DNA of 64,000 nt from Mycobacterium pseudokansasii (GTDB lineage: Bacteria; Actinomycetota; Actinomycetes; Mycobacteriales; Mycobacteriaceae): contig NZ_UPHU01000001.1 in NCBI RefSeq assembly GCF_900566075.1, positions 5,642,325 through 5,706,324 on the forward strand, in the 5' to 3' direction. Below are positions 1-64,000 of this stretch, in pieces. How positions within the stretch are numbered: position 1 is the first letter of the stretch; every line of letters starts with the position of its first letter. The notes under the pieces were generated by a model that had not been told where the DNA came from, did no database searches, and saw only the letters and a program-made list of their open reading frames with translations. A program made the translations under genes and the position numbers.

Positions 1-186
1 ACCCGGGAGATTCCGTGGGAGATGCGCATGACCGGCCTGCGGGCCAGGCTTGGCGGCGCCCGCCTCCACCTGGGCGACCACCCCTACGCCAAGGAGCTGG
101 CTTCGCTGGGCCTGCCCAAGCGGGCGCTGCTGTCGCAGTCGGCGGCCAACGTGGAGATGACCTTCGGCGACGCGCACGCCATCTGA
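1..186 (+). CDS. C-terminal end of hypothetical protein (Rv3519-like), cut by window start
   Basis: An open frame enters from the left edge and ends at TGA 184-186, giving the last 61 residues (ending FGDAHAI). Codon use is typical of the surrounding GC-rich genes. By gene order (next to the Rv3520c orthologue, tail to tail with it) it should correspond to Rv3519, a conserved mycobacterial protein that I believe is related to acetoacetate-decarboxylase-like folds. That relation rests on memory of the family, not on a motif visible in this fragment. No start or promoter is visible. Confidence 0.7.
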   Translation, partial: TREIPWEMRMTGLRARLGGARLHLGDHPYAKELASLGLPKRALLSQSAANVEMTFGDAHAI

Positions 187-202
187 ACTCATCCGGTCAA
201 TC

Positions 203-216
203 TAGAACGCGTTCTA
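203..216. promoter_or_regulatory. KstR-type palindrome in a convergent intergenic region
   Basis: TAGAACGCGTTCTA is a perfect 14-bp palindrome matching the KstR operator pattern TnnAACnnGTTnnA. It lies between the 3' ends of two convergent genes, where no promoter is expected, so its function is unclear. Confidence 0.6.
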
Positions 217-237
217 ATCGCCCCGCAAGGACCGCCG

Positions 238-1269
238 TCAAACCAGCGCGGCGAGGTCGCGGACCTGCTCAACACTGCGGGCGCTGACCACCATCATGGT
301 CACGCCGGCGGCCTCCCAGGCCGCGATCTGCTTACGCACGTAGTCGAGGTTCCCGACGATCATCGCGTCGTCGACGAGCTCGTCGGGGATCACCGCAGCG
401 GCCTCATCCTTGCGTCCGGACCGGAACAGCTTGGTCACGTCGTCGACGATCTCGGCGTAACCCATCCGGCGATAGACGTCGGCGTGGAAGTTGGTGTCCT
501 CCGCGCCCATGCCGCCCATGTACAGCGCCAGGAACGGCTTGATTCCGGTGAACGCCGCCGCGCGGTCTTCGGTGACGACGATCTGCGCCGTCGCGCAGAT
601 CTCGAAATCCGTACGGCTGCGGCGGGCGCCGGCCTGGGCGAATCCCTCGTCGAGCCATTCGTTGTACATGCCGGCCATCCGGGGCGAATAGAAAATCGGT
701 AGCCAGCCGTCGCAGATCTCGGCGGCCAACGCCACATTCTTCGGCCCCTCCGCACCCAGCATGATCGGGATGCCGGCACGCAGCGGATGGGTAATGGGCT
801 TCAACGCCTTACCCAACCCGGTGGTCCCCGCGCCGGTCAGCGGCAGCGGATAGTGCGGGCCGTCGCTGGTCACCGGTTTCTCGCGGGCCCAGACCTGGCG
901 CACGATGTCGATGTACTCGCGGGTGCGCGCCAGCGGCTTGGGGAACGGCTGGCCGTACCAGCCCTCGACCACCTGTGGGCCGGACACGCCGAGCCCCAGA
1001 ATGTGCCGCCCACCGGACAGATGATCCAACGTCAAGGCCGCCATCGCACAAGCCGTCGGAGTGCGCGCGGACAGCTGGACCACCGAGGTACCCAGGCGCA
1101 GCCGCCGCGTGGCCGAACCCCACCAGGCCAGCGGGGTGTAAGCATCGGAGCCCCACGCCTCGGCGGTGAACACGGCGTCGAACGCGGCGTCCTCGGCCGC
1201 GGCGACGAGTTCCGCGGCATTCTCCGGAGGCTGAGCGCCCCAGTACCCTAGCTGTAGGCCCAGCTTCAT
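238..1269 (-). CDS. F420/luciferase-like monooxygenase-family oxidoreductase (Rv3520c-like)
   Basis: A 343-residue TIM-barrel protein of the bacterial luciferase/F420-dependent (LLM) family. It begins MKLGLQLGYWG and contains the family-typical stretches TSVVQLSARTPTACAMAALTL and HILGLGVSGPQVVEGWYG. The start at 1269 is chosen because GGAGG lies about 8 bases upstream; a longer frame to 1326 has no ribosome site and would cover the KstR operator. Length and position match Rv3520c (347 aa). It is expected to be a cytosolic F420- or flavin-dependent redox enzyme of the KstR cholesterol regulon. The substrate is not defined by sequence. It is divergent from the DUF35 gene across a KstR site at 1293. 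Confidence 0.88.
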   Translation of the reverse strand: MKLGLQLGYWGAQPPENAAELVAAAEDAAFDAVFTAEAWGSDAYTPLAWWGSATRRLRLGTSVVQLSARTPTACAMAALTLDHLSGGRHILGLGVSGPQVVEGWYGQPFPKPLARTREYIDIVRQVWAREKPVTSDGPHYPLPLTGAGTTGLGKALKPITHPLRAGIPIMLGAEGPKNVALAAEICDGWLPIFYSPRMAGMYNEWLDEGFAQAGARRSRTDFEICATAQIVVTEDRAAAFTGIKPFLALYMGGMGAEDTNFHADVYRRMGYAEIVDDVTKLFRSGRKDEAAAVIPDELVDDAMIVGNLDYVRKQIAAWEAAGVTMMVVSARSVEQVRDLAALV

Positions 1270-1292
1270 CCCTGCCTCCTTGCGACCATAGT

Positions 1293-1306
1293 TAGAACCT
1301 GTTCTA
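1293..1306. promoter_or_regulatory. KstR operator between divergent genes
   Basis: TAGAACCTGTTCTA fits TnnAACnnGTTnnA exactly and sits in the 46-bp gap between the Rv3520c-like gene and the DUF35 gene. It is expected to repress both until cholesterol-derived CoA thioesters release KstR. Confidence 0.85.
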
Positions 1307-1315
1307 CTCGAAGGC

Positions 1316-2329
1316 GTGACAGCCACCTCGAGCGGCCCGACCTTGATCGATCATCGTGAGCCGCCTCTCTCCGCGCCGTTGACGTTGTCGTTCGACTACA
1401 CCCGTTCGGTGGGTCCCACCCTCGGCCAGTTCTTCACCGCACTGCGTGAGCGCCGCATTCTGGGCGTTCGCGGATCCGATGGCCGGGTGCACGTACCACC
1501 CGCGGAATACGACCCGGTGACCTACAAACCGCTGACCGAGATGGTACCGGTGTCGGATGTCGGCACCGTCGCATCCTGGACCTGGCAGCCGGAGCCGTTG
1601 CCGGGCCAGCCGCTGGACCGCCCATTTGCCTGGGCGCTGATCAAGCTGGACGGCGCCGACACCCTGCTGATGCACGCCGTCGACGCCGTCGAAGTCGACA
1701 ATATTCGCACCGGCGTCCGGGTGCATGTGCACTGGGCCGACGAGACCGTGGGCGCCATCACCGATATCGCCTACTTCGCGCTGGGCGGCGAACCCGAACC
1801 TGTCCCGGAAGCACAAGCCGACAAAGAAGACAAAGACCCGGTCACCATGATCGTCACCCCGATCGAGATGACCATTCAGCACACCGCATCTCACGAGGAG
1901 AGCGCGTATCTGCGGGCCATCGCCGAGGGCAAGTTGCTCGGCGCCCGCACTAGAAGCGATGGCGGGGTAAAGGGAAAGGTCTATTTCCCACCGCACGGCG
2001 CCGACCCGGCCACCGGCCAGCCGACCACCGAGTTCGTCGAGCTGCCGGACAAGGGCACGGTGACGACGTTCGCGATCATCAACATCCCGTTCATGGGTCA
2101 GCGGATCAAACCGCCTTACGTGGCGGCCTACGTGTTGCTCGACGGCGCCGATATCCCGTTCCTGCATTTGGTTTCCGACATCGACGCGCACGAGGTGCGG
2201 ATGGGGATGCGGGTCGAGGCGGTGTGGAAACCTCGGGAAGAGTGGGGATTCGGCATCGACAACATCCAGTACTTCCGGCCCACCGGAGAACCGGACGCCG
2301 ACTACGACACCTACAAGCACCACCTGTAA
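1316..2329 (+). CDS. tandem DUF35 (OB-fold) acyl-CoA-binding partner protein (Rv3521-like)
   Basis: A 337-residue protein with two similar halves, each with the DUF35 features: an N-terminal helix, a rubredoxin-like linker, then an OB fold. Parallel segments are RERRILG...VHVPPAEYDP / GTVASWTW and AEGKLLGARTR...VYFPPHGADP / GTVTTFAII. The spacer (about residues 155-175) is charged and rich in E, P and D. The start is GTG 1316; a later start would match the shorter M. tuberculosis annotation (about 303 aa). DUF35 proteins bind CoA and pair with thiolase-like aldolases, as ChsH2 does with Ltp2. Position directly before ltp4 and ltp3 suggests it serves those two (inference). Confidence 0.87.
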   Translation: MTATSSGPTLIDHREPPLSAPLTLSFDYTRSVGPTLGQFFTALRERRILGVRGSDGRVHVPPAEYDPVTYKPLTEMVPVSDVGTVASWTWQPEPLPGQPLDRPFAWALIKLDGADTLLMHAVDAVEVDNIRTGVRVHVHWADETVGAITDIAYFALGGEPEPVPEAQADKEDKDPVTMIVTPIEMTIQHTASHEESAYLRAIAEGKLLGARTRSDGGVKGKVYFPPHGADPATGQPTTEFVELPDKGTVTTFAIINIPFMGQRIKPPYVAAYVLLDGADIPFLHLVSDIDAHEVRMGMRVEAVWKPREEWGFGIDNIQYFRPTGEPDADYDTYKHHL

Positions 2330-2344
2330 AGGGCCTAACTGGAT

Positions 2345-3409
2345 ATGAGCGCTCGTAATGTCGCGGTGGTCGGCTTCGCCCACGCGCCGCACGTCCGCCG
2401 CACCGACGGCACCACCAACGGCGTCGAGATGCTGATGCCGTGCTTCGCCCAGCTCTACGAAGAGCTCGGCATCACCAAGGCCGACATCGGCTTCTGGTGT
2501 TCAGGATCCTCGGATTACCTTGCTGGAAGGGCATTTTCGTTCATCTCAGCAATCGACTCGATCGGCGCCGTGCCGCCGATCAACGAATCACACGTCGAGA
2601 TGGACGCCGCATGGGCACTGTATGAGGCCTACATCAAAATCCTGACCGGCGAGGTCGATACGGCGCTGGTGTACGGCTTCGGCAAGTCCTCCGCCGGAAT
2701 CCTGCGGCGCGTCCTGTCCCGCCAGACCGACCCCTACACCGTCGCGCCGCTGTGGCCGGATTCGGTGTCCATGGCCGGATTGCAGGCCCGCCTCGGGCTC
2801 GACTCCGGTAAGTGGAGCGAGTTGCAAATGGCGCGTGTGGCTTTCGACTCCTTCGCCAATGCCCGCCGGGTGGACTCCGTCGAGCCCCCGGTCAGCATGG
2901 ACGACCTGCTGGAGCGGCCGTTCTTCGCCGACCCGCTGCGCCGCCACGACATCGCGCCGATCACCGACGGCGCCGCGGCGATCGTCCTCGCAGCCGACGA
3001 CCGCGCCCGGGAATTGCGGGAGAACCCGGCGTGGATAACGGGTATCGAACATCGCATCGAGTCGCCGTCGCTGGGTGTGCGCAACCTCACCGAATCGCCC
3101 TCGACCAGAGCCGCGGCCAGGGCGGCCACCAAGGGTCACACCCGCAATATCGAAGTGGCCGAAATCTGTGCGCCGTTCACCCATCAGCAGCTGATCCTCG
3201 CCGATGCCATCAACTTGCCGGGGGCGACGAAGATCAATCCCTCCGGCGGTGCGCTGGCCGCCAACCCCATGTTCGTCGCCGGTCTGGAACGGATCGGCTT
3301 TGCCGCCCAACATATCTGGGACGGCTCGGCCCGGCGAGTGCTGGCGCACGCCACCAGTGGGCCTGCGCTGCAACAGAACCTGGTCGCCGTGATGGAAGGG
3401 AACAACTGA
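2345..3409 (+). CDS. ltp4: thiolase-like lipid-transfer protein Ltp4 (Rv3522-like)
   Basis: A 354-residue SCPx/thiolase-fold protein. It starts MSARNVAVVGFAHAPHVRR and has the C-terminal thiolase glycine segment INPSGGALAANPMFVAGLERI. It lacks the usual thiolase nucleophile context; at that position the sequence reads VYGFGKSSAG. This is consistent with the retro-aldolase-like SCPx proteins of steroid side-chain degradation rather than with a classical thiolase. It is separated from the DUF35 gene by only 15 bp and its TGA overlaps the ltp3 ATG (TGATG). All three are in the KstR-controlled operon starting at 1316. The role is most likely C-C cleavage of a steroid acyl-CoA, shown for relatives but not for this protein. 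Confidence 0.88.
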   Translation: MSARNVAVVGFAHAPHVRRTDGTTNGVEMLMPCFAQLYEELGITKADIGFWCSGSSDYLAGRAFSFISAIDSIGAVPPINESHVEMDAAWALYEAYIKILTGEVDTALVYGFGKSSAGILRRVLSRQTDPYTVAPLWPDSVSMAGLQARLGLDSGKWSELQMARVAFDSFANARRVDSVEPPVSMDDLLERPFFADPLRRHDIAPITDGAAAIVLAADDRARELRENPAWITGIEHRIESPSLGVRNLTESPSTRAAARAATKGHTRNIEVAEICAPFTHQQLILADAINLPGATKINPSGGALAANPMFVAGLERIGFAAQHIWDGSARRVLAHATSGPALQQNLVAVMEGNN

Positions 3410-4596
3410 TGGCCGGAGCAGGAGCACACCTGGCCGCGGTACTGGGCACCGGTCAGACCAAATACGTCGCCAAGCGCCACGACGTCTCGATGAACGGCAT
3501 GGTTCGCGAGGCCATCGACCGAGCCCTGGAGGATTCCGGTTCCACCTTCGACGACATCGACGCCGTCGTGGTGGGCAAGGCGCCCGACTTCTTCGAAGGC
3601 GTCATGATGCCGGAACTGTTCATGGCCGACGCCATGGGCGCCACCGGCAAGCCGCTGATCCGGGTGCACACCGCTGGTTCGGTCGGTGGCTCCACCGGGG
3701 TGGTGGCGGCCAGCCTGGTGCAGTCCGGCAAGTACCGTCGGGTGCTGGCCATGGCTTGGGAAAAGCAGTCGGAGTCCAATGCCATGTGGGCACTGTCGAT
3801 TCCGATTCCGTTCATCAAGCCGGTGGGCGCCGGGGCGGGCGGTTACTTCGCGCCACACGTACGCGCCTACATCCGACGCTCCGGAGCCCCGACGCATATC
3901 GGGGCCATGGTGGCGGTCAAGGACCGGCTCAACGGCAGCCGTAATCCGTTGGCACACTTGCAGCAGCCCGATATCACGCTCGAGAAGGTGATGGAGTCAC
4001 CCATGCTGTGGGACCCGATCCGCTACGACGAAACCTGCCCCTCCTCCGACGGGGCCTGCGCCGTGGTGATCGGCAACGAGGAGATCGCCGACGCAAAGGT
4101 GGCGCAGGGACAGCCGGTGGCATGGATCCATGCCACCGCGCTGCGCACCGAACCGCTGGCGTACGCCGGTCGCGACCAGGTGAGCCCGCAGGCCGGACGC
4201 GATGCCGCCGCGGCGCTGTGGAAAGCGGCGGGTATCACCACCCCGATCGACGAAATCGACGCCGCAGAAATCTATGTGCCGTTCTCCTGGTTCGAGCCGA
4301 TGTGGTTGGAAAACCTGGGGTTCGTAGCCGAGGGCGAGGGCTGGAAGCTCACCGAAGCCGGGGAAACCGCCATCGGCGGACGCCTGCCGGTCAACCCCTC
4401 CGGCGGCGTGCTGTGCTCGAACCCGATTGGCGCTTCTGGTCTGATCCGCTTCGCGGAGGCCGCCATCCAGGTGATGGGCAAGGGCGGCGACCACCAGGTG
4501 CCGAATGCGCGTAAAGCCATGGGCCATGCCTACGGTGGTGGGTCGCAGTATTACTCGATGTGGGTGGTGGGCTCTGGAAAGCCGGTCACGCCGTGA
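3409..4596 (+). CDS. ltp3: thiolase-like lipid-transfer protein Ltp3 (Rv3523-like)
   Basis: A 395-residue SCPx/thiolase-superfamily protein beginning MAGAGAHLAAVLGTGQTKYV. It carries HTAGSVGGSTGVVAASLV in the region of the nucleophile loop and LPVNPSGGVLCSNPIGASGL near the C terminus. The start ATG 3409 overlaps the ltp4 stop, so translation is coupled; the length agrees with M. tuberculosis Ltp3 (394 aa). It probably acts with Ltp4 and the DUF35 protein as a steroid acyl-CoA aldolase or thiolase (inference from genome context and Ltp2-ChsH2 precedent). The next gene starts within 10 bases, so the operon continues. Confidence 0.88.
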   Translation: MAGAGAHLAAVLGTGQTKYVAKRHDVSMNGMVREAIDRALEDSGSTFDDIDAVVVGKAPDFFEGVMMPELFMADAMGATGKPLIRVHTAGSVGGSTGVVAASLVQSGKYRRVLAMAWEKQSESNAMWALSIPIPFIKPVGAGAGGYFAPHVRAYIRRSGAPTHIGAMVAVKDRLNGSRNPLAHLQQPDITLEKVMESPMLWDPIRYDETCPSSDGACAVVIGNEEIADAKVAQGQPVAWIHATALRTEPLAYAGRDQVSPQAGRDAAAALWKAAGITTPIDEIDAAEIYVPFSWFEPMWLENLGFVAEGEGWKLTEAGETAIGGRLPVNPSGGVLCSNPIGASGLIRFAEAAIQVMGKGGDHQVPNARKAMGHAYGGGSQYYSMWVVGSGKPVTP

Positions 4597-4601
4597 CCCG
4601 G

Positions 4602-5483
4602 ATGAAGTACACCTGCAGCGTCGTGATGGCGCCGGTCGACCAGTTGGTCGGCATCGCCAAAACCGCCGAAGAAGTCGGGTTCGATTCGATCGCCTTGCCT
4701 GATTCTCTGTTTTTCATGGAGAAGGCGGCCGCCGATTATCCCTACACCGCTGACGGGTCGCGGATGTGGGACGAGAACGCCCCATGGGTCGATCCGCTGA
4801 TCGCCGCCGCCGCGATGGGCTCGGTCACCTCGACACTGCGGTTCTACACCCACGTGTTGAAGCTCGGCTCCCGCCAGCCGCTGCTACTGGCCCGCCAGGT
4901 CGGATCGGTGGCCAATCTGACCAACAACCGCTTCGGCTTCGGCATCGGGATCGGTTGGGCACCTGAGGAATTCGAATGGTGCGGAGTACCCTACCAGCGC
5001 CGCGGCGCACGGGTCGACGAGATGATCGAGGTGATCAAGCTGGTGCTCGGCGGCGGCATGGTCGAATTCCACGGTGAATTCTTCGATTTCGATCGCCTGC
5101 AGATGAGCCCGGCCCCCAGCCTTCCGGTGCCGTTCTACGTCGGCGGGCACACCGACGTGGCACTCAAGCGGGCCGCCCGAGTCGGTGACGGCTGGTCCAC
5201 CGCGATGATGACCAGCGCGCAACTCAACGAGACCATCGGCCGGCTCAATGCGCTGCGCAGCGAATACGGCCGAGCCGACCAGCCGTTCGAGGTTCAGGCG
5301 GTCTGTATCGACAAGTTCGGGGTCGACGGTCACCGCGAGCTCGCCGAGATGGGGGTCACCGACAACATCGTGGTGCCCTGGGTGTTCGACGGCCTGGGCT
5401 TCGACGCGCCGCTCGAAAAGAAGCAGGACTCGCTGAAACGCTTCGCCGACACCTATATCCACTCCGGCTGGCAGGACGCATGA
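4602..5483 (+). CDS. LLM-class (probably F420-dependent) oxidoreductase
   Basis: A 293-residue luciferase-like TIM barrel: MKYTCSVVMAPVDQLVGIAK, then the hallmark FGFGIGIGWAPEEFEWCGVPY and PVPFYVGGHTDVALKRAARVGDGW. A GTG at 4593 overlaps the ltp3 stop (GTGA) and would add three residues; the choice between the two starts is not settled. The TGA overlaps the next ATG (ATGA at 5480). I do not recall a gene at this position between ltp3 and the NHL gene in M. tuberculosis, so it looks like an extra member of the cholesterol operon. The substrate is unknown; a steroid or CoA-thioester redox step is only inferred from context. Confidence 0.88.
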   Translation: MKYTCSVVMAPVDQLVGIAKTAEEVGFDSIALPDSLFFMEKAAADYPYTADGSRMWDENAPWVDPLIAAAAMGSVTSTLRFYTHVLKLGSRQPLLLARQVGSVANLTNNRFGFGIGIGWAPEEFEWCGVPYQRRGARVDEMIEVIKLVLGGGMVEFHGEFFDFDRLQMSPAPSLPVPFYVGGHTDVALKRAARVGDGWSTAMMTSAQLNETIGRLNALRSEYGRADQPFEVQAVCIDKFGVDGHRELAEMGVTDNIVVPWVFDGLGFDAPLEKKQDSLKRFADTYIHSGWQDA

Positions 5484-5890
5484 CCCATCCGCACCCCGCG
5501 CACGAGGCCGGCCGGCGCTCCCGTGAGGCGGTTCAAGCCCGGGACAAGCAGGCCTGGCTGGCGGTCTTCGCCGACGACGCCGTCGTCGAAGACCCCATCG
5601 GGCCATCGGCTTTCGATCCCGAGGGCACCGGCCACCGCGGCCGCGACGCAATATCGGCGTTCTGGGACAAGGCCATCGCGCCCACCACCAGGATCGAGTT
5701 CTTCTTCCGCGACACCTTCCAATGCGGCAACGAGGAAGCCAACGTCGGGCACATCCTGATCACCATGGGCGACCATCAGATCACCACCGAAGGGGTGTTC
5801 ACCTACAAGGCCGACGACGACGGACAGCTGGTGGCGCTGCGGGCGTACTGGGAAATGGACCGCGCCGCCGCGACCGCCAAAAAAATCTAG
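5480..5890 (+). CDS. SnoaL/ketosteroid-isomerase-like (NTF2 fold) protein
   Basis: A 136-residue single-domain protein of NTF2/SnoaL size. Features are an N-terminal helix with REAVQARDKQAWLAVFADDA, VVEDPIGPS after the first strand, GRDAISAFWDKAIAP and a C-terminal beta sheet (ALRAYWEMDRA). This order is the classic ketosteroid-isomerase-like cone fold. It is fused to the preceding gene by an ATGA overlap, so the two are co-translated and may form a functional pair. Family members are isomerases, cyclases or hydratases; whether this one isomerises a steroid double bond cannot be read from sequence. Confidence 0.87.
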   Translation: MTHPHPAHEAGRRSREAVQARDKQAWLAVFADDAVVEDPIGPSAFDPEGTGHRGRDAISAFWDKAIAPTTRIEFFFRDTFQCGNEEANVGHILITMGDHQITTEGVFTYKADDDGQLVALRAYWEMDRAAATAKKI

Positions 5891-5924
5891 GCCAAGCGTC
5901 GCCGTCACGCCTACACTCTCAGGA

Positions 5925-6296
5925 ATGCCTACTGAGCTGCGTTACGAGCGCTGGTTTCTCCCCTTCTCGGTACCGCTCGGCTGCGGGCCGAAGCACAGCG
6001 AGGTGCGTGTCCAGGACGGCACGCTGCGCGTCAGGTTCGGCTGGGGCTTCAACGCTGAGATCCCGCTGGCGTCCATCAAAGACGCCAAGCCCAACCACGA
6101 CCGGGTGTACTCCTGGGGTGCGCACGGGTTCCGGGGCCGCTGGCTGGTCAACGGATCTTCCAAGGGCATCGTCGAGCTGACCATCGACCCGCCCACGCAG
6201 GCGAAGGTCATGGGCGTGCCCGTCACGCTGAAAACGTTGTATGTCAGTGTGACCGACCCCGATGCATTGATCGCGGAAGTCAGCAGCAAGGCCTGA
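5925..6296 (+). CDS. conserved hypothetical protein, beta-rich
   Basis: A 123-residue protein with no signal peptide or membrane segment. It starts MPTELRYERWFLPFSVPLGCGPKHSEVRV and alternates short hydrophobic strands (GTLRVRFGWGF, AEIPLASIKDAKP, WLVNGSSKGIVELTI, LKTLYVSVTDPDAL). The pattern resembles a small PH-like or DUF1990-type beta barrel, but I do not recognise the family. It follows the SnoaL-like gene by 34 bp on the same strand and may be transcribed with it. GC-rich codon use supports a real gene. Confidence 0.72.
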   Translation: MPTELRYERWFLPFSVPLGCGPKHSEVRVQDGTLRVRFGWGFNAEIPLASIKDAKPNHDRVYSWGAHGFRGRWLVNGSSKGIVELTIDPPTQAKVMGVPVTLKTLYVSVTDPDALIAEVSSKA

Positions 6297-6446
6297 CACC
6301 GGCCGACAGTTCATCTGCCGACGCTCGGTTTGGCGCCTGCGGCTCGAGTCCCCGCCAAGGCTGGCCGGCTCAACTTGCTCAATGGGTAACGCCCATGCGG
6401 GTAGTGTCCAGATGTCGCGATCAAAATGCTGGTGAGGGAGGTGGCT

Positions 6447-7373
6447 GTGGGTGCAAGGGAATTCAGGCGTAGCAGGCTGTTGAACCAGCGCACCCTTGCT
6501 ATCGCGGGCGTCGCCGTAGTCCTCGTGGCCATCCTCGCAGCTGTAGGGCACCTGGGCTTCTTCCGTACCTCATCCAAAGAAGCCGCGCCCAGTCAGGCGG
6601 GTCCGTCGACCGTTGCGCCCGCGCCCCAACAGATTGTGCTGCCGTTCGAGGTAGGAGATCCCGACGGGGTCGGGGTGGACGGTAAGGGCGATGTTTATGT
6701 CGCCGACTCGAGCAACGACCGGGTGTTGACGCTGCCGGCCGGCGCCGATAAACAATCCGAGTTGCCGTTCACCGGCCTCAACCGTCCGGCTGGTTTGGCG
6801 CTGGACGTCAGCGGCGGCGTATACCTGGTCGACGCGTACAACAACCGGGTACTCAAGCTGCCGGCGGGCTCACCCACGCCTGCTGAGTTGCCTTTCACCG
6901 GCCTGAGTTCTCCCCATGGCGTTGCGGTAGACCGCAACGGCAACGTGTACGTCGTCGACTCCGGCAACAACCGCGTATTGGAACTGCCCGCCGGCTCGAA
7001 CAATCCCACCGAGCTGCCGTTCATCGGCCTTCGCCATCCGTTGGGCACGGCAGTGGACGACGACGGCGCGGTGTATGTCGCCGACAGCGAAAACAACCGC
7101 GTGGCAAGGCTTGCCGCTGGTGGGGCCACCCCGGTCTACCTCCCCTTCACCGACCTCAACTTTCCTCACGGTGTGGCGGTGGACCACAACGGCGGCGTCT
7201 ACGTCACCGACTTGAACAACAACCGGGTGTTGAAGCTGGCGGCCGGCTCCAACACCCCATCGACGCTGCCCTTCACCGACCTCAACTTCCCGTACGGCGT
7301 GGCGGTCGACAATGCGGGCAACGTCTATGTGACCGACTTTCACAAACGCGTGGTGAAACTGTCTACAAACTAA
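6447..7373 (+). CDS. membrane-anchored NHL-repeat beta-propeller protein (Rv3524-like)
   Basis: About 308 residues: a short basic cytoplasmic start, one membrane helix (LAIAGVAVVLVAILAAVGHL), a Ser/Pro/Ala linker, then a beta-propeller of about six NHL repeats with recurring VAVD..GNVYV.DS.NNRVL.LPAGS. This resembles the extracellular sensor domain of kinase PknD without a kinase. The GTG at 6447 is preferred because AGGGAGG lies just upstream; ATG 6426 would add seven residues. Position matches Rv3524. The propeller should face outside the membrane. A sensing or scaffold role is inference. Confidence 0.87.
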   Translation: MGAREFRRSRLLNQRTLAIAGVAVVLVAILAAVGHLGFFRTSSKEAAPSQAGPSTVAPAPQQIVLPFEVGDPDGVGVDGKGDVYVADSSNDRVLTLPAGADKQSELPFTGLNRPAGLALDVSGGVYLVDAYNNRVLKLPAGSPTPAELPFTGLSSPHGVAVDRNGNVYVVDSGNNRVLELPAGSNNPTELPFIGLRHPLGTAVDDDGAVYVADSENNRVARLAAGGATPVYLPFTDLNFPHGVAVDHNGGVYVTDLNNNRVLKLAAGSNTPSTLPFTDLNFPYGVAVDNAGNVYVTDFHKRVVKLSTN

Positions 7374-7476
7374 CGGGATTCGGCACTGCCCTGGGTCAGG
7401 TCGACTATGAAACCCGCCACCCGGCACCCCGATTGAAGCGTCGCAGACTCCGCACTCCGCGTCCCCAGCAAGTGAG

Positions 7477-8001
7477 CTAGATCGGCTCCAGCCCGGTCAG
7501 ATGCCGCTGGGCGAGGTCGCGATAGGCCTGCGGATTGAGGTTGACCCACATCTGCGCGCCCGTTCCTTCCAGCGGCCCCTTCACCTTGGCCGGCGCTCCG
7601 ACCGCAAGGACGCCGGGCGGAATCTGGGTGCCTGCCACCACCAACGCCCCCGCCGCCACCATGCTGCGCGCGCCGATCACCGCGCCGTCCAGAACGGTGG
7701 CGTGGTTAGCGATTAACGCCTCTTGTCCCACGTGCACCCCATGGATGACGCACAGGTGCGCAACTGTCGCGCCCGGACCGATATCGACCGGGATACCCGG
7801 CGGCGCATGCAACACCGAGCCGTCCTGGACATTGGCGCCTTCGCGCACCACGACCGGGGCGTAGTCGCCTCGCAGCACAGCGTTGTACCAAACCGACGCT
7901 CCCGCTTCGACGGTGACATCGCCGATCAGCGTCGCAGTGGGGGCTACAAACGCGGTGGGATCGACGCGCGGAGAGCGACCCTCGAAGGTGTATAGCGGCA
8001 T
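7477..8001 (-). CDS. gamma-carbonic-anhydrase-like left-handed beta-helix protein (Rv3525c-like)
   Basis: A 174-residue hexapeptide-repeat protein starting MPLYTFEGRSPRVDPTAFVAPTATLIGDV. It has the metal-site histidine pattern of gamma carbonic anhydrases: HLCVIHGVHVG followed by ANHATVL. These correspond to the three histidines that bind Zn or Fe in Cam-type enzymes. Length matches the family, and the C-terminal helix is present. It is divergent from kshA, with the KstR site at 8073 between them. The true activity is unproven; such proteins can also be acyltransferase-like scaffolds. Confidence 0.88.
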   Translation of the reverse strand: MPLYTFEGRSPRVDPTAFVAPTATLIGDVTVEAGASVWYNAVLRGDYAPVVVREGANVQDGSVLHAPPGIPVDIGPGATVAHLCVIHGVHVGQEALIANHATVLDGAVIGARSMVAAGALVVAGTQIPPGVLAVGAPAKVKGPLEGTGAQMWVNLNPQAYRDLAQRHLTGLEPI

Positions 8002-8072
8002 CGTTTACATATACCGCACCACGCATATGCTGTGGCCAGGCGCGCCGCCATTGCACTCACCCAACCTAAAAC

Positions 8073-8086
8073 TGTAACGTGTTCTA
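8073..8086. promoter_or_regulatory. KstR operator upstream of kshA
   Basis: TGTAACGTGTTCTA matches TnnAACnnGTTnnA. It lies 31 bp before the kshA GTG and 72 bp before the start of the divergent gamma-carbonic-anhydrase-like gene, so it can control both. Confidence 0.8.
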
Positions 8087-8116
8087 GTTAGTGGCCAGGG
8101 ATGCGGAGGTGACAGG

Positions 8117-9277
8117 GTGAGTACCGGCACAAGTAGCGTCGGCGTCCGGGAGATCGATGCCGGAATCTTGCCGACCAGGTACGCGCGGGGCTGGCATTGC
8201 CTCGGTGTCGCCAAGGATTTCATGGACGGCAAGCCGCACGGGGTGGAAGCGTTCGGCACCAAGCTGGTGGTGTTCGCCGACTCCAACGGCGATCTGAAGA
8301 TCCTCGACAACTACTGCCGTCACATGGGGGGCGACCTGTCCGGGGGCACCATCAAGGGCGACGAGATCGCCTGCCCGTTCCACGACTGGCGCTGGGGCGG
8401 CGACGGCCGCTGCAAGCTGGTGCCATACGCCAAGCGCACCCCGAAAACCGCGCGCACCCGGTCCTGGGAGACCGACGTGCGCGGCGGCCTGCTCTTCGTC
8501 TGGCACGATCACGAAGGCAACCCGCCGGACCCCGCTGTCAGGATCCCCGACATTCCGGAGGCCGCCAGCGACGAATGGACGGACTGGCGGTGGAACCGCA
8601 TCCTCATCGAAGGATCCAATTGCCGCGACATCATCGACAACGTCACCGACATGGCCCACTTCTTCTACATCCATTTCGGGTTGCCGACTTACTTCAAGAA
8701 CGTCTTCGAGGGCCACATCGCCTCGCAGTATCTGCACAACGTGGGTCGCCCGGATGTGGAGGGTCTGGGAACCGCGTACGGCGAAGCGCACCTGGATTCC
8801 GAGGCGTCTTATTTCGGGCCGTCGTTCATGATCAACTGGCTGCACAATAGCTACAGCGGCTACAAGTCCGAGTCGATCCTGATCAATTGCCACTACCCGG
8901 TCACTCAGGACTCGTTCGTGTTGCAGTGGGGTGTGATCGTCGAAAAGCCCAAAGGCATGGACGAGAAGATGACCGACAAGCTGTCGCGGGTGTTCACCGA
9001 AGGCGTCAGCATGGGGTTCATGCAGGATGTCGAGATCTGGAAGCACAAAACCAGAATCGCGAACCCGCTGCTGGTCGAGGAAGACGGTGCGGTCTATCAG
9101 ATGCGTCGCTGGTATGAGCAGTTTTACGTAGATGTGGCCGACATCAAAGCCGAAATGGTGGAGCGCTTCGAGATGGAGGTGGACACCACCCGGGCCAACG
9201 AGTTCTGGCGGGCGGAGGTCCAAAGAAACCTGGACGCAAGGAAACTCGCCGACGGCGTGCCCGCCGAGCAGCACTGA
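8117..9277 (+). CDS. kshA: 3-ketosteroid 9-alpha-hydroxylase, oxygenase subunit KshA
   Basis: A 386-residue Rieske non-haem iron oxygenase. The Rieske cluster ligands are visible in the pattern C-x-H-x16-C-x2-H (YCRHMGGD ... ACPFHDW). The mononuclear iron site is in DNVTDMAHFFYIHFG (Asp, His, His). KshA with reductase KshB hydroxylates C9 of androstadienedione-type steroids, opening ring B together with KstD. The start is GTG 8117 with GGAGG at 8105. Length equals Rv3526 (386 aa). It is controlled by the KstR site at 8073 and followed six bases later by the Rv3527-like gene. Confidence 0.97.
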   Translation: MSTGTSSVGVREIDAGILPTRYARGWHCLGVAKDFMDGKPHGVEAFGTKLVVFADSNGDLKILDNYCRHMGGDLSGGTIKGDEIACPFHDWRWGGDGRCKLVPYAKRTPKTARTRSWETDVRGGLLFVWHDHEGNPPDPAVRIPDIPEAASDEWTDWRWNRILIEGSNCRDIIDNVTDMAHFFYIHFGLPTYFKNVFEGHIASQYLHNVGRPDVEGLGTAYGEAHLDSEASYFGPSFMINWLHNSYSGYKSESILINCHYPVTQDSFVLQWGVIVEKPKGMDEKMTDKLSRVFTEGVSMGFMQDVEIWKHKTRIANPLLVEEDGAVYQMRRWYEQFYVDVADIKAEMVERFEMEVDTTRANEFWRAEVQRNLDARKLADGVPAEQH

Positions 9278-9282
9278 CTGTC

Positions 9283-9732
9283 ATGAGCCCGCCCGACGAT
9301 CAACCGGTTCCCGACGTCGATCGGCTGGCCCGTTCGATGTTGCTGCTGCGCGGTGGGCATCATGACCACCATGCGGCATCCGACGAACACGCTGGGCGTC
9401 GATCGTCTTCCAAGGCACGGGATTTCGCCGACGACCCACAACGCGCCGCCGCGGTACGGGAAGCCAGCCGCGCCGACCGTGAACGGTATCTGACCGGCGG
9501 ACTGCAGCCGGTGGATTGCCGATTCTGCCACGTCACCGTCACGGTCAAACGGCACGGGCCGGGTCATACGGCGGTGCAATGGAATACCGAGGCCGTGCAG
9601 CGCTGCGCGCATTTCGCCGAAGTGCGGGCGTCCGGCGGCGACACCGCACGCACCAAGGCCTGCCCGAAAATGAGCGACAGCATCGACCACGCCATCGCCG
9701 AGGGCTACCTGACCGAGGAACAGCAGGACTGA
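9283..9732 (+). CDS. conserved hypothetical protein (Rv3527-like)
   Basis: A 149-residue soluble protein, the same length as Rv3527. It has an acidic, His-rich N terminus (GGHHDHHAASDEH), a CRFCHVTVTVKRHG segment that could bind metal (C-x2-C-H), and two more cysteines (RCAHFAE, KACPKM). It begins five bases after the kshA stop, so it is co-transcribed. The Cys/His spacing suggests a small metal site, perhaps a ferredoxin- or zinc-ribbon-like accessory to steroid oxygenation, but the function is unknown. Confidence 0.82.
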   Translation: MSPPDDQPVPDVDRLARSMLLLRGGHHDHHAASDEHAGRRSSSKARDFADDPQRAAAVREASRADRERYLTGGLQPVDCRFCHVTVTVKRHGPGHTAVQWNTEAVQRCAHFAEVRASGGDTARTKACPKMSDSIDHAIAEGYLTEEQQD

Positions 9733-9785
9733 GGACTCGCGGCTGGGGCCTCAGCGTTAATCCGATGCGGCGTGCCGGCACCGAA

Positions 9786-10931
9786 TCACAGCCCCGCGAA
9801 CCGCTCCTTGACGGCTTCAGCGGTCAGCCCGTAGTCCTCCAGCGAATAACTGTGCTTGGGGGCGCGCTCGCCGGTCTGACTCTCGGCGTGGATCTTCGCC
9901 ATGGCTTGGCGGGCTTCCTCGGTCAACGTCAGCCCGAAGTACCGGTAAATGGCGGCCACCGTGCCCAGCGGGTCAGCAATCAAATCGCGGTACTCGACGT
10001 CGTAAAACTGGCCCGGGTCATACTGCGCCCGAGCCGTGTTGAACCGCTCCAGGCCGCGCGACCACGTGTCCATCGCGTCGGCGCCAATCTGCGCCCCGAC
10101 GAAAACCGTCGACCATCCCTCAGAAGTGTGCTGCGCCAGCGAGCACATCGAGGCCATGATCGTCTCGACCGGGCGGTGAGTCTGTATCACCAGCGCGTCG
10201 GGATAGGTGGCCATCAATGCATCGAGCGCGAACAGATGGCTGGGATTCTTGAGCACCCAACGCTTTTCGGCATCGTTGAGTCCGATCAGCTGAAGGTTGC
10301 GGCGATGCCGCCGATATGCCGGCGTCCAGTCCTGCTGTGACAGCCACGAGGCGTAGCCCGGCAGATGGGCCAACGTCTCGTAGGACACCGAATGCAGCGA
10401 CTGCCGCAGCAGCTGCCAGCATTCCTCCAACTCGTAGGCGGCCATGAAATGCAGGCCGGTATAACCGGGATTGTCTTGGTGGTGTCGGGTGAACTGGTCA
10501 TCAAGCCGGCGATACAACGGGTTTGACTCCCAGGTGTCGCGGGGCGGCCGAGGCTGCGGGAACTCGGCCAGCCACATGTGCAGACCTTGGTGGGCCGGGT
10601 CGGCGCCCAGTAGCCGATGCAGTGCGGTAGTACCGGTGCGCACCAGCCCGGTGACGAAGATCGGCCGCTCGATGGCTACGTCGGCGTACTGCGGGTGCTG
10701 CTTCCACGCGGCTTCGGACAGCAATCTGGCCACCAGCGCGCCGCGCAAAAAGAAGCGATTCATCTTGCTGCCCAACACCGTAAGCCCGGCTTCGCGCCGG
10801 TAGGAGTCCAATAGCACGCCCAGGGCTTCGCGGTAGTTGTCCTCGTCGGAACCGAAATCGTCGAGCCCGACCAACTTCGTGGCCGATGCGTGCAGTTCCT
10901 CCACGGTACCCACATCGGTGCGATCGCCCAT
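9786..10931 (-). CDS. sulfotransferase-family protein (Rv3529c-like)
   Basis: A 381-residue protein with the sulfotransferase 5'-phosphosulfate-binding loop FVTGLVRTGTTALHRLLGADP around residue 85 and a second conserved patch RWVLKNPSHLFALDAL, followed by VIQTHRPVETIMASMCS, the 3'-phosphate-binding-type motif. PAPS-dependent sulfotransferases share this order. It is the last gene of a minus-strand operon (DUF1214, SDR, this gene); its ATG at 10931 overlaps the SDR stop. The physiological acceptor is unknown. In M. tuberculosis Rv3528c would be adjacent; it is missing here. Confidence 0.88.
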   Translation of the reverse strand: MGDRTDVGTVEELHASATKLVGLDDFGSDEDNYREALGVLLDSYRREAGLTVLGSKMNRFFLRGALVARLLSEAAWKQHPQYADVAIERPIFVTGLVRTGTTALHRLLGADPAHQGLHMWLAEFPQPRPPRDTWESNPLYRRLDDQFTRHHQDNPGYTGLHFMAAYELEECWQLLRQSLHSVSYETLAHLPGYASWLSQQDWTPAYRRHRRNLQLIGLNDAEKRWVLKNPSHLFALDALMATYPDALVIQTHRPVETIMASMCSLAQHTSEGWSTVFVGAQIGADAMDTWSRGLERFNTARAQYDPGQFYDVEYRDLIADPLGTVAAIYRYFGLTLTEEARQAMAKIHAESQTGERAPKHSYSLEDYGLTAEAVKERFAGL

Positions 10932-11713
10932 CAGCTGTGGTACTCCCCGCAGTTGACGTCCAACGTCTGTCCGGTGATGCCGCTGGACAGGTCGCTGGCC
11001 AAGAACACAATCGCCGACGCCACCTCGTCCTCGGTCGGCAGTCGCTTGAGATCGGAGTGCGCCGCCGTGGCCTGGTAAATCTGGTCGACCGTGGTGCCGT
11101 ACTTGGCGGCTTGGTGCTCGAAGTATCCGTGTAGGGTTTCGCCCCAGATATAGCCGGGCGCAACGGAATTGACGCGAATTCCCTTCGGACCGAGCTCGGT
11201 GGCCAGCGAGTGCGACATCGCGAGCAGCGCGGACTTGGCCATCTTGTAGGCACCGTATTTGGGCTGAGAGTGCCGCAGCACCATGGAATTGACGTTGACG
11301 ATGCAGCCGTGGGTTTCGGCAAGCGCACGGGTGAAGCCCTGGGTCAGCCGTAGCGCACCGAGCGCGCTGAGCTCGATGGCGTCGCGGATGTGCTCGAAAC
11401 TGGTTTCCGCCAACGGCTTCATCGACGGCACGCGGAACGCGTTGTTGATCAGCACGTCGATCTTGCCGAATGCCTCCAAGGTGGCGTCGACGAGGTTGTT
11501 GACTTGGTCGTCGTCGGTGATGTCGGTACGGACCGCGATGGCTTGCCGGCCGGTGTCGACAACCTGCTTGGCGACGTCGTCGAGCCGCTCGGCACTGCGG
11601 GCGGCCAGTACCAGATCGGCCCCGTCGCGCGCGCACCGGTGCGCCAGTGTGGTGCCGAGGCCCGGCCCGACACCGCTGATGACGACGATCTTTCCGTCCA
11701 GCATCCCTGTCAT
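10931..11713 (-). CDS. short-chain dehydrogenase/reductase (Rv3530c-like)
   Basis: A 260-residue classical SDR, exactly the length of Rv3530c. It has the NAD(P) motif SGVGPGLGTTLAHRCARDGA (TGxxxGxG-like, with Ser-Gly first), DVLINNAF (NNAG-like), VNSMVL, and the catalytic pair YGAYKMAK (YxxxK). The start ATG 11713 follows the DUF1214 gene by two bases, and its stop overlaps the sulfotransferase ATG. Cholesterol-regulon SDRs oxidise or reduce steroid hydroxyl or keto groups; the exact substrate is not deducible. Confidence 0.92.
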   Translation of the reverse strand: MTGMLDGKIVVISGVGPGLGTTLAHRCARDGADLVLAARSAERLDDVAKQVVDTGRQAIAVRTDITDDDQVNNLVDATLEAFGKIDVLINNAFRVPSMKPLAETSFEHIRDAIELSALGALRLTQGFTRALAETHGCIVNVNSMVLRHSQPKYGAYKMAKSALLAMSHSLATELGPKGIRVNSVAPGYIWGETLHGYFEHQAAKYGTTVDQIYQATAAHSDLKRLPTEDEVASAIVFLASDLSSGITGQTLDVNCGEYHS

Positions 11714-11715
11714 GG

Positions 11716-12855
11716 TTATCCCAGCATCCTCGTCGCAATTTGCTGCTGGCGCAACGCAATTCGCCCACGCCAGTCGTCTTCGGAAATCTTGTTGCGCTCC
11801 AGGTACGGCAGCACGGCCGGTATCGCGTCGAAGTCCACCAGTTCGACGGTCGGACCGTCGGCCTCGGTGAGCTGCCGCGACACCCGCTGCCAGCGAAACT
11901 GCAGGAAGCCGCGGCGATGGCCGAGGGTCTCCACCCAGTTCGTGACACCGGGATTCTGGTCGGCGACCACAATACGGACCTTGCCGTCCGGGTCCGCCTG
12001 CGCCTGCGTGTTGTTCAGCGAGGTCTGGTGGTTGATGTAGTCCAGCGAGATGTACCACATGCTGCCGAGCTGGAAACCCAGATAGGGGGCATCGCTCACC
12101 GGCACGGTGATCACCAGGGCTTGGTCCGGCCGTAGTTCGAAGTGACCGGCCGACGAGTACTGGGTCGCCAGGCCCCCCGGTGTCAGCCGGGGCGACACCA
12201 TGGTATTGACCGGGATGTTGAGATAAAACCACTGGGGGAATTGCAGCCAGGTTTTCACCCGGTTCACCAGTTGCTTTCCCGCTGTGGCGTATCGTTTTTC
12301 GATGGTCTGGCGGCTCAGTGGCGGTGGCGCGGTGCCGGCGGTGTCCAGCCGGGAGACGGCGAGCGTGCCGCGTTGCTGCGACCAGTCGCCGTATACTTCG
12401 CGGATCACCAGCTGGCCGGGACTGGTCGGGCGCAGCTGCCAGTGGAAGGCGCCGTCCGGGGCGATGTCGAGTTCACGGTCGTCGAACGCTACCTGGCTGG
12501 CGGGCACATTGTCGTCGGTGTACTCCCCACCGAGCACCTGGAAGCTTAGATCGGTGGTGGTTCCGCGCCGGCCGGTGACCACGTAGTCGCGGTCGGGCTG
12601 TACACGGGTGCCGAAGTACAGGGTGTCGGGGTTGTCCAACCCCATTTTGGTGAACGGTCCGGTGCCCGACTGCAGGAACGGATGGTCACGTTCGTAGTCG
12701 AAGGCCAGATGCATGCACCCGGCGATACAGCCGGCCAGGTACTGCAGTCCTTCCAGCAGGTCGGCTTCGGTTTCGATGTGCGGGGCGGCCGCCACCAGCT
12801 TCTCGGCTTCGGCGATCGCCTCGGTCAGCGGGCCAGAAACGGGACTAGCGAACAC
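11716..12855 (-). CDS. DUF1214-domain protein (Rv3531c-like)
   Basis: A 379-residue protein, close to Rv3531c (375 aa). It begins MFASPVSGPLTEAIAEAEKLV and includes the DUF1214 features: LDNPDTLYFGTRVQPDRDYVVTGR, a central beta domain, and SDAPYLGFQLGSMWYISLDYINHQTSLN. There is no clear signal peptide. It is the first gene of the three-gene minus operon; its start is 12 bp from a degenerate KstR site. The function is unknown. DUF1214/DUF1254 proteins are seen beside steroid and hydrocarbon oxidation genes. Confidence 0.87.
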   Translation of the reverse strand: MFASPVSGPLTEAIAEAEKLVAAAPHIETEADLLEGLQYLAGCIAGCMHLAFDYERDHPFLQSGTGPFTKMGLDNPDTLYFGTRVQPDRDYVVTGRRGTTTDLSFQVLGGEYTDDNVPASQVAFDDRELDIAPDGAFHWQLRPTSPGQLVIREVYGDWSQQRGTLAVSRLDTAGTAPPPLSRQTIEKRYATAGKQLVNRVKTWLQFPQWFYLNIPVNTMVSPRLTPGGLATQYSSAGHFELRPDQALVITVPVSDAPYLGFQLGSMWYISLDYINHQTSLNNTQAQADPDGKVRIVVADQNPGVTNWVETLGHRRGFLQFRWQRVSRQLTEADGPTVELVDFDAIPAVLPYLERNKISEDDWRGRIALRQQQIATRMLG

Positions 12856-12866
12856 GACCTCGACGC

Positions 12867-12880
12867 TAGAACGTGTTCCT
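12867..12880. promoter_or_regulatory. degenerate KstR-like operator upstream of the DUF1214 operon
   Basis: TAGAACGTGTTCCT keeps the AAC-GTT core of the KstR pattern but has T instead of A at the last position. Its place 12 bp before the DUF1214 start supports a real operator. Confidence 0.6.
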
Positions 12881-12945
12881 GTTTTGAGTCAATGGCGAAC
12901 AATTGCCCGTGTCGCGGAGGTGCGCCGACACGAAGCTAGCTCATC

Positions 12946-13110
12946 TTAAGACGTGGACTGTTTGGCTAGCTTGATCAGCGCCTGCCGCACATCCGGATGC
13001 CGGTTGCGGTAGTCGACCAACGACCCATTGCCGCCTTTTTTCCGCCTGCGACTTGGCCTGAAGCTCAGCCTTTACGTCGGAAGGCCATTCGAGGTAGGAC
13101 TGGACGGTCT
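12946..13110 (-). pseudogene. frameshifted C-terminal fragment of an unrecognised gene
   Basis: Read on the minus strand, one frame gives YLEWPSDVKAELQAKSQAEK, and after a run of six A bases the next frame gives GNGSLVDYRNRHPDVRQALI and ends KLAKQSTS-stop at 12946. Joined by a one-base shift they form a plausible soluble, helical C terminus. There is no start. The 5' part is cut at about 13110, just where the IS3-like end begins, so the gene was probably truncated by that insertion. I do not recognise the family. Confidence 0.4.
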
Positions 13111-13113
13111 ATG

Positions 13114-13224
13114 TGAATTGCCCCGGGTTTCGTGCACACCTTCTTTTGCGGGAAGGATGGCACGATGCCAAACAAGTACGACCCGGAGCTCGAGGCCAAG
13201 GCGGTCCGGCTGGTTCGGGACTAG
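13114..13224 (+). mobile_element. remnant of an IS3-family element (inverted repeat plus OrfA start)
   Basis: TGAATTGCCCCGGGTTT at 13114 resembles IS3-family terminal repeats (TGAAnnGCCCCGG). About 50 bp later ATG 13165 opens MPNKYDPELEAKAVRLVRD-stop, the typical N terminus of an IS3-type OrfA helix-turn-helix protein, ending at TAG 13222. The rest of the transposase is gone. In M. tuberculosis this interval carries PPE61 and PPE62, which are absent here. The sequence from 13225 to 13397 contains nothing I recognise. Confidence 0.65.
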
Positions 13225-13397
13225 AGCCGGGCAAGCAGGGTTATTAGCCCGCTATACCGGTGCCGACGTTGAACAACCCGAGTTGAGGCCGCTCATCACG
13301 TCGTTCAATGATCCGCCGAATGGTATTGTGGCTGCCTGAGAACAATTCCCTCCCGCAGTAGCCGATTCTTCGGCTCACCACGCCGACAAGAAATCCG

Positions 13398-14438
13398 TTA
13401 ATGCGTAACGACTTCGCCGCTTTCTTGTTCGCGCTTGATTTCCAAAGCGATATCGATCAGCTGGTCTTCCTGCCCGCCGATCAGCTTGCGCTGACCCGCT
13501 CGATACAGCAGCGCCGACGCCGGCACACCATAGCGCTCGGATTGACGGACGGCGTGCTTGAGGAAGCTCGAGTAGACCCCCGAGTAGCCCATGATGAGCG
13601 CGTTGCGGTCCAGCAGACATTCGGCGGGCATAGCCGGGCGCACCACGTCTTCGGCGGCGTCGGCGATATCAAAGAAGTCGATGCCGGTTTTCACCCCGAT
13701 CTTGTCGAACACCCCGATCAGCGCCTCGACCGGGGCGTTGCCCGCGCCGGCGCCGAAACGCCGCACGCTGCCGTCGATCTGCTTGGCGCCCGCGCGCACC
13801 GCCTCCACGGAGTTAGCCACCCCCAGGCCGAGGTTTTCGTGGCCGTGGAAACCCACCTGGGCGTCCTCGCCGAGCTCGGCGACCAGGGCCGACACCCTGT
13901 CGGCCACCCCGTCGAGCACCAGGGCCCCGGCCGAGTCGACGACGTAGACGCACTGGCAGCCGGCGTCGGCCATGATGCGGGCCTGGGCGGCCAGCTTCTC
14001 CGGCGAAATGGTGTGGGCCATCATCAGAAAACCGACGGTTTCCAGCCCCAACTCGCGCGCCAGCCCGAAATGCTGAATGGACACGTCGGCCTCGGTGCAA
14101 TGAGTGGCGATCCGGCAGATCGACCCGCCATTGTCCTGCGCCTCTTTGATGTCGTCCTTGGTGCCCACCCCGGGCAACATCAAGAACGCGATCCGCGCCT
14201 CTTTGGCCGTCTCGGCCGCCAGCTTGATCAATTCCTGCTCGGGAGTTTTGGAAAAGCCGTAATTGAACGACGATCCGCCCAGCCCGTCCCCGTGGGTCAC
14301 CTCGATCACCGGTACGCCGGCGGCGTCCAGCGCCGCCACGATGGCACCGACCTCTTCTTTGGTGAATTGGTGACGCTTGTGGTGGGAGCCGTCGCGCAGC
14401 GAGGTGTCCGTGATGCGAACGTCCCAAATGTCGGTCAT
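13398..14438 (-). CDS. hsaF: 4-hydroxy-2-oxovalerate aldolase HsaF
   Basis: A 346-residue DRE-TIM aldolase, identical in length to Rv3534c. It begins [20 protein letters not shown], with the metal and catalytic residues in [10 protein letters not shown] and the zinc/manganese His pair in [11 protein letters not shown]. It cleaves 4-hydroxy-2-oxohexanoate from ring A/B degradation to pyruvate and propanal, passing the aldehyde to HsaG through a channel. Its ATG overlaps the hsaG stop (ATGA), matching the tight HsaF-HsaG complex. It is the last gene of the hsaE-hsaG-hsaF minus operon. Confidence 0.97.
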
Positions 14439-15349
14439 CGCGTGCCTCCCGTCACCGACAGCATCTCTTTGGCGATCTCCTCGCCCACCTTGGTGGCCGC
14501 CGCGGTCATGATGTCGAGGTTGCCGGCGTACGGCGGCAGATAGTCTCCGGCGCCCTCCACCTCGACGAACGTGGTGACCACCGCCTGGCCGCCCGAGTTG
14601 AGCGAGGGCTCGTCGAACTGCGGCTCGTTGAGCAGCCGGTAGCCCGGCACGTAGGTCTGCACCTCGGCCACCACGTCGTGGATGGATTTCGCGATCGCGT
14701 CCCGGTCGGCGTCCTCGGGGATGGCGCAGAAGATGGTGTCGCGCATGATCATCGGCGGATCGGCCGGATTCAAAATGATGATCGCCTTGCCGCGCGCGGC
14801 CCCGCCGATGGTCTGCACACCGCGTGAGGTGGTCTTGGTGAACTCGTCGATGTTGGCCCGGGTGCCCGGTCCCGCCGACACCGAAGCCACCGACGCCACA
14901 ATTTCCGCATATGGCACCGTCACGACCCGCGACACCGCGTACACGATCGGAATCGTCGCCTGCCCCCCACAGGTGATCATGTTGACGTTCGGGGCGTCCA
15001 GATGCTCGCGCAGGTTGGCCGGCGGGATCACCGCCGGGCCCACCGCTGCCGGCGTCAGGTCGATCGCCCGGATTCCGGCCTCGGCGTACTTCGGTGCGGC
15101 GGCCTTGTGCACGTAGGCACTGGTGGCCTCGAACACCAGGTCCGGTTTTTCGGGCTGCGCCAGCAGCCAGTCGACCCCTTCGTGAGTGGTCTCCAGCCCC
15201 AGCTTGCGGGCGCGGGCCAGGCCCTCGCTCACCGGGTCGATGCCCACCATCCAGCGCGGTTCCAGCCACTCCGACCGCAGTAGTTTGTAGAGCAAGTCGG
15301 TGCTGATGTTTCCCGACCCGACGATCGCGACACTTGCCTTGGACGGCAT
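14435..15349 (-). CDS. hsaG: acylating propanal dehydrogenase HsaG
   Basis: A 304-residue protein of the acetaldehyde dehydrogenase (acylating) family. [20 protein letters not shown] holds the NAD-binding GSGNI motif; the catalytic cysteine lies in [16 protein letters not shown]. It converts the aldehyde from HsaF to propionyl-CoA. The start is placed at 15349 (MPSK), matching M. tuberculosis HsaG; four more upstream codons are open but unlikely. It is separated from hsaE by a 55-bp tandem repeat array, unusual inside an operon. Confidence 0.97.
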
Positions 15350-15365
15350 GTTGCTCCTCATCCTT

Positions 15366-15582
15366 TGTTCGCGACCCGCTGCGCCCGGCTTCGCCGCGCT
15401 TGCGATCGCTCCTATCCCTATGCTCGCGACCCGCTGCGCCCGGCTTCGCCGCGCTTGCGATCGCTCCTATCCCTTTGTTCGCGACCCGCTGCGCCCGGCT
15501 TCGCCGCGCTTGCGATCGCTCCTATCCCTATGCTCGCGACCCGCTGCGCCCGGCTTCGCCGCGCTTGCGATCGCTCCTCTAT
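15366..15582. repeat. four-copy 55-bp tandem repeat (MIRU-like) between hsaE and hsaG
   Basis: Copies start at about 15371, 15426, 15481 and 15536, each beginning GCGACCCGCTGCGCCCGG and ending GCGATCGCTCCTATCCC, with small alternations (TTTGTTC/TATGCTC). The array fills the hsaE-hsaG gap and reaches the hsaE stop. Size and position resemble mycobacterial interspersed repetitive units; copy number is likely variable between strains. A related, diverged copy is at 26051. Confidence 0.9.
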
Positions 15583-16364
15583 TCGAACGACAACCGGACC
15601 GAGCCCAGCCCGGCGAACTCGGCGACGAATTCGTCGCCGGCCTGGGCGTCGATGGCGCGCGTGCACGATCCGGGCAACACGATGTCGCCTTGCCGCAACC
15701 GGACCCCGAAACTGTCCACCTTGCGAGCCAACCAGGCCACGGCGGTGACCGGATTGCCCAGCACCGCATCGCTTCGGCCCGCAGCGACCACCTCACCGTT
15801 GCGGATCAGCGTCGCTTCGACGGCCTTGACGTCGATATCGGCGGGCGACACCCGCGCCGCGCCCAGCACGAAGCCCGCCGACGACGCGTTGTCGGCAATC
15901 GTGTCGCACAGCGCGATCTTCCAGTCGGTGATCCTGGTGTCGATCAACTCGATCGCCGGCACCAGGGCCTCGGTCGCCGCCAGCACGTCGTCCTCGGTGC
16001 AGTCCGCGCCCGGCAGGTCCGCCGACAAGATGAAACCCACCTCGACCTCGACCCGCGGATACAGATACCTGGCTGCCTTGACCGGCGTGTCCTCGAACAC
16101 CTGCATCTCGTCCAGCAGATGCCCGTAGTCGGGCTCATCGACACCCATCATCTGCTGCATGGCTTTGCTCGACAGCCCCACTTTGTGGCCCAGCACCCGG
16201 GCGCCCTCGGCGACCCGCTGGCGAATGTTGATCAGCTGGATCTCGTAGGCGTCGACCACGTCCATGTCGGGGTGGGCGGCGGTCAGCGGAGCGATCGGCT
16301 CACGGCTGCGCTCAGCTTGCGCCAAGTCGGCGGCCAGCTCGTCGCGGGTCGCAACAGTGAGCAT
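15579..16364 (-). CDS. hsaE: 2-hydroxypenta-2,4-dienoate-type hydratase HsaE
   Basis: A 261-residue fumarylacetoacetate-hydrolase-fold hydratase, equal in length to Rv3536c. Diagnostic segments are GHKVGLSSKAMQQMMGVDEPDYGHL, PRVEVEVGFILSADLPG (acidic metal ligands Glu-x-Glu), and SAGFVLGAARVSP. It hydrates 2-hydroxyhexa-2,4-dienoate to the HsaF substrate. It is the first gene of the hsaEGF operon, divergent from kstD across a KstR site at 16432. Its stop abuts the tandem repeat array. Confidence 0.96.
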   Translation of the reverse strand: MLTVATRDELAADLAQAERSREPIAPLTAAHPDMDVVDAYEIQLINIRQRVAEGARVLGHKVGLSSKAMQQMMGVDEPDYGHLLDEMQVFEDTPVKAARYLYPRVEVEVGFILSADLPGADCTEDDVLAATEALVPAIELIDTRITDWKIALCDTIADNASSAGFVLGAARVSPADIDVKAVEATLIRNGEVVAAGRSDAVLGNPVTAVAWLARKVDSFGVRLRQGDIVLPGSCTRAIDAQAGDEFVAEFAGLGSVRLSFE

Positions 16365-16431
16365 TACCGAAGTCCCCTCGTCTTGCCGACCTCGTGGTGA
16401 CCGGGCCAGTAGCGCCCGACCCGGGCAATTC

Positions 16432-16445
16432 TATAACGTGTTCTA
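16432..16445. promoter_or_regulatory. KstR operator directly abutting the kstD start codon
   Basis: TATAACGTGTTCTA matches TnnAACnnGTTnnA and ends one base before ATG 16447 of kstD. It also lies 68 bp before the hsaE start, so it can control both directions. Confidence 0.8.
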
Positions 16446-16446
16446 C

Positions 16447-18129
16447 ATGACAGCACAGGACTACGACGTCGTCGTGGTCGGGAGCGGTGGCGCCGGCATG
16501 GTGGCAGCGCTGACCGCCGCGCACCGCGGACTCTCGACAGTAGTCATCGAGAAGGCTGCGCACTACGGCGGGTCGACCGCGCGCTCGGGTGGGGGCGTCT
16601 GGATTCCCAACAACGAGGTGCTCAGGCGCGCCCGCGTTCGCGATACCCCCGAAGCGGCCAGCACCTATCTGCACGGCATCATCGGCGATGTCGTTGAGCC
16701 GGAGCGCATCGACGCCTACCTCGAGCACGGGCCCGAGATGCTGTCGTTCGTGCTGACGCACACACCGCTGAAGATGTGCTGGGTGCCGGGCTATTCCGAC
16801 TATTACCCCGAGGCGCCCGGTGGCCGCCCGGACGGCCGCTCGATCGAGCCGAAGCCTTTCAATGCCCGCAGGCTCGGCCCCGACGAAGCCGCGCTCGAAC
16901 CTCCTTACGGCAAGGTGCCGCTCAATGTGGTTGTTATGCAACAGGATTACGTGCGCCTTAACCAGCTGAAGCGCCACCCGCGCGGTGTGGTGCGCAGCTT
17001 GAAGGTCGGCGCCCGCACCATGTGGGCCAAGGCCACCGGCAAAAACCTGGTCGGCATGGGCCGGGCACTGATAGGCCCGCTGCGGATCGGGCTGCGGCAG
17101 GCCGCGGTTCCGGTACTGCTCAACACCGCGCTCACCGACCTCTACGTCGAGGACGGCGTGGTCCGCGGCATCTATGTCCGCGACGCCGACGCCTCCGAAT
17201 CAGCTGAGCCGCGGCTGATCCGGGCCCGCCGCGGAGTGATCCTGGCTTGCGGCGGTTTCGAGCACAACGAGCAGATGCGGGTGAAATATCAGCGCGCGCC
17301 CATCAGCACGGACTGGACCGTCGGCGCCAAGGCCAACACCGGTGACGGTATCGTTGCCGGCGAAAAGCTCGGTGCCGCCTTGGATCTGATGGACGACGCG
17401 TGGTGGGGACCGACGGTGCCGCTGGTGGGTAAGCCATGGTTCGCGTTATCGGAGCGCAACTCGCCGGGCTCCATCATCGTCAACATGTCCGGCAACCGCT
17501 TCATGAACGAATCGATGCCCTACGTCGAGGCCTGCCACCACATGTACGGCGGCAAGTACGGACAGGGTTCCGGACCGGGCGAGAACATTCCCGCCTGGCT
17601 CGTGTTCGATCAGCAGTACCGGGACCGCTACATCTTTGCCGGACTGCAACCGGGCCAACGTATTCCGCGTAAGTGGCTGGATTCCGGCGTGATCATCCAG
17701 GCCGACACGCTGGAAGAGCTGGCCACCAGGGCCGGCTTCCCGGTTGACCAATTCATTGCCACGGTACAGCGGTTCAACGGCTTTGCCCGGTCCGGCGTCG
17801 ACACGGACTACCACCGCGGGGAAAGCGCCTACGACCGCTACTACGGTGACCCGACCAACAAGCCGAATCCAAACTTGGGCGAGATCCGGCACGCGCCCTA
17901 CTACGCCGCCAAGATGGTTCCCGGAGACCTGGGCACCAAGGGCGGTATCCGCACCGACGTCCACGGCCGGGCGCTCCGCGACGACGGCAGCATCATCGAT
18001 GGTCTATATGCCGCAGGCAATGTCAGCGCGCCGGTGATGGGGCACACCTACCCCGGCCCGGGCGGTACCATCGGGCCGGCGATGACCTTCGGCTACCTGG
18101 CCGCCCTGCATATCGCGGGAGAGCGCTAA
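16447..18129 (+). CDS. kstD: 3-ketosteroid delta1-dehydrogenase KstD
   Basis: A 560-residue flavoprotein. It has an N-terminal FAD motif VVVGSGGAGMVAALTAAHRG, GGSTARSGGGVWIPNN, and the C-terminal active-site/FAD segment GHTYPGPGGTIGPAMTFGYL that includes the catalytic Tyr region. It introduces the C1-C2 double bond of ring A, the partner step to KshA. Length is close to Rv3537 (563 aa). The frame stays open upstream to 16264, but that part overlaps the operator and hsaE and has no homology. With an operator one base from the start codon, the leader must be very short. Confidence 0.97.
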   Translation: MTAQDYDVVVVGSGGAGMVAALTAAHRGLSTVVIEKAAHYGGSTARSGGGVWIPNNEVLRRARVRDTPEAASTYLHGIIGDVVEPERIDAYLEHGPEMLSFVLTHTPLKMCWVPGYSDYYPEAPGGRPDGRSIEPKPFNARRLGPDEAALEPPYGKVPLNVVVMQQDYVRLNQLKRHPRGVVRSLKVGARTMWAKATGKNLVGMGRALIGPLRIGLRQAAVPVLLNTALTDLYVEDGVVRGIYVRDADASESAEPRLIRARRGVILACGGFEHNEQMRVKYQRAPISTDWTVGAKANTGDGIVAGEKLGAALDLMDDAWWGPTVPLVGKPWFALSERNSPGSIIVNMSGNRFMNESMPYVEACHHMYGGKYGQGSGPGENIPAWLVFDQQYRDRYIFAGLQPGQRIPRKWLDSGVIIQADTLEELATRAGFPVDQFIATVQRFNGFARSGVDTDYHRGESAYDRYYGDPTNKPNPNLGEIRHAPYYAAKMVPGDLGTKGGIRTDVHGRALRDDGSIIDGLYAAGNVSAPVMGHTYPGPGGTIGPAMTFGYLAALHIAGER

Positions 18130-18130
18130 C

Positions 18131-18994
18131 ATGCCGATCGACGTCGAACTCGCACTGAATACCGAACTGGATCCGGTCGAATTCACTTGGGCCAGTAGCG
18201 ACGTTCAGCTCTACCAACTGGCGCTGGGTGCCGGATCGGACCCGATGGACCCGCGCGAACTGCGTTACCTGGTCGACGACACCCCGCAGGTGCTGCCGAC
18301 GTTCGCCACGGTGGCCGCCACCTTCCACGCCACCAAACCGCCCACCGTCCGGTTTCCCGGCATCGATATCGAACTGAGCAAGGTACTGCATGCCAGCGAA
18401 CGGGTCGAAGTGCCTGGGCCGCTGCCGCCGTCGGGCTCCGCCCGGGCCGTCACCCGGTTCACCGATATCTGGGACAAGGGCAAGGCCGCGGTGATCTGGA
18501 GCGAGACGAGGGTGACCACACCCGACGGCGAACTGCTGTGGACGCAGAAACGGTCGATATACGCCCGCGGCGAGGGCGGATTCGGCGGCGACCGCGGCCC
18601 GTCAACCTCGGACACCCCGCCGGAGCGGGCACCCGATCTACAGGTCGCGATCCCGGTGCTGCCGCAGCAGGCGCTGCTCTACCGGCTGTGCGGAGACCGC
18701 AATCCACTGCACTCCGACCCCGAGTTCGCCGCTGCCGCGGGCTTTCCTGCGCCGATCCTGCACGGGCTGTGCACCTACGGCATGGCCTGCAAGGCCATCA
18801 CCGATGCACTGCTCGACGCGGACGCCACGGCAGTGGCCGCCTACGGCGCCCGCTTCGCGGGCGTCGCGTACCCCGGCGAGACGCTGCAGGTCAACATGTG
18901 GAAAGAGCAGGGCCGCATCGTTGGCGGCGTTGTCGCGCCGTCGCGCGACAACGCCGTTGTGCTCAGCGGTATCGAGCTGGTGCCGCGACGCTGA
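18131..18994 (+). CDS. chsH3: MaoC-like enoyl-CoA hydratase ChsH3 (Rv3538-like)
   Basis: A 287-residue double-hot-dog hydratase. The hydratase-2 motif is complete in YRLCGDRNPLHSDPEFAAAA followed by GFPAPILHGLCTYG, with the catalytic Asp and His. The N-terminal half is the degenerate second hot dog typical of type 2 enoyl-CoA hydratases. It is one base after the kstD stop, so co-transcribed. In M. tuberculosis Rv3538 was assigned as ChsH3, an enoyl-CoA hydratase of the cholesterol side chain; that assignment is carried over by position and motif. Confidence 0.92.
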   Translation: MPIDVELALNTELDPVEFTWASSDVQLYQLALGAGSDPMDPRELRYLVDDTPQVLPTFATVAATFHATKPPTVRFPGIDIELSKVLHASERVEVPGPLPPSGSARAVTRFTDIWDKGKAAVIWSETRVTTPDGELLWTQKRSIYARGEGGFGGDRGPSTSDTPPERAPDLQVAIPVLPQQALLYRLCGDRNPLHSDPEFAAAAGFPAPILHGLCTYGMACKAITDALLDADATAVAAYGARFAGVAYPGETLQVNMWKEQGRIVGGVVAPSRDNAVVLSGIELVPRR

Positions 18995-19022
18995 TCTCAC
19001 TTCTTCACCCTTTCGCCCGGGC

Positions 19023-19098
19023 GTGACTGCAGCGTCACATTCGAGGCCGGGCGTGACTGCAGCGTCACGTTCGAGGCCGTGTGTGACTGCAGCGTCAC
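19023..19098. repeat. three direct repeats of a palindromic 16-mer, 30-bp period
   Basis: GTGACTGCAGCGTCAC occurs at 19023, 19053 and 19083, each within a 30-bp unit ending TTCGAGGCC. The arms GTGAC/GTCAC are inverted. The third copy runs into the stop codon of the DUF559 gene. Matching palindromes occur at the other end of that gene (19977, 20007). Confidence 0.85.
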
Positions 19099-19934
19099 GT
19101 TCGACGCGCACGGGCAGCGCGAACGCGGCGAAGAATCTCGGCGGGCCGGTCACCCGCGACCACCCTGACCACGGTCCAGCCGCGACGTTCGACCAATTCC
19201 AGCCGTCGAACATCCCAGGTGTACTGTCGCCTATCAGTGCGATGTTGCTCGCCGTCGTACTCGACCGCGACTTTGATGTCCTCCCAACCCATATCGAGGT
19301 AGGCAATAACATCGCCGAACTCATTGAGCACCGGAATTTGCGTTTGTGGCCGCGGTAACCCTCCCTGCACCAATACCAACCGCAGCCACGTTTCCTTAGG
19401 AGATTGCGCGCCCGCGTCGATCAGATCCAGCGAGAAACGAGCACGCTCCAGTCCACGACGCGCACGGTGGCGAGCTGCGAGCAACTCCACATCGGCCAGC
19501 TTGAACTCGGTCGCGCGGGCAAGGGCATCGAGAGCGCCGACCGCTGTTGTCGTTGGGTGCCAGCACCCGAGGTCCAGGGCAGTACGAGCAGGCGTCGTAA
19601 CCGGAATGCCGTCGATCGGTTGGATCTCGTCGTCGTCCAGCCGGTCGCCCCAGATCTGCAAGCCCGGCAGCCGGTGACGGTTGTCATGAATCATGTCCAC
19701 CGGCCGGTCCTCGTCCACCCAGCTACTGCCATGCAAAGCCGCGGCGGTGAAACCCGCGATGACCCCACGGCGTCTCGACCAGAGCCAGGCCGCACGTGCC
19801 CGTACCGCCTGCGTAAGCCCGGTTCCTTCGCTGACGTAAACATCGCGAAACACCCTTGTATAGCGACGCCGCAACTGGCTAGCTGACGCGATGCCCGCCG
19901 CCACTGCCTCACTGCCGACAAAGGGTTCACCCAT
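19095..19934 (-). CDS. AbiEi/DUF559-type putative nuclease-fold protein
   Basis: A 279-residue protein. The N-terminal part (RRRYTRVFRDVYVSEGT, AWLWSRRRGVIAGFTAAALHG) resembles the winged-helix/antitoxin-like domain common to mycobacterial DUF559 proteins. The C-terminal part has the VSR/PD-(D/E)XK-like core: DMGWEDIKVAVEYDGEQHRTD followed by RRLELVERRGWTVVRV. Family members are abundant in mycobacteria and are of unproven role, possibly nucleases. Both flanks carry GTGAC...GTCAC palindromes. A decayed paralogue lies at 57942-58807. Confidence 0.8.
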   Translation of the reverse strand: MGEPFVGSEAVAAGIASASQLRRRYTRVFRDVYVSEGTGLTQAVRARAAWLWSRRRGVIAGFTAAALHGSSWVDEDRPVDMIHDNRHRLPGLQIWGDRLDDDEIQPIDGIPVTTPARTALDLGCWHPTTTAVGALDALARATEFKLADVELLAARHRARRGLERARFSLDLIDAGAQSPKETWLRLVLVQGGLPRPQTQIPVLNEFGDVIAYLDMGWEDIKVAVEYDGEQHRTDRRQYTWDVRRLELVERRGWTVVRVVAGDRPAEILRRVRAARARRT

Positions 19935-19976
19935 GAAACGAGCAGTGTGCCAACAACCACCGACACCGCCGCCAGC

Positions 19977-20022
19977 GTGACGCTGCAGTCACATTCGGAC
20001 CCGAAAGTGACGGCAGCGTCAC
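19977..20022. repeat. two palindromic repeats flanking the DUF559 gene start
   Basis: GTGACGCTGCAGTCAC (19977-19992) and GTGACGGCAGCGTCAC (20007-20022) lie upstream of the minus-strand DUF559 gene. The first is the exact reverse complement of the 16-mer repeated downstream of the gene at 19023-19098. Confidence 0.85.
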
Positions 20023-20056
20023 ACCGCAAACCGCCCGGGCAGTGGGTCATCATGAC

Positions 20057-20074
20057 AGCATCAGTTTTGATGCT
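20057..20074. promoter_or_regulatory. inverted repeat upstream of vapBC (likely autoregulatory operator)
   Basis: AGCATCA-GTTT-TGATGCT is a perfect 7-bp inverted repeat ending 8 bp before the antitoxin start, the usual place for VapBC autorepression. Confidence 0.65.
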
Positions 20075-20082
20075 ATGATTGC

Positions 20083-20343
20083 ATGATGCGTACCACCGTG
20101 ACGCTGGATCCTGATGTCGTCGCTGCGCTACAGCGTGTGGCCCGTGAGCGGGGCTTGTCGTTCAAGGCAGTGCTGAACGACGCGGTGCGGCGGGGATTGA
20201 GTGGTGAACCCACCCGTCGGCGCTATCGCACGCCGAGTCGCGACCTTGGACTGCGGGCGGGAGTCGACATCGACAAAGCGTTGGCGTTGGCCGCGGGGGA
20301 CGAGGACGCGGAGATCTTGCGTAAGCTTGCGCTTCGCAAATGA
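20083..20343 (+). CDS. VapB-type antitoxin (ribbon-helix-helix)
   Basis: An 86-residue protein with an N-terminal ribbon-helix-helix (MMRTTVTLDPDVVAALQRVA, then GLSFKAVLNDAVRRGL) and a C-terminal toxin-binding tail (PSRDLGLRAGVDIDKALALA). ATG 20086 is an equally good start, one codon later. It overlaps the toxin gene by four bases (ATGA). An inverted repeat just upstream is the probable self-operator. The VapBC pair is not part of the M. tuberculosis cholesterol cluster at this site, so it is accessory here. Confidence 0.88.
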   Translation: MMRTTVTLDPDVVAALQRVARERGLSFKAVLNDAVRRGLSGEPTRRRYRTPSRDLGLRAGVDIDKALALAAGDEDAEILRKLALRK

Positions 20344-20771
20344 AACTGCTCGACCTCAACATCCTCATCTATGCGATCGACCAGTCGTCGGCTCGTCACG
20401 AGGCGGCACGCGAGTGGCTGGATGACACGTTGTCGGATTCGGCCACCGTCGCTTTCGCCTGGCACGTCCTGGTCGGTTTCGTCCGGTTATCCACGCGCGC
20501 AGCGATATTTGAGCGGCCCTTGGCCGTCGACGAGTCCTTCGACGTCGTTGATGGATGGTTGGCCCAACCCTGTGTCACGGTCGTACATCCCACGGATCGC
20601 CACACAGTCGTCCTTCGCGGTTTGCTTACTCCGCTTGGCACGGCGGGAAATCTGACCAGCGACGCGCATCTGGCCGCTTTGGCTATCGAGCACGGCGCCG
20701 AACTGTGTTCCACCGATGTCGACTTCAGTCGCTTCTCCGGTGTGCGGTGGACCGATCCGATACAAACCTAG
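20340..20771 (+). CDS. VapC-type PIN-domain toxin
   Basis: A 143-residue PIN ribonuclease. The acidic catalytic residues are visible: the first Asp in MKLLDLNILIYAID, a central Glu/Asp region (SSARHEAAREWLDD), and the late Asp cluster LTSDAHLAALAIEHGAELCSTDVDFSRF. Partner VapB overlaps upstream. VapC toxins cleave tRNA or rRNA when free of antitoxin. The PIN core is intact, so the pair looks functional. Confidence 0.9.
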   Translation: MKLLDLNILIYAIDQSSARHEAAREWLDDTLSDSATVAFAWHVLVGFVRLSTRAAIFERPLAVDESFDVVDGWLAQPCVTVVHPTDRHTVVLRGLLTPLGTAGNLTSDAHLAALAIEHGAELCSTDVDFSRFSGVRWTDPIQT

Positions 20772-20864
20772 GCCCGCGCCAAACTGACCATCGGCTTTGG
20801 AGAACCTGGGTACCATCTCCTAGCTGTCCTGACGTTGTCGGGCCAACGCGGATTGGAGCGGCCG

Positions 20865-22322
20865 ATGCCGTCGTATGTGATCGCAGTACCCGAGACTGTC
20901 GCCGTAGCGTCGGGGGACTTGGCCGGGATCGGTGAGGCGATCAAGGGGGCCGCCGCTGCGGCCGCGCCCTGGACGACGGGAACTGTCGCGGCGGCCGGCG
21001 ACGAGGTGTCCGCGGCGATCGCGAGTCTTTTGGGCAGCTACGCCCAAGAGTTTCAGCAGCTGGCCGTCCAAACGTCGCGATTTCACACCGACTTTGTGCG
21101 TGCGTTGGCTGCGGCCGGGGCCGCGTATGCGGCCGCCGAGGCCGCGAATGTGTCGCCGCTGCGCGCACTGCTGCAAACGGCCGAGAGGCTGGGGATTTTC
21201 GCACCCGTTGAGCGGCTGATCGGACGTCCGCTGTTCGGTAACAGCGCCGGGACCAGCAATACCAGCGGGGCCGTCGGCGCAACCCAGCCCAGCACGCTGC
21301 TCGGCACGGGCACCAACGAAAGCCTGTCCGGTGCGGTGAACTACGCCGCCACCCAAGCCCTCGCCGCCCCGGCCACGAACGGGGTGACCGGGGTCAAGTC
21401 AGGGTTCTCGTTCCTGCAAATTCCGATCGGCCCGTCCCCCTTCCTGGGCATTACGATTCCTCAGTTCAACTACCCCGCCCCGGCACACTGGTACTTCCCG
21501 ACCCAGGCGGACGGTTCGGTCAACGCCACCGGCACCATCTATCTGCAGCACGGCTTCGGGGCAATAGGCTGGTTCTACGAGCCGCTGGCCGTCCAGTTGG
21601 CGCAGCAGACCAACAGCGTCGTGGTCGTTCCCACCGTGCCGTCAATTCCGTTGCCGTTCGGCCTATGGATCGGCAGCCCGCAGATGCAGCAAGGCGTGGC
21701 CTCGTTGTTCCTCGGCAGCCAGACAGCGCTGAACATCAGTGCTAACCAAGCCGGTTACCTGGGCACGCTACCGCAGGATTTCATCCTGTCCGGACACTCT
21801 GCCGGCGGCGGGCTCGCCACGATCGCCGCGGGCGATTACCTCGCGAACCTCGGGACGGCCACCAACCACCTGAAGGGTGTGGTGATGTTCGACGGGGTCG
21901 CCAACAACGCCACGGCTTTTGGGGCTGCGGTAGCCAACCTGCAGTCGGCGAGCGTCCCGGTCTATGTGGTGGCCGCGCCGCCACAGCCGTGGAACGCCTT
22001 CGGTGGCACCACCAATCAACTGGTCAGCCTGTACCCGAACCAGTTCGTCGGGGTCGAGATTGTCAACGGTTCGCATGTCGACTCAATGCTGGGCGGAAAC
22101 CCGATCATCGACTCCGCCGCCCAGCTGCTGACCGGGTTCTCCCCGCCCGGCGCCACCGCGGCGGTGTACACCCTGTCGTCGGGCTGGATCAACGACATCT
22201 ATGCCGGGGCGACCCCGACCAGCCCGATGTACGGGATCTACGGGCCCACGGGCGGCTATGTGGCTCCCGGCGGCCAGGCGATCATCCTGGGCCAGGCCGC
22301 CGGCATCGTCCTGCCGGCCTAA
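20865..22322 (+). CDS. PE-domain protein with C-terminal alpha/beta hydrolase (lipase/esterase-like)
   Basis: A 485-residue protein. Residues 1-95 are a PE domain (MPSYVIAVPETVAVASGDLAG) ending with the type VII secretion YxxxE motif in AYAAAEAAN. After a linker comes a hydrolase: oxyanion-region YLQHGFGAIGWFYEP, the nucleophile elbow LSGHSAGGGLA, and possible acid and His residues in VFDGVANN and NGSHVDSML. It should be secreted by an ESX (probably ESX-5) system to the cell surface. ATG 20865 is chosen over an earlier frame start because PE proteins begin here and GGAG precedes it. In M. tuberculosis this slot holds PPE63, also hydrolase-like. Confidence 0.9.
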   Translation: MPSYVIAVPETVAVASGDLAGIGEAIKGAAAAAAPWTTGTVAAAGDEVSAAIASLLGSYAQEFQQLAVQTSRFHTDFVRALAAAGAAYAAAEAANVSPLRALLQTAERLGIFAPVERLIGRPLFGNSAGTSNTSGAVGATQPSTLLGTGTNESLSGAVNYAATQALAAPATNGVTGVKSGFSFLQIPIGPSPFLGITIPQFNYPAPAHWYFPTQADGSVNATGTIYLQHGFGAIGWFYEPLAVQLAQQTNSVVVVPTVPSIPLPFGLWIGSPQMQQGVASLFLGSQTALNISANQAGYLGTLPQDFILSGHSAGGGLATIAAGDYLANLGTATNHLKGVVMFDGVANNATAFGAAVANLQSASVPVYVVAAPPQPWNAFGGTTNQLVSLYPNQFVGVEIVNGSHVDSMLGGNPIIDSAAQLLTGFSPPGATAAVYTLSSGWINDIYAGATPTSPMYGIYGPTGGYVAPGGQAIILGQAAGIVLPA

Positions 22323-22351
22323 TCGACTGCAGCGCAGGTCTTTTTAGGCCA

Positions 22352-23524
22352 TTAACCGAGAATCAGACCGGACGTCGGCACACCCGTCCCCGCGGTAACC
22401 AGGACATGCTCGACGTCGGGCACCGGGTTCACCGACGTGCCGCGCAGCTGCCGCACTCCTTCGGCGATGCCGTTCATTCCGTGGATGTAGGCCTCGCCGA
22501 GCTGGCCACCGTGGGTGTTGATCGGCAGCTGCCCACCCACCTCGATGGCGCCGTCGGCGATGAAGTCTTTGGCTTCGCCGCGGCCGCAGAACCCCAACTC
22601 CTCCAACTGAATCAGGGTGAACGGGGTGAAATGGTCGTACAGCACCGCGGTCTGGATGTCGGTGGGCTTCAAGCCGGATTGCGCCCACAGCTGCCGGCCC
22701 ACCAAGCCCATCTCCGGCAGGCCGTCGAGTTCGGGCCGGTAGTAGCTGACCATCGTGTACTGGTCAGGGCTGGAGCCCTGTGAGGCCGCCTCGATGACCG
22801 CAGGGCGCTGCTTGAGATCCCGCGCCCGCTCAGCCGAGGTCACCACGATCGCGACCGCGCCATCGGTCTCCTGGCAACAGTCCAGCAACCGCAACGGCTC
22901 GGCGATCCACCGCGAATTCTGGTGGTCCTCAATGGTTATCGGCTTCTGGTAGAAGTAGGCTTTCGGATTGTTGGCAGCATGCTTGCGGTCGGCCACCGAG
23001 ATCACGCCGAAGTCCCGGCTGGTCGCACCGGACAGGTGCATGTAGCGCCTGGCGATCATGGCGACCTGGGCCGCCGGTGTCGAAAGCCCGTGCGGATACG
23101 AGAATGAATTGTCCGCTGCCGTCGAATCAGCCTGCGCCCCCGCAGTTCCCACCAGCCGAGTCTGCACCTGGCCGAACCGCATGCCGGACCGCTCGTTGAA
23201 TGCCCGGTACGCCACCACCACATCGGCCACGCCGGTCGCGACGGCCATCGCCGCGTGCTGGATGGTCGCGCAGGCGGCGCCGCCGCCGTAGTGGATCTTG
23301 GAAAAGAACTTCAGCTCACCGATACCCACCGCGCGTGCAACCGCGATCTCGGTATTCGTGTCCATCGTGAACGTGGTCAGTCCGTCGACGTCGGCAGGGC
23401 TCAAACCGGCGTCGTCCAGCGCATCCAGCACCGCCTCGGCCGCCAACCGCAGCTCACTTCGGCCGGAGTCCTTCGAGAAGTCGGTGGCGCCGATGCCGAC
23501 GACGGCGGCTTTACCGGACAACAC
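22352..23524 (-). CDS. ltp2: 17-hydroxy-3-oxochol-pregn aldolase subunit Ltp2
   Basis: A 390-residue SCPx/thiolase-fold protein beginning LSGKAAVVGIGATDFSKDSG. It includes IHYGGGAACATIQHAAMAVA at the nucleophile loop and GGQLPINTHGGQLGEAYIHG near the C terminus. Ltp2 with the DUF35 domain of ChsH2 performs the last retro-aldol step that releases the C3 side-chain unit. The start is GTG 23522-23524, overlapping the chsH1 TAG. It is the last gene of the igr-type operon cyp125-fadE28/29-chsH2-chsH1-ltp2. Length is close to Rv3540c (386 aa). Confidence 0.95.
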   Translation of the reverse strand: MLSGKAAVVGIGATDFSKDSGRSELRLAAEAVLDALDDAGLSPADVDGLTTFTMDTNTEIAVARAVGIGELKFFSKIHYGGGAACATIQHAAMAVATGVADVVVAYRAFNERSGMRFGQVQTRLVGTAGAQADSTAADNSFSYPHGLSTPAAQVAMIARRYMHLSGATSRDFGVISVADRKHAANNPKAYFYQKPITIEDHQNSRWIAEPLRLLDCCQETDGAVAIVVTSAERARDLKQRPAVIEAASQGSSPDQYTMVSYYRPELDGLPEMGLVGRQLWAQSGLKPTDIQTAVLYDHFTPFTLIQLEELGFCGRGEAKDFIADGAIEVGGQLPINTHGGQLGEAYIHGMNGIAEGVRQLRGTSVNPVPDVEHVLVTAGTGVPTSGLILG

Positions 23525-23925
23525 TACGCATCCCCCATCGTCAGCTTCACCGTAGCGATCACATGATCGCCAAGGCTGTTGCGGCCCAACACCTTCACCG
23601 TGACCACGCCGTCGTCGACAGCAGTCACCTCACCGGCGAACGTCACCGTGTCGTCGGCGTACCACGGCACCCCGAGCCGCAACCCGATCGACTTGATCAG
23701 CGCCGACGGCCCCGCCCAGTCGGTGACGTAACGCTGCACCAGCCCGGTATCGGTGAGGATGTTGACGAAGATGTCCTTCGACCCTTTGGCCTGTGCTTTG
23801 TCGCGGTCATGGTGTACATCCTGAAAGTCCCGGGTGGCCAACGCTGTCGAGATGATGAACGTGGGATCGCCATACAGTTTCAGCTCGGGCAGCTGCGTGC
23901 CCACAGCCACAACCGGCGCGCTCAT
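23524..23925 (-). CDS. chsH1: MaoC-like hydratase subunit ChsH1
   Basis: A 133-residue single hot-dog subunit (MSAPVVAVGTQLPELKLYGD...) with the hydratase motif DFQDVHHDRDKAQAKGSKDIF. It forms a heterotetramer with ChsH2 that hydrates the 17(20)-ene of the three-carbon side-chain CoA ester. The start at 23925 matches Rv3541c; its ATG overlaps the chsH2 stop (ATGA) and its TAG overlaps the ltp2 GTG, so translation is coupled across all three. Confidence 0.95.
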   Translation of the reverse strand: MSAPVVAVGTQLPELKLYGDPTFIISTALATRDFQDVHHDRDKAQAKGSKDIFVNILTDTGLVQRYVTDWAGPSALIKSIGLRLGVPWYADDTVTFAGEVTAVDDGVVTVKVLGRNSLGDHVIATVKLTMGDA

Positions 23926-24869
23926 GCGTCCGGCTCCCAGGCGTACAGGGTCCACTCCGGGCCGGAGTCACCAGCTGGGAAATCGATATACGTCGCGCGA
24001 ACCGGCATTCCGATCTCCACTCGTGACGGGTCGACGTTGCGCAGCTCACCCAGCATGCGCACGCCTCCCTCGAGCTCAACCAGCGCGATCACGAAAGGCA
24101 CTGTGCGGCCGGGCACCTTGGGTGCGTGGTGCACCACGAAGCTGAACACCGTGCCACGACCGCTGGACACTGCGTAGTCGATCGACGCGGAAGGCTCCTG
24201 CCACACCGCCGGAACCGGCGGATGCTGCAGGCTGCCGTCGGGCCGCCGTTGGATGCGCAACTCGTGAGCCGCAACGCCTTCCCAGAAGAACGCAGTGTCG
24301 CGCGACAACGACGGCCGCATCATCGCATCGGGATCCAGATCTTCGGGGACCGCGACGCCAACCGACGCAGCTGGCCTGAATTTCAAGATACGCCAATCCA
24401 TCTCGGCGACGTCCTCGTCGCCGACGCGCCAGACGGTGTGCTGGTTGACGAACCAGCCTTCCCCGAGCGCGGTCTGCTTGGGCCCGACAACGTCACCCAG
24501 TTCGGCGGTGATGGTGACCTGCTCGCCCGGGCGTAGGTACCGGTGATAGGTCTGCTCACAGTTGGTGGCCACCACGCCGATATAGCCGGCGTCGTCGAAC
24601 AGCTTCATGACCGGACCCAGCGGGTCGTCCTTGGGTCGTTGCCCGCCAAGCCCGTACATCGTCCAGACCTGAATCATCGCCGGGGGCGCGACAATCCCCG
24701 GATGGCCGACGGCCCGAGCGGCGTCGTCATCGACGTAGATGGGGTTGCGGTCGCCGATGGCCTCCACCCAGTTGTTGATCATCGGCTGGTTCACCGGGTC
24801 CCGGGCGGCGCGCGGCTTACTGCTGCCGGCCGCCTTGATCTGCGTGATGGCTTCCCGGATATCGGTCAT
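23922..24869 (-). CDS. chsH2: MaoC-DUF35 fusion hydratase/aldolase partner ChsH2
   Basis: A 315-residue two-domain protein. The N-terminal MaoC-like domain contains INNWVEAIGDRNPIYVDDDA and HPGIVAPPAMIQVWTMYGL. The C-terminal DUF35 domain contains AHELRIQRRPDGSLQHPPVP and GTVFSFVVHHAPKVPGRTVP. The N domain pairs with ChsH1 for hydration; the DUF35 domain is needed by Ltp2. The start at 24869 overlaps the stop of the FadE29 part (ATGA). Length is close to Rv3542c (311 aa). All catalytic segments look intact. Confidence 0.96.
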   Translation of the reverse strand: MTDIREAITQIKAAGSSKPRAARDPVNQPMINNWVEAIGDRNPIYVDDDAARAVGHPGIVAPPAMIQVWTMYGLGGQRPKDDPLGPVMKLFDDAGYIGVVATNCEQTYHRYLRPGEQVTITAELGDVVGPKQTALGEGWFVNQHTVWRVGDEDVAEMDWRILKFRPAASVGVAVPEDLDPDAMMRPSLSRDTAFFWEGVAAHELRIQRRPDGSLQHPPVPAVWQEPSASIDYAVSSGRGTVFSFVVHHAPKVPGRTVPFVIALVELEGGVRMLGELRNVDPSRVEIGMPVRATYIDFPAGDSGPEWTLYAWEPDA

Positions 24870-27115
24870 CGAGGCACCCTCGGCACTTTGAGGCCGGAGG
24901 CGGCGATCATCTCCCGCATGACTTCGTTGACGCCACCGCCGAAGGTGATCACCAGATTGCGTTTGGTCTGCGAGTCCAGCCACTCGAGCAGCTCGGCCGT
25001 GTCCGGATCGGCCGGGTTCCCGTATTTGCCGACGATCTCTTCGGCGAGTCGACCGATGCGCTGAACACGTTCGGTACCAAAGACTTTCGTCGCCGCGGCA
25101 TCGGCCACGTTGATGTCCTCACCGGCAGCCGCCACCTGCCAATTCAGTAACTCGTTGATCCGCCAGGTCGCGTGGATCTCGCCGAGCGCCCGCTTGACAT
25201 CGTCGTGATCGATCGGTGCGACACCGTTGACGCCCGGCTTGCACGCCCAAGCACGCACCCGGTCGTAGATGCTGGCGAAGCGGCCGGCCGGGCCCAGCAT
25301 CACCCTCTCGTTGTTGAGCTGGGTGGTGATCAGCCGCCAGCCGCCGTTCTCCTCACCGACGAGCATGTCGACGGGCACCCGTACGTCGTTGTAGTAGGTG
25401 GCGTTGGTGTGGTGGGCTCCATCGGACAGGATGATCGGCGTCCACGAGTAGCCGGGGTCCTTGGTGTCGACGATGAGAATCGAAATCCCTTTGTGTTTAA
25501 CGGCTTCGGGGTCGGTCCGACATGCCAGCCAGATGTAATCGGCGTCATGGGCTCCGGTGGTGAAGATCTTCTGGCCGTCGACGATATACTCGTCGCCCTG
25601 ACGCACGGCCGTTGTCCGCAACGACGCCAGGTCGGTGCCGGCTTCGGGTTCGGTGTAGCCGATCGCGAAGTGCACCTCACCGGCCAGGATCGCCGGCAGG
25701 AACTTCTGCTTCTGCATCTCGCTGCCGTACACCTGCAGGGTGGGTCCGACGGTCTGCAACGTCACCGCGGGCAGCGGCACGTCGGCCCGATGCGCCTCGT
25801 TGACGAAGATCTGCTGCTCTATCGGACCAAATCCACGACCGCCGAACTCCTTTGGCCACCCGACGCCGAGCATGCCGTCGCGGCCCATCCGCCGGATCAC
25901 GGCGCGATACGCGGCGCCATGGCGGTCCTTCTCCATCTCCTTGGCCTCGTCGGGCGAGATCAACGTCGAAAAGTATTGCCGTATCTCGGCTTGCAGCTGC
26001 CGCTGCTCCGGAGTCAAGTCTATGAACATTGCGCCCGGGCCATCTGCGTGGCGACCCGCCGCCCCCGGCTGCGCCGCGCTCGGCTGCGCCGTGCCCGGCT
26101 GCGCCGCGCTCGCGATCCCCACGAGCTCGAGACGATGCGACGGCCCACCCAGCAACCGGGTCAGGTCTTTGATCGTGGAGTAATACCGGTGCATCGGATA
26201 AGTGATGTCCATTCCCATACCCCCGTGCAGGTGATGACAGATCTGCATCACCGGCGGCGCCTGAGACGTTAACCAATATCCGAGCACGTCGAGGTCGTCA
26301 TCGGCGTCACGACCTTCAGCCAGCCGCCAGTTCACCGACTTGGCCGCCAAATCGATGGTGCGCGAGGCGATATAGACCTCGGCGAGCTGCGCGGCCACGG
26401 TCTGGAAGGTGGACAGTGGCTTGCCGAACTGCTTCCGGTTGGCCACATAGTCGGCAGTAAGCCGCAACGCACCAGCCACCAGTCCGTCGGCATACGCACC
26501 CACCATCGCCAAAGCCAGCTGGTTGATCCGGTGCGCCGAAGAGCCCACCAGAACGTCGGATTCGGCAACCGCCACGTCGCTGAACGTCACCGTGTACTCA
26601 TCGGAACCGTTCGACGTCGGCGTGCGCACCAGCTGCACCCCCTCGGCTGTCGGTGACACCACCACGACCGCATTGTCGGCGGTAACGACCATCCAGTCCG
26701 CCTGCCCGGCATACCCGACACCAATCTTGGTGCCCGACAACCTGCCGCCCACAAAACTGGTCGACGGCCGGTCGGGCAGCGGGGCGCCCGGCTCGTTGAG
26801 CGCCGCGGTCAACACCGCGCCCTTGGCGACCCCGGCCAGGTACCGGTCCTGCTGCTCATTGGTGGCCAGATCAAGCAACGCCACCACACCCAGACCCAGC
26901 GTTGCCAGCGCCGGTGTGACGGCACCGTGCCGCCCGGCTTCGGTCAGCACGGTCCCCACTTCGAGCAGCCCGACGCCGTCGCCGCCGAGCCGTTCCGGCA
27001 CCGGCAACGCCGTCACTCCGCCGTCGACCAGCGCAGCCCAGGAGGTATCCCGCTGCAGCACCGACGTGACCACGTCGGCCACCGCCTGCTGTTCCGCGGT
27101 GAGATCGAAGTCCAT
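24866..27115 (-). CDS. fused acyl-CoA dehydrogenase FadE28-FadE29 (ChsE1-ChsE2) in one frame
   Basis: One uninterrupted frame of 749 codons. Residues 1 to about 332 (MDFDLTAEQQAVADVVTSV ... GPSHRLELV) are FadE28/ChsE1. Residues 363-749 (MFIDLTPEQRQLQAEIRQY ... GLKVPRVPR) are FadE29/ChsE2, exactly 387 residues like Rv3543c. Between them is a 30-residue linker with pentapeptide repeats AQPGT-AQPSA-AQPGA, encoded by a MIRU-like repeat. In M. tuberculosis these are separate genes whose products form an alpha2beta2 enzyme dehydrogenating the 3-carbon side-chain CoA. FadE29 keeps ATG 26029, so separate internal translation is possible, but no ribosome site precedes it. The start at 27115 overlaps the cyp125 stop (TAATG); the end overlaps chsH2. 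Confidence 0.9.
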   Translation of the reverse strand: MDFDLTAEQQAVADVVTSVLQRDTSWAALVDGGVTALPVPERLGGDGVGLLEVGTVLTEAGRHGAVTPALATLGLGVVALLDLATNEQQDRYLAGVAKGAVLTAALNEPGAPLPDRPSTSFVGGRLSGTKIGVGYAGQADWMVVTADNAVVVVSPTAEGVQLVRTPTSNGSDEYTVTFSDVAVAESDVLVGSSAHRINQLALAMVGAYADGLVAGALRLTADYVANRKQFGKPLSTFQTVAAQLAEVYIASRTIDLAAKSVNWRLAEGRDADDDLDVLGYWLTSQAPPVMQICHHLHGGMGMDITYPMHRYYSTIKDLTRLLGGPSHRLELVGIASAAQPGTAQPSAAQPGAAGRHADGPGAMFIDLTPEQRQLQAEIRQYFSTLISPDEAKEMEKDRHGAAYRAVIRRMGRDGMLGVGWPKEFGGRGFGPIEQQIFVNEAHRADVPLPAVTLQTVGPTLQVYGSEMQKQKFLPAILAGEVHFAIGYTEPEAGTDLASLRTTAVRQGDEYIVDGQKIFTTGAHDADYIWLACRTDPEAVKHKGISILIVDTKDPGYSWTPIILSDGAHHTNATYYNDVRVPVDMLVGEENGGWRLITTQLNNERVMLGPAGRFASIYDRVRAWACKPGVNGVAPIDHDDVKRALGEIHATWRINELLNWQVAAAGEDINVADAAATKVFGTERVQRIGRLAEEIVGKYGNPADPDTAELLEWLDSQTKRNLVITFGGGVNEVMREMIAASGLKVPRVPR
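26051..26117. repeat. diverged copy of the hsaE-hsaG repeat inside the FadE28-FadE29 frame
   Basis: The DNA starts GCGACCCGCCGCCCCCGG and ends GCGCTCGCGATC, like the 55-bp unit at 15371, but contains three 15-bp steps of CGGCTGCGCCG(C/T)GC(T/C). Read on the minus strand it encodes the AQPxx linker in frame, without a stop. Confidence 0.8.
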
Positions 27116-28443
27116 TACCGCGCCGCGGAACTCGAGACGGCGCCCGCCACCGCACTGGGCTGTCTGGCAGCTACCGGGCACGTGCCGGCGTAGTCGACCT
27201 GCCAGTGCTTGATGCCGTTGAGCCAGCCCGACCGCAGCCGCTGCGGCGCCGAGATCGGCGTCAGGTCCGGCATGTGGTCGGCGATGGCGTTGAACATCAG
27301 GTTGATGGTCAGCCGGGCCAGGTTGGCCCCGATGCAGTAATGCGCGCCGGTGCCGCCGAAGCCCACGTGCGGGTTGGGGTTTCGCAAGATGTTGAACGTG
27401 TAGGGGTCGTCGAAGACCTCTTCGTCGAAGTTGGCCGAGCGGTAGAACATCACCACCCGCTGGCCCTTCTTGATCTGGACTCCGGATAGTTCGTAGTCCT
27501 GCAGCGCGGTCCGCTGGAAGCAGGTGACCGGAGTGGCCCAGCGCACGATCTCATCGGCGGCGGTCTCCGGACGCTCGTTCTTGTACAGCTCCCACTGGTC
27601 GGGGTGGTCCGCGAACGCCATCATGCCCTGGGTGATGGAATTGCGGCTGGTCTCGTTACCGGCGACCGCGAGCATCACCACGAAGAAACCGAACTCGTCG
27701 TCGGAGAGCTTTTCACCGTCGATGTCGGCCTGAATCAGCTGCGTCACGATGTCGTCGCCCGGATTCTTGGCCTTATCCTCGGCCATCTTCATCGCATAGC
27801 TGATCAGCTCCACCGAGGACGCCTTCGGGTCGACATGCGCGAATTCCGAGTCTTCGGTGCCGGTCATCTCGTTCGACCAGTGGAACAGCTTCCCGCGATC
27901 CTCCTGCGGCACACCCAGCAGACCCGCGATGGCCTGCAGCGGTAGCTCACAGGACACCTGCTCGACGAAGTCGCCGGAACCCTCGGCCGCTGCCGCTTTG
28001 GCAATCTTGTGAGCACGCTCGCTGAGTTCGGCTTCCAAGCGTCCGATCGCCCGCGGCGTGAACCCGCGGGAGATGATCTTGCGCAACCGGGTGTGATGGG
28101 GCGCGTCCTGGTTGAGCATGACGAACCGCTGCACCTCGATGTCCTCGCGCGCGATGTCGTTGTGGAACCGCGGGATCACGGTGTTCTCATAGCTGGAGAA
28201 CACGTCGCTGTGCCGCGATACCTCCTTGACGTCCTTGAGCTTGGTGATCGCCCAGAAGCCGCCGTCGTGGTAGCCGCCGCCGTGGCCGGGTGCCTGCTCG
28301 TTCCACCAGATCGGAGCGGATGCCCGCAATTCGGCAAATTCGGCGACCGGCAGCCGCTCGGCGTAGATGTCGGGGTCGGTGAAATCGAACCCGGGTGGGA
28401 GATTGGGGCAGGGCACGGTGCTTCTCCTAACTGCAGTCTTCAT
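27115..28443 (-). CDS. cyp125: cytochrome P450 Cyp125 (cholest-4-en-3-one 27-hydroxylase)
   Basis: A 442-residue P450. The I-helix is FFVVMLAVAGNETSRNSITQ, ExxR lies in the K-helix region, and the haem-binding loop is HVGFGGTGAHYCIGANLAR with the proximal Cys. Cyp125 oxidises the terminal methyl of the cholesterol side chain to the carboxylate. The start at 28443 (MKTAVRRSTVPCPNL) fits the M. tuberculosis N terminus; the C terminus is about ten residues longer (ending AVSSSAAR). It is the first gene of the minus-strand operon; KstR and another palindrome lie upstream. Confidence 0.97.
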   Translation of the reverse strand: MKTAVRRSTVPCPNLPPGFDFTDPDIYAERLPVAEFAELRASAPIWWNEQAPGHGGGYHDGGFWAITKLKDVKEVSRHSDVFSSYENTVIPRFHNDIAREDIEVQRFVMLNQDAPHHTRLRKIISRGFTPRAIGRLEAELSERAHKIAKAAAAEGSGDFVEQVSCELPLQAIAGLLGVPQEDRGKLFHWSNEMTGTEDSEFAHVDPKASSVELISYAMKMAEDKAKNPGDDIVTQLIQADIDGEKLSDDEFGFFVVMLAVAGNETSRNSITQGMMAFADHPDQWELYKNERPETAADEIVRWATPVTCFQRTALQDYELSGVQIKKGQRVVMFYRSANFDEEVFDDPYTFNILRNPNPHVGFGGTGAHYCIGANLARLTINLMFNAIADHMPDLTPISAPQRLRSGWLNGIKHWQVDYAGTCPVAARQPSAVAGAVSSSAAR

Positions 28444-28480
28444 TGACCAAGGTGCGCTAGCTTGCGCCAGGCGATCCCTG

Positions 28481-28504
28481 GACAACTAGTTGTCACTAGT
28501 TGTC
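28481..28504. promoter_or_regulatory. perfect palindrome plus repeated half upstream of cyp125
   Basis: GACAACTAGTTGTC (28481-28494) is a perfect 14-bp palindrome, followed at once by ACTAGTTGTC, a second copy of its right part. It lies 38 bp before the cyp125 start and does not fit the KstR or KstR2 pattern, so it may bind another regulator. Confidence 0.5.
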
Positions 28505-28583
28505 CTAGTGATGCTCTCTTGCCAGTAAAACATGCCTCCACCGCAGACAAAAGGCACCGACGCATCGTCGCTTGTCATAGTAA

Positions 28584-28597
28584 TGAAACGTGTTCTA
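28584..28597. promoter_or_regulatory. KstR operator between cyp125 and fadA5
   Basis: TGAAACGTGTTCTA matches TnnAACnnGTTnnA and ends 10 bp before the fadA5 ATG. It is expected to control fadA5 and, divergently, the cyp125 operon. Confidence 0.82.
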
Positions 28598-28598
28598 G

Positions 28599-29767
<1,169 letters not shown>

Positions 29768-29768
<1 letters not shown>

Positions 29769-30154
29769 TGACGGTCTCCGACGAAGACCGCATCGCCGCG
29801 GCGCAGGCCTACATCGACGCGCTGGTCAGCCATGATGCCGACAAGGTGCCGTTCGCGCCCGGCTGCACCCGGGTCGAGCAAGGTGTCAAGAACGGGTTTT
29901 CCGGCGCTCACCTGCGGCGCAGCCTCAACCGCGGACTTCAGTACCGGGTGATCGCCGATGCGACACCACCGGACTACCGCATCGTCGGTGACGAGGTGCA
30001 CGCGACGTACGACGTGCTGACCAAGGCCGCGTTCGCCGGCCGTCGGATCGCCTCACGGGTCAACGAGACATTCGTGATTCCCGTCGACAGCGCCAGCGGG
30101 AAGGCCGAGATCGCGCACATCGTCGTGCGTTTTCGCCCATTCATTCAGCGGTAG
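29768..30154 (+). CDS. small DUF8021/SnoaL-like protein coupled to fadA5
   Basis: A 128-residue protein: MTVSDEDRIAAAQAYIDALVSHDADKVPFAPGCTRVEQGVKNGF, then GAHLRRSLNRGLQYRVI and a C-terminal sheet VNETFVIPVDSAS ... IAHIVVRFRPF. The N-terminal helix followed by DADKVPFAP is typical of NTF2/SnoaL-like (DUF8021) folds. It overlaps fadA5 by one base and ends 21 bp before ddn. I do not recall a gene here in M. tuberculosis. The function is unknown; a lyase or isomerase acting on a FadA5 product is a guess. Confidence 0.8.
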
Positions 30155-30631
<477 letters not shown>

Positions 30632-30891
30632 CGACCCGGCGCTGGGGGCCGCATCGGCCGGTTGTCGCGTTGAGGTGGGCACGTTGGCAGTCCTCGCCGT
30701 GCCGACGACCACTGTGCCAGGTGTGACGGGTGCGCCTCCTGGTGCACGTCGTAGTCGCTTGCGACGCAGCAGTCCCCTCCGCCAAGGACATTCGTTCTGC
30801 CCAGCTACCCGCGACAACCGCAGTGGCGGGCGCCGTCACGGCGGGTGGACCGAGAACCCGGACTAGGGCCCTTTCGGCTGCAACCGACCGG

Positions 30892-33498
30892 CTACGTCAA
30901 ACCGTCAAACCCGTTGACGCCCAACAGAGTTCCTCCCGTTCCACCGGTCCCTCCAGATCCCGTGGTCGGGCCCGTTCCGGCGTTGCCGCCGTTGCCACCG
31001 TTCCCGATCAGCCCGGCATTGCCGCCGTCACCGCCGTCCCCGCCGGTCGTCGTGCTGTCGCCGGCGGCGCCACCGGCACCACCGACACCCACCAGCCGCC
31101 CGCCGGTGCCACCGGTGCCACCGGTGCCGCCGTTGGTACTGCCAAACCCACCGGCTCCGCCAATACCGCCGCAGCCGAGTTGGCCGGCGTTGCCGCCGCC
31201 GCCCCCGGCTCCGCCGGTCGAGCCGCCGAAGCCGCCGGCCCCGCCAGGCCCGGCGCTGGAGAACAGCAGCCCCGCATCGCCGCCATGACCTGCGGCCCCG
31301 CCTTTGCCGCCCACGCCGACTCCGCCGGCACCACCGAGCCCGCCGCTGCCGAACAGCAGGCCGGCGTTGCCGGCGTCCCCACCGTGACCGCCGTTGACGG
31401 CGCCAACCCCGGCGACGCCACCGGCCCCGCCGGGGCCGCCGATCAGACCGGCGTTGCCGCCTGCTCCACCGGCACCCCCGGTGGCGTGGCCGAACGCGCC
31501 GGTCCCGCCGTTGCCGCCGCCGGCACCGACCAACCCGGCAAGCGATCCGGAGGCACCGCCCGTCCCACCGGCCCCGCCGATGCCGCCCAGGCTGAATCCA
31601 CCGGCACCACCGGCCCCGCCAGCGCCCAACAGCCCCCCGACACCGCCGGCCCCGCCGGCCCCGCCGGCCTTGGTGGGCCCGAATCCCGTTGCGGGTCCGC
31701 CGGACCCGCCGACGCCCGCGTTACCCGAGAACCATCCGCCGGCTCCACCGGTCCCACCGGCCCCGCCGTTGCCGGTCGAGGAGCTTCCGCCGGCCCCACC
31801 GGCGCCTCCAGAGCCCAACAGCCCGCCGGCCCCGCCGGTCCCGCCGTCTTGGCCAATGTCCGCCGCGCCGGACCCGCCGGATCCGCCGTCGCCGAGCAAC
31901 CACCCGCCCGGTGCACCGGCGACTCCGGTGCCCGGAGCCCCGTTGACGCCGTTGCCGATCAGCGGGCGCCCGGTCAGCGCCTCGGCAGGCGCATTGATCG
32001 CATTGAGCACAGCCTGTCGCACCGGCGGCAGTGGCGTGGCGGCATTCGGGCCGTTGGTCCCGTTGGCGCCCAACAGCAGTCCGGCGGGACCGCCGGCGCC
32101 GTTGCCGCCGAGGGTCGGGCCGGTCCCGCCGTTGCCGCCGTTGCCGCCGTTGCCGACCAGCACGGCATTGCCGCCGGCTCCGCCGTCGCCACCGGTCGTG
32201 CCGCCTTCGCCACCGGCCCCACCCGCGCCGCCGATACCTATCAGGCGGCCGGCGGTGCCGCCGTCGCCGCCATCACCGCCGGTGGTGCTGCCGTAGCCGC
32301 CGGCACCGCCGATGCCACCGCAACCCAGCAGTCCACCGACCCCGCCGGCTCCGCCGGCCCCGCCGATGCCACCACCACTGAACCCGCCGGCTCCGCCTGA
32401 TCCGGCGCTGGAAAACAGCAGGCCGGCATTGCCGCCGCGCCCGCCCGCCCCGCCGTCGCCGACGGCGCTGAACCCGCCGTCCCCACCGATGCCGCCGCTG
32501 CCGAACAGGAAGCCGGCGTTACCGCCGTCCCCGCCGATCGCACCGGTGCCGGCCTTGAGGCTGCCGCCGGCGGCGCCGCCGGCGCCGCCGGGTCCGGCGA
32601 GCAGGCCCGCGTTGCCACCATGGCCTCCCGCACCCCCGGCCGTCATACCGAAGCCGCCGCCCCCGCCGTCCCCGCCGCCGGCGCCGACCAGTCCGGCAAG
32701 CAGCCCGCCGGCCCCACCGGCCCCACCGGCCCCGCCGTCACCGCCGTTGATACCAACGCTGGTTCCACCAGCACCGCCAGCCCCACCGGCACCCAGCAGG
32801 CCGCCGGCCCCGCCGATTCCGCCGATCCCGCCCGCACCGGCCTTCCCCGCCGCCGTTACGGCCGCTCCACCAGCGCCGCCCACACCCCCGTTGCCCGACA
32901 ACCACCCGCCGGTCCCGCCGGCGCCGCCGGCCCCCGCGGCCTGACCGGCAAACGATGAGCTGCCGCCGGCCCCACCGGTCCCGCCGGAGCCCAGCAATCC
33001 GGCGGTCCCGCCCGCACCGCCGGCGCCCCCGGGCGTGGAAGCCGTCGCGGGCGCACCGGAGCCGCCGGCGCCGCCGTCACCGAGCAACCAGCCGCCCGGC
33101 GCCCCGTTGGCCCCGGTGCCCGGGGCACCGTTGGCGCCGTTGCCGATCAGCGGACGCCCGGTCAGCGCCTGGACCGGCACGTTGACAGCGGCAAGCAGTT
33201 GTGCCAGGGGCGAAGCGTTGGCCGCCTCGGCACCGGCATAGGCCGCCGCGCCCGCGGTCAACGCCTGCAGGAACTGCTGGTGAAACGCGGCAGCCTGCGC
33301 GCTCACCGCCTGGTAAGTCTGCGCGTGGCCGGAAAACAATGCCGCAATCGCGGCCGAGACCTCGTCCTCGGCCGCCGCCAAGATCCCCGTAGTATGGGCC
33401 GCTGCGGACATATCCGCGGCGGTGAGCGTCGTAGCGATACCGGCCAGATCCGTTGCGGCCGAATCCAGGATCTCGGGCACCGCGATCAAACTCGACAT
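30892..33498 (-). CDS. PE_PGRS family protein with two linker-PGRS modules
   Basis: An 868-residue protein. Residues 1-93 are a PE domain ([20 protein letters not shown] ... [14 protein letters not shown], with YAGAE as the YxxxE export signal). A first linker carrying the conserved [18 protein letters not shown] is followed by hundreds of GGxGG repeats. A second linker-like block, [20 protein letters not shown], occurs near residue 510 and is followed by another PGRS stretch ending [11 protein letters not shown]. It is expected to be ESX-5-exported and surface located. It is inserted between ddn and the Rv3548c-like gene; this insertion is not in the M. tuberculosis order. Confidence 0.93.
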
Positions 33499-33649
33499 CT
33501 GAGACCTCCCGATGGGTCATGACATCCCTGCTGGTGTCCGAGCACCCGCGACATGGTCGGCAAAAACGCACCGTATCGCAGTTGAAAGCAGCACGTCCTG
33601 GACTTCGCCAGGATGTCCCGGCGTCTCGTAGGGCTGTTGGTCCCAGCGG

Positions 33650-33764
33650 ACTATCGCGTGATGCAGACCGGGTGATTGTCGCCGCCTCCAAAGGACGCAT
33701 CGTGAAAAGCGCGATCCAGGTGCAGATCAACATGGTGGTACTGCAGCCGCGAATAACTCAGTAG
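33650..33764 (+). pseudogene. fragment of a ddn-like gene
   Basis: The frame [20 protein letters not shown] ... QVQINMVVLQPRITQ-stop matches Ddn [20 protein letters not shown] and [10 protein letters not shown] with an internal deletion. The DNA stretch GACCGGGTGATTGTCGCCGC is identical to ddn at 30386. There is no start or N-terminal domain, so it is a remnant of a duplicated ddn or another FDOR gene. Its 3' end overlaps the next minus-strand gene by seven bases. Confidence 0.6.
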
Positions 33765-34423
33765 GTGAGTCCGGCCATCAACGGAAGCAACGCCAGGGGT
33801 GGAGAGGGCGTCTCCCCGGTCGCCGGCAGGAACGTGTACCGCGTCACCCGGCGCAACCCCAAATGCTGACTCTGCTTGTACGCAGCCGAGTTGACCGCTT
33901 CCCGGGGGAACAACAACGACTCGAGAAGCTCCGGCCTGAGCGACGGTCCCGGCTCGCCGCCAACCAACTGGCCCAGCACAACGGCCGCACTGTCACGCAC
34001 CGGCCAGGGCCCATCGCCGTCACAGACCAGGTGAGCGAGCACGCTGTCGTCGGGCCCGAATACGGTCACATCGTCCTTCTTGCGGACAGTCTTGGCGATT
34101 TGCCGCCGGTCGGGATCACTGAGCGTCACTGGAGCCGGCTTCTCGTTGATCGAGCTGATCCGGGCCAAGACCGCGCCGCCCGCTCCGCACACCTCGACGT
34201 GGATGTCATTGCCAACATCCATGCCCGTCAAAGTCACGAGCTTCCAGAAGTTCTGTGCCGCCTTGCCGCCGCTGTGCACTCGGGCGGTACGGGCCAGCAG
34301 AACGTTGTCGGTTCCGCGGAGCTCCCACCGGTGGCCCAGCGGGGACGTGCCGGCGCAAAAGACGGCCGAGAGGCCGCTGGGCCGAGCCAACTCGCCGAGC
34401 GATCGTGCCACGGGTTCATCCAT
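33758..34423 (-). CDS. hypothetical protein with LURP-one/tubby-like character
   Basis: About 221 residues from MDEPVARSLGELARPSGLSA. The pattern of paired strands (GHRWELRGTDNVLLARTARV, DIHVEVCGAGGAVLARISSI, DVTVFGPDDSVLAHLVCDGDG) recalls the scramblase/LURP-one-like beta barrel, but the family call is tentative. There is no signal peptide or membrane helix. The start at 34423 is the best ATG; an open frame continues upstream without coding character. It is not part of the M. tuberculosis order at this place. Confidence 0.65.
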   Translation of the reverse strand: MDEPVARSLGELARPSGLSAVFCAGTSPLGHRWELRGTDNVLLARTARVHSGGKAAQNFWKLVTLTGMDVGNDIHVEVCGAGGAVLARISSINEKPAPVTLSDPDRRQIAKTVRKKDDVTVFGPDDSVLAHLVCDGDGPWPVRDSAAVVLGQLVGGEPGPSLRPELLESLLFPREAVNSAAYKQSQHLGLRRVTRYTFLPATGETPSPPLALLPLMAGLTY

Positions 34424-34494
34424 GCGAAGCAAAATAGCGTGGGGCCGGGCACGTGCGACCGGGAACGTGACGGTAAGAACTCCGGATGCGCCCG

Positions 34495-35400
34495 TCAGGC
34501 CCCGTAAACCGGAACCGGAGGCCGTGACTTCGCCAGCAGGTCGGCGACGACGGACCCCAACTCGGCGGGATCCCATCGCGCGCCCTTGTCGACCTGCGGG
34601 CCATGCGCCCAGCCCTCGGCGACCCGGATGATGCCTCCCTCGACCTCGAACACCTTTCCGGTCACGTCGCGGGATTCGGCGCTGCCCAGCCATACCACCA
34701 GCGGGGAGATGTTCTCCGGCGCCATCGCGTCGAAACCCTCCTCGGGCTTGGCCATCATCTCGGCAAAGACGGTCTCGGTCATGCGAGTACGGGCCGACGG
34801 TGCGATGGCGTTGACGGTGACGCCGTAGCGGCCCATCTCCGCGGCGCCGACGAGTGTGATGGCCGCGATGCCCGCCTTGGCGGCGCTGTAGTTGCCCTGC
34901 CCGACGCTGCCCTGCAGTCCCGCGCCGGAGCTGGTGTTAATGATCCGCGCCTCAACCGCTTTCCCCTCCTTGGACAGTCCCCGCCAATATGACGCGGCGT
35001 GCCGCATCGTGGCGAAGTGGCCCTTGAGGTGCACGGCGATGACGGCGTCGAACTCCTCCTCACTGGTGTTGGCCATCATGCGATCGCGCACGATGCCGGC
35101 GTTGTTCACCAAAACGTCGAGGCCACCGAAGGTTTCGACGGCGGTCCGGATCAGGCCGGCCGCCTGGTTCCAGTCCGAGACGTCGGATCCGTTGGCGACG
35201 GCTTCGCCACCGGCCGCGGTGATCTCGTCGACCACGCCCTGCGCCGCGCTGCCGCCGCTCGCGGGCGAACCGTCCAGCCCCACCCCGATGTCGTTGACCA
35301 CCACGCGCGCGCCCTCGGCCGCGAAGGCCAGCGCATGCGCGCGACCGATACCGCCGCCCGCTCCGGTGACGATGACGACACGGCCGTCAACCAGGCCCAT
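34495..35400 (-). CDS. short-chain dehydrogenase (Rv3548c-like)
   Basis: A 301-residue SDR. The NAD(P) site is VTGAGGGIGRAHALAFAAEG; NNAG is in DVLVNNAGIVRD; the catalytic Ser and YxxxK are in IINTSSGAGLQGSVGQGNYSAAKAG. The long insert and C-terminal extension resemble the MFE-2-type hydroxyacyl-CoA dehydrogenases. Length is close to Rv3548c (304 aa). It lies 18 bp after the Rv3549c-like gene in the same minus-strand unit, downstream of the KstR2 operator at 36226. A 3-hydroxyacyl-CoA dehydrogenase step of HIP or side-chain degradation is likely; the substrate is not fixed. Confidence 0.92.
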   Translation of the reverse strand: MGLVDGRVVIVTGAGGGIGRAHALAFAAEGARVVVNDIGVGLDGSPASGGSAAQGVVDEITAAGGEAVANGSDVSDWNQAAGLIRTAVETFGGLDVLVNNAGIVRDRMMANTSEEEFDAVIAVHLKGHFATMRHAASYWRGLSKEGKAVEARIINTSSGAGLQGSVGQGNYSAAKAGIAAITLVGAAEMGRYGVTVNAIAPSARTRMTETVFAEMMAKPEEGFDAMAPENISPLVVWLGSAESRDVTGKVFEVEGGIIRVAEGWAHGPQVDKGARWDPAELGSVVADLLAKSRPPVPVYGA

Positions 35401-35418
35401 ACCTTTGCTCCTTACTGG

Positions 35419-36210
35419 TTATTTGTTGGCGCTCGAGGCGGCCAGATACGGCGGCGGTTCGCCACCGCCGTGCACCTCCAGCGTGGCGCCGCTGATATAC
35501 GAAGCCACATCGGACGTCAAGAACGCTGTGGCCCATCCGACATCGGTGGGCTTTGCCAGCCGGCCCAATGGCACGGTGGCCGCGACGCGGGCTACCGACT
35601 CGGCGTCTCCGTAGAACAGCTCGGATTGTTCGGTCTCGACCATGCCGACCACCACCGCGTTGACCCGGACCTGTGGAGCCCATTCCACTGCCAATGTGGC
35701 AGTGAGGTTTTCGAGCCCGGCCTTGGCCGCCCCGTATGCACCGGTACCCGGAGTGGGACGGCGACCGCTGACACTGCAGACGTTCACGATCGCCCCGCCG
35801 CGCTCCTGCTTTTGCATCAGCGCGTTAGCCAGCTGCGAAACAAGCAGCGGCGCAAGCACATTGAGCTCGAAAATCTTGCGGTGAAAATTGTGCGTGGCCT
35901 CGGCCGCCAGGGCGTACGGCGACCCTCCCGCGTTGTTGACCAACACGTCGAGGCGGCCGTGGCGTTCCGCGATGGCGCCCATCATCCGGCCCACCGAGTC
36001 CTCGTCGCGAATGTCGCAGGCGTGGAACTCATACGGCAGGCCTTCGACGACTCGTCGTGCACAGGTGATGACGGTCGCGCCCTGTTCGGCGAAGACCGCG
36101 CTGATGCCGGCGCCTACCCCACGAACGCCGCCGGTCACCAACACCACCCGCCCGGCCAGACCTAGATTGATTGCTTCTCCGGCCAGAGGGCCTCCTTCGG
36201 CGCGGGTCAC
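35419..36210 (-). CDS. short-chain dehydrogenase (Rv3549c-like)
   Basis: About 263 residues from GTG 36210. NAD(P) motif VTGGVRGVGAGISAVFAEQG; NNAG in DVLVNNAGGSPYA; catalytic CSVSGRRPTPGTGAYGAAKAG. In M. tuberculosis the protein starts at MNLGLAG; here that codon is ATC (INLGLAG), so GTG 36210 (16 codons upstream... VTRAEGGPLAGEAINLG) is the most plausible start, right after the KstR2 site. A GGAGA lies before the ATC, so a rare ATC start is not excluded. It belongs to the KstR2 regulon, divergent from echA20. Confidence 0.9.
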   Translation of the reverse strand: MTRAEGGPLAGEAINLGLAGRVVLVTGGVRGVGAGISAVFAEQGATVITCARRVVEGLPYEFHACDIRDEDSVGRMMGAIAERHGRLDVLVNNAGGSPYALAAEATHNFHRKIFELNVLAPLLVSQLANALMQKQERGGAIVNVCSVSGRRPTPGTGAYGAAKAGLENLTATLAVEWAPQVRVNAVVVGMVETEQSELFYGDAESVARVAATVPLGRLAKPTDVGWATAFLTSDVASYISGATLEVHGGGEPPPYLAASSANK

Positions 36211-36225
36211 TGTGCTAGCGTACCA

Positions 36226-36239
36226 AGCAAGTGCTTGCT
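36226..36239. promoter_or_regulatory. KstR2 operator between the SDR pair and echA20
   Basis: AGCAAGTGCTTGCT matches the KstR2 pattern AnCAAGnnCTTGnT. It lies 16 bp from the GTG of the Rv3549c-like gene and 33 bp from the TTG of echA20. It is expected to respond to HIP-CoA. Confidence 0.87.
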
Positions 36240-36271
36240 CAGGTACCCGGGTTCCCGACAGGAAGTGCCAA

Positions 36272-37015
36272 TTGACAATCACATCCGCCACCCTCGAACC
36301 GGGCGTAGTCGCCGTCACCGTCGACTACCCGCCCGTCAACGCCATCCCGTCACGCGGTTGGTTCGAACTCGCAGAGGCCATCACGGCTGCGGGCGCCGAT
36401 CCCGAAACCCACGCGGTGATCCTGCGCGCCGAGGGCCGCGGCTTCAACGCCGGTGTGGACATCAAGGAAATGCAGCGGACGGAAGGGTTCATCGCACTGA
36501 TCGACGCCAACCGCGGCTGCTTTGCCGCGTTCCGCGCCGTCTACGAATGCGCGGTGCCGGTGATCGCCGCCGTCAACGGATTCTGTGTGGGCGGCGGCAT
36601 CGGCCTGGTCGGCAACTCCGATGTCATCGTGGCCTCCGACGACGCCCGGTTCGGGCTTCCGGAGGTGGAACGCGGCGCGCTCGGTGCCGCCACCCATCTG
36701 TCGCGCCTGGTGCCGCAGCACATGATGCGGCGGCTGTTCTTCACCGCCACGACGGTGGACGCCGCCACGTTGCATCACTTCGGCTCGGTGCACGAAGTAG
36801 TGCCCCGCGCCGACCTCGACGAGGCGGCCCTGCGGGTGGCGCGTGACATCGCCGCCAAGGACACCCGGGTCATCCGCGCCGCCAAGGAGGCGCTGAACTT
36901 CATCGACGTGCAACGGGTCAACTCGAGTTACCGCATGGAGCAAGGCTTTACCTTCGAACTCAACCTGGCGGGGGTGTCCGACGAGCACCGCGACGCGTTC
37001 GTGAAGAAATCATGA
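36272..37015 (+). CDS. echA20: enoyl-CoA hydratase-family ring hydrolase EchA20
   Basis: A 247-residue crotonase, the same length as Rv3550. It shows AEGRGFNAGVDIKEMQRTEG (oxyanion hole), FCVGGGIGLVGNSDVIVASDD and FGLPEVERGALGAATHLSRL. EchA20 hydrolytically opens ring D of the HIP-derived CoA ester. The start is TTG 36272 with GGAAG 11 bases upstream; no ATG is available near the homologous N terminus (LTITSATLEPG). It is the first gene of the operon echA20-ipdA-ipdB-ipdC, under the KstR2 site. Confidence 0.94.
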   Translation: MTITSATLEPGVVAVTVDYPPVNAIPSRGWFELAEAITAAGADPETHAVILRAEGRGFNAGVDIKEMQRTEGFIALIDANRGCFAAFRAVYECAVPVIAAVNGFCVGGGIGLVGNSDVIVASDDARFGLPEVERGALGAATHLSRLVPQHMMRRLFFTATTVDAATLHHFGSVHEVVPRADLDEAALRVARDIAAKDTRVIRAAKEALNFIDVQRVNSSYRMEQGFTFELNLAGVSDEHRDAFVKKS

Positions 37016-37896
37016 GCGACAAGAGGACCACGCTCGACGACGCCGTCGCGCAGTTGCGCAGCGGCATGACGATCGGCATCGCCGGCTGGGGATCACGACG
37101 CAAGCCCATGGCCTTCGTGCGCGCCATGCTGCGCACCGATGTCACCGACCTCACGGTGGTCACCTACGGCGGGCCCGATTTGGGGCTACTGTGCTCGGCC
37201 AACAAGGTCAAGCGGGTCTACTACGGATTCGTGTCACTGGATTCGCCGCCGTTCTACGACCCCTGGTTCGCCAGGGCCCGGACCAGCGGCGCCATCGAGG
37301 CCCGGGAAATGGACGAAGGCATGCTGCGGTGCGGGCTGCAGGCGGCCGCCCAGCGGCTGCCGTTCCTGCCGATCCGCGCCGGCCTGGGCAGCTCGGTTCC
37401 TGACTTCTGGGAGGGCGAGTTGGCCACCGTGACCAGTCCCTACCCGGCCCCCGGAGGCGGGCACGAAACCCTTCTCGCCATGCCGGCGCTGCGCCTGGAC
37501 GCCGCCTTCGCCCACCTCAATCTCGGTGACTGCCACGGCAATGCGGCCTACACCGGCATCGATCCCTACTTCGACGACCTCTTTCTGATGGCCGCCGAGA
37601 AGCGGTTTCTGTCGGTCGAGCGCATCGCCTCCACCGAAGAGCTGGTCAAAGCCGTTCCGCCGCAGGCCCTGCTGGTCAACCGGATGATGGTCGACGCCGT
37701 GGTGGAAGCACCCGGCGGGGCCCACTTCACCACCGCCGCGCCGGATTACGGCCGCGACGAGAAGTTCCAGCGGCACTACGCCGAGGCGTCGTCGACCGAA
37801 GAAGGCTGGCGGGAATTCGTCGCCAGGTATCTTTCCGGCAGCGAAGCCGACTACCAGGCCGCGGTGCGCGCGTTCGCCAAGGAGGTCTCGTCATGA
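37012..37896 (+). CDS. ipdA: CoA-transferase-fold ring hydrolase subunit IpdA
   Basis: A 294-residue family I CoA-transferase-like alpha subunit: LRSGMTIGIAGWGSRRKPMA (glycine-rich start), GPDLGLLCSANKVKRVYYGF, and GGGHETLLAMPALRLDAAFAHL. IpdAB does not transfer CoA but hydrolyses ring C of COCHEA-CoA. The ATG overlaps the echA20 stop (ATGA) and its TGA overlaps the ipdB ATG. Length is near Rv3551 (292 aa). Confidence 0.95.
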   Translation: MSDKRTTLDDAVAQLRSGMTIGIAGWGSRRKPMAFVRAMLRTDVTDLTVVTYGGPDLGLLCSANKVKRVYYGFVSLDSPPFYDPWFARARTSGAIEAREMDEGMLRCGLQAAAQRLPFLPIRAGLGSSVPDFWEGELATVTSPYPAPGGGHETLLAMPALRLDAAFAHLNLGDCHGNAAYTGIDPYFDDLFLMAAEKRFLSVERIASTEELVKAVPPQALLVNRMMVDAVVEAPGGAHFTTAAPDYGRDEKFQRHYAEASSTEEGWREFVARYLSGSEADYQAAVRAFAKEVSS

Positions 37897-38636
37897 GCAC
37901 CCGAGCCGAGATCTGTGCCGTCGCCTGCGCCGAATTGTTCCGCGACGCAGGCGAGATCATGATCAGCCCGATGACGACCATGGCCTCGGTCGGAGCGCGG
38001 CTGGCGCGCCTTAGCTTCTCCCCTGACATTCTGCTGACCGACGGTGAAGCCCAGTTGTTGGCAGATACGCCGGCGCTGGGGGCGGCCGGAGCCGTCGAGG
38101 GCTGGATGCCGTTCGGCCGGGTGTTCGAGACGTTGGCCTGGGGCCGGCGGCATGTGGTGATGGGCGCCAATCAGGTTGACCGCTATGGCAATCAGAACAT
38201 CTCCGCGTTCGGGCCGTTGCAGCACCCGACCCGGCAGATGTTCGGGGTCCGCGGTTCGCCCGGCAACACCATCAATCACGCCACCAGCTACTGGGTCGGC
38301 AACCATTCCAAGCGGGTGTTGGTCAATGCGGTCGACGTGGTGTGCGGTATCGGCTACGACAAGATCGACCCAACAAACCCCGCATTTCGGTTCGCCAACG
38401 TCTACCGGGTGGTGTCCAACCTCGGCGTGTTCGATTTCGGCGGTCCCGACTACACGATGCGTGCGGTGTCTCTACATCCCGGGGTATCGCCCGACGACGT
38501 CCACGAAGCCACCTCATTCGAGGTGCATGGTCTCGACGAGGCCGGCGAGACCCGGCTGCCCACCGATGACGAACTGCGCCTGATTCGCGAAGTTGTAGAC
38601 CCGAAGTCGCTGCGCGACAAAGAGATTAGATCGTGA
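37893..38636 (+). CDS. ipdB: CoA-transferase-fold ring hydrolase subunit IpdB
   Basis: A 247-residue beta subunit: MSTRAEICAVACAELFRDAG, ISPMTTMASVGARLARLSFS, DILLTDGEAQLLADTP and GSPGNTINHATSYWVGNHSK. It pairs with IpdA to open the last steroid ring; loss of ipdAB makes M. tuberculosis accumulate toxic CoA esters on cholesterol. ATGA overlap with ipdA and GTGA overlap with ipdC show tight coupling. Confidence 0.95.
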   Translation: MSTRAEICAVACAELFRDAGEIMISPMTTMASVGARLARLSFSPDILLTDGEAQLLADTPALGAAGAVEGWMPFGRVFETLAWGRRHVVMGANQVDRYGNQNISAFGPLQHPTRQMFGVRGSPGNTINHATSYWVGNHSKRVLVNAVDVVCGIGYDKIDPTNPAFRFANVYRVVSNLGVFDFGGPDYTMRAVSLHPGVSPDDVHEATSFEVHGLDEAGETRLPTDDELRLIREVVDPKSLRDKEIRS

Positions 38637-39703
38637 GGTTACGTACCCCGCTGACCGATCTGGTCGGCGTCGAACATCCCGTGGTGCAGACCGGCATGGG
38701 ATGGGTGGCAGGGGCCCGGCTGGTGTCCGCCACGGCCAACGCCGGGGGGCTGGGCATCTTGGCGTCGGCCACCATGACCCTGGACGAGTTGGCGACGGCC
38801 ATCGGCAAGGTCAAGGCCGTCACGGACAAGCCGTTCGGTGTCAACATCCGCGCCGACGCGGCAGACGCGGCTGACCGCGTCGAGTTGATGATCCGCGAGG
38901 GCGTCAAGGTCGCGTCCTTCGCCCTGGCGCCCAAGCCCGAGTTGATCGCCCGGCTGAAAGAGGCTGGTGCGGTGGTCATTCCGTCGATCGGCGCGGCCAA
39001 GCACGCCCGGAAGGTCGCAGCCTGGGGCGCCGACGCGATGATCGTGCAGGGCGGCGAGGGTGGCGGCCACACCGGACCGGTGGCGACCACGCTGCTGCTG
39101 CCGTCGGTCCTGGACGCCGTGCAGGGCACCGGCATCCCGGTGATCGCCGCGGGCGGTTTCTTCGACGGGCGCGGGCTGGCCGCAGCCCTGGCCTATGGCG
39201 CGGCCGGTGTGGCAATGGGCACCCGGTTTCTGCTGACGTCGGATTCCACCGTGCCCGAAGCGGTGAAACAGCGCTATCTTCAGGCCGCACTGGACGGCAC
39301 CGTCGTCACCACCCGCGTCGACGGCATGCCGCACCGGGTGCTGCGCACCGGCCTGGTCGAGAAGCTGGAAAGCGGTTCGCGGGTACGGGGTTTCACCGCG
39401 GCGGTGTGTAACGCGGCGAAGTTCAAGCAGATATCGCAGATGACCTGGCGGTCGATGATTCGGGACGGCCTGGCCATGCGCCACGGCAAGGAGATGACCT
39501 GGTCGCAAGTGGTGATGGCGGCCAACACCCCCATGCTGCTCAAAGCCGGCCTGGTCGAAGGCAACACCGATGCCGGGGTGCTGGCCTCCGGCCAGGTAGC
39601 GGGGATTCTCGACGATTTGCCGTCGTGCGCGGAATTGATCGAGACGATCGTGCGCGATGCCGTCGCGCATCTGCGGGCGGCGTCGGCGTTGGTGGTGGAC
39701 TAA
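38633..39703 (+). CDS. ipdC: FMN-dependent reductase IpdC (nitronate monooxygenase-like)
   Basis: A 356-residue NMO/2-nitropropane-dioxygenase-like TIM barrel: EHPVVQTGMGWVAGARLVSA, IVQGGEGGGHTGPVATTLLL (FMN phosphate region), IPVIAAGGFFDGRGLAAALA and GAAGVAMGTRFLLTSDS. IpdC reduces an intermediate of HIP degradation. The start is GTG 38633 overlapping the ipdB stop; length is close to Rv3553 (355 aa). In M. tuberculosis fdxB follows; here the operon ends and accessory DNA begins. Confidence 0.94.
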   Translation: MRLRTPLTDLVGVEHPVVQTGMGWVAGARLVSATANAGGLGILASATMTLDELATAIGKVKAVTDKPFGVNIRADAADAADRVELMIREGVKVASFALAPKPELIARLKEAGAVVIPSIGAAKHARKVAAWGADAMIVQGGEGGGHTGPVATTLLLPSVLDAVQGTGIPVIAAGGFFDGRGLAAALAYGAAGVAMGTRFLLTSDSTVPEAVKQRYLQAALDGTVVTTRVDGMPHRVLRTGLVEKLESGSRVRGFTAAVCNAAKFKQISQMTWRSMIRDGLAMRHGKEMTWSQVVMAANTPMLLKAGLVEGNTDAGVLASGQVAGILDDLPSCAELIETIVRDAVAHLRAASALVVD

Positions 39704-39835
39704 GCCAAATTTCGCCAGTCTGGTACCGGTCAGTCGCGAGCCCTCAAAACACTTGTGCCTCTTTGGTTTCCGTGATCTCACGGCGGCGTTTCTTGTCGAT
39801 GCCGGTCGCTAGATTGAGGACGTGAGCTGACGCGG

Positions 39836-39993
39836 TGTTTGGATCGGGAGGCGGTTACGGCCGCCTTCGATGCTTTGGATGCGGCGCTGGATGTGTTGGT
39901 GGATTTGAACTTCGATGCGTTGACCACTGCACCAACACGATGCACCACCCCGAAACGCTCCTCTGCGCAAACGACGACGACGAAGACGGCTAG
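39836..39993 (+). pseudogene. decayed 13E12-type (DUF222/HNH) gene, N and C ends only
   Basis: GTG TTT then an extra G, then GAT CGG GAG gives the typical 13E12 start FDREAVTAAFDALDAALD ... LNFDALTT with a one-base shift at codon three. After about 30 codons the sequence jumps to the usual C-terminal tail (TMHHPETLLCANDDDEDG-stop at 39991) in another frame. The HNH domain between them is deleted. The stretch 39704-39835 shows no gene, but looks like the upstream region of such repeats. Confidence 0.6.
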
Positions 39994-40075
39994 CCAGCGA
40001 TCACCGTGCGCGATCGAGATCAGCCTGCCTACTTCTGGCGCAGCCCGCTAGCCGCGTTTGGGCGTAATTAGTGGT

Positions 40076-41017
40076 TCACGGGGCGAGCGCAGTACCCAGC
40101 GCCTGAAGGTTGGCACCGAGCAAGGTCAGCGGGAAGACAGCGTTGCTACCAACGAGATTCACCGCCGCGCCAGCGTCATACAGGCCCGCGCCAGCAAGAT
40201 AGGCGGCGGCTCCTCCGACGTTACCCGCGCTGAGAGCTGAGACCGCCCCGTTGACGGCGTTGCTGGTCACGGCTTGCGCACCAGCGATCTCTGACTCGTT
40301 AAATGCGCGCTGGCTAAGCAATACGGATTCGCTCGTTAGGTTTACCGCGTTGAGCTCCTTAACTACTCCGTCAAATGCATCCCACAGCGGCTGCTTCAGA
40401 GGTTGCGGAAGTGGTCCGGTCAAGAGGGTGAGTGTACTGGCCAGGAAAGCCAAAATAGTCCCATACTCGACTACACCTTGCGCAGGTGCGGCGGCGGCGG
40501 CAGACGCCTGTCCCCACGGCGACAACTGCGCGGCTACCGCCGAAGCCCCGCCGTGATAGTCCAGCATCGCGCCCACATCCTGGGCCCACATTTCCTCGTA
40601 TTCGGCCTCGGTGGCTGCGATCGCTGGGGCGTTGAGTCCCAACAGATTCCAGGCCACCAGTGACATCAGCTCACTACGGTTGGCAGCCACCGAAATCGGA
40701 TGCACCACCGCCGCCCGGGCCGCCTCATAGATAGCCGCCGTCGCCTTGGCCTGCGCCGCCGTGCTCCCAGCCTGTTCGGCCGCGGCGTTCAGCCACCGCG
40801 CGTACGGGGCGGCCGCGGCCGCCATCGCCATTGACGCGGGACCCTGCCATGACGAACCCGCTAGCCCTGAGATCAACGACGAGAACGAGCCCGCCGTCGA
40901 ACCCAACTCGGCTGCCAAACCATTCCAGGCCGACGCTGCGGCCAGCATCGGTCCGGAGCCGGCACCGCTATACATCTGCACCGAATTGATCTCCGGCGGA
41001 GCTACTAGAAAATTCAT
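40076..41017 (-). CDS. PPE family protein, short C terminus
   Basis: A 313-residue PPE protein: [26 protein letters not shown] with the WxG bend, and [20 protein letters not shown] ending the PPE domain at about 175. The remaining 140 residues are Ala-rich with no MPTR, SVP or PPW motif, including [20 protein letters not shown]. The start ATG 41017 has AGGAAGG upstream. PPE proteins are exported by ESX systems, usually with a PE partner; none is adjacent, so the partner is elsewhere. Confidence 0.88.
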
Positions 41018-41558
41018 CGCGCTGACCCTTCCTAGGTGGCTTTACCTTGGCCATCGGCCACCGCGGCCGCGGCTACCCTGATCAGTGACAACCCCGGTCG
41101 CTCGAAACTGTTGGGAGAGCACGCCACACAGTGCCAATAGCCGTTCCCGGCCTGAAGTCTTTGGGCCGCTTCCCCCACGCAGCCGAAGGCCGCCGCTTGC
41201 GGACTTTCGTGAACCCATGTCGCGCCTCCGTCAGCAACACTGGGAACGTTGCTGAAGACGGCTCACTCTACTCGGGGTCGCGCCTCAAAACCGTCGCTTT
41301 CACCAAATCGGTCCGCGGCAAGAATGTACCTGCGCCGGTTTGCAGCTCAGCGCGAACGTCGTTGCGCGGGCCTTCCCGTAGCCGCCACGGTGGCGGCGTC
41401 TGCCTGCGCTCGACACTGTTCAAGATGGCTAGTTTAGCTAAGCTAAGGCATGGCTCCCGTGGCCCGGGTTTGGTGGCGCGACGGCGCCGGGTCACGTTGT
41501 GCCGTTGTCAGAGGTGACGCGACAGACTCCCCGACAAACCTCCCGAAAATATTCCATG
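41018..41558. other. intergenic stretch without a recognisable gene
   Basis: Between the PPE gene and the MarR regulator. Several short frames exist but none has coding character or a known motif. A TTAGCTAAGCTAAGG stretch at 41434 is palindrome-like but does not fit an operator I know well. Confidence 0.5.
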
Positions 41559-41580
41559 ATTATCATATTGCGTGACGATC
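41559..41580. promoter_or_regulatory. putative MarR operator, copy 1 (upstream of the marR gene)
   Basis: Read on the minus strand this 22-mer begins GATCGTCAC and ends TGATAAT. It matches 18 of 22 bases of the site at 45130 upstream of another gene. It lies 28 bp before the MarR start. Confidence 0.6.
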
Positions 41581-41607
41581 TGATTGGGTGCGTGCTAGTC
41601 TCATCGA

Positions 41608-42090
41608 ATGGCCGAACGTCCGCCAGGCATTGCAGCATTGGACGAACGCATTGCGTTTCTGCTCTCCCAACTGGGTTCCTATAGCGATGCCGAGTTTCAC
41701 CGCCGGCTGGCTCCCACCGGGGTTGAGCCGCGGTCCTACGCGGTGCTGTTGACCCTGGCAGGCGATGATGGTCAATCGCAACGTCAGCTGTCAGCCCGGT
41801 TGGGAATCCACCGCAACGTGATGGTGACGGTCATCGATGACCTGGAACGTAAGCGGTTGGTCCGGCGTCTGCGCCACCCCGACGACCGGCGCGCCTTCGC
41901 GGTGACCCTGACCGACAAGGGTCGCCGCTTGCTCCCGGCCCTCGATGAATCGGGACGTGCGCTCGACGAAGAGATGTCTGCGCCGCTGTCGGCCAGTGAA
42001 CGCAACGCCCTACGGAAACTTCTGCAGCGCATGGCCGCCGGCTCCGGACTCATCCCGGGAGTCCATCCGCGCATGTCCCAGCACGGTTAA
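41608..42090 (+). CDS. MarR-family transcriptional regulator
   Basis: A 160-residue winged-helix regulator: FHRRLAPTGVEPRSYAVLLTLA, the recognition helix SQRQLSARLGIHRNVMVTVIDDLE, and the wing GLV-like KRLVRRLRHPDDRRAFAVTLTDKG (the DxRxxxxxLT signature). MarR proteins usually repress adjacent genes and respond to phenolic ligands. A 22-bp near-copy of the sequence upstream of this gene occurs before the Rossmann-DoxX gene at 45214, suggesting that gene was its target. It is not part of the M. tuberculosis order here. Confidence 0.9.
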   Translation: MAERPPGIAALDERIAFLLSQLGSYSDAEFHRRLAPTGVEPRSYAVLLTLAGDDGQSQRQLSARLGIHRNVMVTVIDDLERKRLVRRLRHPDDRRAFAVTLTDKGRRLLPALDESGRALDEEMSAPLSASERNALRKLLQRMAAGSGLIPGVHPRMSQHG

Positions 42091-42261
42091 CGGGCCAGTC
42101 CGTTGCCGCTATCTGGCGTGGGTTCGATGGCCCGCGCAAGTGTGCGCTGAGCAGTCAGCCGATTATCGATCTGCGTCGCTGTGGTCGACTCGCGCCTCAC
42201 CATGGCGCCGCACCAGGCGTTAGTGTCAAGAATTCGTTGAGGAACCGCCCGAGGGCTGGGC

Positions 42262-42683
42262 CCGAAACTTGCGTCACCGAAGCTTGTGGCACCACCACCC
42301 GATCCACCCGTGGTCAACAACCCATACCAGTAGCCCCATGCTGCCGCCGCGCCGCCCCAGGCACCGCGCCCGCGCCAATCAACCAACGGCCTCGCCGTCG
42401 CAGCGATGATCGTCTCATTGGCAGGAACTCTCCCCGTTACGCTTTTTGGGTTGCTGACCTATCTGTTCACCTGGGCGGTTGTGCCTGTATTTATACTATC
42501 CACAACCGGTATCGTCCCGAGTGCCGTTGCCCTCACATTGCTCAGGCGCAACTCGCAGAGTGGTCGAGGGCGTTGACCGCAATCATCGTAAGCACCACCT
42601 GCCTAGTCGGCGGGTTGATCCGCAACATCCTTTCTGTTGCAAGCGATCACGCCCAGCGGCTGTCGCAACTAGGGCTCTCGTAG
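42262..42683 (+). pseudogene. decayed proline-rich DUF4190 membrane protein
   Basis: One frame reads SPKLVAPPPDPPVVNNPYQ, a TAG at 42331, then PHAAAAPPQAPRPRQSTNGL and AVAAMIVSLAGTLPVTLFGL, a typical DUF4190 start of the first membrane helix. It continues to TLLRRNSQSGRGR-stop. A shift to another frame gives WSRALTAIIVSTTCLVGGLI to a stop at 42683, the expected second helix. So there is one nonsense codon and one frameshift. The Pro-rich leader and two helices are standard for mycobacterial DUF4190 proteins. Confidence 0.6.
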
Positions 42684-42785
42684 GGCAGGTCGGATGACTA
42701 CGCCGATCACCATTTCGCCCACCGCGGCCGAATCAGCGCCGAGGGCCAGCAGGTAATCCGCCGGGTCGATCTGAGCGGTGAGCGC

Positions 42786-44870
42786 ACTAACGCGGATTTC
42801 CGCGCAGGAAGTTCGGCACAAGTTGGTCAGTTGAATTCGTAGCGGAGTGTTCGGTTTCCCCACCATGGGACGGTGGTGTCGTGTGCCAGGTCGGCTTGGC
42901 GGAGGACGGGGGTGTAGGCGCGTCGGTCGAGTCGGACGGTGATGGTGTCGTTGGTGGTGGTGATCTGGCCGGGGGTTTCGAGGAAGCGGCGTTGCAGCAC
43001 GTCGGGGGTGACGGCGGCGTAGCCGGGTAGTCGGTTGCGCAGGGCGGCGGTGAGGGCCTGGGCGAGCACACAGAGCATGATGTCGAGATCGACGTTGAGG
43101 TTGACCGCTGAGGACAGCGCGTCGGCGTGGAAGGCTTGGATGATCTCGGCGAGGCGTTGCTCGATGGTCATGCGCCGCGCGTAGTGGGCGATGAGGGCCT
43201 TGGCGGGCAGGTCGTGGTCGTTGGTGATGATCACGGTGGGGGTGTCGCGGCCGAGCCCGGTGACGACGAGTTGCCGCACGGTGGCGGGGTAGCCGGTCAG
43301 GTGTACGCCGGTGGTTTCACATACCTTGGGGCGGTTGAACTTTCCGGGCCGGTCGAGGGTCACGGTGGTGAAGTCTTTGCCCGTGAGGGCGTCGATCTGT
43401 TTGACCAGGGATGCCGAGCGCATGCGCAGGGTCAGGAACTTGACGCCGCGGTCGTTGAGTTCGCCGAGCACGGTGTGGGTGGTGACCTTCTGGTCCATGA
43501 TCAGCATGGCCGGGTCGGTGCCGGACACGGTTTTCCAGTGGTCGCAGAAGGCGATGACCTCGCGGGCCTGGGTGGCTTTGGACAGGTCGGCGTTGGCGTA
43601 GACCAGGTTGTGGGTGCCGGTGTCTTGGGCGAAGAAGGTGAGCACGGAGCGGGCGCGTTGCGAGCGGGTGGGCACGTAGTGCTTTTCCAGCGCGGGGTCG
43701 TGGCCCCAGTGCATGACGGCGTGGAAGTCCAGGTCGAAGACTGCGTTCTCGCCGGTGGCGAGCCCGCCGTCGATCATCTTCGCATCCAGTGCGGCCAGGA
43801 AGCGGCGTTGGTGGTCGTGGCCGGTGCGATAGGAGTAGTCGGTCAGGGCGGACTTTTTCGGCAGTGCGGCCAGTCCGGCGAACAGGGCCGCGGCCGGGTC
43901 GGAGATCAGCAGGTCATCGACGTGGGAGACGCGGCGGGTGCGGGTCAGCTTCAACGCCAGCAGCGAGAGCAACCACGAGGTCGCGGGCACCACCCGGGTG
44001 CCGGGATAGCCGGCTCGGCGCACCAGCTCGGGCAGCCCCAGCGCGACCAGGTCCGGGATCAACAGCAACAGCCCCGCCTTGCCGGTTTCGACTGTGGCGG
44101 GCCAGGTTTGGAAGTCCAGCTTGCCGGTGCGCGGTAGCCGGGTGTCCCGTCCTGGGGTGGCCGGGCTGGTGCTGGCGACCGGTTCGGGGTGGCGCAGCAG
44201 GCGCCCGAATCCCTCCTCGGTGAGGATCTCGCCGACGCTGGTGCGGTTCAGCGGGGTGTTCTCGCCGGCGAGCCGCGCGGAGATCTCGTAGGTGGACAGC
44301 CCCTCGCGACGCAGCTCGATCACCCGGGCGCGGACCCGCTCCTTGGCCGGCGCGGTGCCCGGTGCGGGGCCGGGCTTGCGTTGCGGGGCGAACAACTCCA
44401 GCTTGCCGGCCCGGTGGTCGCGCACCAGGTTGACCATTCCCCACCGGGTGTAGCCGAACCGCTCGCCGGCCTCGGCATGGGACAGGCCCTCGACGAAGAA
44501 CGCGCGCAGCGCCTCGTAGCGGCGCTGGTTCACCTGCTCCGGCGCGGTGAACGCCCGCACTTCTCGATCTTGTGGTGATCTAGCTGGCACACAACAATTT
44601 TAACAGTTCTACTCGGCAAGCTAGCACTACGACATGCCGGCACGGAAAGTGTTGAACTGCAACGATTGCTGAATTCAGAGTGCGATTCTACCCGTCGCTC
44701 CGCTCGACGATTACGACAGCCAACGATCACCAATTGTCTATAATGACAGCCAGCTATACACAATATAGGTCAGTGATCCACACCCGAAATCACCAAGAAA
44801 CCGCAGGTCAGGCGGCTCTCGCTACGCGCGGGTGTTGCCCCGAACCAACTACGCGGAAATCCGCGCTAAC
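42786..44870 (-). mobile_element. complete insertion sequence (about 2.1 kb) with inverted ends
   Basis: The left end carries CTAACGCGGATTTCCGCG (42787-42804) and the right end carries the inverted form CGCGGAAATCCGCGCTAA (44852-44869). The adjacent bases GTTCGG also recur in inverted order. Inside is one intact transposase. The exact outer ends and any target duplication cannot be fixed by eye. The element lies among broken genes on both sides. Confidence 0.7.
42827..44590 (-). CDS. DDE transposase of the insertion sequence
   Basis: A 587-residue transposase. The N terminus has two helix-turn-helix segments (EALRAFFVEGLSHAEAGERF and GLSTYEISARLAGENTPLNR). The catalytic part includes NAVFDLDFHAVMHWGHD (first Asp), DPAMLIMDQKVTTHTVL (second Asp) and YARRMTIEQRLAEIIQAFHA (Y-x-R/E-type Glu region). 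Such a DDE core with beta-strand insertion is found in IS4/IS1634-like families; I cannot fix the family. The start is GTG 44590. The gene is full length and may be active. Confidence 0.88.
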   Translation of the reverse strand: MPARSPQDREVRAFTAPEQVNQRRYEALRAFFVEGLSHAEAGERFGYTRWGMVNLVRDHRAGKLELFAPQRKPGPAPGTAPAKERVRARVIELRREGLSTYEISARLAGENTPLNRTSVGEILTEEGFGRLLRHPEPVASTSPATPGRDTRLPRTGKLDFQTWPATVETGKAGLLLLIPDLVALGLPELVRRAGYPGTRVVPATSWLLSLLALKLTRTRRVSHVDDLLISDPAAALFAGLAALPKKSALTDYSYRTGHDHQRRFLAALDAKMIDGGLATGENAVFDLDFHAVMHWGHDPALEKHYVPTRSQRARSVLTFFAQDTGTHNLVYANADLSKATQAREVIAFCDHWKTVSGTDPAMLIMDQKVTTHTVLGELNDRGVKFLTLRMRSASLVKQIDALTGKDFTTVTLDRPGKFNRPKVCETTGVHLTGYPATVRQLVVTGLGRDTPTVIITNDHDLPAKALIAHYARRMTIEQRLAEIIQAFHADALSSAVNLNVDLDIMLCVLAQALTAALRNRLPGYAAVTPDVLQRRFLETPGQITTTNDTITVRLDRRAYTPVLRQADLAHDTTVPWWGNRTLRYEFN

Positions 44871-44871
44871 G

Positions 44872-45100
44872 GGTTCGATAGCCCGCCGGACACGTAGTTG
44901 TCGGAGCGGGAACGTCGAACAGACCGCGGACGATCGTCTGATCGAGACGGTTAGCGCGAACGATGTTTCCATTCGCCGTATGTCGTCGTAGACCCCCGTC
45001 ACGGGCGGCTTTACGGCGGTGACGTGGTTCCCCGCGGCCAATCCAGCGCGGTCGTCAGGCGACCCGTCTGACCATTGGCTCCAAGAACAACGAGGTTCAT
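44872..45100 (-). pseudogene. truncated NAD(P)-binding Rossmann (NmrA-like) gene
   Basis: From ATG 45100 the minus strand reads MNLVVLGANGQTGRLTTALD, with the GxxGxxG motif of NmrA-like reductases, then a frameshift to GLAAGNHVTAV, the expected next strand. The rest decays and is cut at the IS end near 44870. It is divergent from the Rossmann-DoxX gene, with the operator 45130-45151 between them. Confidence 0.5.
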
Positions 45101-45129
45101 CAAAGCTGCAGGCGGTAAGCACAGTATGT

Positions 45130-45151
45130 GATCGTCACTAATTGTGATAAT
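45130..45151. promoter_or_regulatory. putative MarR operator, copy 2
   Basis: This 22-mer starts GATCGTCAC and ends TGATAAT; 18 of 22 bases match the reverse complement of 41559-41580 upstream of the marR gene. It lies between the truncated Rossmann gene and the chimera at 45214. Confidence 0.6.
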
Positions 45152-45213
45152 GCAGCGTCATGTAATAGCTCGGGGTCCCGCGCGCACGACGAACCGTAAT
45201 CCTTGGAAGCCAG

Positions 45214-45759
45214 ATGAAGATCACCGTTTTCGGCGCCACCGGCGGCGTTGGCAAACACCTGGTAGCACAAGCACTCCAGCGTGGTCATGCCGTAAGCGCG
45301 GTGGTCCGCGATCCCGCCAGACTGCCGGTCAGCAGCCCGGCGCTGACGGTCACCACCGTGCCGGGGCTGGAAGACCCCGATCTGCTGCGGCCGGCACTGC
45401 GCGGAAGCGACGCGGTGCTGTCGGCCGTGGGCCCGCGCGACCGAAAGGACACCGCGGTCGCCACCACCAGTACAGCCAGCATCGTGCGCACCATGCAAGC
45501 CACCGGCATAGAGCGACTCGTGTCGTGGCTCACCTTCCCCATCGGCACGCTGAAGACCGGCGGCGCGATCGGCTTGGCGGTTGGCTTGGCCGGCCTGCGG
45601 ATGGTCGGGGTCGCCGTAGCTATCGGGCTCGTGCTGTTCTTCGTGTGTGCCATCTACACACACATCCTGGCCCGCGATTACAGCCCCCAATTCGCGCTCG
45701 CCATCGGTTTCTTGGCGCTCAACGTCGCATCACCGGCCTTGGCGCTCAACGTAGCTTGA
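45214..45759 (+). CDS. chimera of an NmrA-like Rossmann N terminus and a DoxX-like C terminus
   Basis: A 181-residue frame. Residues 1-108 (MKITVFGATGGVGKHLVAQA ... DAVLSAVGPRDRKDTAVATT) are the front half of an NAD(P)-binding atypical SDR. From about residue 109 (SWLTFPIGTLKTGGAIGLAV onward) the sequence is membrane-embedded: GLVLFFVCAIYTHILARDYS and ALAIGFLALNVASPALALNV, like the last helices of DoxX-family proteins. The catalytic half of the reductase and first DoxX helices are missing, so a deletion probably fused two neighbours in frame. GGAAG precedes the ATG. It is likely non-functional as either parent. Confidence 0.65.
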   Translation: MKITVFGATGGVGKHLVAQALQRGHAVSAVVRDPARLPVSSPALTVTTVPGLEDPDLLRPALRGSDAVLSAVGPRDRKDTAVATTSTASIVRTMQATGIERLVSWLTFPIGTLKTGGAIGLAVGLAGLRMVGVAVAIGLVLFFVCAIYTHILARDYSPQFALAIGFLALNVASPALALNVA

Positions 45760-46067
45760 ATCGTGACGGCACCTGCGGGCGGCTTCGGCGTTGGTGGCGG
45801 ACTGTATTGCCTCGATCCCGAGACCCGGTACGTTGACCGCCCAGGCAATCGACGTCGGCCGCATGATCCGGGTCAGCACGCCGGTAGAAGATGAAATGCC
45901 TGGGGTGCTGCACCGAGTCGCTGTTGAAAGATCCAAACACTGTTCCGAGATCACCGCTCACCCAGCACGAACAGGGCAAACGGTTGGTCACCGGCAACCA
46001 TGAGTCAACGCCGCGCGCGTCGGCGCCGGTAGAGTAGTTGACGCGTGTCGAGTACGCTTCTTCAGCT
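45760..46067. other. intergenic stretch upstream of fdxB
   Basis: I see no gene, KstR or KstR2 site in this 308-bp interval. If fdxB keeps its own promoter here, its operator is not recognisable by eye. Confidence 0.4.
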
Positions 46068-48101
46068 ATGTCGACCATCGGCACCGTAGACCAAGCGGCA
46101 CCGGACTCATCTGCGCACCACGCCCTGCCCGATCCCGGGGAGTCGGTCCCCAGGCTCGCGGTGCCAACGGTCGGGATCTTCCTGGCCGCGGTGACGGCAT
46201 TCGTGCTGTCGACGGTCGGCTACGTCAACGGATGGTTGCCGTTCTGGGTGACAATTCCGGTCAATGCCTCGGTGACCTTCGTCATGTTCACCGTCGTGCA
46301 TGACGCGTCACACTATTCGATCAGTTCGACGCGCTGGGTCAACGGCTTATTCGGACGGCTGGCGTGGCTTTTTGTCGGGCCGGTGGTCGCCTTCCCGTCG
46401 TTCGGGTACATCCACATCCAGCACCACCGGCACTCCAACGACGACGAACAGGACCCGGACACGTTCGCGTCGCACGGCTCGCCGTGGCTGCTGCCGCTGC
46501 GCTGGCCGATGGTCGAATACTTCTACCTCAAGTACTACCTGCCCCGGGCCCGCAGCCGGCCCGTCGCCGAAGTCGCCGAGACGCTGGTGATGTTCGCGTT
46601 GAGCATGACCGGGCTTGCCGTTGCCATCGTCACCGGAAATTTCTGGACACTGTTGGTCGTCTTCCTCATTCCGCAACGCATCGGACTCACCGTGTTGGCA
46701 TGGTGGTTCGACTGGCTGCCCCACCACGGGCTCGAGGACACCCAGCGCACCAACCGGTACCGGGCGACCCGCAACCGCGTCGGCGCGGAGTGGCTGTTCA
46801 CCCCGGTGCTGCTGTCGCAGAACTACCACCTGGTGCACCATCTGCACCCGTCGGTGCCGTTCTACCGGTACCTGCGGACGTGGAAGCGCAACGAAGAGGC
46901 CTACCTGGAGCGCAACGCGGCGATCTCGACAGTTTTTGGCCAGCAACTGAATCCGGACGAGTTCCGGGAATGGAAGCAGCTCAACGGCCGGCTCGCCAAG
47001 CTGTTACCGGTGCGGATGCCGGCGCGGTCCAGCTCGCCACACGCGGTGTTGCACCGCATCCCGGTCGCCTCGGTCGACCCCATCACCGCCGACAGCACAT
47101 TGGTGACTTTCGCGGTGCCCGAAGCGCTGCAGGACGCGTTTCGTTTCGAGCCGGGCCAGCATGTGACCGTACGTACCGACTCTGTCGGCCAAGAAGGCGG
47201 GCAAGGAGTTCGGCGCAACTACTCGATCTGCGCTCCGGCCACCCGTGCTCAGTTGCGGATCGCCGTGAAACACATTCCCGGAGGTGCCTTTTCGACGTTC
47301 GTCGCGAACGAACTCAAGGCCGGCGACGTGCTCGAGCTGATGACTCCGACCGGCCGGTTCGGCACCCCGCTGCACCCGCTGCACCGCAAGCACTACGTGG
47401 GCCTGGTGGCCGGCAGCGGGATCACCCCGGTGTTGTCCATCCTGGCGACGACGCTGGAGATCGAGACCGAAAGCCGGTTCACGCTGATCTACGGCAACCG
47501 CACCAGGGAATCGACGATGTTCCGGGCGGAGCTCGACCGCCTGGAATCGCGTTATGCCGACCGCCTGGAGGTACTGCACGTGCTATCCAGCGAGCCGTTG
47601 CACACTCCCGAGCTGCGCGGCCGCATCGACACCGAAAAACTCAACAAGTGGCTGACCACCAGCCTGCAGCCGGACAGCGTCGACGAGTGGTTCATCTGCG
47701 GCCCAATGGAAATGACCTTCGCGGTCCGCGAGTCGTTGGTCGAACATTGCGTGGATCCCGAACACATTCACCTCGAGCTGTTCTACGGCTACGACACGTC
47801 CGAGGCCCCCGAACGTCCGTATGACGCTGCGACCGTCACGTTCACGCTGTCCGGACAGACGGCGACGTTCGACCTGGTGCCTGGTGACTCGATTTTGGAA
47901 GGGGCGCTGCAGGTCCGCGACGACGCACCGTACGCCTGCATGGGCGGCGCGTGCGGAACCTGCCGGGCCAAGCTGATCGACGGCAACGTCGAGATGGACC
48001 ACAACTTCGCTCTCGGCCAGGCCGAATTGGACGCTGGTTACATCTTGACCTGCCAGGCGCACCCGACCACACCGTTCGTATCCGTCGACTACGACCGCTG
48101 A
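46068..48101 (+). CDS. fdxB: FdxB: desaturase-reductase-ferredoxin fusion (Rv3554-like)
   Basis: A 677-residue three-part protein. The N-terminal integral-membrane fatty-acid-desaturase domain has His boxes VVHDASHYS, HIQHHRHSND and NYHLVHHLHP. The middle is a ferredoxin-NADP reductase-like module: RRNYSICAPA (flavin), VGLVAGSGITPVLSIL (NAD(P)), IYGNRTRES. The C-terminal plant-type [2Fe-2S] domain has CMGGACGTCRAKL with a later Cys in ILTCQAHPTT. A self-sufficient membrane oxygenase is implied. M. tuberculosis FdxB is 685 aa and lies next to ipdC; here more than 6 kb separate them. ATG 46068 is chosen over an upstream GTG. Confidence 0.93.
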   Translation: MSTIGTVDQAAPDSSAHHALPDPGESVPRLAVPTVGIFLAAVTAFVLSTVGYVNGWLPFWVTIPVNASVTFVMFTVVHDASHYSISSTRWVNGLFGRLAWLFVGPVVAFPSFGYIHIQHHRHSNDDEQDPDTFASHGSPWLLPLRWPMVEYFYLKYYLPRARSRPVAEVAETLVMFALSMTGLAVAIVTGNFWTLLVVFLIPQRIGLTVLAWWFDWLPHHGLEDTQRTNRYRATRNRVGAEWLFTPVLLSQNYHLVHHLHPSVPFYRYLRTWKRNEEAYLERNAAISTVFGQQLNPDEFREWKQLNGRLAKLLPVRMPARSSSPHAVLHRIPVASVDPITADSTLVTFAVPEALQDAFRFEPGQHVTVRTDSVGQEGGQGVRRNYSICAPATRAQLRIAVKHIPGGAFSTFVANELKAGDVLELMTPTGRFGTPLHPLHRKHYVGLVAGSGITPVLSILATTLEIETESRFTLIYGNRTRESTMFRAELDRLESRYADRLEVLHVLSSEPLHTPELRGRIDTEKLNKWLTTSLQPDSVDEWFICGPMEMTFAVRESLVEHCVDPEHIHLELFYGYDTSEAPERPYDAATVTFTLSGQTATFDLVPGDSILEGALQVRDDAPYACMGGACGTCRAKLIDGNVEMDHNFALGQAELDAGYILTCQAHPTTPFVSVDYDR

Positions 48102-48129
48102 TATAGATCGGGGTGGTCCTTCACAAACG

Positions 48130-48219
48130 CCTCCGGAGGTGTCAGGAAGGGATCTGTAAGTGATTCCTTGTTGAGGTCCGTGTGTTGGCGCACGCGGGTT
48201 TCCTGACACGCCCCGGAGG
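48130..48219 (+). ncRNA. long hairpin in the IS110 leader, candidate bridge RNA
   Basis: CCTCCGGAGGTGTCAGGAA (48130-48148) pairs with TTCCTGACACGCCCCGGAGG (48200-48219), leaving a loop of about 51 bases. It sits directly before the transposase ATG 48227, where IS110-group elements encode the bridge RNA that guides target choice. The right arm contains the GGAGG ribosome site, so the fold could also mask translation. Expression and guide loops are not shown by sequence alone. Confidence 0.4.
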
Positions 48220-48581
48220 TGTTGTTATGTCTGTGCATCTTGCCCCAGTCACGTTGTCCACGATCGTCGTTGCCGTCGATGTCGGCAAGACCTCGGCGGT
48301 GCTCTCGGCGACCGGTAGCGCCCGTCATCGTGTGTTCGGTCCGGTCGAGTTCGCGATGACTCGTTCGGGCCTGGTCGGGGTTGTGTATCGGGTAGGCGCG
48401 GTGATCGGACCGTGTGCGCAGGTCAAAGTGGGTATCGAGGCGGCGGGGCATTACCACCGCCCGGTACTGGACTATCGGTGGCCGCCTGGGTGGGAGGTTT
48501 TGGAGTTCAATCCTGCGCACGTGGCTGAGCAACGCCGGGTGGCGGGCCGGCGGCGCGTTAAGACCGATGCGATTGACTTAG

Positions 48582-50272
48582 CCTGAATCCGTGGATCGGC
48601 TGGTGGTTTGATCGGCGTGTGAACAGCGAAAATGCCTTCTGGCCTGGGATAATACGAGTGCTGAAGTCGTCTTTTTCCAGTGTTCAGGAAGGCATTTTCG
48701 GTGCATTCATCGTATACGTTCACTCTCGGGTCGGCGGTGTTTGACGAGCCGAATCTGGTGTCGGCCGCGGGTTTGGTTCCGGTGCTGGAATTGGCTGAGC
48801 AGACCGGGCTTTCGGAATTGATCGGTGAGCATGTGGATCTGCCGTCGACACGGGTGGCCTCCGGTGCGGTCAACCCGGTCGGGAAGCTGACCTCGATCAT
48901 CGCCGGGATGATGTGCGGCGCGGACTGCATCGACGACGTCGACGTGTTGCGTGCCGGCGGCACGCCACGGGTGTTCAACGAGGTGTATGCGCCCTCGACA
49001 TTGGGGATCTTCTTGCGCGAGTTCACTTTCGGGCATGCCAACCAGCTCGCGGCCGTGGCTCGCGCGCATCTGGTGGCGCTCGCGCAGCGGGTGCCGCTGT
49101 TGCCCGGCATCGAAGAGCGCGCCTTTTTGGACATCGACTCGCTGCTGCGTCCGGTCTACGGGCGCCATAAGCAGGGTGCTTCGTTCGGGCACGCCAAGAT
49201 CGCCAGCCGTGCGCTGCTGCGGTTGGGTCTGTCGCCGCAGATCACCACGATCTCGACCGCGCAGGCCCCACCGGTGATCGCCGAGGCGCGGCTGCGCAGC
49301 GGTAAGGCCGGCTCCGGCCGCGCCGCGGCCTGGCAGGTCAAACAAGCCATCACCACCGCCCGCGGGTGCGGGGCCGGCAAGATCATGCTGCGCGGCGACA
49401 CCGCGTTCGGCAATAAAAAGGTGATCGGCGCCTGCATCGCCGAAGGCGTCGAGTTCTCCCTGTCGATGACCCGAAATCGGGCCATTACCACCGCGGTCGA
49501 GGGCATCGACGAGGCCGCCTACACCCCGGTGCACTACCCGGGCGCGGTCGAAGACCCTGACACCGGGGCGCTGATCTCCGATGCCGAGGTCGCCGAAACT
49601 CCCTACACCCTACGGCTGGGGCGGGGCAAGAAGATCACGGCCCGACTGGTAGTGCGCCGGGTCAAAGACGCCCGCTACCCGGATGCGTTGTTTCCGGTGT
49701 GGCGCTATCACCCATTTCTGACCAACTCCGAGCTGCCCACTGCCGAGGCCGACATCACCCACCGCCGCCACGCCATCATCGAGACCACCTTCGCCGACCT
49801 GATCGATGGCCCACTGGCTCGGATCCCTTCAGGGCTGTTCGCCGCGAACTGCGCCTGGTTGGCCTGCGCGGTGATCGCCCATAACCTGCTGCGCGCCACC
49901 GGGACCCTCGCCGGCGGTCACCACATCGTGGCCCGCGGTGCCACCCTGCGCCGCGACCTGGTCAACGTGCCCGCCCGCTTCGCCGCACCGGCCCGCAAAC
50001 CGATGCTGCACCTACCCGTCCACTGGCCCCGACAAGTCGAGTGGAAAGCCCTGTGGGACAGCGTCATCGGCTACCCGACTGCGCAACCCCGCGCCGCTTG
50101 ACCAAGCGGCCAGCCCCTGTCCACCCCGCCATCCAGGCCCGACCCGAGGAACCCCTAAAGGAAAAGCTGGTGCAGGCCAGCGGATCACATACACGCCAAA
50201 GTGTCCACGCCCCAGCGCCACTCGCCCGAACCCGCCGATGACCACCCGAAATCATCGATCCACGGATTCAGG
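48582..50272 (+). mobile_element. complete IS1380-family insertion sequence
   Basis: A 1691-bp element with perfect 16-bp terminal inverted repeats (CCTGAATCCGTGGATC at the left, GATCCACGGATTCAGG at the right). The 5-bp target duplication CTTAG is at 48577-48581 and 50273-50277. It contains one intact transposase and sits inside the IS110 transposase gene. The sharp, undecayed ends indicate a recent insertion. Confidence 0.92.
48701..50101 (+). CDS. IS1380-family DDE transposase
   Basis: A 466-residue transposase, normal for IS1380. Segments include GKLTSIIAGMMCGADCIDDV, ERAFLDIDSLLRPVYGRHKQ (first Asp), KIMLRGDTAFGNKKVIGACI (second Asp) and HAIIETTFADLIDGPLARIP (Glu). GTG 48701 is chosen since GGAAGG lies eight bases before; an upstream GTG at 48680 would add seven codons. 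It appears intact. Confidence 0.93.
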   Translation: MHSSYTFTLGSAVFDEPNLVSAAGLVPVLELAEQTGLSELIGEHVDLPSTRVASGAVNPVGKLTSIIAGMMCGADCIDDVDVLRAGGTPRVFNEVYAPSTLGIFLREFTFGHANQLAAVARAHLVALAQRVPLLPGIEERAFLDIDSLLRPVYGRHKQGASFGHAKIASRALLRLGLSPQITTISTAQAPPVIAEARLRSGKAGSGRAAAWQVKQAITTARGCGAGKIMLRGDTAFGNKKVIGACIAEGVEFSLSMTRNRAITTAVEGIDEAAYTPVHYPGAVEDPDTGALISDAEVAETPYTLRLGRGKKITARLVVRRVKDARYPDALFPVWRYHPFLTNSELPTAEADITHRRHAIIETTFADLIDGPLARIPSGLFAANCAWLACAVIAHNLLRATGTLAGGHHIVARGATLRRDLVNVPARFAAPARKPMLHLPVHWPRQVEWKALWDSVIGYPTAQPRAA

Positions 50273-51932
50273 CTTAGAGGCGATCACCGAGCTGGTGTTG
50301 GCCGGGCGGGGCCGCTTGATCACCGGCCGCGAGGTGCTCATCGGTGAGCTGGCGGCGTGGGCGACGCATCGATCGCGGCGGGTGTCTACGCGCACGGCGA
50401 CGAAGAATCAGCTGCTGGGTCAACTCGACCGCGCGTTTCCGGGGTTGACGCGGGCGTTGCCCGATGTGTTGGGCACCAAGATCGGTCGGCTGGTCGCCGC
50501 GGAGTTCGCCGACCCGGCCCGGTTGTCGGCACTGGGTGTGAGCCGGCTGATCCGGTTCGCCGCGGTCCGTGATATCCAGCTGCGGCGACCGGTGGCTGAG
50601 CGTCTGGTGACCGCAGCTCGAGACGCGTTGCCGACTCGCGACGCCGTGGTGGCCCGGCGGGTGTTGGCCACCGACGTGGGGCTGCTGGCCGACCTGGACA
50701 CCCAAATCGCTGCTGCCGAAGACGAGCTGGCCACGTTGGTCCCATTGAGTCCGTTCGCAACGTTGACCTCGGTCCCTGGCTGGGGTGTGGTCCGGGTGTC
50801 CAATTATGCTGCCGCCCTGGGTGATCCGTACCGGTGGCCAGGACCCCGGCAGATCTACCGGGCCTCGGGACTTTCACCCATGCAATACGAATCGGCCGGC
50901 AAACGACGGGACGGAAAGATCAGCCGCGAGGGCAGTGTGGCGCTGCGCCGCGCCCTGATCGACCTCGGTATCGGTCTGTGGCTGACCGAACCTGCCGCCA
51001 AAGCCTATGCCGGCGAACTGAAATCGCGCGGCAAGCACGGCAGCATCATCGGCTGCGCGCTGGCGCATCGCGCCACCCGGATCGCCTATGCACTGGTCCG
51101 CGATCACGCCAGCTACGACCCGTCCCGCTGGAGTTGACACCGGTTTGGGATTTCCTCGGTCCTGGCCGTCGGCGCCGGAGACGCAGGAGCCGTCCACGTG
51201 CAGCGCCCGCAGCGCAGCGAGGACGAACGACGTGGACAGCGACGAGCACCGGCGCATCCTCGCCCGGACGTAGGAAACCACCCCTCGACCCGACGGGAGA
51301 ACAACACCACCGACGACAGCCCCCGTAGTGCCTCAAGTCAAGATGCCCGCGAAAGTCGGTCGATGCCTCAGTTAAAAATGCCCGTGAAACGGGGCGGTTC
51401 AGCCGGCCTTGGTCCGGATGCCTTTGCGGATGTCGGGTAGGGCGGTGGGGATGCTGGCCAGGTAGAGCTGCTCGGTCTTCTCCTTGGCCAGCAGGAGAAG
51501 CCGGTTCTGCAGATCGGCGATCTCGCGGCCGATTTTGGCGGGGTTGAGGCTGTCGCGGTAGGCGGTCACTTCGGCCTGTTGTGCTGGTGAAAGGACGCCG
51601 GCGGCCAGGAGCCGGTCGAATGGGGTCTGCGGTGTGTCGTAGAGGCGTCGGCGGCGGCCGTCACCGCTGGTGGCGTACCCGATGGGTTTGATGGTCGGGG
51701 TCAGGTAGTTGAGCCGGTCGTTGACCAGTGGCCAGAGCCGGTTGAGCACGGCTTGTTCTTCAGGGGTGTCGTAGCGGTAGTAGAACGCGTATTCGCGCAC
51801 CAGGTGGTTGTTCTTGGATTCGATGGTGGCCTGGTCGTTCTTTTTGTAGGGCCGCGACCGGGTGAAGAAGATCTCCATTTCCGCTGCCCACTTGATGACA
51901 GCCTTGTTCAGGAACTCGGTACCGTTGTCGAC

Positions 51933-51954
51933 GCAATGCCGATATCGGCATTGC
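51933..51954. repeat. 22-bp perfect palindrome outside the left RIT inverted repeat
   Basis: GCAATGCCGAT followed by its exact mirror ATCGGCATTGC. It lies between the transposase codon sequence and the RIT repeat at 51955 and has no counterpart at the right end. It shares ATGCCGA with the RIT repeats. Confidence 0.75.
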
Positions 51955-52040
51955 TTCGATTATGCCGACCTCACGATTATGCCGATATTGAGTGGGATCG
52001 GTTGTGGTGCAGGGGGTTCAGTCGCGGGGTATCGGCATAA

Positions 52041-53030
52041 TCAGAGGCCTTCGAGGAACGCGAGGATCGGATCGGGCGGCTGGTATCGCCCGGGCTTGGT
52101 GTGCGTGGGTGCGGTGGCGGCGATTGCGCGTTCCTTCAGGGTCATGTCGGCGTGCAGGTAGAGTTCGGCGGTGGCAGTCTGTTCGTGACCAAGCCACAAG
52201 GCGATGACGGTGATGTCGACACCAGCGAGCAGCAGGGCCATGGCCGCGGAGTGCCGCAGGGTGTGGGCGGTGACCCGCTTGCTGCGCAGCGACGGACACG
52301 ATCCGCGGGCGCGGTTGGTGTAGAGCGTGATTCGGCGCTCGACCGCATCGCGGCTGAGCGATCTGCCGGTGCTGGTGGGGAACAATGGGTCGTCGGGGGC
52401 GCCGCGACGTTCGGCGAGCCAGCCCCGCAGCACTTCCACGGTGTCGGGCAGTAGTGGTGTGTTTCGCTGTTTGCGGCCCTTGCCGATGCAGTGTACGTGC
52501 GCGCCGCGGCCGAGCTGCAGGTCGGCGACTGACAACGCGGTCAGTTCGGAGATCCGCAGCCCGGTCTGCAAGGTGAGCGCCAGCATCGCGTGGTCGCGTC
52601 GTCCGGCCCAGGTGTCGGGGTCGCAGGCGGCCAGCAGCGCGTCAGCCTCCTCGTTGGTGAGGTAGGTGATCAGGTTGCGTTGGAAGCGTTTCGGCGGGAC
52701 CGCCAGCACGCGTTGGATCGAGGCGGCGTGTTCGGGATGGCGCAGTGCGGCGTAGCCGAACAGTGAGTGGATGGCCGCCAACCGGGTGTTGCGGGTGCGC
52801 ACGCTGTTGCCACGATCGTGTTCGAGGTGGTCGAGGAACCCGGCGACCGAGGGCGCGTCCAGATCGGCGAGGTCGAGCTGGCTGGGCGGTTTGGCGGTGC
52901 GGGTTGCGGTATAGCCGAGCAGCAGCCGGAACGTGTCGCGGTAGCCGGCGATGGTGTTCGGGCTGGCCTGGAGTTGCCCGATGAGCCGGTCGGTGAAGTA
53001 GGCCTGCAGGATCGGGGCGAGCGCGGTCAT
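52041..53030 (-). CDS. third tyrosine recombinase of the RIT element (RitC position)
   Basis: A 329-residue phage-integrase-family protein. The N-terminal SAM-like domain (MTALAPILQAYFTDRLIGQL) is followed by the catalytic domain: Arg in LALTLQTGLRISELTALSVA, Lys in HCIGKGRKQRNTPLL, HxxR in AHTLRHSAAMALLLAGVD, His in LWLGHEQTATAELYLHADM with the Tyr nucleophile. Its ATG overlaps the middle gene's stop (ATGA), and its TGA lies in the inner repeat copy at 52032-52043. Confidence 0.92.
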   Translation of the reverse strand: MTALAPILQAYFTDRLIGQLQASPNTIAGYRDTFRLLLGYTATRTAKPPSQLDLADLDAPSVAGFLDHLEHDRGNSVRTRNTRLAAIHSLFGYAALRHPEHAASIQRVLAVPPKRFQRNLITYLTNEEADALLAACDPDTWAGRRDHAMLALTLQTGLRISELTALSVADLQLGRGAHVHCIGKGRKQRNTPLLPDTVEVLRGWLAERRGAPDDPLFPTSTGRSLSRDAVERRITLYTNRARGSCPSLRSKRVTAHTLRHSAAMALLLAGVDITVIALWLGHEQTATAELYLHADMTLKERAIAATAPTHTKPGRYQPPDPILAFLEGL

Positions 53031-53956
53031 CGCCGGCCTCCGGGTCTGCTCGCCTGCAGCCGTTGCGCGGCAAGGCCCATCAACTCGGGCGTGGCCGTCA
53101 AATACCAGTAGGTGCTGGCCGGGTTGACGTGTCCGAGGTAGGTGGACAGCACCGGCATCATTGCCGCGACGTCGACGCCGGATCGGTACCAGTCCAGCAG
53201 GCAACTCACGGTGAAGGCATGCCGAAGATCATGTGCGCGGGGCCGGACCGTGGCGGTGCGTAGTCCGATCGTCGTGGTGATCTCGATGAACGCCTCATGC
53301 ACCGACGAATATCGCAGCGCGGCGCCGGTGGTGGCCACAAAGAACGTCTCCGATCGTCGCGGCGGCGGTATCCGGCGGTCGCGGCGGCGGGCGTAGCGGC
53401 GCAGCTGTTCGACGGCGCTGGGGTGCAGCGGTATGAGGCGGGGGTGGCCGGCCTTGCGGCCAGCGACGGTGAGCACGCCCGCCCGCAGGTCCACGTCGGT
53501 ACGGCGCAGCGGCAGTGTTTCCCCGATCCGCAGGCCGGTCACTGCAAGCAGCCCCAGTAGGGTGTGTAGGGTCGCGGCACGCATCTCGGGGCGAAGGTCG
53601 TTGGCGGCGTGCAGGATCCGTTGTATTTCTGCATCGGTGTAGATGTAGGGTGTGGGCCGCTTGCCCTGTCCGGGGAATACCTTGGTGGGTGGGATTTCGG
53701 TTGCCGGGTCGATCGTGGCCAGGTAGCGGGCGAATCCGCGGATCGCGCCGAGTCGGTGCGACCAGTTGACCGGGTCGACATTGCGCGGCAGTCGCGCGAA
53801 CGCGATCGCAGCCTCGGTCGTGATCGATGTCGACGCCCGCTGGCGCAGGAAGTCGAGGAATTGGGCCAACACCTGGCCGTCGCCGGCCAGCGCGAATCCC
53901 AGCCCTCGCCGCAGCCGCAAGTAGTCGTCGAGATGGGCGCGCAGCTCGGCGGTCAT
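53027..53956 (-). CDS. second tyrosine recombinase of the RIT element (RitB position)
   Basis: A 309-residue integrase. N-terminal core-binding domain MTAELRAHLDDYLRLRRGLG; catalytic Arg in LLAVTGLRIGETLPLRRTDV; HxxR in RAHDLRHAFTVSCLLDWYRS; and HVNPASTYWYLTATPEL with His and Tyr. It is coupled at both ends by ATGA overlaps. In RIT elements all three recombinases are kept together, presumably because they act as a complex; the mechanism is not established. Confidence 0.92.
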   Translation of the reverse strand: MTAELRAHLDDYLRLRRGLGFALAGDGQVLAQFLDFLRQRASTSITTEAAIAFARLPRNVDPVNWSHRLGAIRGFARYLATIDPATEIPPTKVFPGQGKRPTPYIYTDAEIQRILHAANDLRPEMRAATLHTLLGLLAVTGLRIGETLPLRRTDVDLRAGVLTVAGRKAGHPRLIPLHPSAVEQLRRYARRRDRRIPPPRRSETFFVATTGAALRYSSVHEAFIEITTTIGLRTATVRPRAHDLRHAFTVSCLLDWYRSGVDVAAMMPVLSTYLGHVNPASTYWYLTATPELMGLAAQRLQASRPGGRR

Positions 53957-55176
53957 CGTGGGTCTCCGATCGGCCAGGGCCGCGCCAGCATCCGCAGCGC
54001 GGCGATGTCGACGCGGCTGTAGACCGCGGTGGTGGTCAGGCCCTGATGGCGCAGCGCCTGACCGATGTGCGGCAGCGGAACCCCGGCCCGCACCATCCGC
54101 ACCGCGGCCGTGTGCCGAAGCCGATGCGGCCCAACCGGACTCACACCAGCGCGCACGCACGCGCGGCGCACGATGCCGCCGACGGCTTCACGGGTGAGCG
54201 GATGAATCGGGGCGATGGCGGTGACGAACACCTCCCGCAGGTCGGTGGATGGTCGTCCGCGTTGCAGATAGCCGGTAACCGCGGCGCCGACGTCGGACGG
54301 TAGCGGCATCCGATCCATTCGGCCGCCCTTGCCGTGGACGACCAGTACACCTGCCCGCCAATCGATGTCGTCGAGCCGCAACCGGGCGACCTCACCGGCG
54401 CGTAGTCCCAGCCGCAACAGCACCACCAGCACCGCGTAGTCGCGGCGGCCGATCGGGCGGCGCCGATCGCACGCGTGCAGCAGCGCTGGCGCGTCGTGGT
54501 CGCCGATTCCTCGGGGCAGCAGTGACATCCGGCGACCGGTCGCGGCCAACGCCGCCGCCGAGAGGTCCGCATCGACGAGGCCCTGCAGATGGCAATACCG
54601 CAGCAGCGCTCTTACCGCGGCCACGTAGTACTGCACCCCACCCACCGACACCCGCCCGGCCTCGGCGGTGATCGCGTGGGTCACATCCGCCGCCCTTAGC
54701 GCACTCACCTTGCCGTCGATGGTGTAGTCGACCAGGAACCGCCGACCGCGAGCGATGTACGCCGTGATCGTGGACCGCGACAACACCCGCTCCGACGCGA
54801 GGTAACGCTCGAACCCGCCCAGCAGAGCCTCGACCCCATTCGACGGCGGACGTGGCGGCGGCGCGATCGGCGTGACATGTTGCGCGACAAGGAAGTCGAG
54901 CAGCGGCACCATCGCACGCCGGCCGCGGTGAAGCGTATAACCAGTCGCGCGGCGTGAGGCCAGGTACTCGACGACACATCCTTCGGTCAGATCCCGGCCC
55001 GACCAGCCGTGCTCGTCCAGCCAGCGACTCAAGTGCGCCAACAGCCGCAGCTGGTGCACCGCCGACAACTGCGTATATCCCAACTGCCGCAACTTATCCC
55101 GAAAGCCATCCGCGAACGGCGCGAGCGGACCCTCGAACCGAACGTCGGTGACCTTGCTGACCGGCTTGCCCATCAC
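53953..55176 (-). CDS. first tyrosine recombinase of the RIT element (RitA position)
   Basis: A 407-residue integrase, the longest of the trio, with an extra N-terminal region (MMGKPVSKVTDVRFEGPLAP). Catalytic motifs: Arg in LLRLGLRAGEVARLRLDDID, Lys in VVHGKGGRMDRMPL, HxxR in PHRLRHTAAVRMVRAGVPLP, and RHQGLTTTAVYSRVDI with the Tyr nucleophile; the usual His before it reads H in LRHQG. It is the first gene transcribed from the right end; the right-end repeats about 40 bp upstream may also serve as its operator. Confidence 0.92.
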   Translation of the reverse strand: MMGKPVSKVTDVRFEGPLAPFADGFRDKLRQLGYTQLSAVHQLRLLAHLSRWLDEHGWSGRDLTEGCVVEYLASRRATGYTLHRGRRAMVPLLDFLVAQHVTPIAPPPRPPSNGVEALLGGFERYLASERVLSRSTITAYIARGRRFLVDYTIDGKVSALRAADVTHAITAEAGRVSVGGVQYYVAAVRALLRYCHLQGLVDADLSAAALAATGRRMSLLPRGIGDHDAPALLHACDRRRPIGRRDYAVLVVLLRLGLRAGEVARLRLDDIDWRAGVLVVHGKGGRMDRMPLPSDVGAAVTGYLQRGRPSTDLREVFVTAIAPIHPLTREAVGGIVRRACVRAGVSPVGPHRLRHTAAVRMVRAGVPLPHIGQALRHQGLTTTAVYSRVDIAALRMLARPWPIGDPR

Positions 55177-56155
55177 ATCCTCCTTCGTCAGAAACCCGTC
55201 GAAGGAGATATCAGTCCTGATTATGCCGACAGTTCAACCCTTCTCACGTCGCTGACCAGCAGCTACCCAGAAACGTCGGCATAATCGTGAGGTCGGCATA
55301 ATCGAAGTCCAAACCTGTTACCTCATAAGGTATCTCATGAACCCCTGCTTTCAGTCCAGTCAGGATGTGGGTGTTTGCGTTGTTGCGCACGGTGCGGGTG
55401 AAGACCCAGCCGATATGTACATCGGTGAGGTTCAGGGTGCGGGCGAACTCACCCTTTAGTGTTGGGCCGCAATGCGCGACCGTATCGCCCTCGAAGAAAC
55501 CGGGTTCGTCTTCTACCTCATCACCTGCCTTACGGACCTTGACCGAATTCCGCAGCAGTGGTCAGGGTTTCGTCGTCGATACACCACTGATCTGGTCCTT
55601 GGCCTTCGCCGGCGCCAGATACCGGTCAATCGTCGCCGCGCTCATCTTCAGCAGCTCCTCACGCACGGCGAGGCTGTAACGGTCACGACCAAAACCCAAC
55701 TCGCCGTGGCGCTCTAGCCCATCGAGCTGGAGCCGCATCGAAGCAGCCAGATACTTCCCGCATTGGACCACCCGAGGCGGCCCAGACCCGCTGCAGCACC
55801 TTGAGCGCGTCGTAGGAATACTTTGAAGCCCTTGGCTTGCGTGGTCGCTTCGCGCTGCTGCGACCCGATCCCGGCGGCCGCATCGCCGCTGCGGTAAGCC
55901 TGCGCCGGGCGTTGTCGCGCGACCACCCAGTCACCTCGACCACCTGATCCAGAACCTTTCCCTTGTCCTTCTTCGCAGCTTTCACATAGCCCCTGGCGTA
56001 CCTGGTGGTGATCTCGGCACGAGACGACATCGACAACCCACTCTCCATGCCTCACGACGGTCACCGTTTCGCGGGCATTCTTAAGTGAGGCACCGAGGGT
56101 GTTTCGCGGGCAGTTTTCGTGAGTCAAGCCGGCCCCTTCACAACTGCGGCCGGTA

Positions 56156-56259
56156 GTGCCAGGCTGAAAGGTACGACGAAGGGCCGGATCAGATGCCGTA
56201 ACCGCTATGGCGGACCCTCGCGGGTTACGCCGACGCTAGCTTGGCACCCGGCCCTTCGC
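56156..56259. other. intergenic block with crossing inverted repeats
   Basis: GTGCCAGGCT (56156-56165) can pair with AGCTTGGCAC (56238-56247). CGAAGGGCCGG (56177-56187) can pair with CCGGCCCTTCG (56249-56259). CGTAACC (56197-56203) can pair with GGTTACG (56223-56229). The first two stems cross, a pseudoknot-like order. The rest of 56125-56468 shows no gene. Confidence 0.5.
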
Positions 56260-56468
56260 CTTCACAGCAGCCCGAACGAACGCCAGATGACCCACCAATC
56301 GTGTGAGGTCGCATAAGTCAGCATGGGCGCTCGGCACTCCTCACAGCACACCGCGCACTCCGGCCAGGTCTTCTAACGCCAGCAACCACCGGCGACAATG
56401 CCCCACGCACCAACCATGACTTGACACGACCTACAGCCAGCTAGCGCTCCCGGCATGGTATTTAGCTA

Positions 56469-56497
56469 TTAGCTTAATCTGGTCAAAGTTAAGCTAA
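56469..56497. promoter_or_regulatory. inverted repeat upstream of the SatD-family gene
   Basis: TTAGCTTAA (56469-56477) and TTAAGCTAA (56489-56497) are perfect inverted arms with 20-bp centre spacing, ending nine bases before the SatD start. It is probably an operator, perhaps for SatD's own C-terminal helix-turn-helix. Confidence 0.6.
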
Positions 56498-56506
56498 TAT
56501 CTTCAT

Positions 56507-57154
56507 ATGGGTGGCCTGAAGAATTGCGCTTCAGTTCGGGCCACGGTGATCGGCGACGTGGTCGGGTCTCGCCGTGCCGCTGACCGGTCGGCGCTGCATA
56601 GACGCGCTGCAACGGCTTTGCAGCAGGCCGCCGACGGCGCGATCGACGCACCGGCGTTCACCGTCGGCGACGAGTTCCAGGGCAGCTACCCTACTGTCGG
56701 CGCTGCCATCGACGCCGCGATGCGAGTGCGGTTGCTGCTGGCCCCCGAGGTCGACGTCCGTTTCGGGATCGGGTGGGGCGCGGTCACCATCCTCGACGCG
56801 GACGCCGGGATCCAGGACGGCCCGGCGTGGTGGGCAGCTCGAGACGCCATCAGGTATACCGCTGACATCCAGCAGCGGCCCGGCTTTGCGCTGGTACGGA
56901 CCACATTTCGGGCGCCCGATGACGCCCGCTCCGACGTCGCGGCGGTCAACGCGGCCCTGATTTGTCGGGACCATCTGCTTGGATCGCTCGATGAAAGGTC
57001 ATTGCGGATTGTGAGGGGCTTGATGGACGGGCTGACCAAGAAGGAACTCGCCGTAGCCGAGGGTATCAGCGCGTCGGCGGTGTCCCAGCGCGCAAGCCGT
57101 GACGGCTTGGACCTGATTATCCTTGCGTCCCAATATCTCCGGAGGATCACGTGA
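56507..57154 (+). CDS. SatD-family protein with C-terminal helix-turn-helix
   Basis: A 215-residue protein. The N terminus has the SatD signature ATVIGDVVGSRRAADRSALH, then FTVGDEFQGSYPTVGAAIDA and VRFGIGWGAVTILDADAGIQ, a nucleotide-cyclase-like fold. The end (DGLTKKELAVAEGISASAVSQRASRDGLD) is a LuxR/sigma-like helix-turn-helix. It overlaps the next gene by four bases (ATCACGTGA region; GTG 57151). SatD proteins are of unknown function. The gene is intact, while its membrane partner is broken. Confidence 0.85.
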   Translation: MGGLKNCASVRATVIGDVVGSRRAADRSALHRRAATALQQAADGAIDAPAFTVGDEFQGSYPTVGAAIDAAMRVRLLLAPEVDVRFGIGWGAVTILDADAGIQDGPAWWAARDAIRYTADIQQRPGFALVRTTFRAPDDARSDVAAVNAALICRDHLLGSLDERSLRIVRGLMDGLTKKELAVAEGISASAVSQRASRDGLDLIILASQYLRRIT

Positions 57155-57892
57155 GCGCCGTCGCCGTTCTGCTGATCGCCGTTGGCATCGCCGACGGCTG
57201 GCGGCGGTTATCGAGGGCGGTGTGGCCGCCGCTGGTCACCGGACCGGTGGTAATCGTGGCCTGTGCGGCGGTGTGCGGGCTATGGCACGCCCGCGACATC
57301 GTGCCCCTGGGGTTGGCGGCGCTGGCGGCGGTGGCCTGGGAAATGTTGTGCCTGCGCAGCGAGCACACCGGTGGGCACCAGCGTCCTGCGCTGGCCGTCA
57401 TGGTCGTCGCGCTTGCGGTGTTGATCATCCTGTCCGGGTTGGGATCTCACGCGGGTGGCCTCGCCGCCCGCTGGGCTCACTGGGTGGCCCTGCCGTTGGG
57501 CACCGTTACGCCTACCCGGCTACTGATGGTCGTCGGCGTGGTGCTGCTCCAGCTGGCGACCGGCAATCAGTTGATCCGCTTAGTGCTCGGCGCGGTGGGA
57601 GCCGTGCGTCCGGCAGGTCAGCCGCAGCCCTCGGACAAGCTGAAGGGCGGCCGGCTGCTGGGTCCCATGGAGCGCCTGCTGATCCTCAGCCTTGGCCTGG
57701 GAGGGCAGGTGGGAGGCCGCCGGGGCGGTCGTTGCGGCGAAGGGTCTCATTCGGTTTCCCGAGCTGAGCGCGCAGAAGGGCCGCAATGGCCAGGTTGGCA
57801 TCGACGAGGTGACCGAATACTTCTAGGTGGGCAGCTTCGCGAGTTGGTTGCTAGCTCTCGCGGGTATGGCCTTGATCCTGGCCACGCGCTAA
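57151..57892 (+). pseudogene. SatD-linked membrane protein with a frameshift and a nonsense codon
   Basis: From GTG 57151 the frame reads MSAVAVLLIAVGIADGWRRL with about five membrane helices (VTGPVVIVACAAVCGLW, LAVMVVALAVLIILSGL, TRLLMVVGVVLLQLA) to LLILSLGLGGQVG near 57715. The expected continuation lies in another frame (AAGAVVAAKGLIRFPELSAQ ... DEVTEYF). It is then stopped by TAG at about 57825 and resumes VGSFASWLLALAGMALILAT, ending TAA 57890. This is a recent two-hit pseudogene. Confidence 0.75.
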
Positions 57893-57941
57893 CCGGTTGA
57901 CACTGACGCGTTGACGCGTAGCGGTTTTCACGCTCGGCGGC

Positions 57942-58807
57942 TCATGGGCGCCGGCCGGCTGCCTGCAGGGCCGTAACCACGCGGCCGACGAACGTGCCCT
58001 GCCGATTACGCAGCAGCTGGCTAGTGACCCGGATAATCGTCCAGCCCAGATCAAGCAATGCGGTATAGCGGTCGATGTCCCGGTCGCGCTGCGCGGGGTC
58101 AGTCCAGTGCTGCGGCCCGTCGTACTCGATGCCGACCCGCAACTGGTCATAACCCATATCGATGCGGGCCACGACGTCCCCGTACTCGTCGAACACTCGG
58201 AGGTGTTTGCGGTCTCCGCAGGCCTGCGTCGATCAGCACCAACCGGGTTCGCGTCTCCTGCGGGGACTCCGCGCCGCCGTCGACCAGGGGCAGCACCCGC
58301 CGGAGCCGAACCAGACCCCGCGCGCCCGGATGGTCGGCGATGACGGCCGCCACCTCGGTGACCTTGACTTCGGTCGCGTTGGCCAGCGCGTCGAGCCGTT
58401 GCACTGCCCACAGCCGGGTTGCCGTGCGCCGCCCGATGTCGAAGGCCGTACGGGCGGGGTTGGTGACCGGGATTCCGGCGACCGTCAGCATCTGGTGGGA
58501 AGCACCATCTCCGTATGCACGGTAATACCAGCCGGGGCCCGTCGATTGTCATGCGCCAACTCGGCCGGCGCCCGCGGGTCCACCCACTTCGCGCCGAGTA
58601 ACGCCGCCGCCGAATTGCCGGCGCCACCGTGCGCCGCCGCGACCACAGCCATGCCCCGTGTGCGCGCTGGCCCGCGGTCAGCTCGATGCCGGACGGGACG
58701 TAGACGCCCGGGTAGACGCATTCGTACATCGCGCGCATGGCCCGCTCCGGAATGGCCGCCGCGGCCAATGCCTCCGCACCCAGGAACGGCCAACCGAGTT
58801 CGCTCAT
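57942..58807 (-). pseudogene. decayed DUF559 paralogue (Rv3555c position)
   Basis: The start at 58807 reads MSELGWPFLGAEALAAAAIP ... GAWLWSRRR. The frame is then lost several times. Other frames give LTVAGIPVTNPARTAFDIGR ... VLPLVDGGAESPQETRTRLV and VRVGIEYDGPQHWTDPAQRD ... LGWTIIRV. These align in order with the intact DUF559 protein at 19095-19934. It occupies the place of Rv3555c in M. tuberculosis, which I think is of the same family. The stretch 58808-59016 holds no recognisable gene. Confidence 0.72.
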
Positions 58808-59016
58808 GGGGCGAATGCTGACAGCACCCACCGACAGCCCGCCGACCGTGCATTGCGCGACGCGACACACCGAGAAAGCGTCGTCTGGTTCACACTCGGC
58901 GCCGCGAAGTTGAGGTCTCGCGGAGCAGACCTTTGCCGCGCGGCTGAGAATGACGATTTTCGCCTATGCCCGAAGTAGCGCGGCGGCTGCACCGGCAACC
59001 TCGGGCACCCCGGAGG

Positions 59017-60165
59017 TTAGAGGCGCTCGATGATCGTCACGTTGGCCGTGCCGCCGCCCTCGCACACGGTCTGCAACCCATAGCGACCACCGACGCGCTC
59101 GAGCTCGTTGAGCATGGTGGTGAATAGCTTTGCGCCGGTGGCTCCCAAAGGATGACCCAGCGCGATCGCACCGCCGTTCGGATTGACCTTCTCCGGGTCG
59201 GCCTTGATTTCCTTGAGCCAGGCCAAGACAACCGGCGCGAACGCCTCGTTGATTTCCACGACGTCGATGTCGTCGATGGAAAGCCCGGTCTTCTCCAGCG
59301 CATAACGGGTGGCCGGAATCGGGCCTGTCAGCATGAACACCGGATCGGCACCGCGTGCACTGATGTGGTGAATGCGCGCCCGCGGGGTCAAGTTGTGGTC
59401 CTTGACGGCTCGCTCGGAGGCGAGAAGCACCGCGCTGGCGCCGTCGGAGATCTGGCTGGCCAGCGCGGCGGTAAGCCGGCCGCCGTCGACGAGGGTCGGC
59501 AGTCCGGCCATTTTTTCCAGCGATGTCTCACGAGGTCCCTCGTCCAGGCGGAAGTCGCCCACCGCCACGATCTCGTTGTCGAAATGCCCTGCCCTGATTG
59601 CGGATAGCGCGTGCTCGTGGCTGCTGAGCGCGAACTGCTCCATCTCCTCACGGGACAGGTTCCACCGCTCGGCGATCATTTCGGCGCCGCGGAACTGCGA
59701 GATCTCCTCGTCGCCGTAGCGGTGCTGCCACCCCTTCGACTCGGCAGTCGGCGAGCTGAAACCGAACTGCTTGCCGACCTCCATGGCCGAAGAGATCGGG
59801 ATCTGACTCATGTTCTGGATTCCGCCGGCCACGATGATGTCGGCCGTCTGCGCCATAATCGCTTGTGCGCCAAAGGAAATCGCCTGCTGACTGGAGCCGC
59901 ATTGCCGGTCGACGGTGACGCCGGGAACCTCTTCCGGATACCCCGCGGCCAGCCACGCCAGCCGGCCGATGTTGCCGGCCTGTCCGCCGACGGCGTCCAC
60001 ACAACCGACGATCACATCCTCGACCGCGCCCGGGTCGACGTCGACGCGCTCGAACAGGCCTCGGAATACGCCCGCCCCCAGGTCGAGCGGATGCACGCCT
60101 GCGAGTGCTCCGTTGCGCTTACCGACCGCTGTCCGCACGGCCTCAACGACGTAAGCCTCCGGCAT
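59017..60165 (-). CDS. fadA6: thiolase FadA6
   Basis: A 382-residue thiolase. The nucleophile is in VTVDRQCGSSQQAISFGAQ; the His motif is [20 protein letters not shown]; and the second Cys is in TVCEGGGTANVTIIERL. FadA6 performs thiolytic steps in the last stage of C/D-ring (HIP) degradation. It starts at ATG 60165, overlapping the end of kstR2 region by a few bases (the kstR2 stop is at 60167), so the two are one operon under the KstR2 site at 60785. Confidence 0.95.
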   Translation of the reverse strand: MPEAYVVEAVRTAVGKRNGALAGVHPLDLGAGVFRGLFERVDVDPGAVEDVIVGCVDAVGGQAGNIGRLAWLAAGYPEEVPGVTVDRQCGSSQQAISFGAQAIMAQTADIIVAGGIQNMSQIPISSAMEVGKQFGFSSPTAESKGWQHRYGDEEISQFRGAEMIAERWNLSREEMEQFALSSHEHALSAIRAGHFDNEIVAVGDFRLDEGPRETSLEKMAGLPTLVDGGRLTAALASQISDGASAVLLASERAVKDHNLTPRARIHHISARGADPVFMLTGPIPATRYALEKTGLSIDDIDVVEINEAFAPVVLAWLKEIKADPEKVNPNGGAIALGHPLGATGAKLFTTMLNELERVGGRYGLQTVCEGGGTANVTIIERL

Positions 60166-60166
60166 G

Positions 60167-60769
60167 TCATACTCCTTCTTTCGTGATCCCGCCAAGAACG
60201 ATGGCGAGGTATTTCTGGCCCACCTGCTCGGCGGTGAGCGGTCCGCCGGGCTGATACCAGCGCACCGATACCCAGGTGGTGTCCCGGATGAAGCGGTACA
60301 CCAAGTCGACGTCGAGGTCGGGCCGAAAGTAGCCCTCCGCGATGCCTTGCTTGAGCACCTCCACCCACATCTTCCGTTGCTGCTTGTTGCGGTCCTCGAG
60401 ATAGGAGAACCGGGGCTGCGACGACAGTCGCTGGGCTTCGTCCTGGTAGATGACGACTTGGGCGTGCCGGTGCTCGATCGCTTCGAACGACGCCATGAAG
60501 AGCCCCTTGAACCGTTCCAGCGGATTGGGCTCGGTGTCCACGATTTCGCGGTAACGATTAAACAGCCAGTCGAGGAACCCGCGCAGCAGTTCGTCGACCA
60601 TCTCCTCCTTGGAGGAAAAATGGTGATACAGGCTGCCGGAGAGGATGCCGGCACCGTCGGCGATGTCGCGCACGGTGGTGGCGCGCAGGCCGCGCTCGGC
60701 GAACATCGCCGCGGCGAGCTCCAGCAACTCGTCTCGCCGGCTAATAGCCTGACTGGCCACTCGGTCCAT
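60167..60769 (-). CDS. kstR2: TetR-family repressor KstR2
   Basis: A 200-residue TetR regulator, exactly the length of Rv3557c. The helix-turn-helix is LLELAAAMFAERGLRATTVR and DIADGAGILSGSLYHHFSSK. The ligand-binding domain follows (HRHAQVVIYQDEAQRLSSQP, WVSVRWYQPGGPLTAEQVGQ). It represses the HIP genes until HIP-CoA binds. A KstR2 operator lies 16 bp upstream of its start, implying autoregulation. It is co-transcribed with fadA6. Confidence 0.96.
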   Translation of the reverse strand: MDRVASQAISRRDELLELAAAMFAERGLRATTVRDIADGAGILSGSLYHHFSSKEEMVDELLRGFLDWLFNRYREIVDTEPNPLERFKGLFMASFEAIEHRHAQVVIYQDEAQRLSSQPRFSYLEDRNKQQRKMWVEVLKQGIAEGYFRPDLDVDLVYRFIRDTTWVSVRWYQPGGPLTAEQVGQKYLAIVLGGITKEGV

Positions 60770-60784
60770 CCGATCAGACTATCA

Positions 60785-60798
60785 ACCAAGCGCTTGCT
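60785..60798. promoter_or_regulatory. KstR2 operator upstream of kstR2
   Basis: ACCAAGCGCTTGCT matches AnCAAGnnCTTGnT, 16 bp before the kstR2 start. It is expected to mediate autoregulation. Confidence 0.87.
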
Positions 60799-60828
60799 CG
60801 GCCACCGAGGTGCGCGCGGCCCTCGGTC

Positions 60829-61185
60829 GGGAATTCGGGCGACAACAACACGGGCTTCTGGCATTCGGGCAATGTCAACACCGGCTTCGGGTCGACCACC
60901 GACACCGGCCTGCCGAACTCGGGCTCCAACAACACCGGAACCGGGAGCTCCGGCTTCTTCAATACCGCCACCGGCGGCGGTACAGCGGGCCGTATGTCGG
61001 GCTTCTTCAACACGGCCAGCGGCGGCACCGGACAGAGCGGCGTGACCTCGGGCATCGGAAACACCGGCATCCCCGGAGTCCTGGGTCCCACGATCAGCGG
61101 CAGGAACTCCGGCTTCTTCAACGTGGGCACTGCCGTATCGGGCATCTTCAATCTCAGCCGGCTGTTGCCACAACTCAGCCGGTAA
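60829..61185 (+). pseudogene. 3' fragment of a PPE-MPTR gene
   Basis: An open frame without start encodes NSGDNNTGFWHSGNVNTGFG ... SGFFNTASGGTGQSGVTSGI and ends FNLSRLLPQLSR-stop at 61183. These are the MPTR repeats (NxGxGNxG, SGFFN) and C-terminal tail of a PPE-MPTR protein. The tail resembles that of the complete PPE gene just downstream ([13 protein letters not shown]). The 5' end is lost 30 bp from the KstR2 operator, so the deletion ended beside the kstR2 promoter. The stretch 61186-61449 holds the presumed promoter of the next gene; nothing else is recognisable. Confidence 0.8.
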
Positions 61186-61449
61186 ACTGGCGCCTTGCCG
61201 CGGTTTCTCCTGGGCCGCAATGACTTAACGCCATCACACCGGCGCTGGCGCCCAGAAAACCCGGAGCGCCGTTACCGGCCCACAGCGCCGCGCGCGTCGA
61301 TCTCGCCGATCAACGACCCAACGCCGGCCGCCTTTGCCTGGAAACCCCTTCTCCACCGCACAATTGGCGTAGCATCCGTGAATTGCTCGATTCCATTAGG
61401 GTATCGGTCGCGTCGGGGGCGGCCGAGTGGAAACGTGTTGGAGGTCGAC

Positions 61450-63105
61450 ATGGTCAGTTTTCCGATGCTGCCGCCGGAGATCAATTCGTTGCTGATGTTC
61501 GACGGTGCCGGCTCAGCGCCGATGTTGCAGGCGGCGACAGCGTGGGGCGGGTTGGCCGATGAGCTTGGGGCAGCTGCGGATTCGTTTACGTCGGTGACCT
61601 CGCGGCTGGTCGGTCAGGCTTGGCAGGGCCCGGCGTCGGCGGCGATGGCGGCCACGGCCGCGCCGTACGCGGGGTGGCTGAGCGCGGCGTCGGCGCAGGC
61701 TGCCGGAGCAGCGTCGCAGGCCCAGGCGGTGGCCGGCGCATTCGAAGCGGCGCGGGCCGCGACGATTCATCCGCTGGCGGTGGCGGCCAACCGCAATTCG
61801 TTCGTGCAGCTGGTGCGGTCGAATTTCCTGGGGCTCTTCGCGCCGGCGATCGCCGCCGCCGAGGCGCAGTACGAGGAGATGTGGGCCGCCGACGTCTCGG
61901 CGATGACGGGCTATCAGGCCGGCGCGGCGGCGGCGGCCGCCGGGTTGAACCCCTTCGAGCAGTTGCTGGCGCTGTTACCCAACATCGGCATCGGCAACAA
62001 GGGCGGCACCGGCAACATCGGCAGCGGCAACACCGGCACCGCCAACGTCGGTAACGGAAACACCGGCAGCGGAAACGTCGGCAGCGGCAATGGCAACTCC
62101 GCCATCGTGAGCAGCGGAAACATCGGCAACGGAAACCAGGGCAACAACAACTTCGGCAGCGGGAACTTCGGCAACGAAAACATCGGCTTCGGCAACACCG
62201 GCGATTCGAGTACCAGCTCAAATCCCGGTGTGAACCTGGGCATGGGCAACTTCGGAAACGGAAACGTCGGCGTCGGAAACATCGGCAACGAGAACATCGG
62301 CGGCGGCAATACCGGTGTCGGAAACCTCGGCGCTGGCAACAACGGGATCCGCAACTTCGGCTTCGGAAACACCGGTAACAACAACATGGGGATCGGGCTC
62401 ACCGGCAATAATCAGGTCGGCATCAACCTGCCCGGCCTGCTGAACTCCGGCAGCGGCAACATCGGCATCGGCAACTCCGGTACCAACAACATCGGCTTCT
62501 TCAACTCCGGCAACGGCAACGTGGGCATCTTCAACGCGAGCCCGACGCCATCCACCAGCCCAGGCAACTTCGGCATCGGAAACGCAGGCGTCGGCAACGT
62601 CGGCCTTTTCAACTCCTACATCGGCAACTTCGGCCTCGGCAACAGCGGCTTGCTGAACACCGGCCTCTTCAACTCGGGTGAATTGAACACCGGCTTCGAG
62701 AACGGCGGGACCCTCAACACGGGCTCGTGGAATTCGGGCGACGGCAACACCGGCTCCGGCAACTCGGGCGAGACCAACACAGGTTTCTGGAATTCGGGCG
62801 ATGTGAACACCAGCATCGGGTCGACCACCGACAGCGGCCTGGTCAACTCCGGTTTCAACAACACCGGCGATGGTGTCTCGGGCTTCTTCAACTCTGCGAC
62901 CGGCACTGCCGCCGGCGCCATCTCGGGCTTCTTCAACCAGGCCAGCGGAGGATCATTATTCAACGGTGCTATCTCCGGCATTGGGAACGCCGGCGTCCCG
63001 AGTACGGGCCCCACGGTGAGCGGCTTCGACACTGGCTTCTTCAACACCGGCACCGCTCTGTCGGGCTTGTTCAACATCGACCAACTGTTGAAACAACTGA
63101 CGTAG
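61450..63105 (+). CDS. PPE-MPTR protein (PPE64/Rv3558-like)
   Basis: A 551-residue protein. The PPE domain [20 protein letters not shown] to about residue 180 includes WQGPAS and [20 protein letters not shown]. It is followed by MPTR pentapeptides ([20 protein letters not shown]) and a C-terminal SGFFN...GLFN region. Length equals M. tuberculosis PPE64 (552 aa). ATG 61450 has GGAGG six bases upstream. It is exported by an ESX system and surface-associated by family knowledge; the role is unknown. Confidence 0.92.
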
Positions 63106-63184
63106 CCGGACAGATCGGCCGGGCATCCCGAATCGGCTATCGGCGCGCAGGGTCGTGGTGATTCGAGATGACTTATCCGCGTGG

Positions 63185-63282
63185 CAGTACGAGGTGACGC
63201 GGGCGGCCGGCGTCTCGGCGATGATTGGCTATCAGGCCGGTGCGGCGACAGCGGGCTGAACCCTTCGAGCACTGCTACAAGA
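63185..63282 (+). pseudogene. short PPE-gene fragment copied from the preceding gene
   Basis: The sequence QYEVTRAAGVSAMIGYQAGA followed by a stop matches [20 protein letters not shown] of the PPE gene at 61868-61950, and the next bases (GAACCCTTCGAGCA) match its NPFEQL codons. Only about 100 bp remain. The stretch 63283-63755 contains no gene that I recognise. Confidence 0.6.
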
Positions 63283-63755
63283 CGCGGAACGCAGCCTCTT
63301 CGAGACATGGCTTGGCTGCGAGCGGTTGTGGGGCTGTGCCCCGGTGTGGGAGAGGGAAATCGCGTGCTGGTGCGGTTGGATCGGTGGCTGAAGGCACCGA
63401 CTGTGCGCTGATGGCGCCGAGTGTGCGGTGGCGGCGCCGACTGCGTCGTGAGGGCGGCCGATCGTGGACATTCCCGCCCTACCTACACAGTCAAAGCCGT
63501 CACCGCGCACTCGATACGACGGCCACGACCGCCGATACGGTCAGCACGTGCGACATACCCCGATCGCCTTCCATCACAAGCGGTTTGAGCGAAGGCGCGG
63601 TATCGGCGTGCCGATAACGAAGCCAAGGTGTGCCGAAGTCTGAGCCAGGCATCCAAGGCTGCGGAAGAAGACATCGTTGACCAGTAGCATTCGTGATCAC
63701 CATGAATTTCCGAGTGAGACAGGCCAAGGCAATACCTCTCCCGATCACCAACCGC

Positions 63756-64000
63756 CTACGGGTGCTGATTCGATACTGAAATAACTTCGCCCGTAAGGTA
63801 ACTCGAGTAATCGCTGGCCAGAAACGCGATGGTGGCCGCGACTTCCCATGGTTCGGCGGCACGGCCGAAAGCTTCCCGGGCGGACAGCCGGTCCAACAGC
63901 TCGGCCGAGGTGGTCTTGTCCAGGAACTTGTGCCGGGCGATGCTGGGCGAGACGGCGTTGATCCGAACCCCGTACTCGGCGGCTTCTATTGCACTGCAAC
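63756..64000 (-). CDS. ipdF: C-terminal part of an SDR, IpdF/Rv3559c-like, cut by window end
   Basis: The minus strand from 64000 reads AIEAAEYGVRINAVSPSIAR, HKFLDKTTSAELLDRLSARE, AFGRAAEPWEVAATIAFLAS and DYSSYLTGEVISVSNQHP-stop at 63756. The VNAVSPS and SSYLTGEVI parts are standard SDR C-terminal motifs. After PPE64 the M. tuberculosis order has Rv3559c (IpdF, a dehydrogenase of HIP degradation), which fits. The NAD(P) and catalytic motifs lie outside the window. Confidence 0.88.
   Translation of the reverse strand, partial: CSAIEAAEYGVRINAVSPSIARHKFLDKTTSAELLDRLSAREAFGRAAEPWEVAATIAFLASDYSSYLTGEVISVSNQHP

Follow-up and report, generated by a model that had tools for sequence, protein, structure and literature searches.

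A fadE28–fadE29 gene fusion in Mycobacterium pseudokansasii with a linker of proposed MIRU-like repeat origin

How do two subunits of one enzyme, encoded by adjacent genes, come to be read as a single chain, and is that chain what the cell makes? The question is raised by the fadE28–fadE29 (chsE1–chsE2) pair of Mycobacterium pseudokansasii, which lies in a 64,000-nucleotide stretch of contig NZ_UPHU01000001.1 (the window). The α2β2 acyl-CoA dehydrogenase (ACAD) ChsE1–ChsE2 of the igr operon, whose substrate step and one-Glu-per-pair rule are treated in excerpts of two papers (PMC6678751 and PMC8399759), has halves orthologous to those in the window and the same operon order, but it is composed of two subunits from two genes, whereas the window encodes one chain with a repeat-derived linker. 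The parts of this chain are as follows.

24866..27115, minus strand: fused fadE28–fadE29 (chsE1–chsE2) open frame, 749 aa (open reading frame and translation, Pfam, AlphaFold model)
26120..27115, minus strand: FadE28 (ChsE1) part, residues 1–332; its start overlaps the P450 stop by 1 nt (TAATG)
26030..26119, minus strand: linker, residues 333–362, GIASAAQPGTAQPSAAQPGAAGRHADGPGA; derived from a MIRU-like repeat by junction comparison
24866..26029, minus strand: FadE29 (ChsE2) part, residues 363–749; own ATG retained

The frame runs from ATG at 27115 to TGA at 24866 (749 aa plus stop) without an internal stop, and the Met of FadE29 is residue 363, with its codon at 26029. The program-made list of open reading frames begins the frame upstream, at GTG 27181 (771 aa). 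A preliminary description had placed FadE28 and FadE29 in one stop-free frame, with the boundaries 1–332, 333–362, and 363–749 and a 30-residue Ala/Gln/Pro linker. These points are borne out (749 codons; linker composition A/P/Q/G), and the strand, absent from that description, is minus. The fusion is confirmed as real in the window sequence. Because both halves are full-length orthologues with the Pfam domain set (PF02771 and PF00441 matched twice each, PF02770 once), the frame is not a chance open frame. The FadE29 and FadE28 halves are 79–93% and 66–85% identical to genus relatives, respectively, and the FadE28 core is 90.4–97.0% identical to that of five M. kansasii-complex species; paralogue matches are at 45–53%. 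The NCBIfam search with the window protein matched 21 families, none at its own cut-off, and gave no specific family. The surrounding genes, all on the minus strand, are listed below.

27115..28485, minus strand: cytochrome P450, upstream gene (open reading frame, Pfam)
23922..24869, minus strand: ChsH2-like hydratase/DUF35 gene (open reading frame, Pfam)
23524..23955, minus strand: MaoC-like gene in the place of ChsH1 (weak match in Pfam, 22.0 bits with the cut-off at 27)
22352..23524, minus strand: thiolase-like gene at the Ltp2 position (Thiolase_N 25.1 against a cut-off of 26.4; Thiolase_C_1 passes)

By Pfam, the igr-type order is conserved around the fused gene (P450, fadE28–fadE29, chsH2, chsH1, ltp2), and we take the P450 to be at the cyp125 position. 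The likely ATG of the ChsH2-like gene shares 4 nt (ATGA) with the end of fadE29, including its stop, and its start in the open reading frame list is GTG 24983. A fused FadE26–FadE27 paralogue was rejected, since operon context and identity point to FadE28–FadE29.

The origin of the linker was approached by comparing the junction with that of relatives; it is fused in some other genera but split in all five named M. kansasii-complex sisters (5/5), so that an old fusion inherited complex-wide was rejected. Nucleotide identity to these five, in pieces around the locus, is 88.8–94.9%, which rules them out as the source species and leaves M. kansasii sensu stricto or M. pseudokansasii. Ten plasmid records align with the first 20 kb of contig 2 of the genome, each with less than 80% coverage. 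Among 40 relatives searched, the junction was readable in 20 and fused in none of them (0/20). The nearest FadE28, 95.5% identical over the core, belongs to a metagenome-assembled genome labelled M. pseudokansasii; because its junction is split, the fusion may be strain-level. Seven of the 129 distinct readable junctions, the window included, are fused, the 129 being 153 loci minus L003 and L106 (contigs without FadE28) and 22 duplicates.

The sister junctions carry copies of a repeat (M. attenuatum, 4; M. gastri, 3; M. ostraviense, 1; M. innocens, 5; M. persicum, 1). Their FadE28 gains a repeat-encoded tail of 19 aa per unit, with a stop that overlaps the start of fadE29. In the window, the 5′ end of the linker matches the repeat consensus at 30 of 32 positions directly after the FadE28 core, whereas with the reversed 32-mer consensus, used as a control, none of the 129 junctions exceeds 20/32. 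The repeat unit is about 57 bp. It is dispersed over 36 genome sites (30-mer core pattern, three or fewer mismatches; none with the reversed control), with more copies found between other gene pairs and tandem arrays elsewhere in the genome. The preliminary description was right that a linker is present, but it missed both the dispersed-repeat origin and the FadE28 tail in the sisters. Relative to these sisters, the window has two more 15-bp units, a net loss of 5 nt, and a substitution. Two features mark these changes.

26057..26109, minus strand: 15-bp tandem repeat in the linker, 3.5 copies, two units above the sister species
26036..26037, minus strand: rough position of the net loss of 5 nt compared with the sisters (junction comparison)

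The net 5-nt loss puts FadE28 in the frame of FadE29 and deletes a GGAG before fadE29.

MIRUs are described in excerpts of the literature as dispersed elements of 46–101 bp with variable copy number (PMC5849605) that insert at start codons with coupling retained (PMC12548453). The window repeat is likewise short, dispersed, and variable in tandem copy number (57-bp unit, one to five copies in the sisters), and it sits at an operon stop/start junction, where the fadE28/fadE29 overlap is retained in 5/5 sisters. It differs in forming an in-frame linker, as opposed to the coupled short frame of known MIRUs. We call it MIRU-like by size, dispersal, and position.

We propose a route to the fusion based on these comparisons. 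They show a MIRU-like repeat placed exactly on the fadE28/fadE29 stop–start overlap in the lineage of the window and its sisters, where it gave FadE28 a repeat-encoded tail at a first stage while the overlap of fadE29 was retained. In the window lineage, starting from an inferred ancestral state, two added 15-bp units and the net loss of 5 nt where the repeat ends (3′) produced the 30-residue linker, and the same loss stripped fadE29 of its Shine–Dalgarno-like GGAG. The ribosome is then predicted to read through and make one chain of about 80 kDa, in which RxQFG, as the motif in contact with FAD, would come from the N-terminal half and the catalytic Glu from the C-terminal half. We assign this reading as a whole (repeat insertion, then unit gain and 5-nt loss, leading to fusion, GGAG loss, and a single chain) a probability of roughly 0.78.

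Whether a separate FadE29 is also made bears on the last step. The preliminary description held that FadE29 could exist both within the fused chain and on its own. The ATG at 26029 is indeed kept, and a Shine–Dalgarno motif is not strictly required, since 4 of the 122 split junctions are without an obvious one. Against this stands the loss of the signal: an SD-like motif is present at 118/122 split junctions and at 1/7 fused ones, the one being L173, which is without a start codon, and the same comparison without 24 order-level loci gives 99/103 and 0/5. The three fused junctions that retain ATG (the window, L064, and L066) are all without the motif. The anti-SD duplex of the window (−4.2 kcal/mol) is weaker than in 122/122 split junctions (weakest, −5.3); the fused L100 has a strong duplex (−8.9), ahead of ATA. 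Moreover, FadE28 has no stop near 26029 to feed termination–reinitiation. A start codon is absent at the fadE29 position in four of the seven fused junctions (L075, L100, L172, and L173), and the FadE29 start column holds a residue other than Met in 34 of 62 aligned fused-length rows. The loss of SD accompanies fusion; it does not thereby prove the absence of internal initiation. The preliminary interpretation is supported in part, for the single frame and its linker; the GGAG loss and a duplex weaker than at any split junction weaken the idea that the two forms are about equally likely, and we regard production of both as unlikely. Because GGAG is lost and the duplex is weak, the single fused chain is probably the main product.

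Less probable still is that the GC-rich repeat was misassembled or miscalled and that the true locus is split as in the sisters. All five sisters are split, and a small indel mistake in such a repeat would shift the frame. However, the difference comprises a net 5 nt, two 15-nt units, a substitution, and the missing GGAG, which one slip in a homopolymer would not give; the 6.3-Mb chromosome forms a single contig in a two-contig genome (listed as 100% complete, 0.04 contamination), and fused relatives occur independently.

The fused pair recurs in Mycolicibacter, Gordonia, Dietzia, Tsukamurella, and others. Proteins from Mycolicibacter sinensis (P0007), Gordonia (P0030), Dietzia (P0066), and Tsukamurella (P0097), all named acyl-CoA dehydrogenase in their source, are 54–78% identical at 97–100% query coverage. 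Of 1261 fused-length proteins, the 120 best were listed, several of them partial; the closest full-length one has 81% identity as given by the search itself. Of the 120, 61 plus the window form the 62-row alignment, and the FadE29 halves of 60 among those listed are 63–90% identical to that of the window. In a search of 396 genomes, 17 had a best E value of 0 among the matches listed, each through one match spanning both halves; three of these genomes were fused. This search could miss a distant fusion if it aligned as two pieces. For the FadE29 half, a tree with FadE26 as root was built from 73 representatives of 265 rows (loci with unreadable junctions dropped), plus one outgroup and 12 chosen loci; it has at least eight changes between fused and split states forced by well-supported branches. 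Judged from these sequences, fusion of fadE28 and fadE29 has arisen repeatedly outside the window lineage, a point absent from the preliminary description. The other fused proteins share domain order and architecture with the window protein but differ in their linkers, which range from 6 to 66 residues across the 62 rows. Among the seven fused junctions read as DNA, the repeat is confined to the window and two loci of Mycolicibacter (L064 and L066), in the latter at the same position as in the window.

Arg227, Gln229, Phe230, Gly231, and Glu603 (position 241 of FadE29) are invariant in 62/62 aligned rows. Presumably, Glu603 is the catalytic base and the RxQFG motif of the FadE28 half contacts FAD. 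The AlphaFold model of the single chain (pLDDT 89.6, pTM 0.90) falls below 50 only at residues 338–359; its input was one chain with an alignment of fused-length proteins only, and it is silent on oligomerisation. The product would naturally be a tethered (αβ)2 enzyme whose stoichiometry is fixed, in line with the preliminary description. An accident, neutral or harmful, en route to loss of the gene pair would fit a fusion found in one genome of its complex, but it is doubtful given the full-length halves, intact motif residues, conserved operon order, and an architecture that recurs in several genera.

The double-ACAD genus matches of the window protein, which may be CasC/FadE34 relatives, are only 29–34% identical to it. 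According to excerpts of PMC8399759, CasC of Rhodococcus jostii RHA1 has two fused ACAD domains, of which the N-terminal one is needed for FAD and the C-terminal one alone holds the catalytic Glu, and it acts on cholate-type side chains, not shorter ones. Both proteins have two ACAD domains in a single chain, the window protein with the conserved Glu603 in its C-terminal half. By analogy, the window protein has a functional precedent in CasC, a steroid dehydrogenase of two fused domains. No description of a ChsE1–ChsE2 fusion or of a MIRU-made gene fusion was found in titles and abstract openings of the open-licence papers listed, and the main text of PMC10470612 mentions none of fadE28, fadE29, ChsE, and cholesterol.

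More tentatively, and with the odds somewhat against it, MIRU-like repeats may be ready-made frame-keeping linkers: at stop/start overlaps, losses of a few bases would repeatedly turn coupled heteromers into single-chain enzymes, at least twice for ChsE1–ChsE2 (the window lineage and Mycolicibacter), with other coupled pairs to follow. The locus offers a natural series for one enzyme, from separate subunits, through a tail of one to five repeat units, to covalently joined subunits. This series lets one ask whether overlap-coupled translation and covalent fusion interchangeably fix subunit stoichiometry. It also ties VNTR-type repeats to a direct effect on a protein, within an operon for cholesterol degradation.

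The fused fadE28-fadE29 frame lies on the minus strand and is open throughout in the window sequence, from the ATG at 27115 to the TGA at 24866 (749 aa). The preliminary description of FadE28, linker, and FadE29 as one frame with the FadE29 Met kept is thus confirmed, with the following parts.

Residues 1-332, minus strand: FadE28 part
Residues 333-362, minus strand: linker, GIASAAQPGTAQPSAAQPGAAGRHADGPGA
Residues 363-749, minus strand: FadE29 part, with its Met at 26029

Pfam detected the N-terminal acyl-CoA dehydrogenase (ACAD) domain twice, the C-terminal domain twice, and the middle domain once. The neighboring genes encode a P450, a ChsH2-like protein, a MaoC match (weak, 22.0 bits with a cut-off of 27), and a thiolase, and the gene order is that of the igr operon. 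By direct reading, the P450 stop overlaps the fadE28 start (TAATG), and the fadE29 stop overlaps the next likely start (ATGA).

The junction had also been proposed for comparison in relatives; it was readable in 20 of 40, each of which keeps the two genes separate, with an overlap, an abutting stop, or a short gap. Among 80 named loci, 75 are split, one (L106) comes from a contig lacking fadE28, and four are fused: Mycolicibacter kumamotonensis (L064), Mycolicibacter sinensis (L066), M. acidiphilus (L075, CAG replacing the fadE29 ATG), and a Streptosporangiales MAG (L100, ATA at the fadE29 start position). Across 396 genomes of the genus, the best E value was 0 in 17, each with a single match spanning both halves among the matches listed; three of these are fused, namely, the window genome and two with junctions equal to L064 and L066. 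In the order, 109 of 298 genomes had a match at the limit used, and two from genus g21 had a single unbroken match; both (L172 and L173) are fused by the junction test. In total, 7 of 129 distinct junctions, window included, are fused. In a piecewise comparison, the ~8 kb spanning the locus shares 88.8-94.9% identity with five named M. kansasii-complex species, which places the window in this complex, though apparently outside those five. The nearest FadE28, from a MAG labelled M. pseudokansasii, is split (95.5% identity over the core). No same-species fused protein was found among the best 120 of 1261 fused-length database proteins, from which own-genome records were possibly excluded.

Searching the window genome with the junction gave scattered partial copies, often in tandem at 54-60-bp spacing. 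A 30-base core pattern (≤3 mismatches) matched 36 sites in this genome and its reversed control none; the pattern was matched in 10 of 31 genomes. The linker derives from this MIRU-like repeat, which several other species also carry at the junction.

Repeat copies at the fadE28/fadE29 junction
M. ostraviense and M. persicum (sister species): one 57-bp copy each
M. gastri (sister species): three tandem 57-bp copies
M. attenuatum (sister species): four tandem 57-bp copies, the last shortened
M. innocens (sister species): five tandem 57-bp copies
M. palustre (further carrier): one copy
Mycobacterium sp. 1164966.3 (further carrier): two copies

The repeat also occurs at the junction in five more genomes (L141, L147, L163, L174, and L179). 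Because one 57-bp unit encodes 19 residues (e.g., AIASAAQPGAAGRHADDPV), FadE28 of the sisters bears a repeat-coded tail and terminates 1 or 16 nt into fadE29. The 129 distinct junctions were scored by matches to a 32-base consensus. The window matched at 30/32 and the two fused Mycolicibacter at 27 and 28; among the rows listed (spacer >20 nt), at least 27/32 was reached by the window, both fused Mycolicibacter, the five sisters, and seven further carriers. The reversed consensus reached at best 20/32 across the 129 junctions. The remaining four fusions (L075, L100, and both g21 loci) scored 17-19, indicating other linkers.

Copies of the repeat are also found elsewhere in the genome. Four tandem 55-bp copies of the family lie at 15350-15580 (minus strand) of the window, where they separate two genes that seem to encode a hydratase and an acetaldehyde dehydrogenase, within the steroid ring-degradation region. 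At G000:C1:4492293-4492493 (L032-L034), four 57-bp units separate two genes, presumably thrC and thrB, which are still separate. At L195 (G000:C1:5036147-5036995, the same place as L037), the repeat lies in frame within an enoyl-CoA hydratase-like gene and adds 17-18 residues missing from 8/8 relatives compared. The repeat is strand-biased in the window genome, with 4 sites forward and 32 reverse (a count inflated by tandem arrays), compared with 53/56 in G001.

In the alignment with one-copy M. ostraviense, the window gains two 15-bp units within the repeat and has a net 5-nt loss directly before the fadE29 ATG; the spacer thus becomes 65 + 30 - 5 = 90 nt, which shifts phase 2 to phase 0. The GGAG of GTGGGAGCGCA-ATG falls within the lost stretch. 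A Shine-Dalgarno-like 4-mer (GGAG, GAGG, AGGA, or GGGA) precedes fadE29 in 118/122 split and 1/7 fused junctions (99/103 and 0/5 in an earlier subset); the sole fused one, L173, has CGC in place of the start codon. The start codon is absent at this position in L075, L100, L172, and L173, and the three fused junctions keeping ATG all lack the motif. Duplex energies with a generic anti-Shine-Dalgarno sequence at fused junctions are -4.2 (window), -5.5, -3.4, -2.5, -8.9 (L100), -3.2, and -6.6 (L173) kcal/mol, mixed in strength and some not weak. The preliminary description inferred from the retained Met that separate forms could coexist with the fused one; the Met stands, but the internal start is weakened by the GGAG loss and a duplex of -4.2 versus -5.3 kcal/mol for the weakest split junction. 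As the GGAG went with the 5-nt loss and ATG-keeping fusions lack the motif, weakening of the internal start appears to have arrived along with frame joining in the window. PMC10666635 states that close stop-start spacing strongly governs termination-reinitiation and that heteromeric-complex subunits are enriched among overlapping gene pairs.

The protein search was restricted to ~412-1310 aa, leaving out separate FadE28 and FadE29. The best 120 of the 1261 proteins include sources named Mycolicibacter, Gordonia, Dietzia, Tsukamurella, Rhodococcus, and Nocardioides, and the full-length ones are ≤81% identical to the window. In the 60 rows listed (a few partial), FadE29 halves are 63-90% and FadE28 halves 41-81% identical, and on this basis the proteins were taken as orthologues. 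The fused-length protein P0037 (913 aa) has an extra PF13452 domain, which may reflect either an additional fusion to a ChsH2-type gene or an artefact of the sequence. In a quick maximum-likelihood tree built from the FadE29 half, with 44 fused and 41 split rows and one outgroup (86 in all; SH-aLRT, no bootstrap), the window sits among split sisters. The tree needs 14 state changes, eight forced by branches with SH-aLRT of at least 95, a count that does not separate gain from loss and includes many metagenomic fused rows, some of which could be sequence errors. Mycobacterium-like FadE29 in MAGs labelled Acidobacteria (L082) and Sericytochromatia (P0250) is probably binning contamination.

RxQFG in the N half and Glu603 in the C half are invariant in 62/62 aligned rows; we take Glu603 to be the catalytic base and the motif to have a FAD role. 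In these rows, the linkers are A/G/P/S-rich and 6-66 residues long (start column included), and Met occupies the FadE29 start column in 28/62. The AlphaFold model of the fused protein has a pLDDT of 89.6 and a pTM of 0.90, with residues 338-359 below 50, and its top-ranking PDB hits are individual subunits of ChsE4-ChsE5 (4x28) and Tcur3481-Tcur3483 (6wy8 and 6wy9). According to PMC8399759, only one subunit per α-β pair has the catalytic Glu, FAD is bound at the α-β interface, and CasC is a fusion of two ACAD domains of which the C-terminal one carries the Glu. Like CasC, the fused protein joins two ACAD domains in one chain. The ChsE1-ChsE2 reaction is given in PMC6678751. Together, the literature, conserved motifs, and model suggest that two of the fused chains would pair into a dimer containing two active sites.

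We consider it probable (roughly 0.8) that the ChsE1-ChsE2 fusion is real, recent, and repeat-made. The two-domain steroid ACAD architecture is already known, and the fused ChsE1-ChsE2 is a variant of it. In the part of the literature searched, neither a MIRU-like-repeat route that also removes the ribosome-binding motif in the same step nor a Mycolicibacter parallel of a repeat-made fusion was described.
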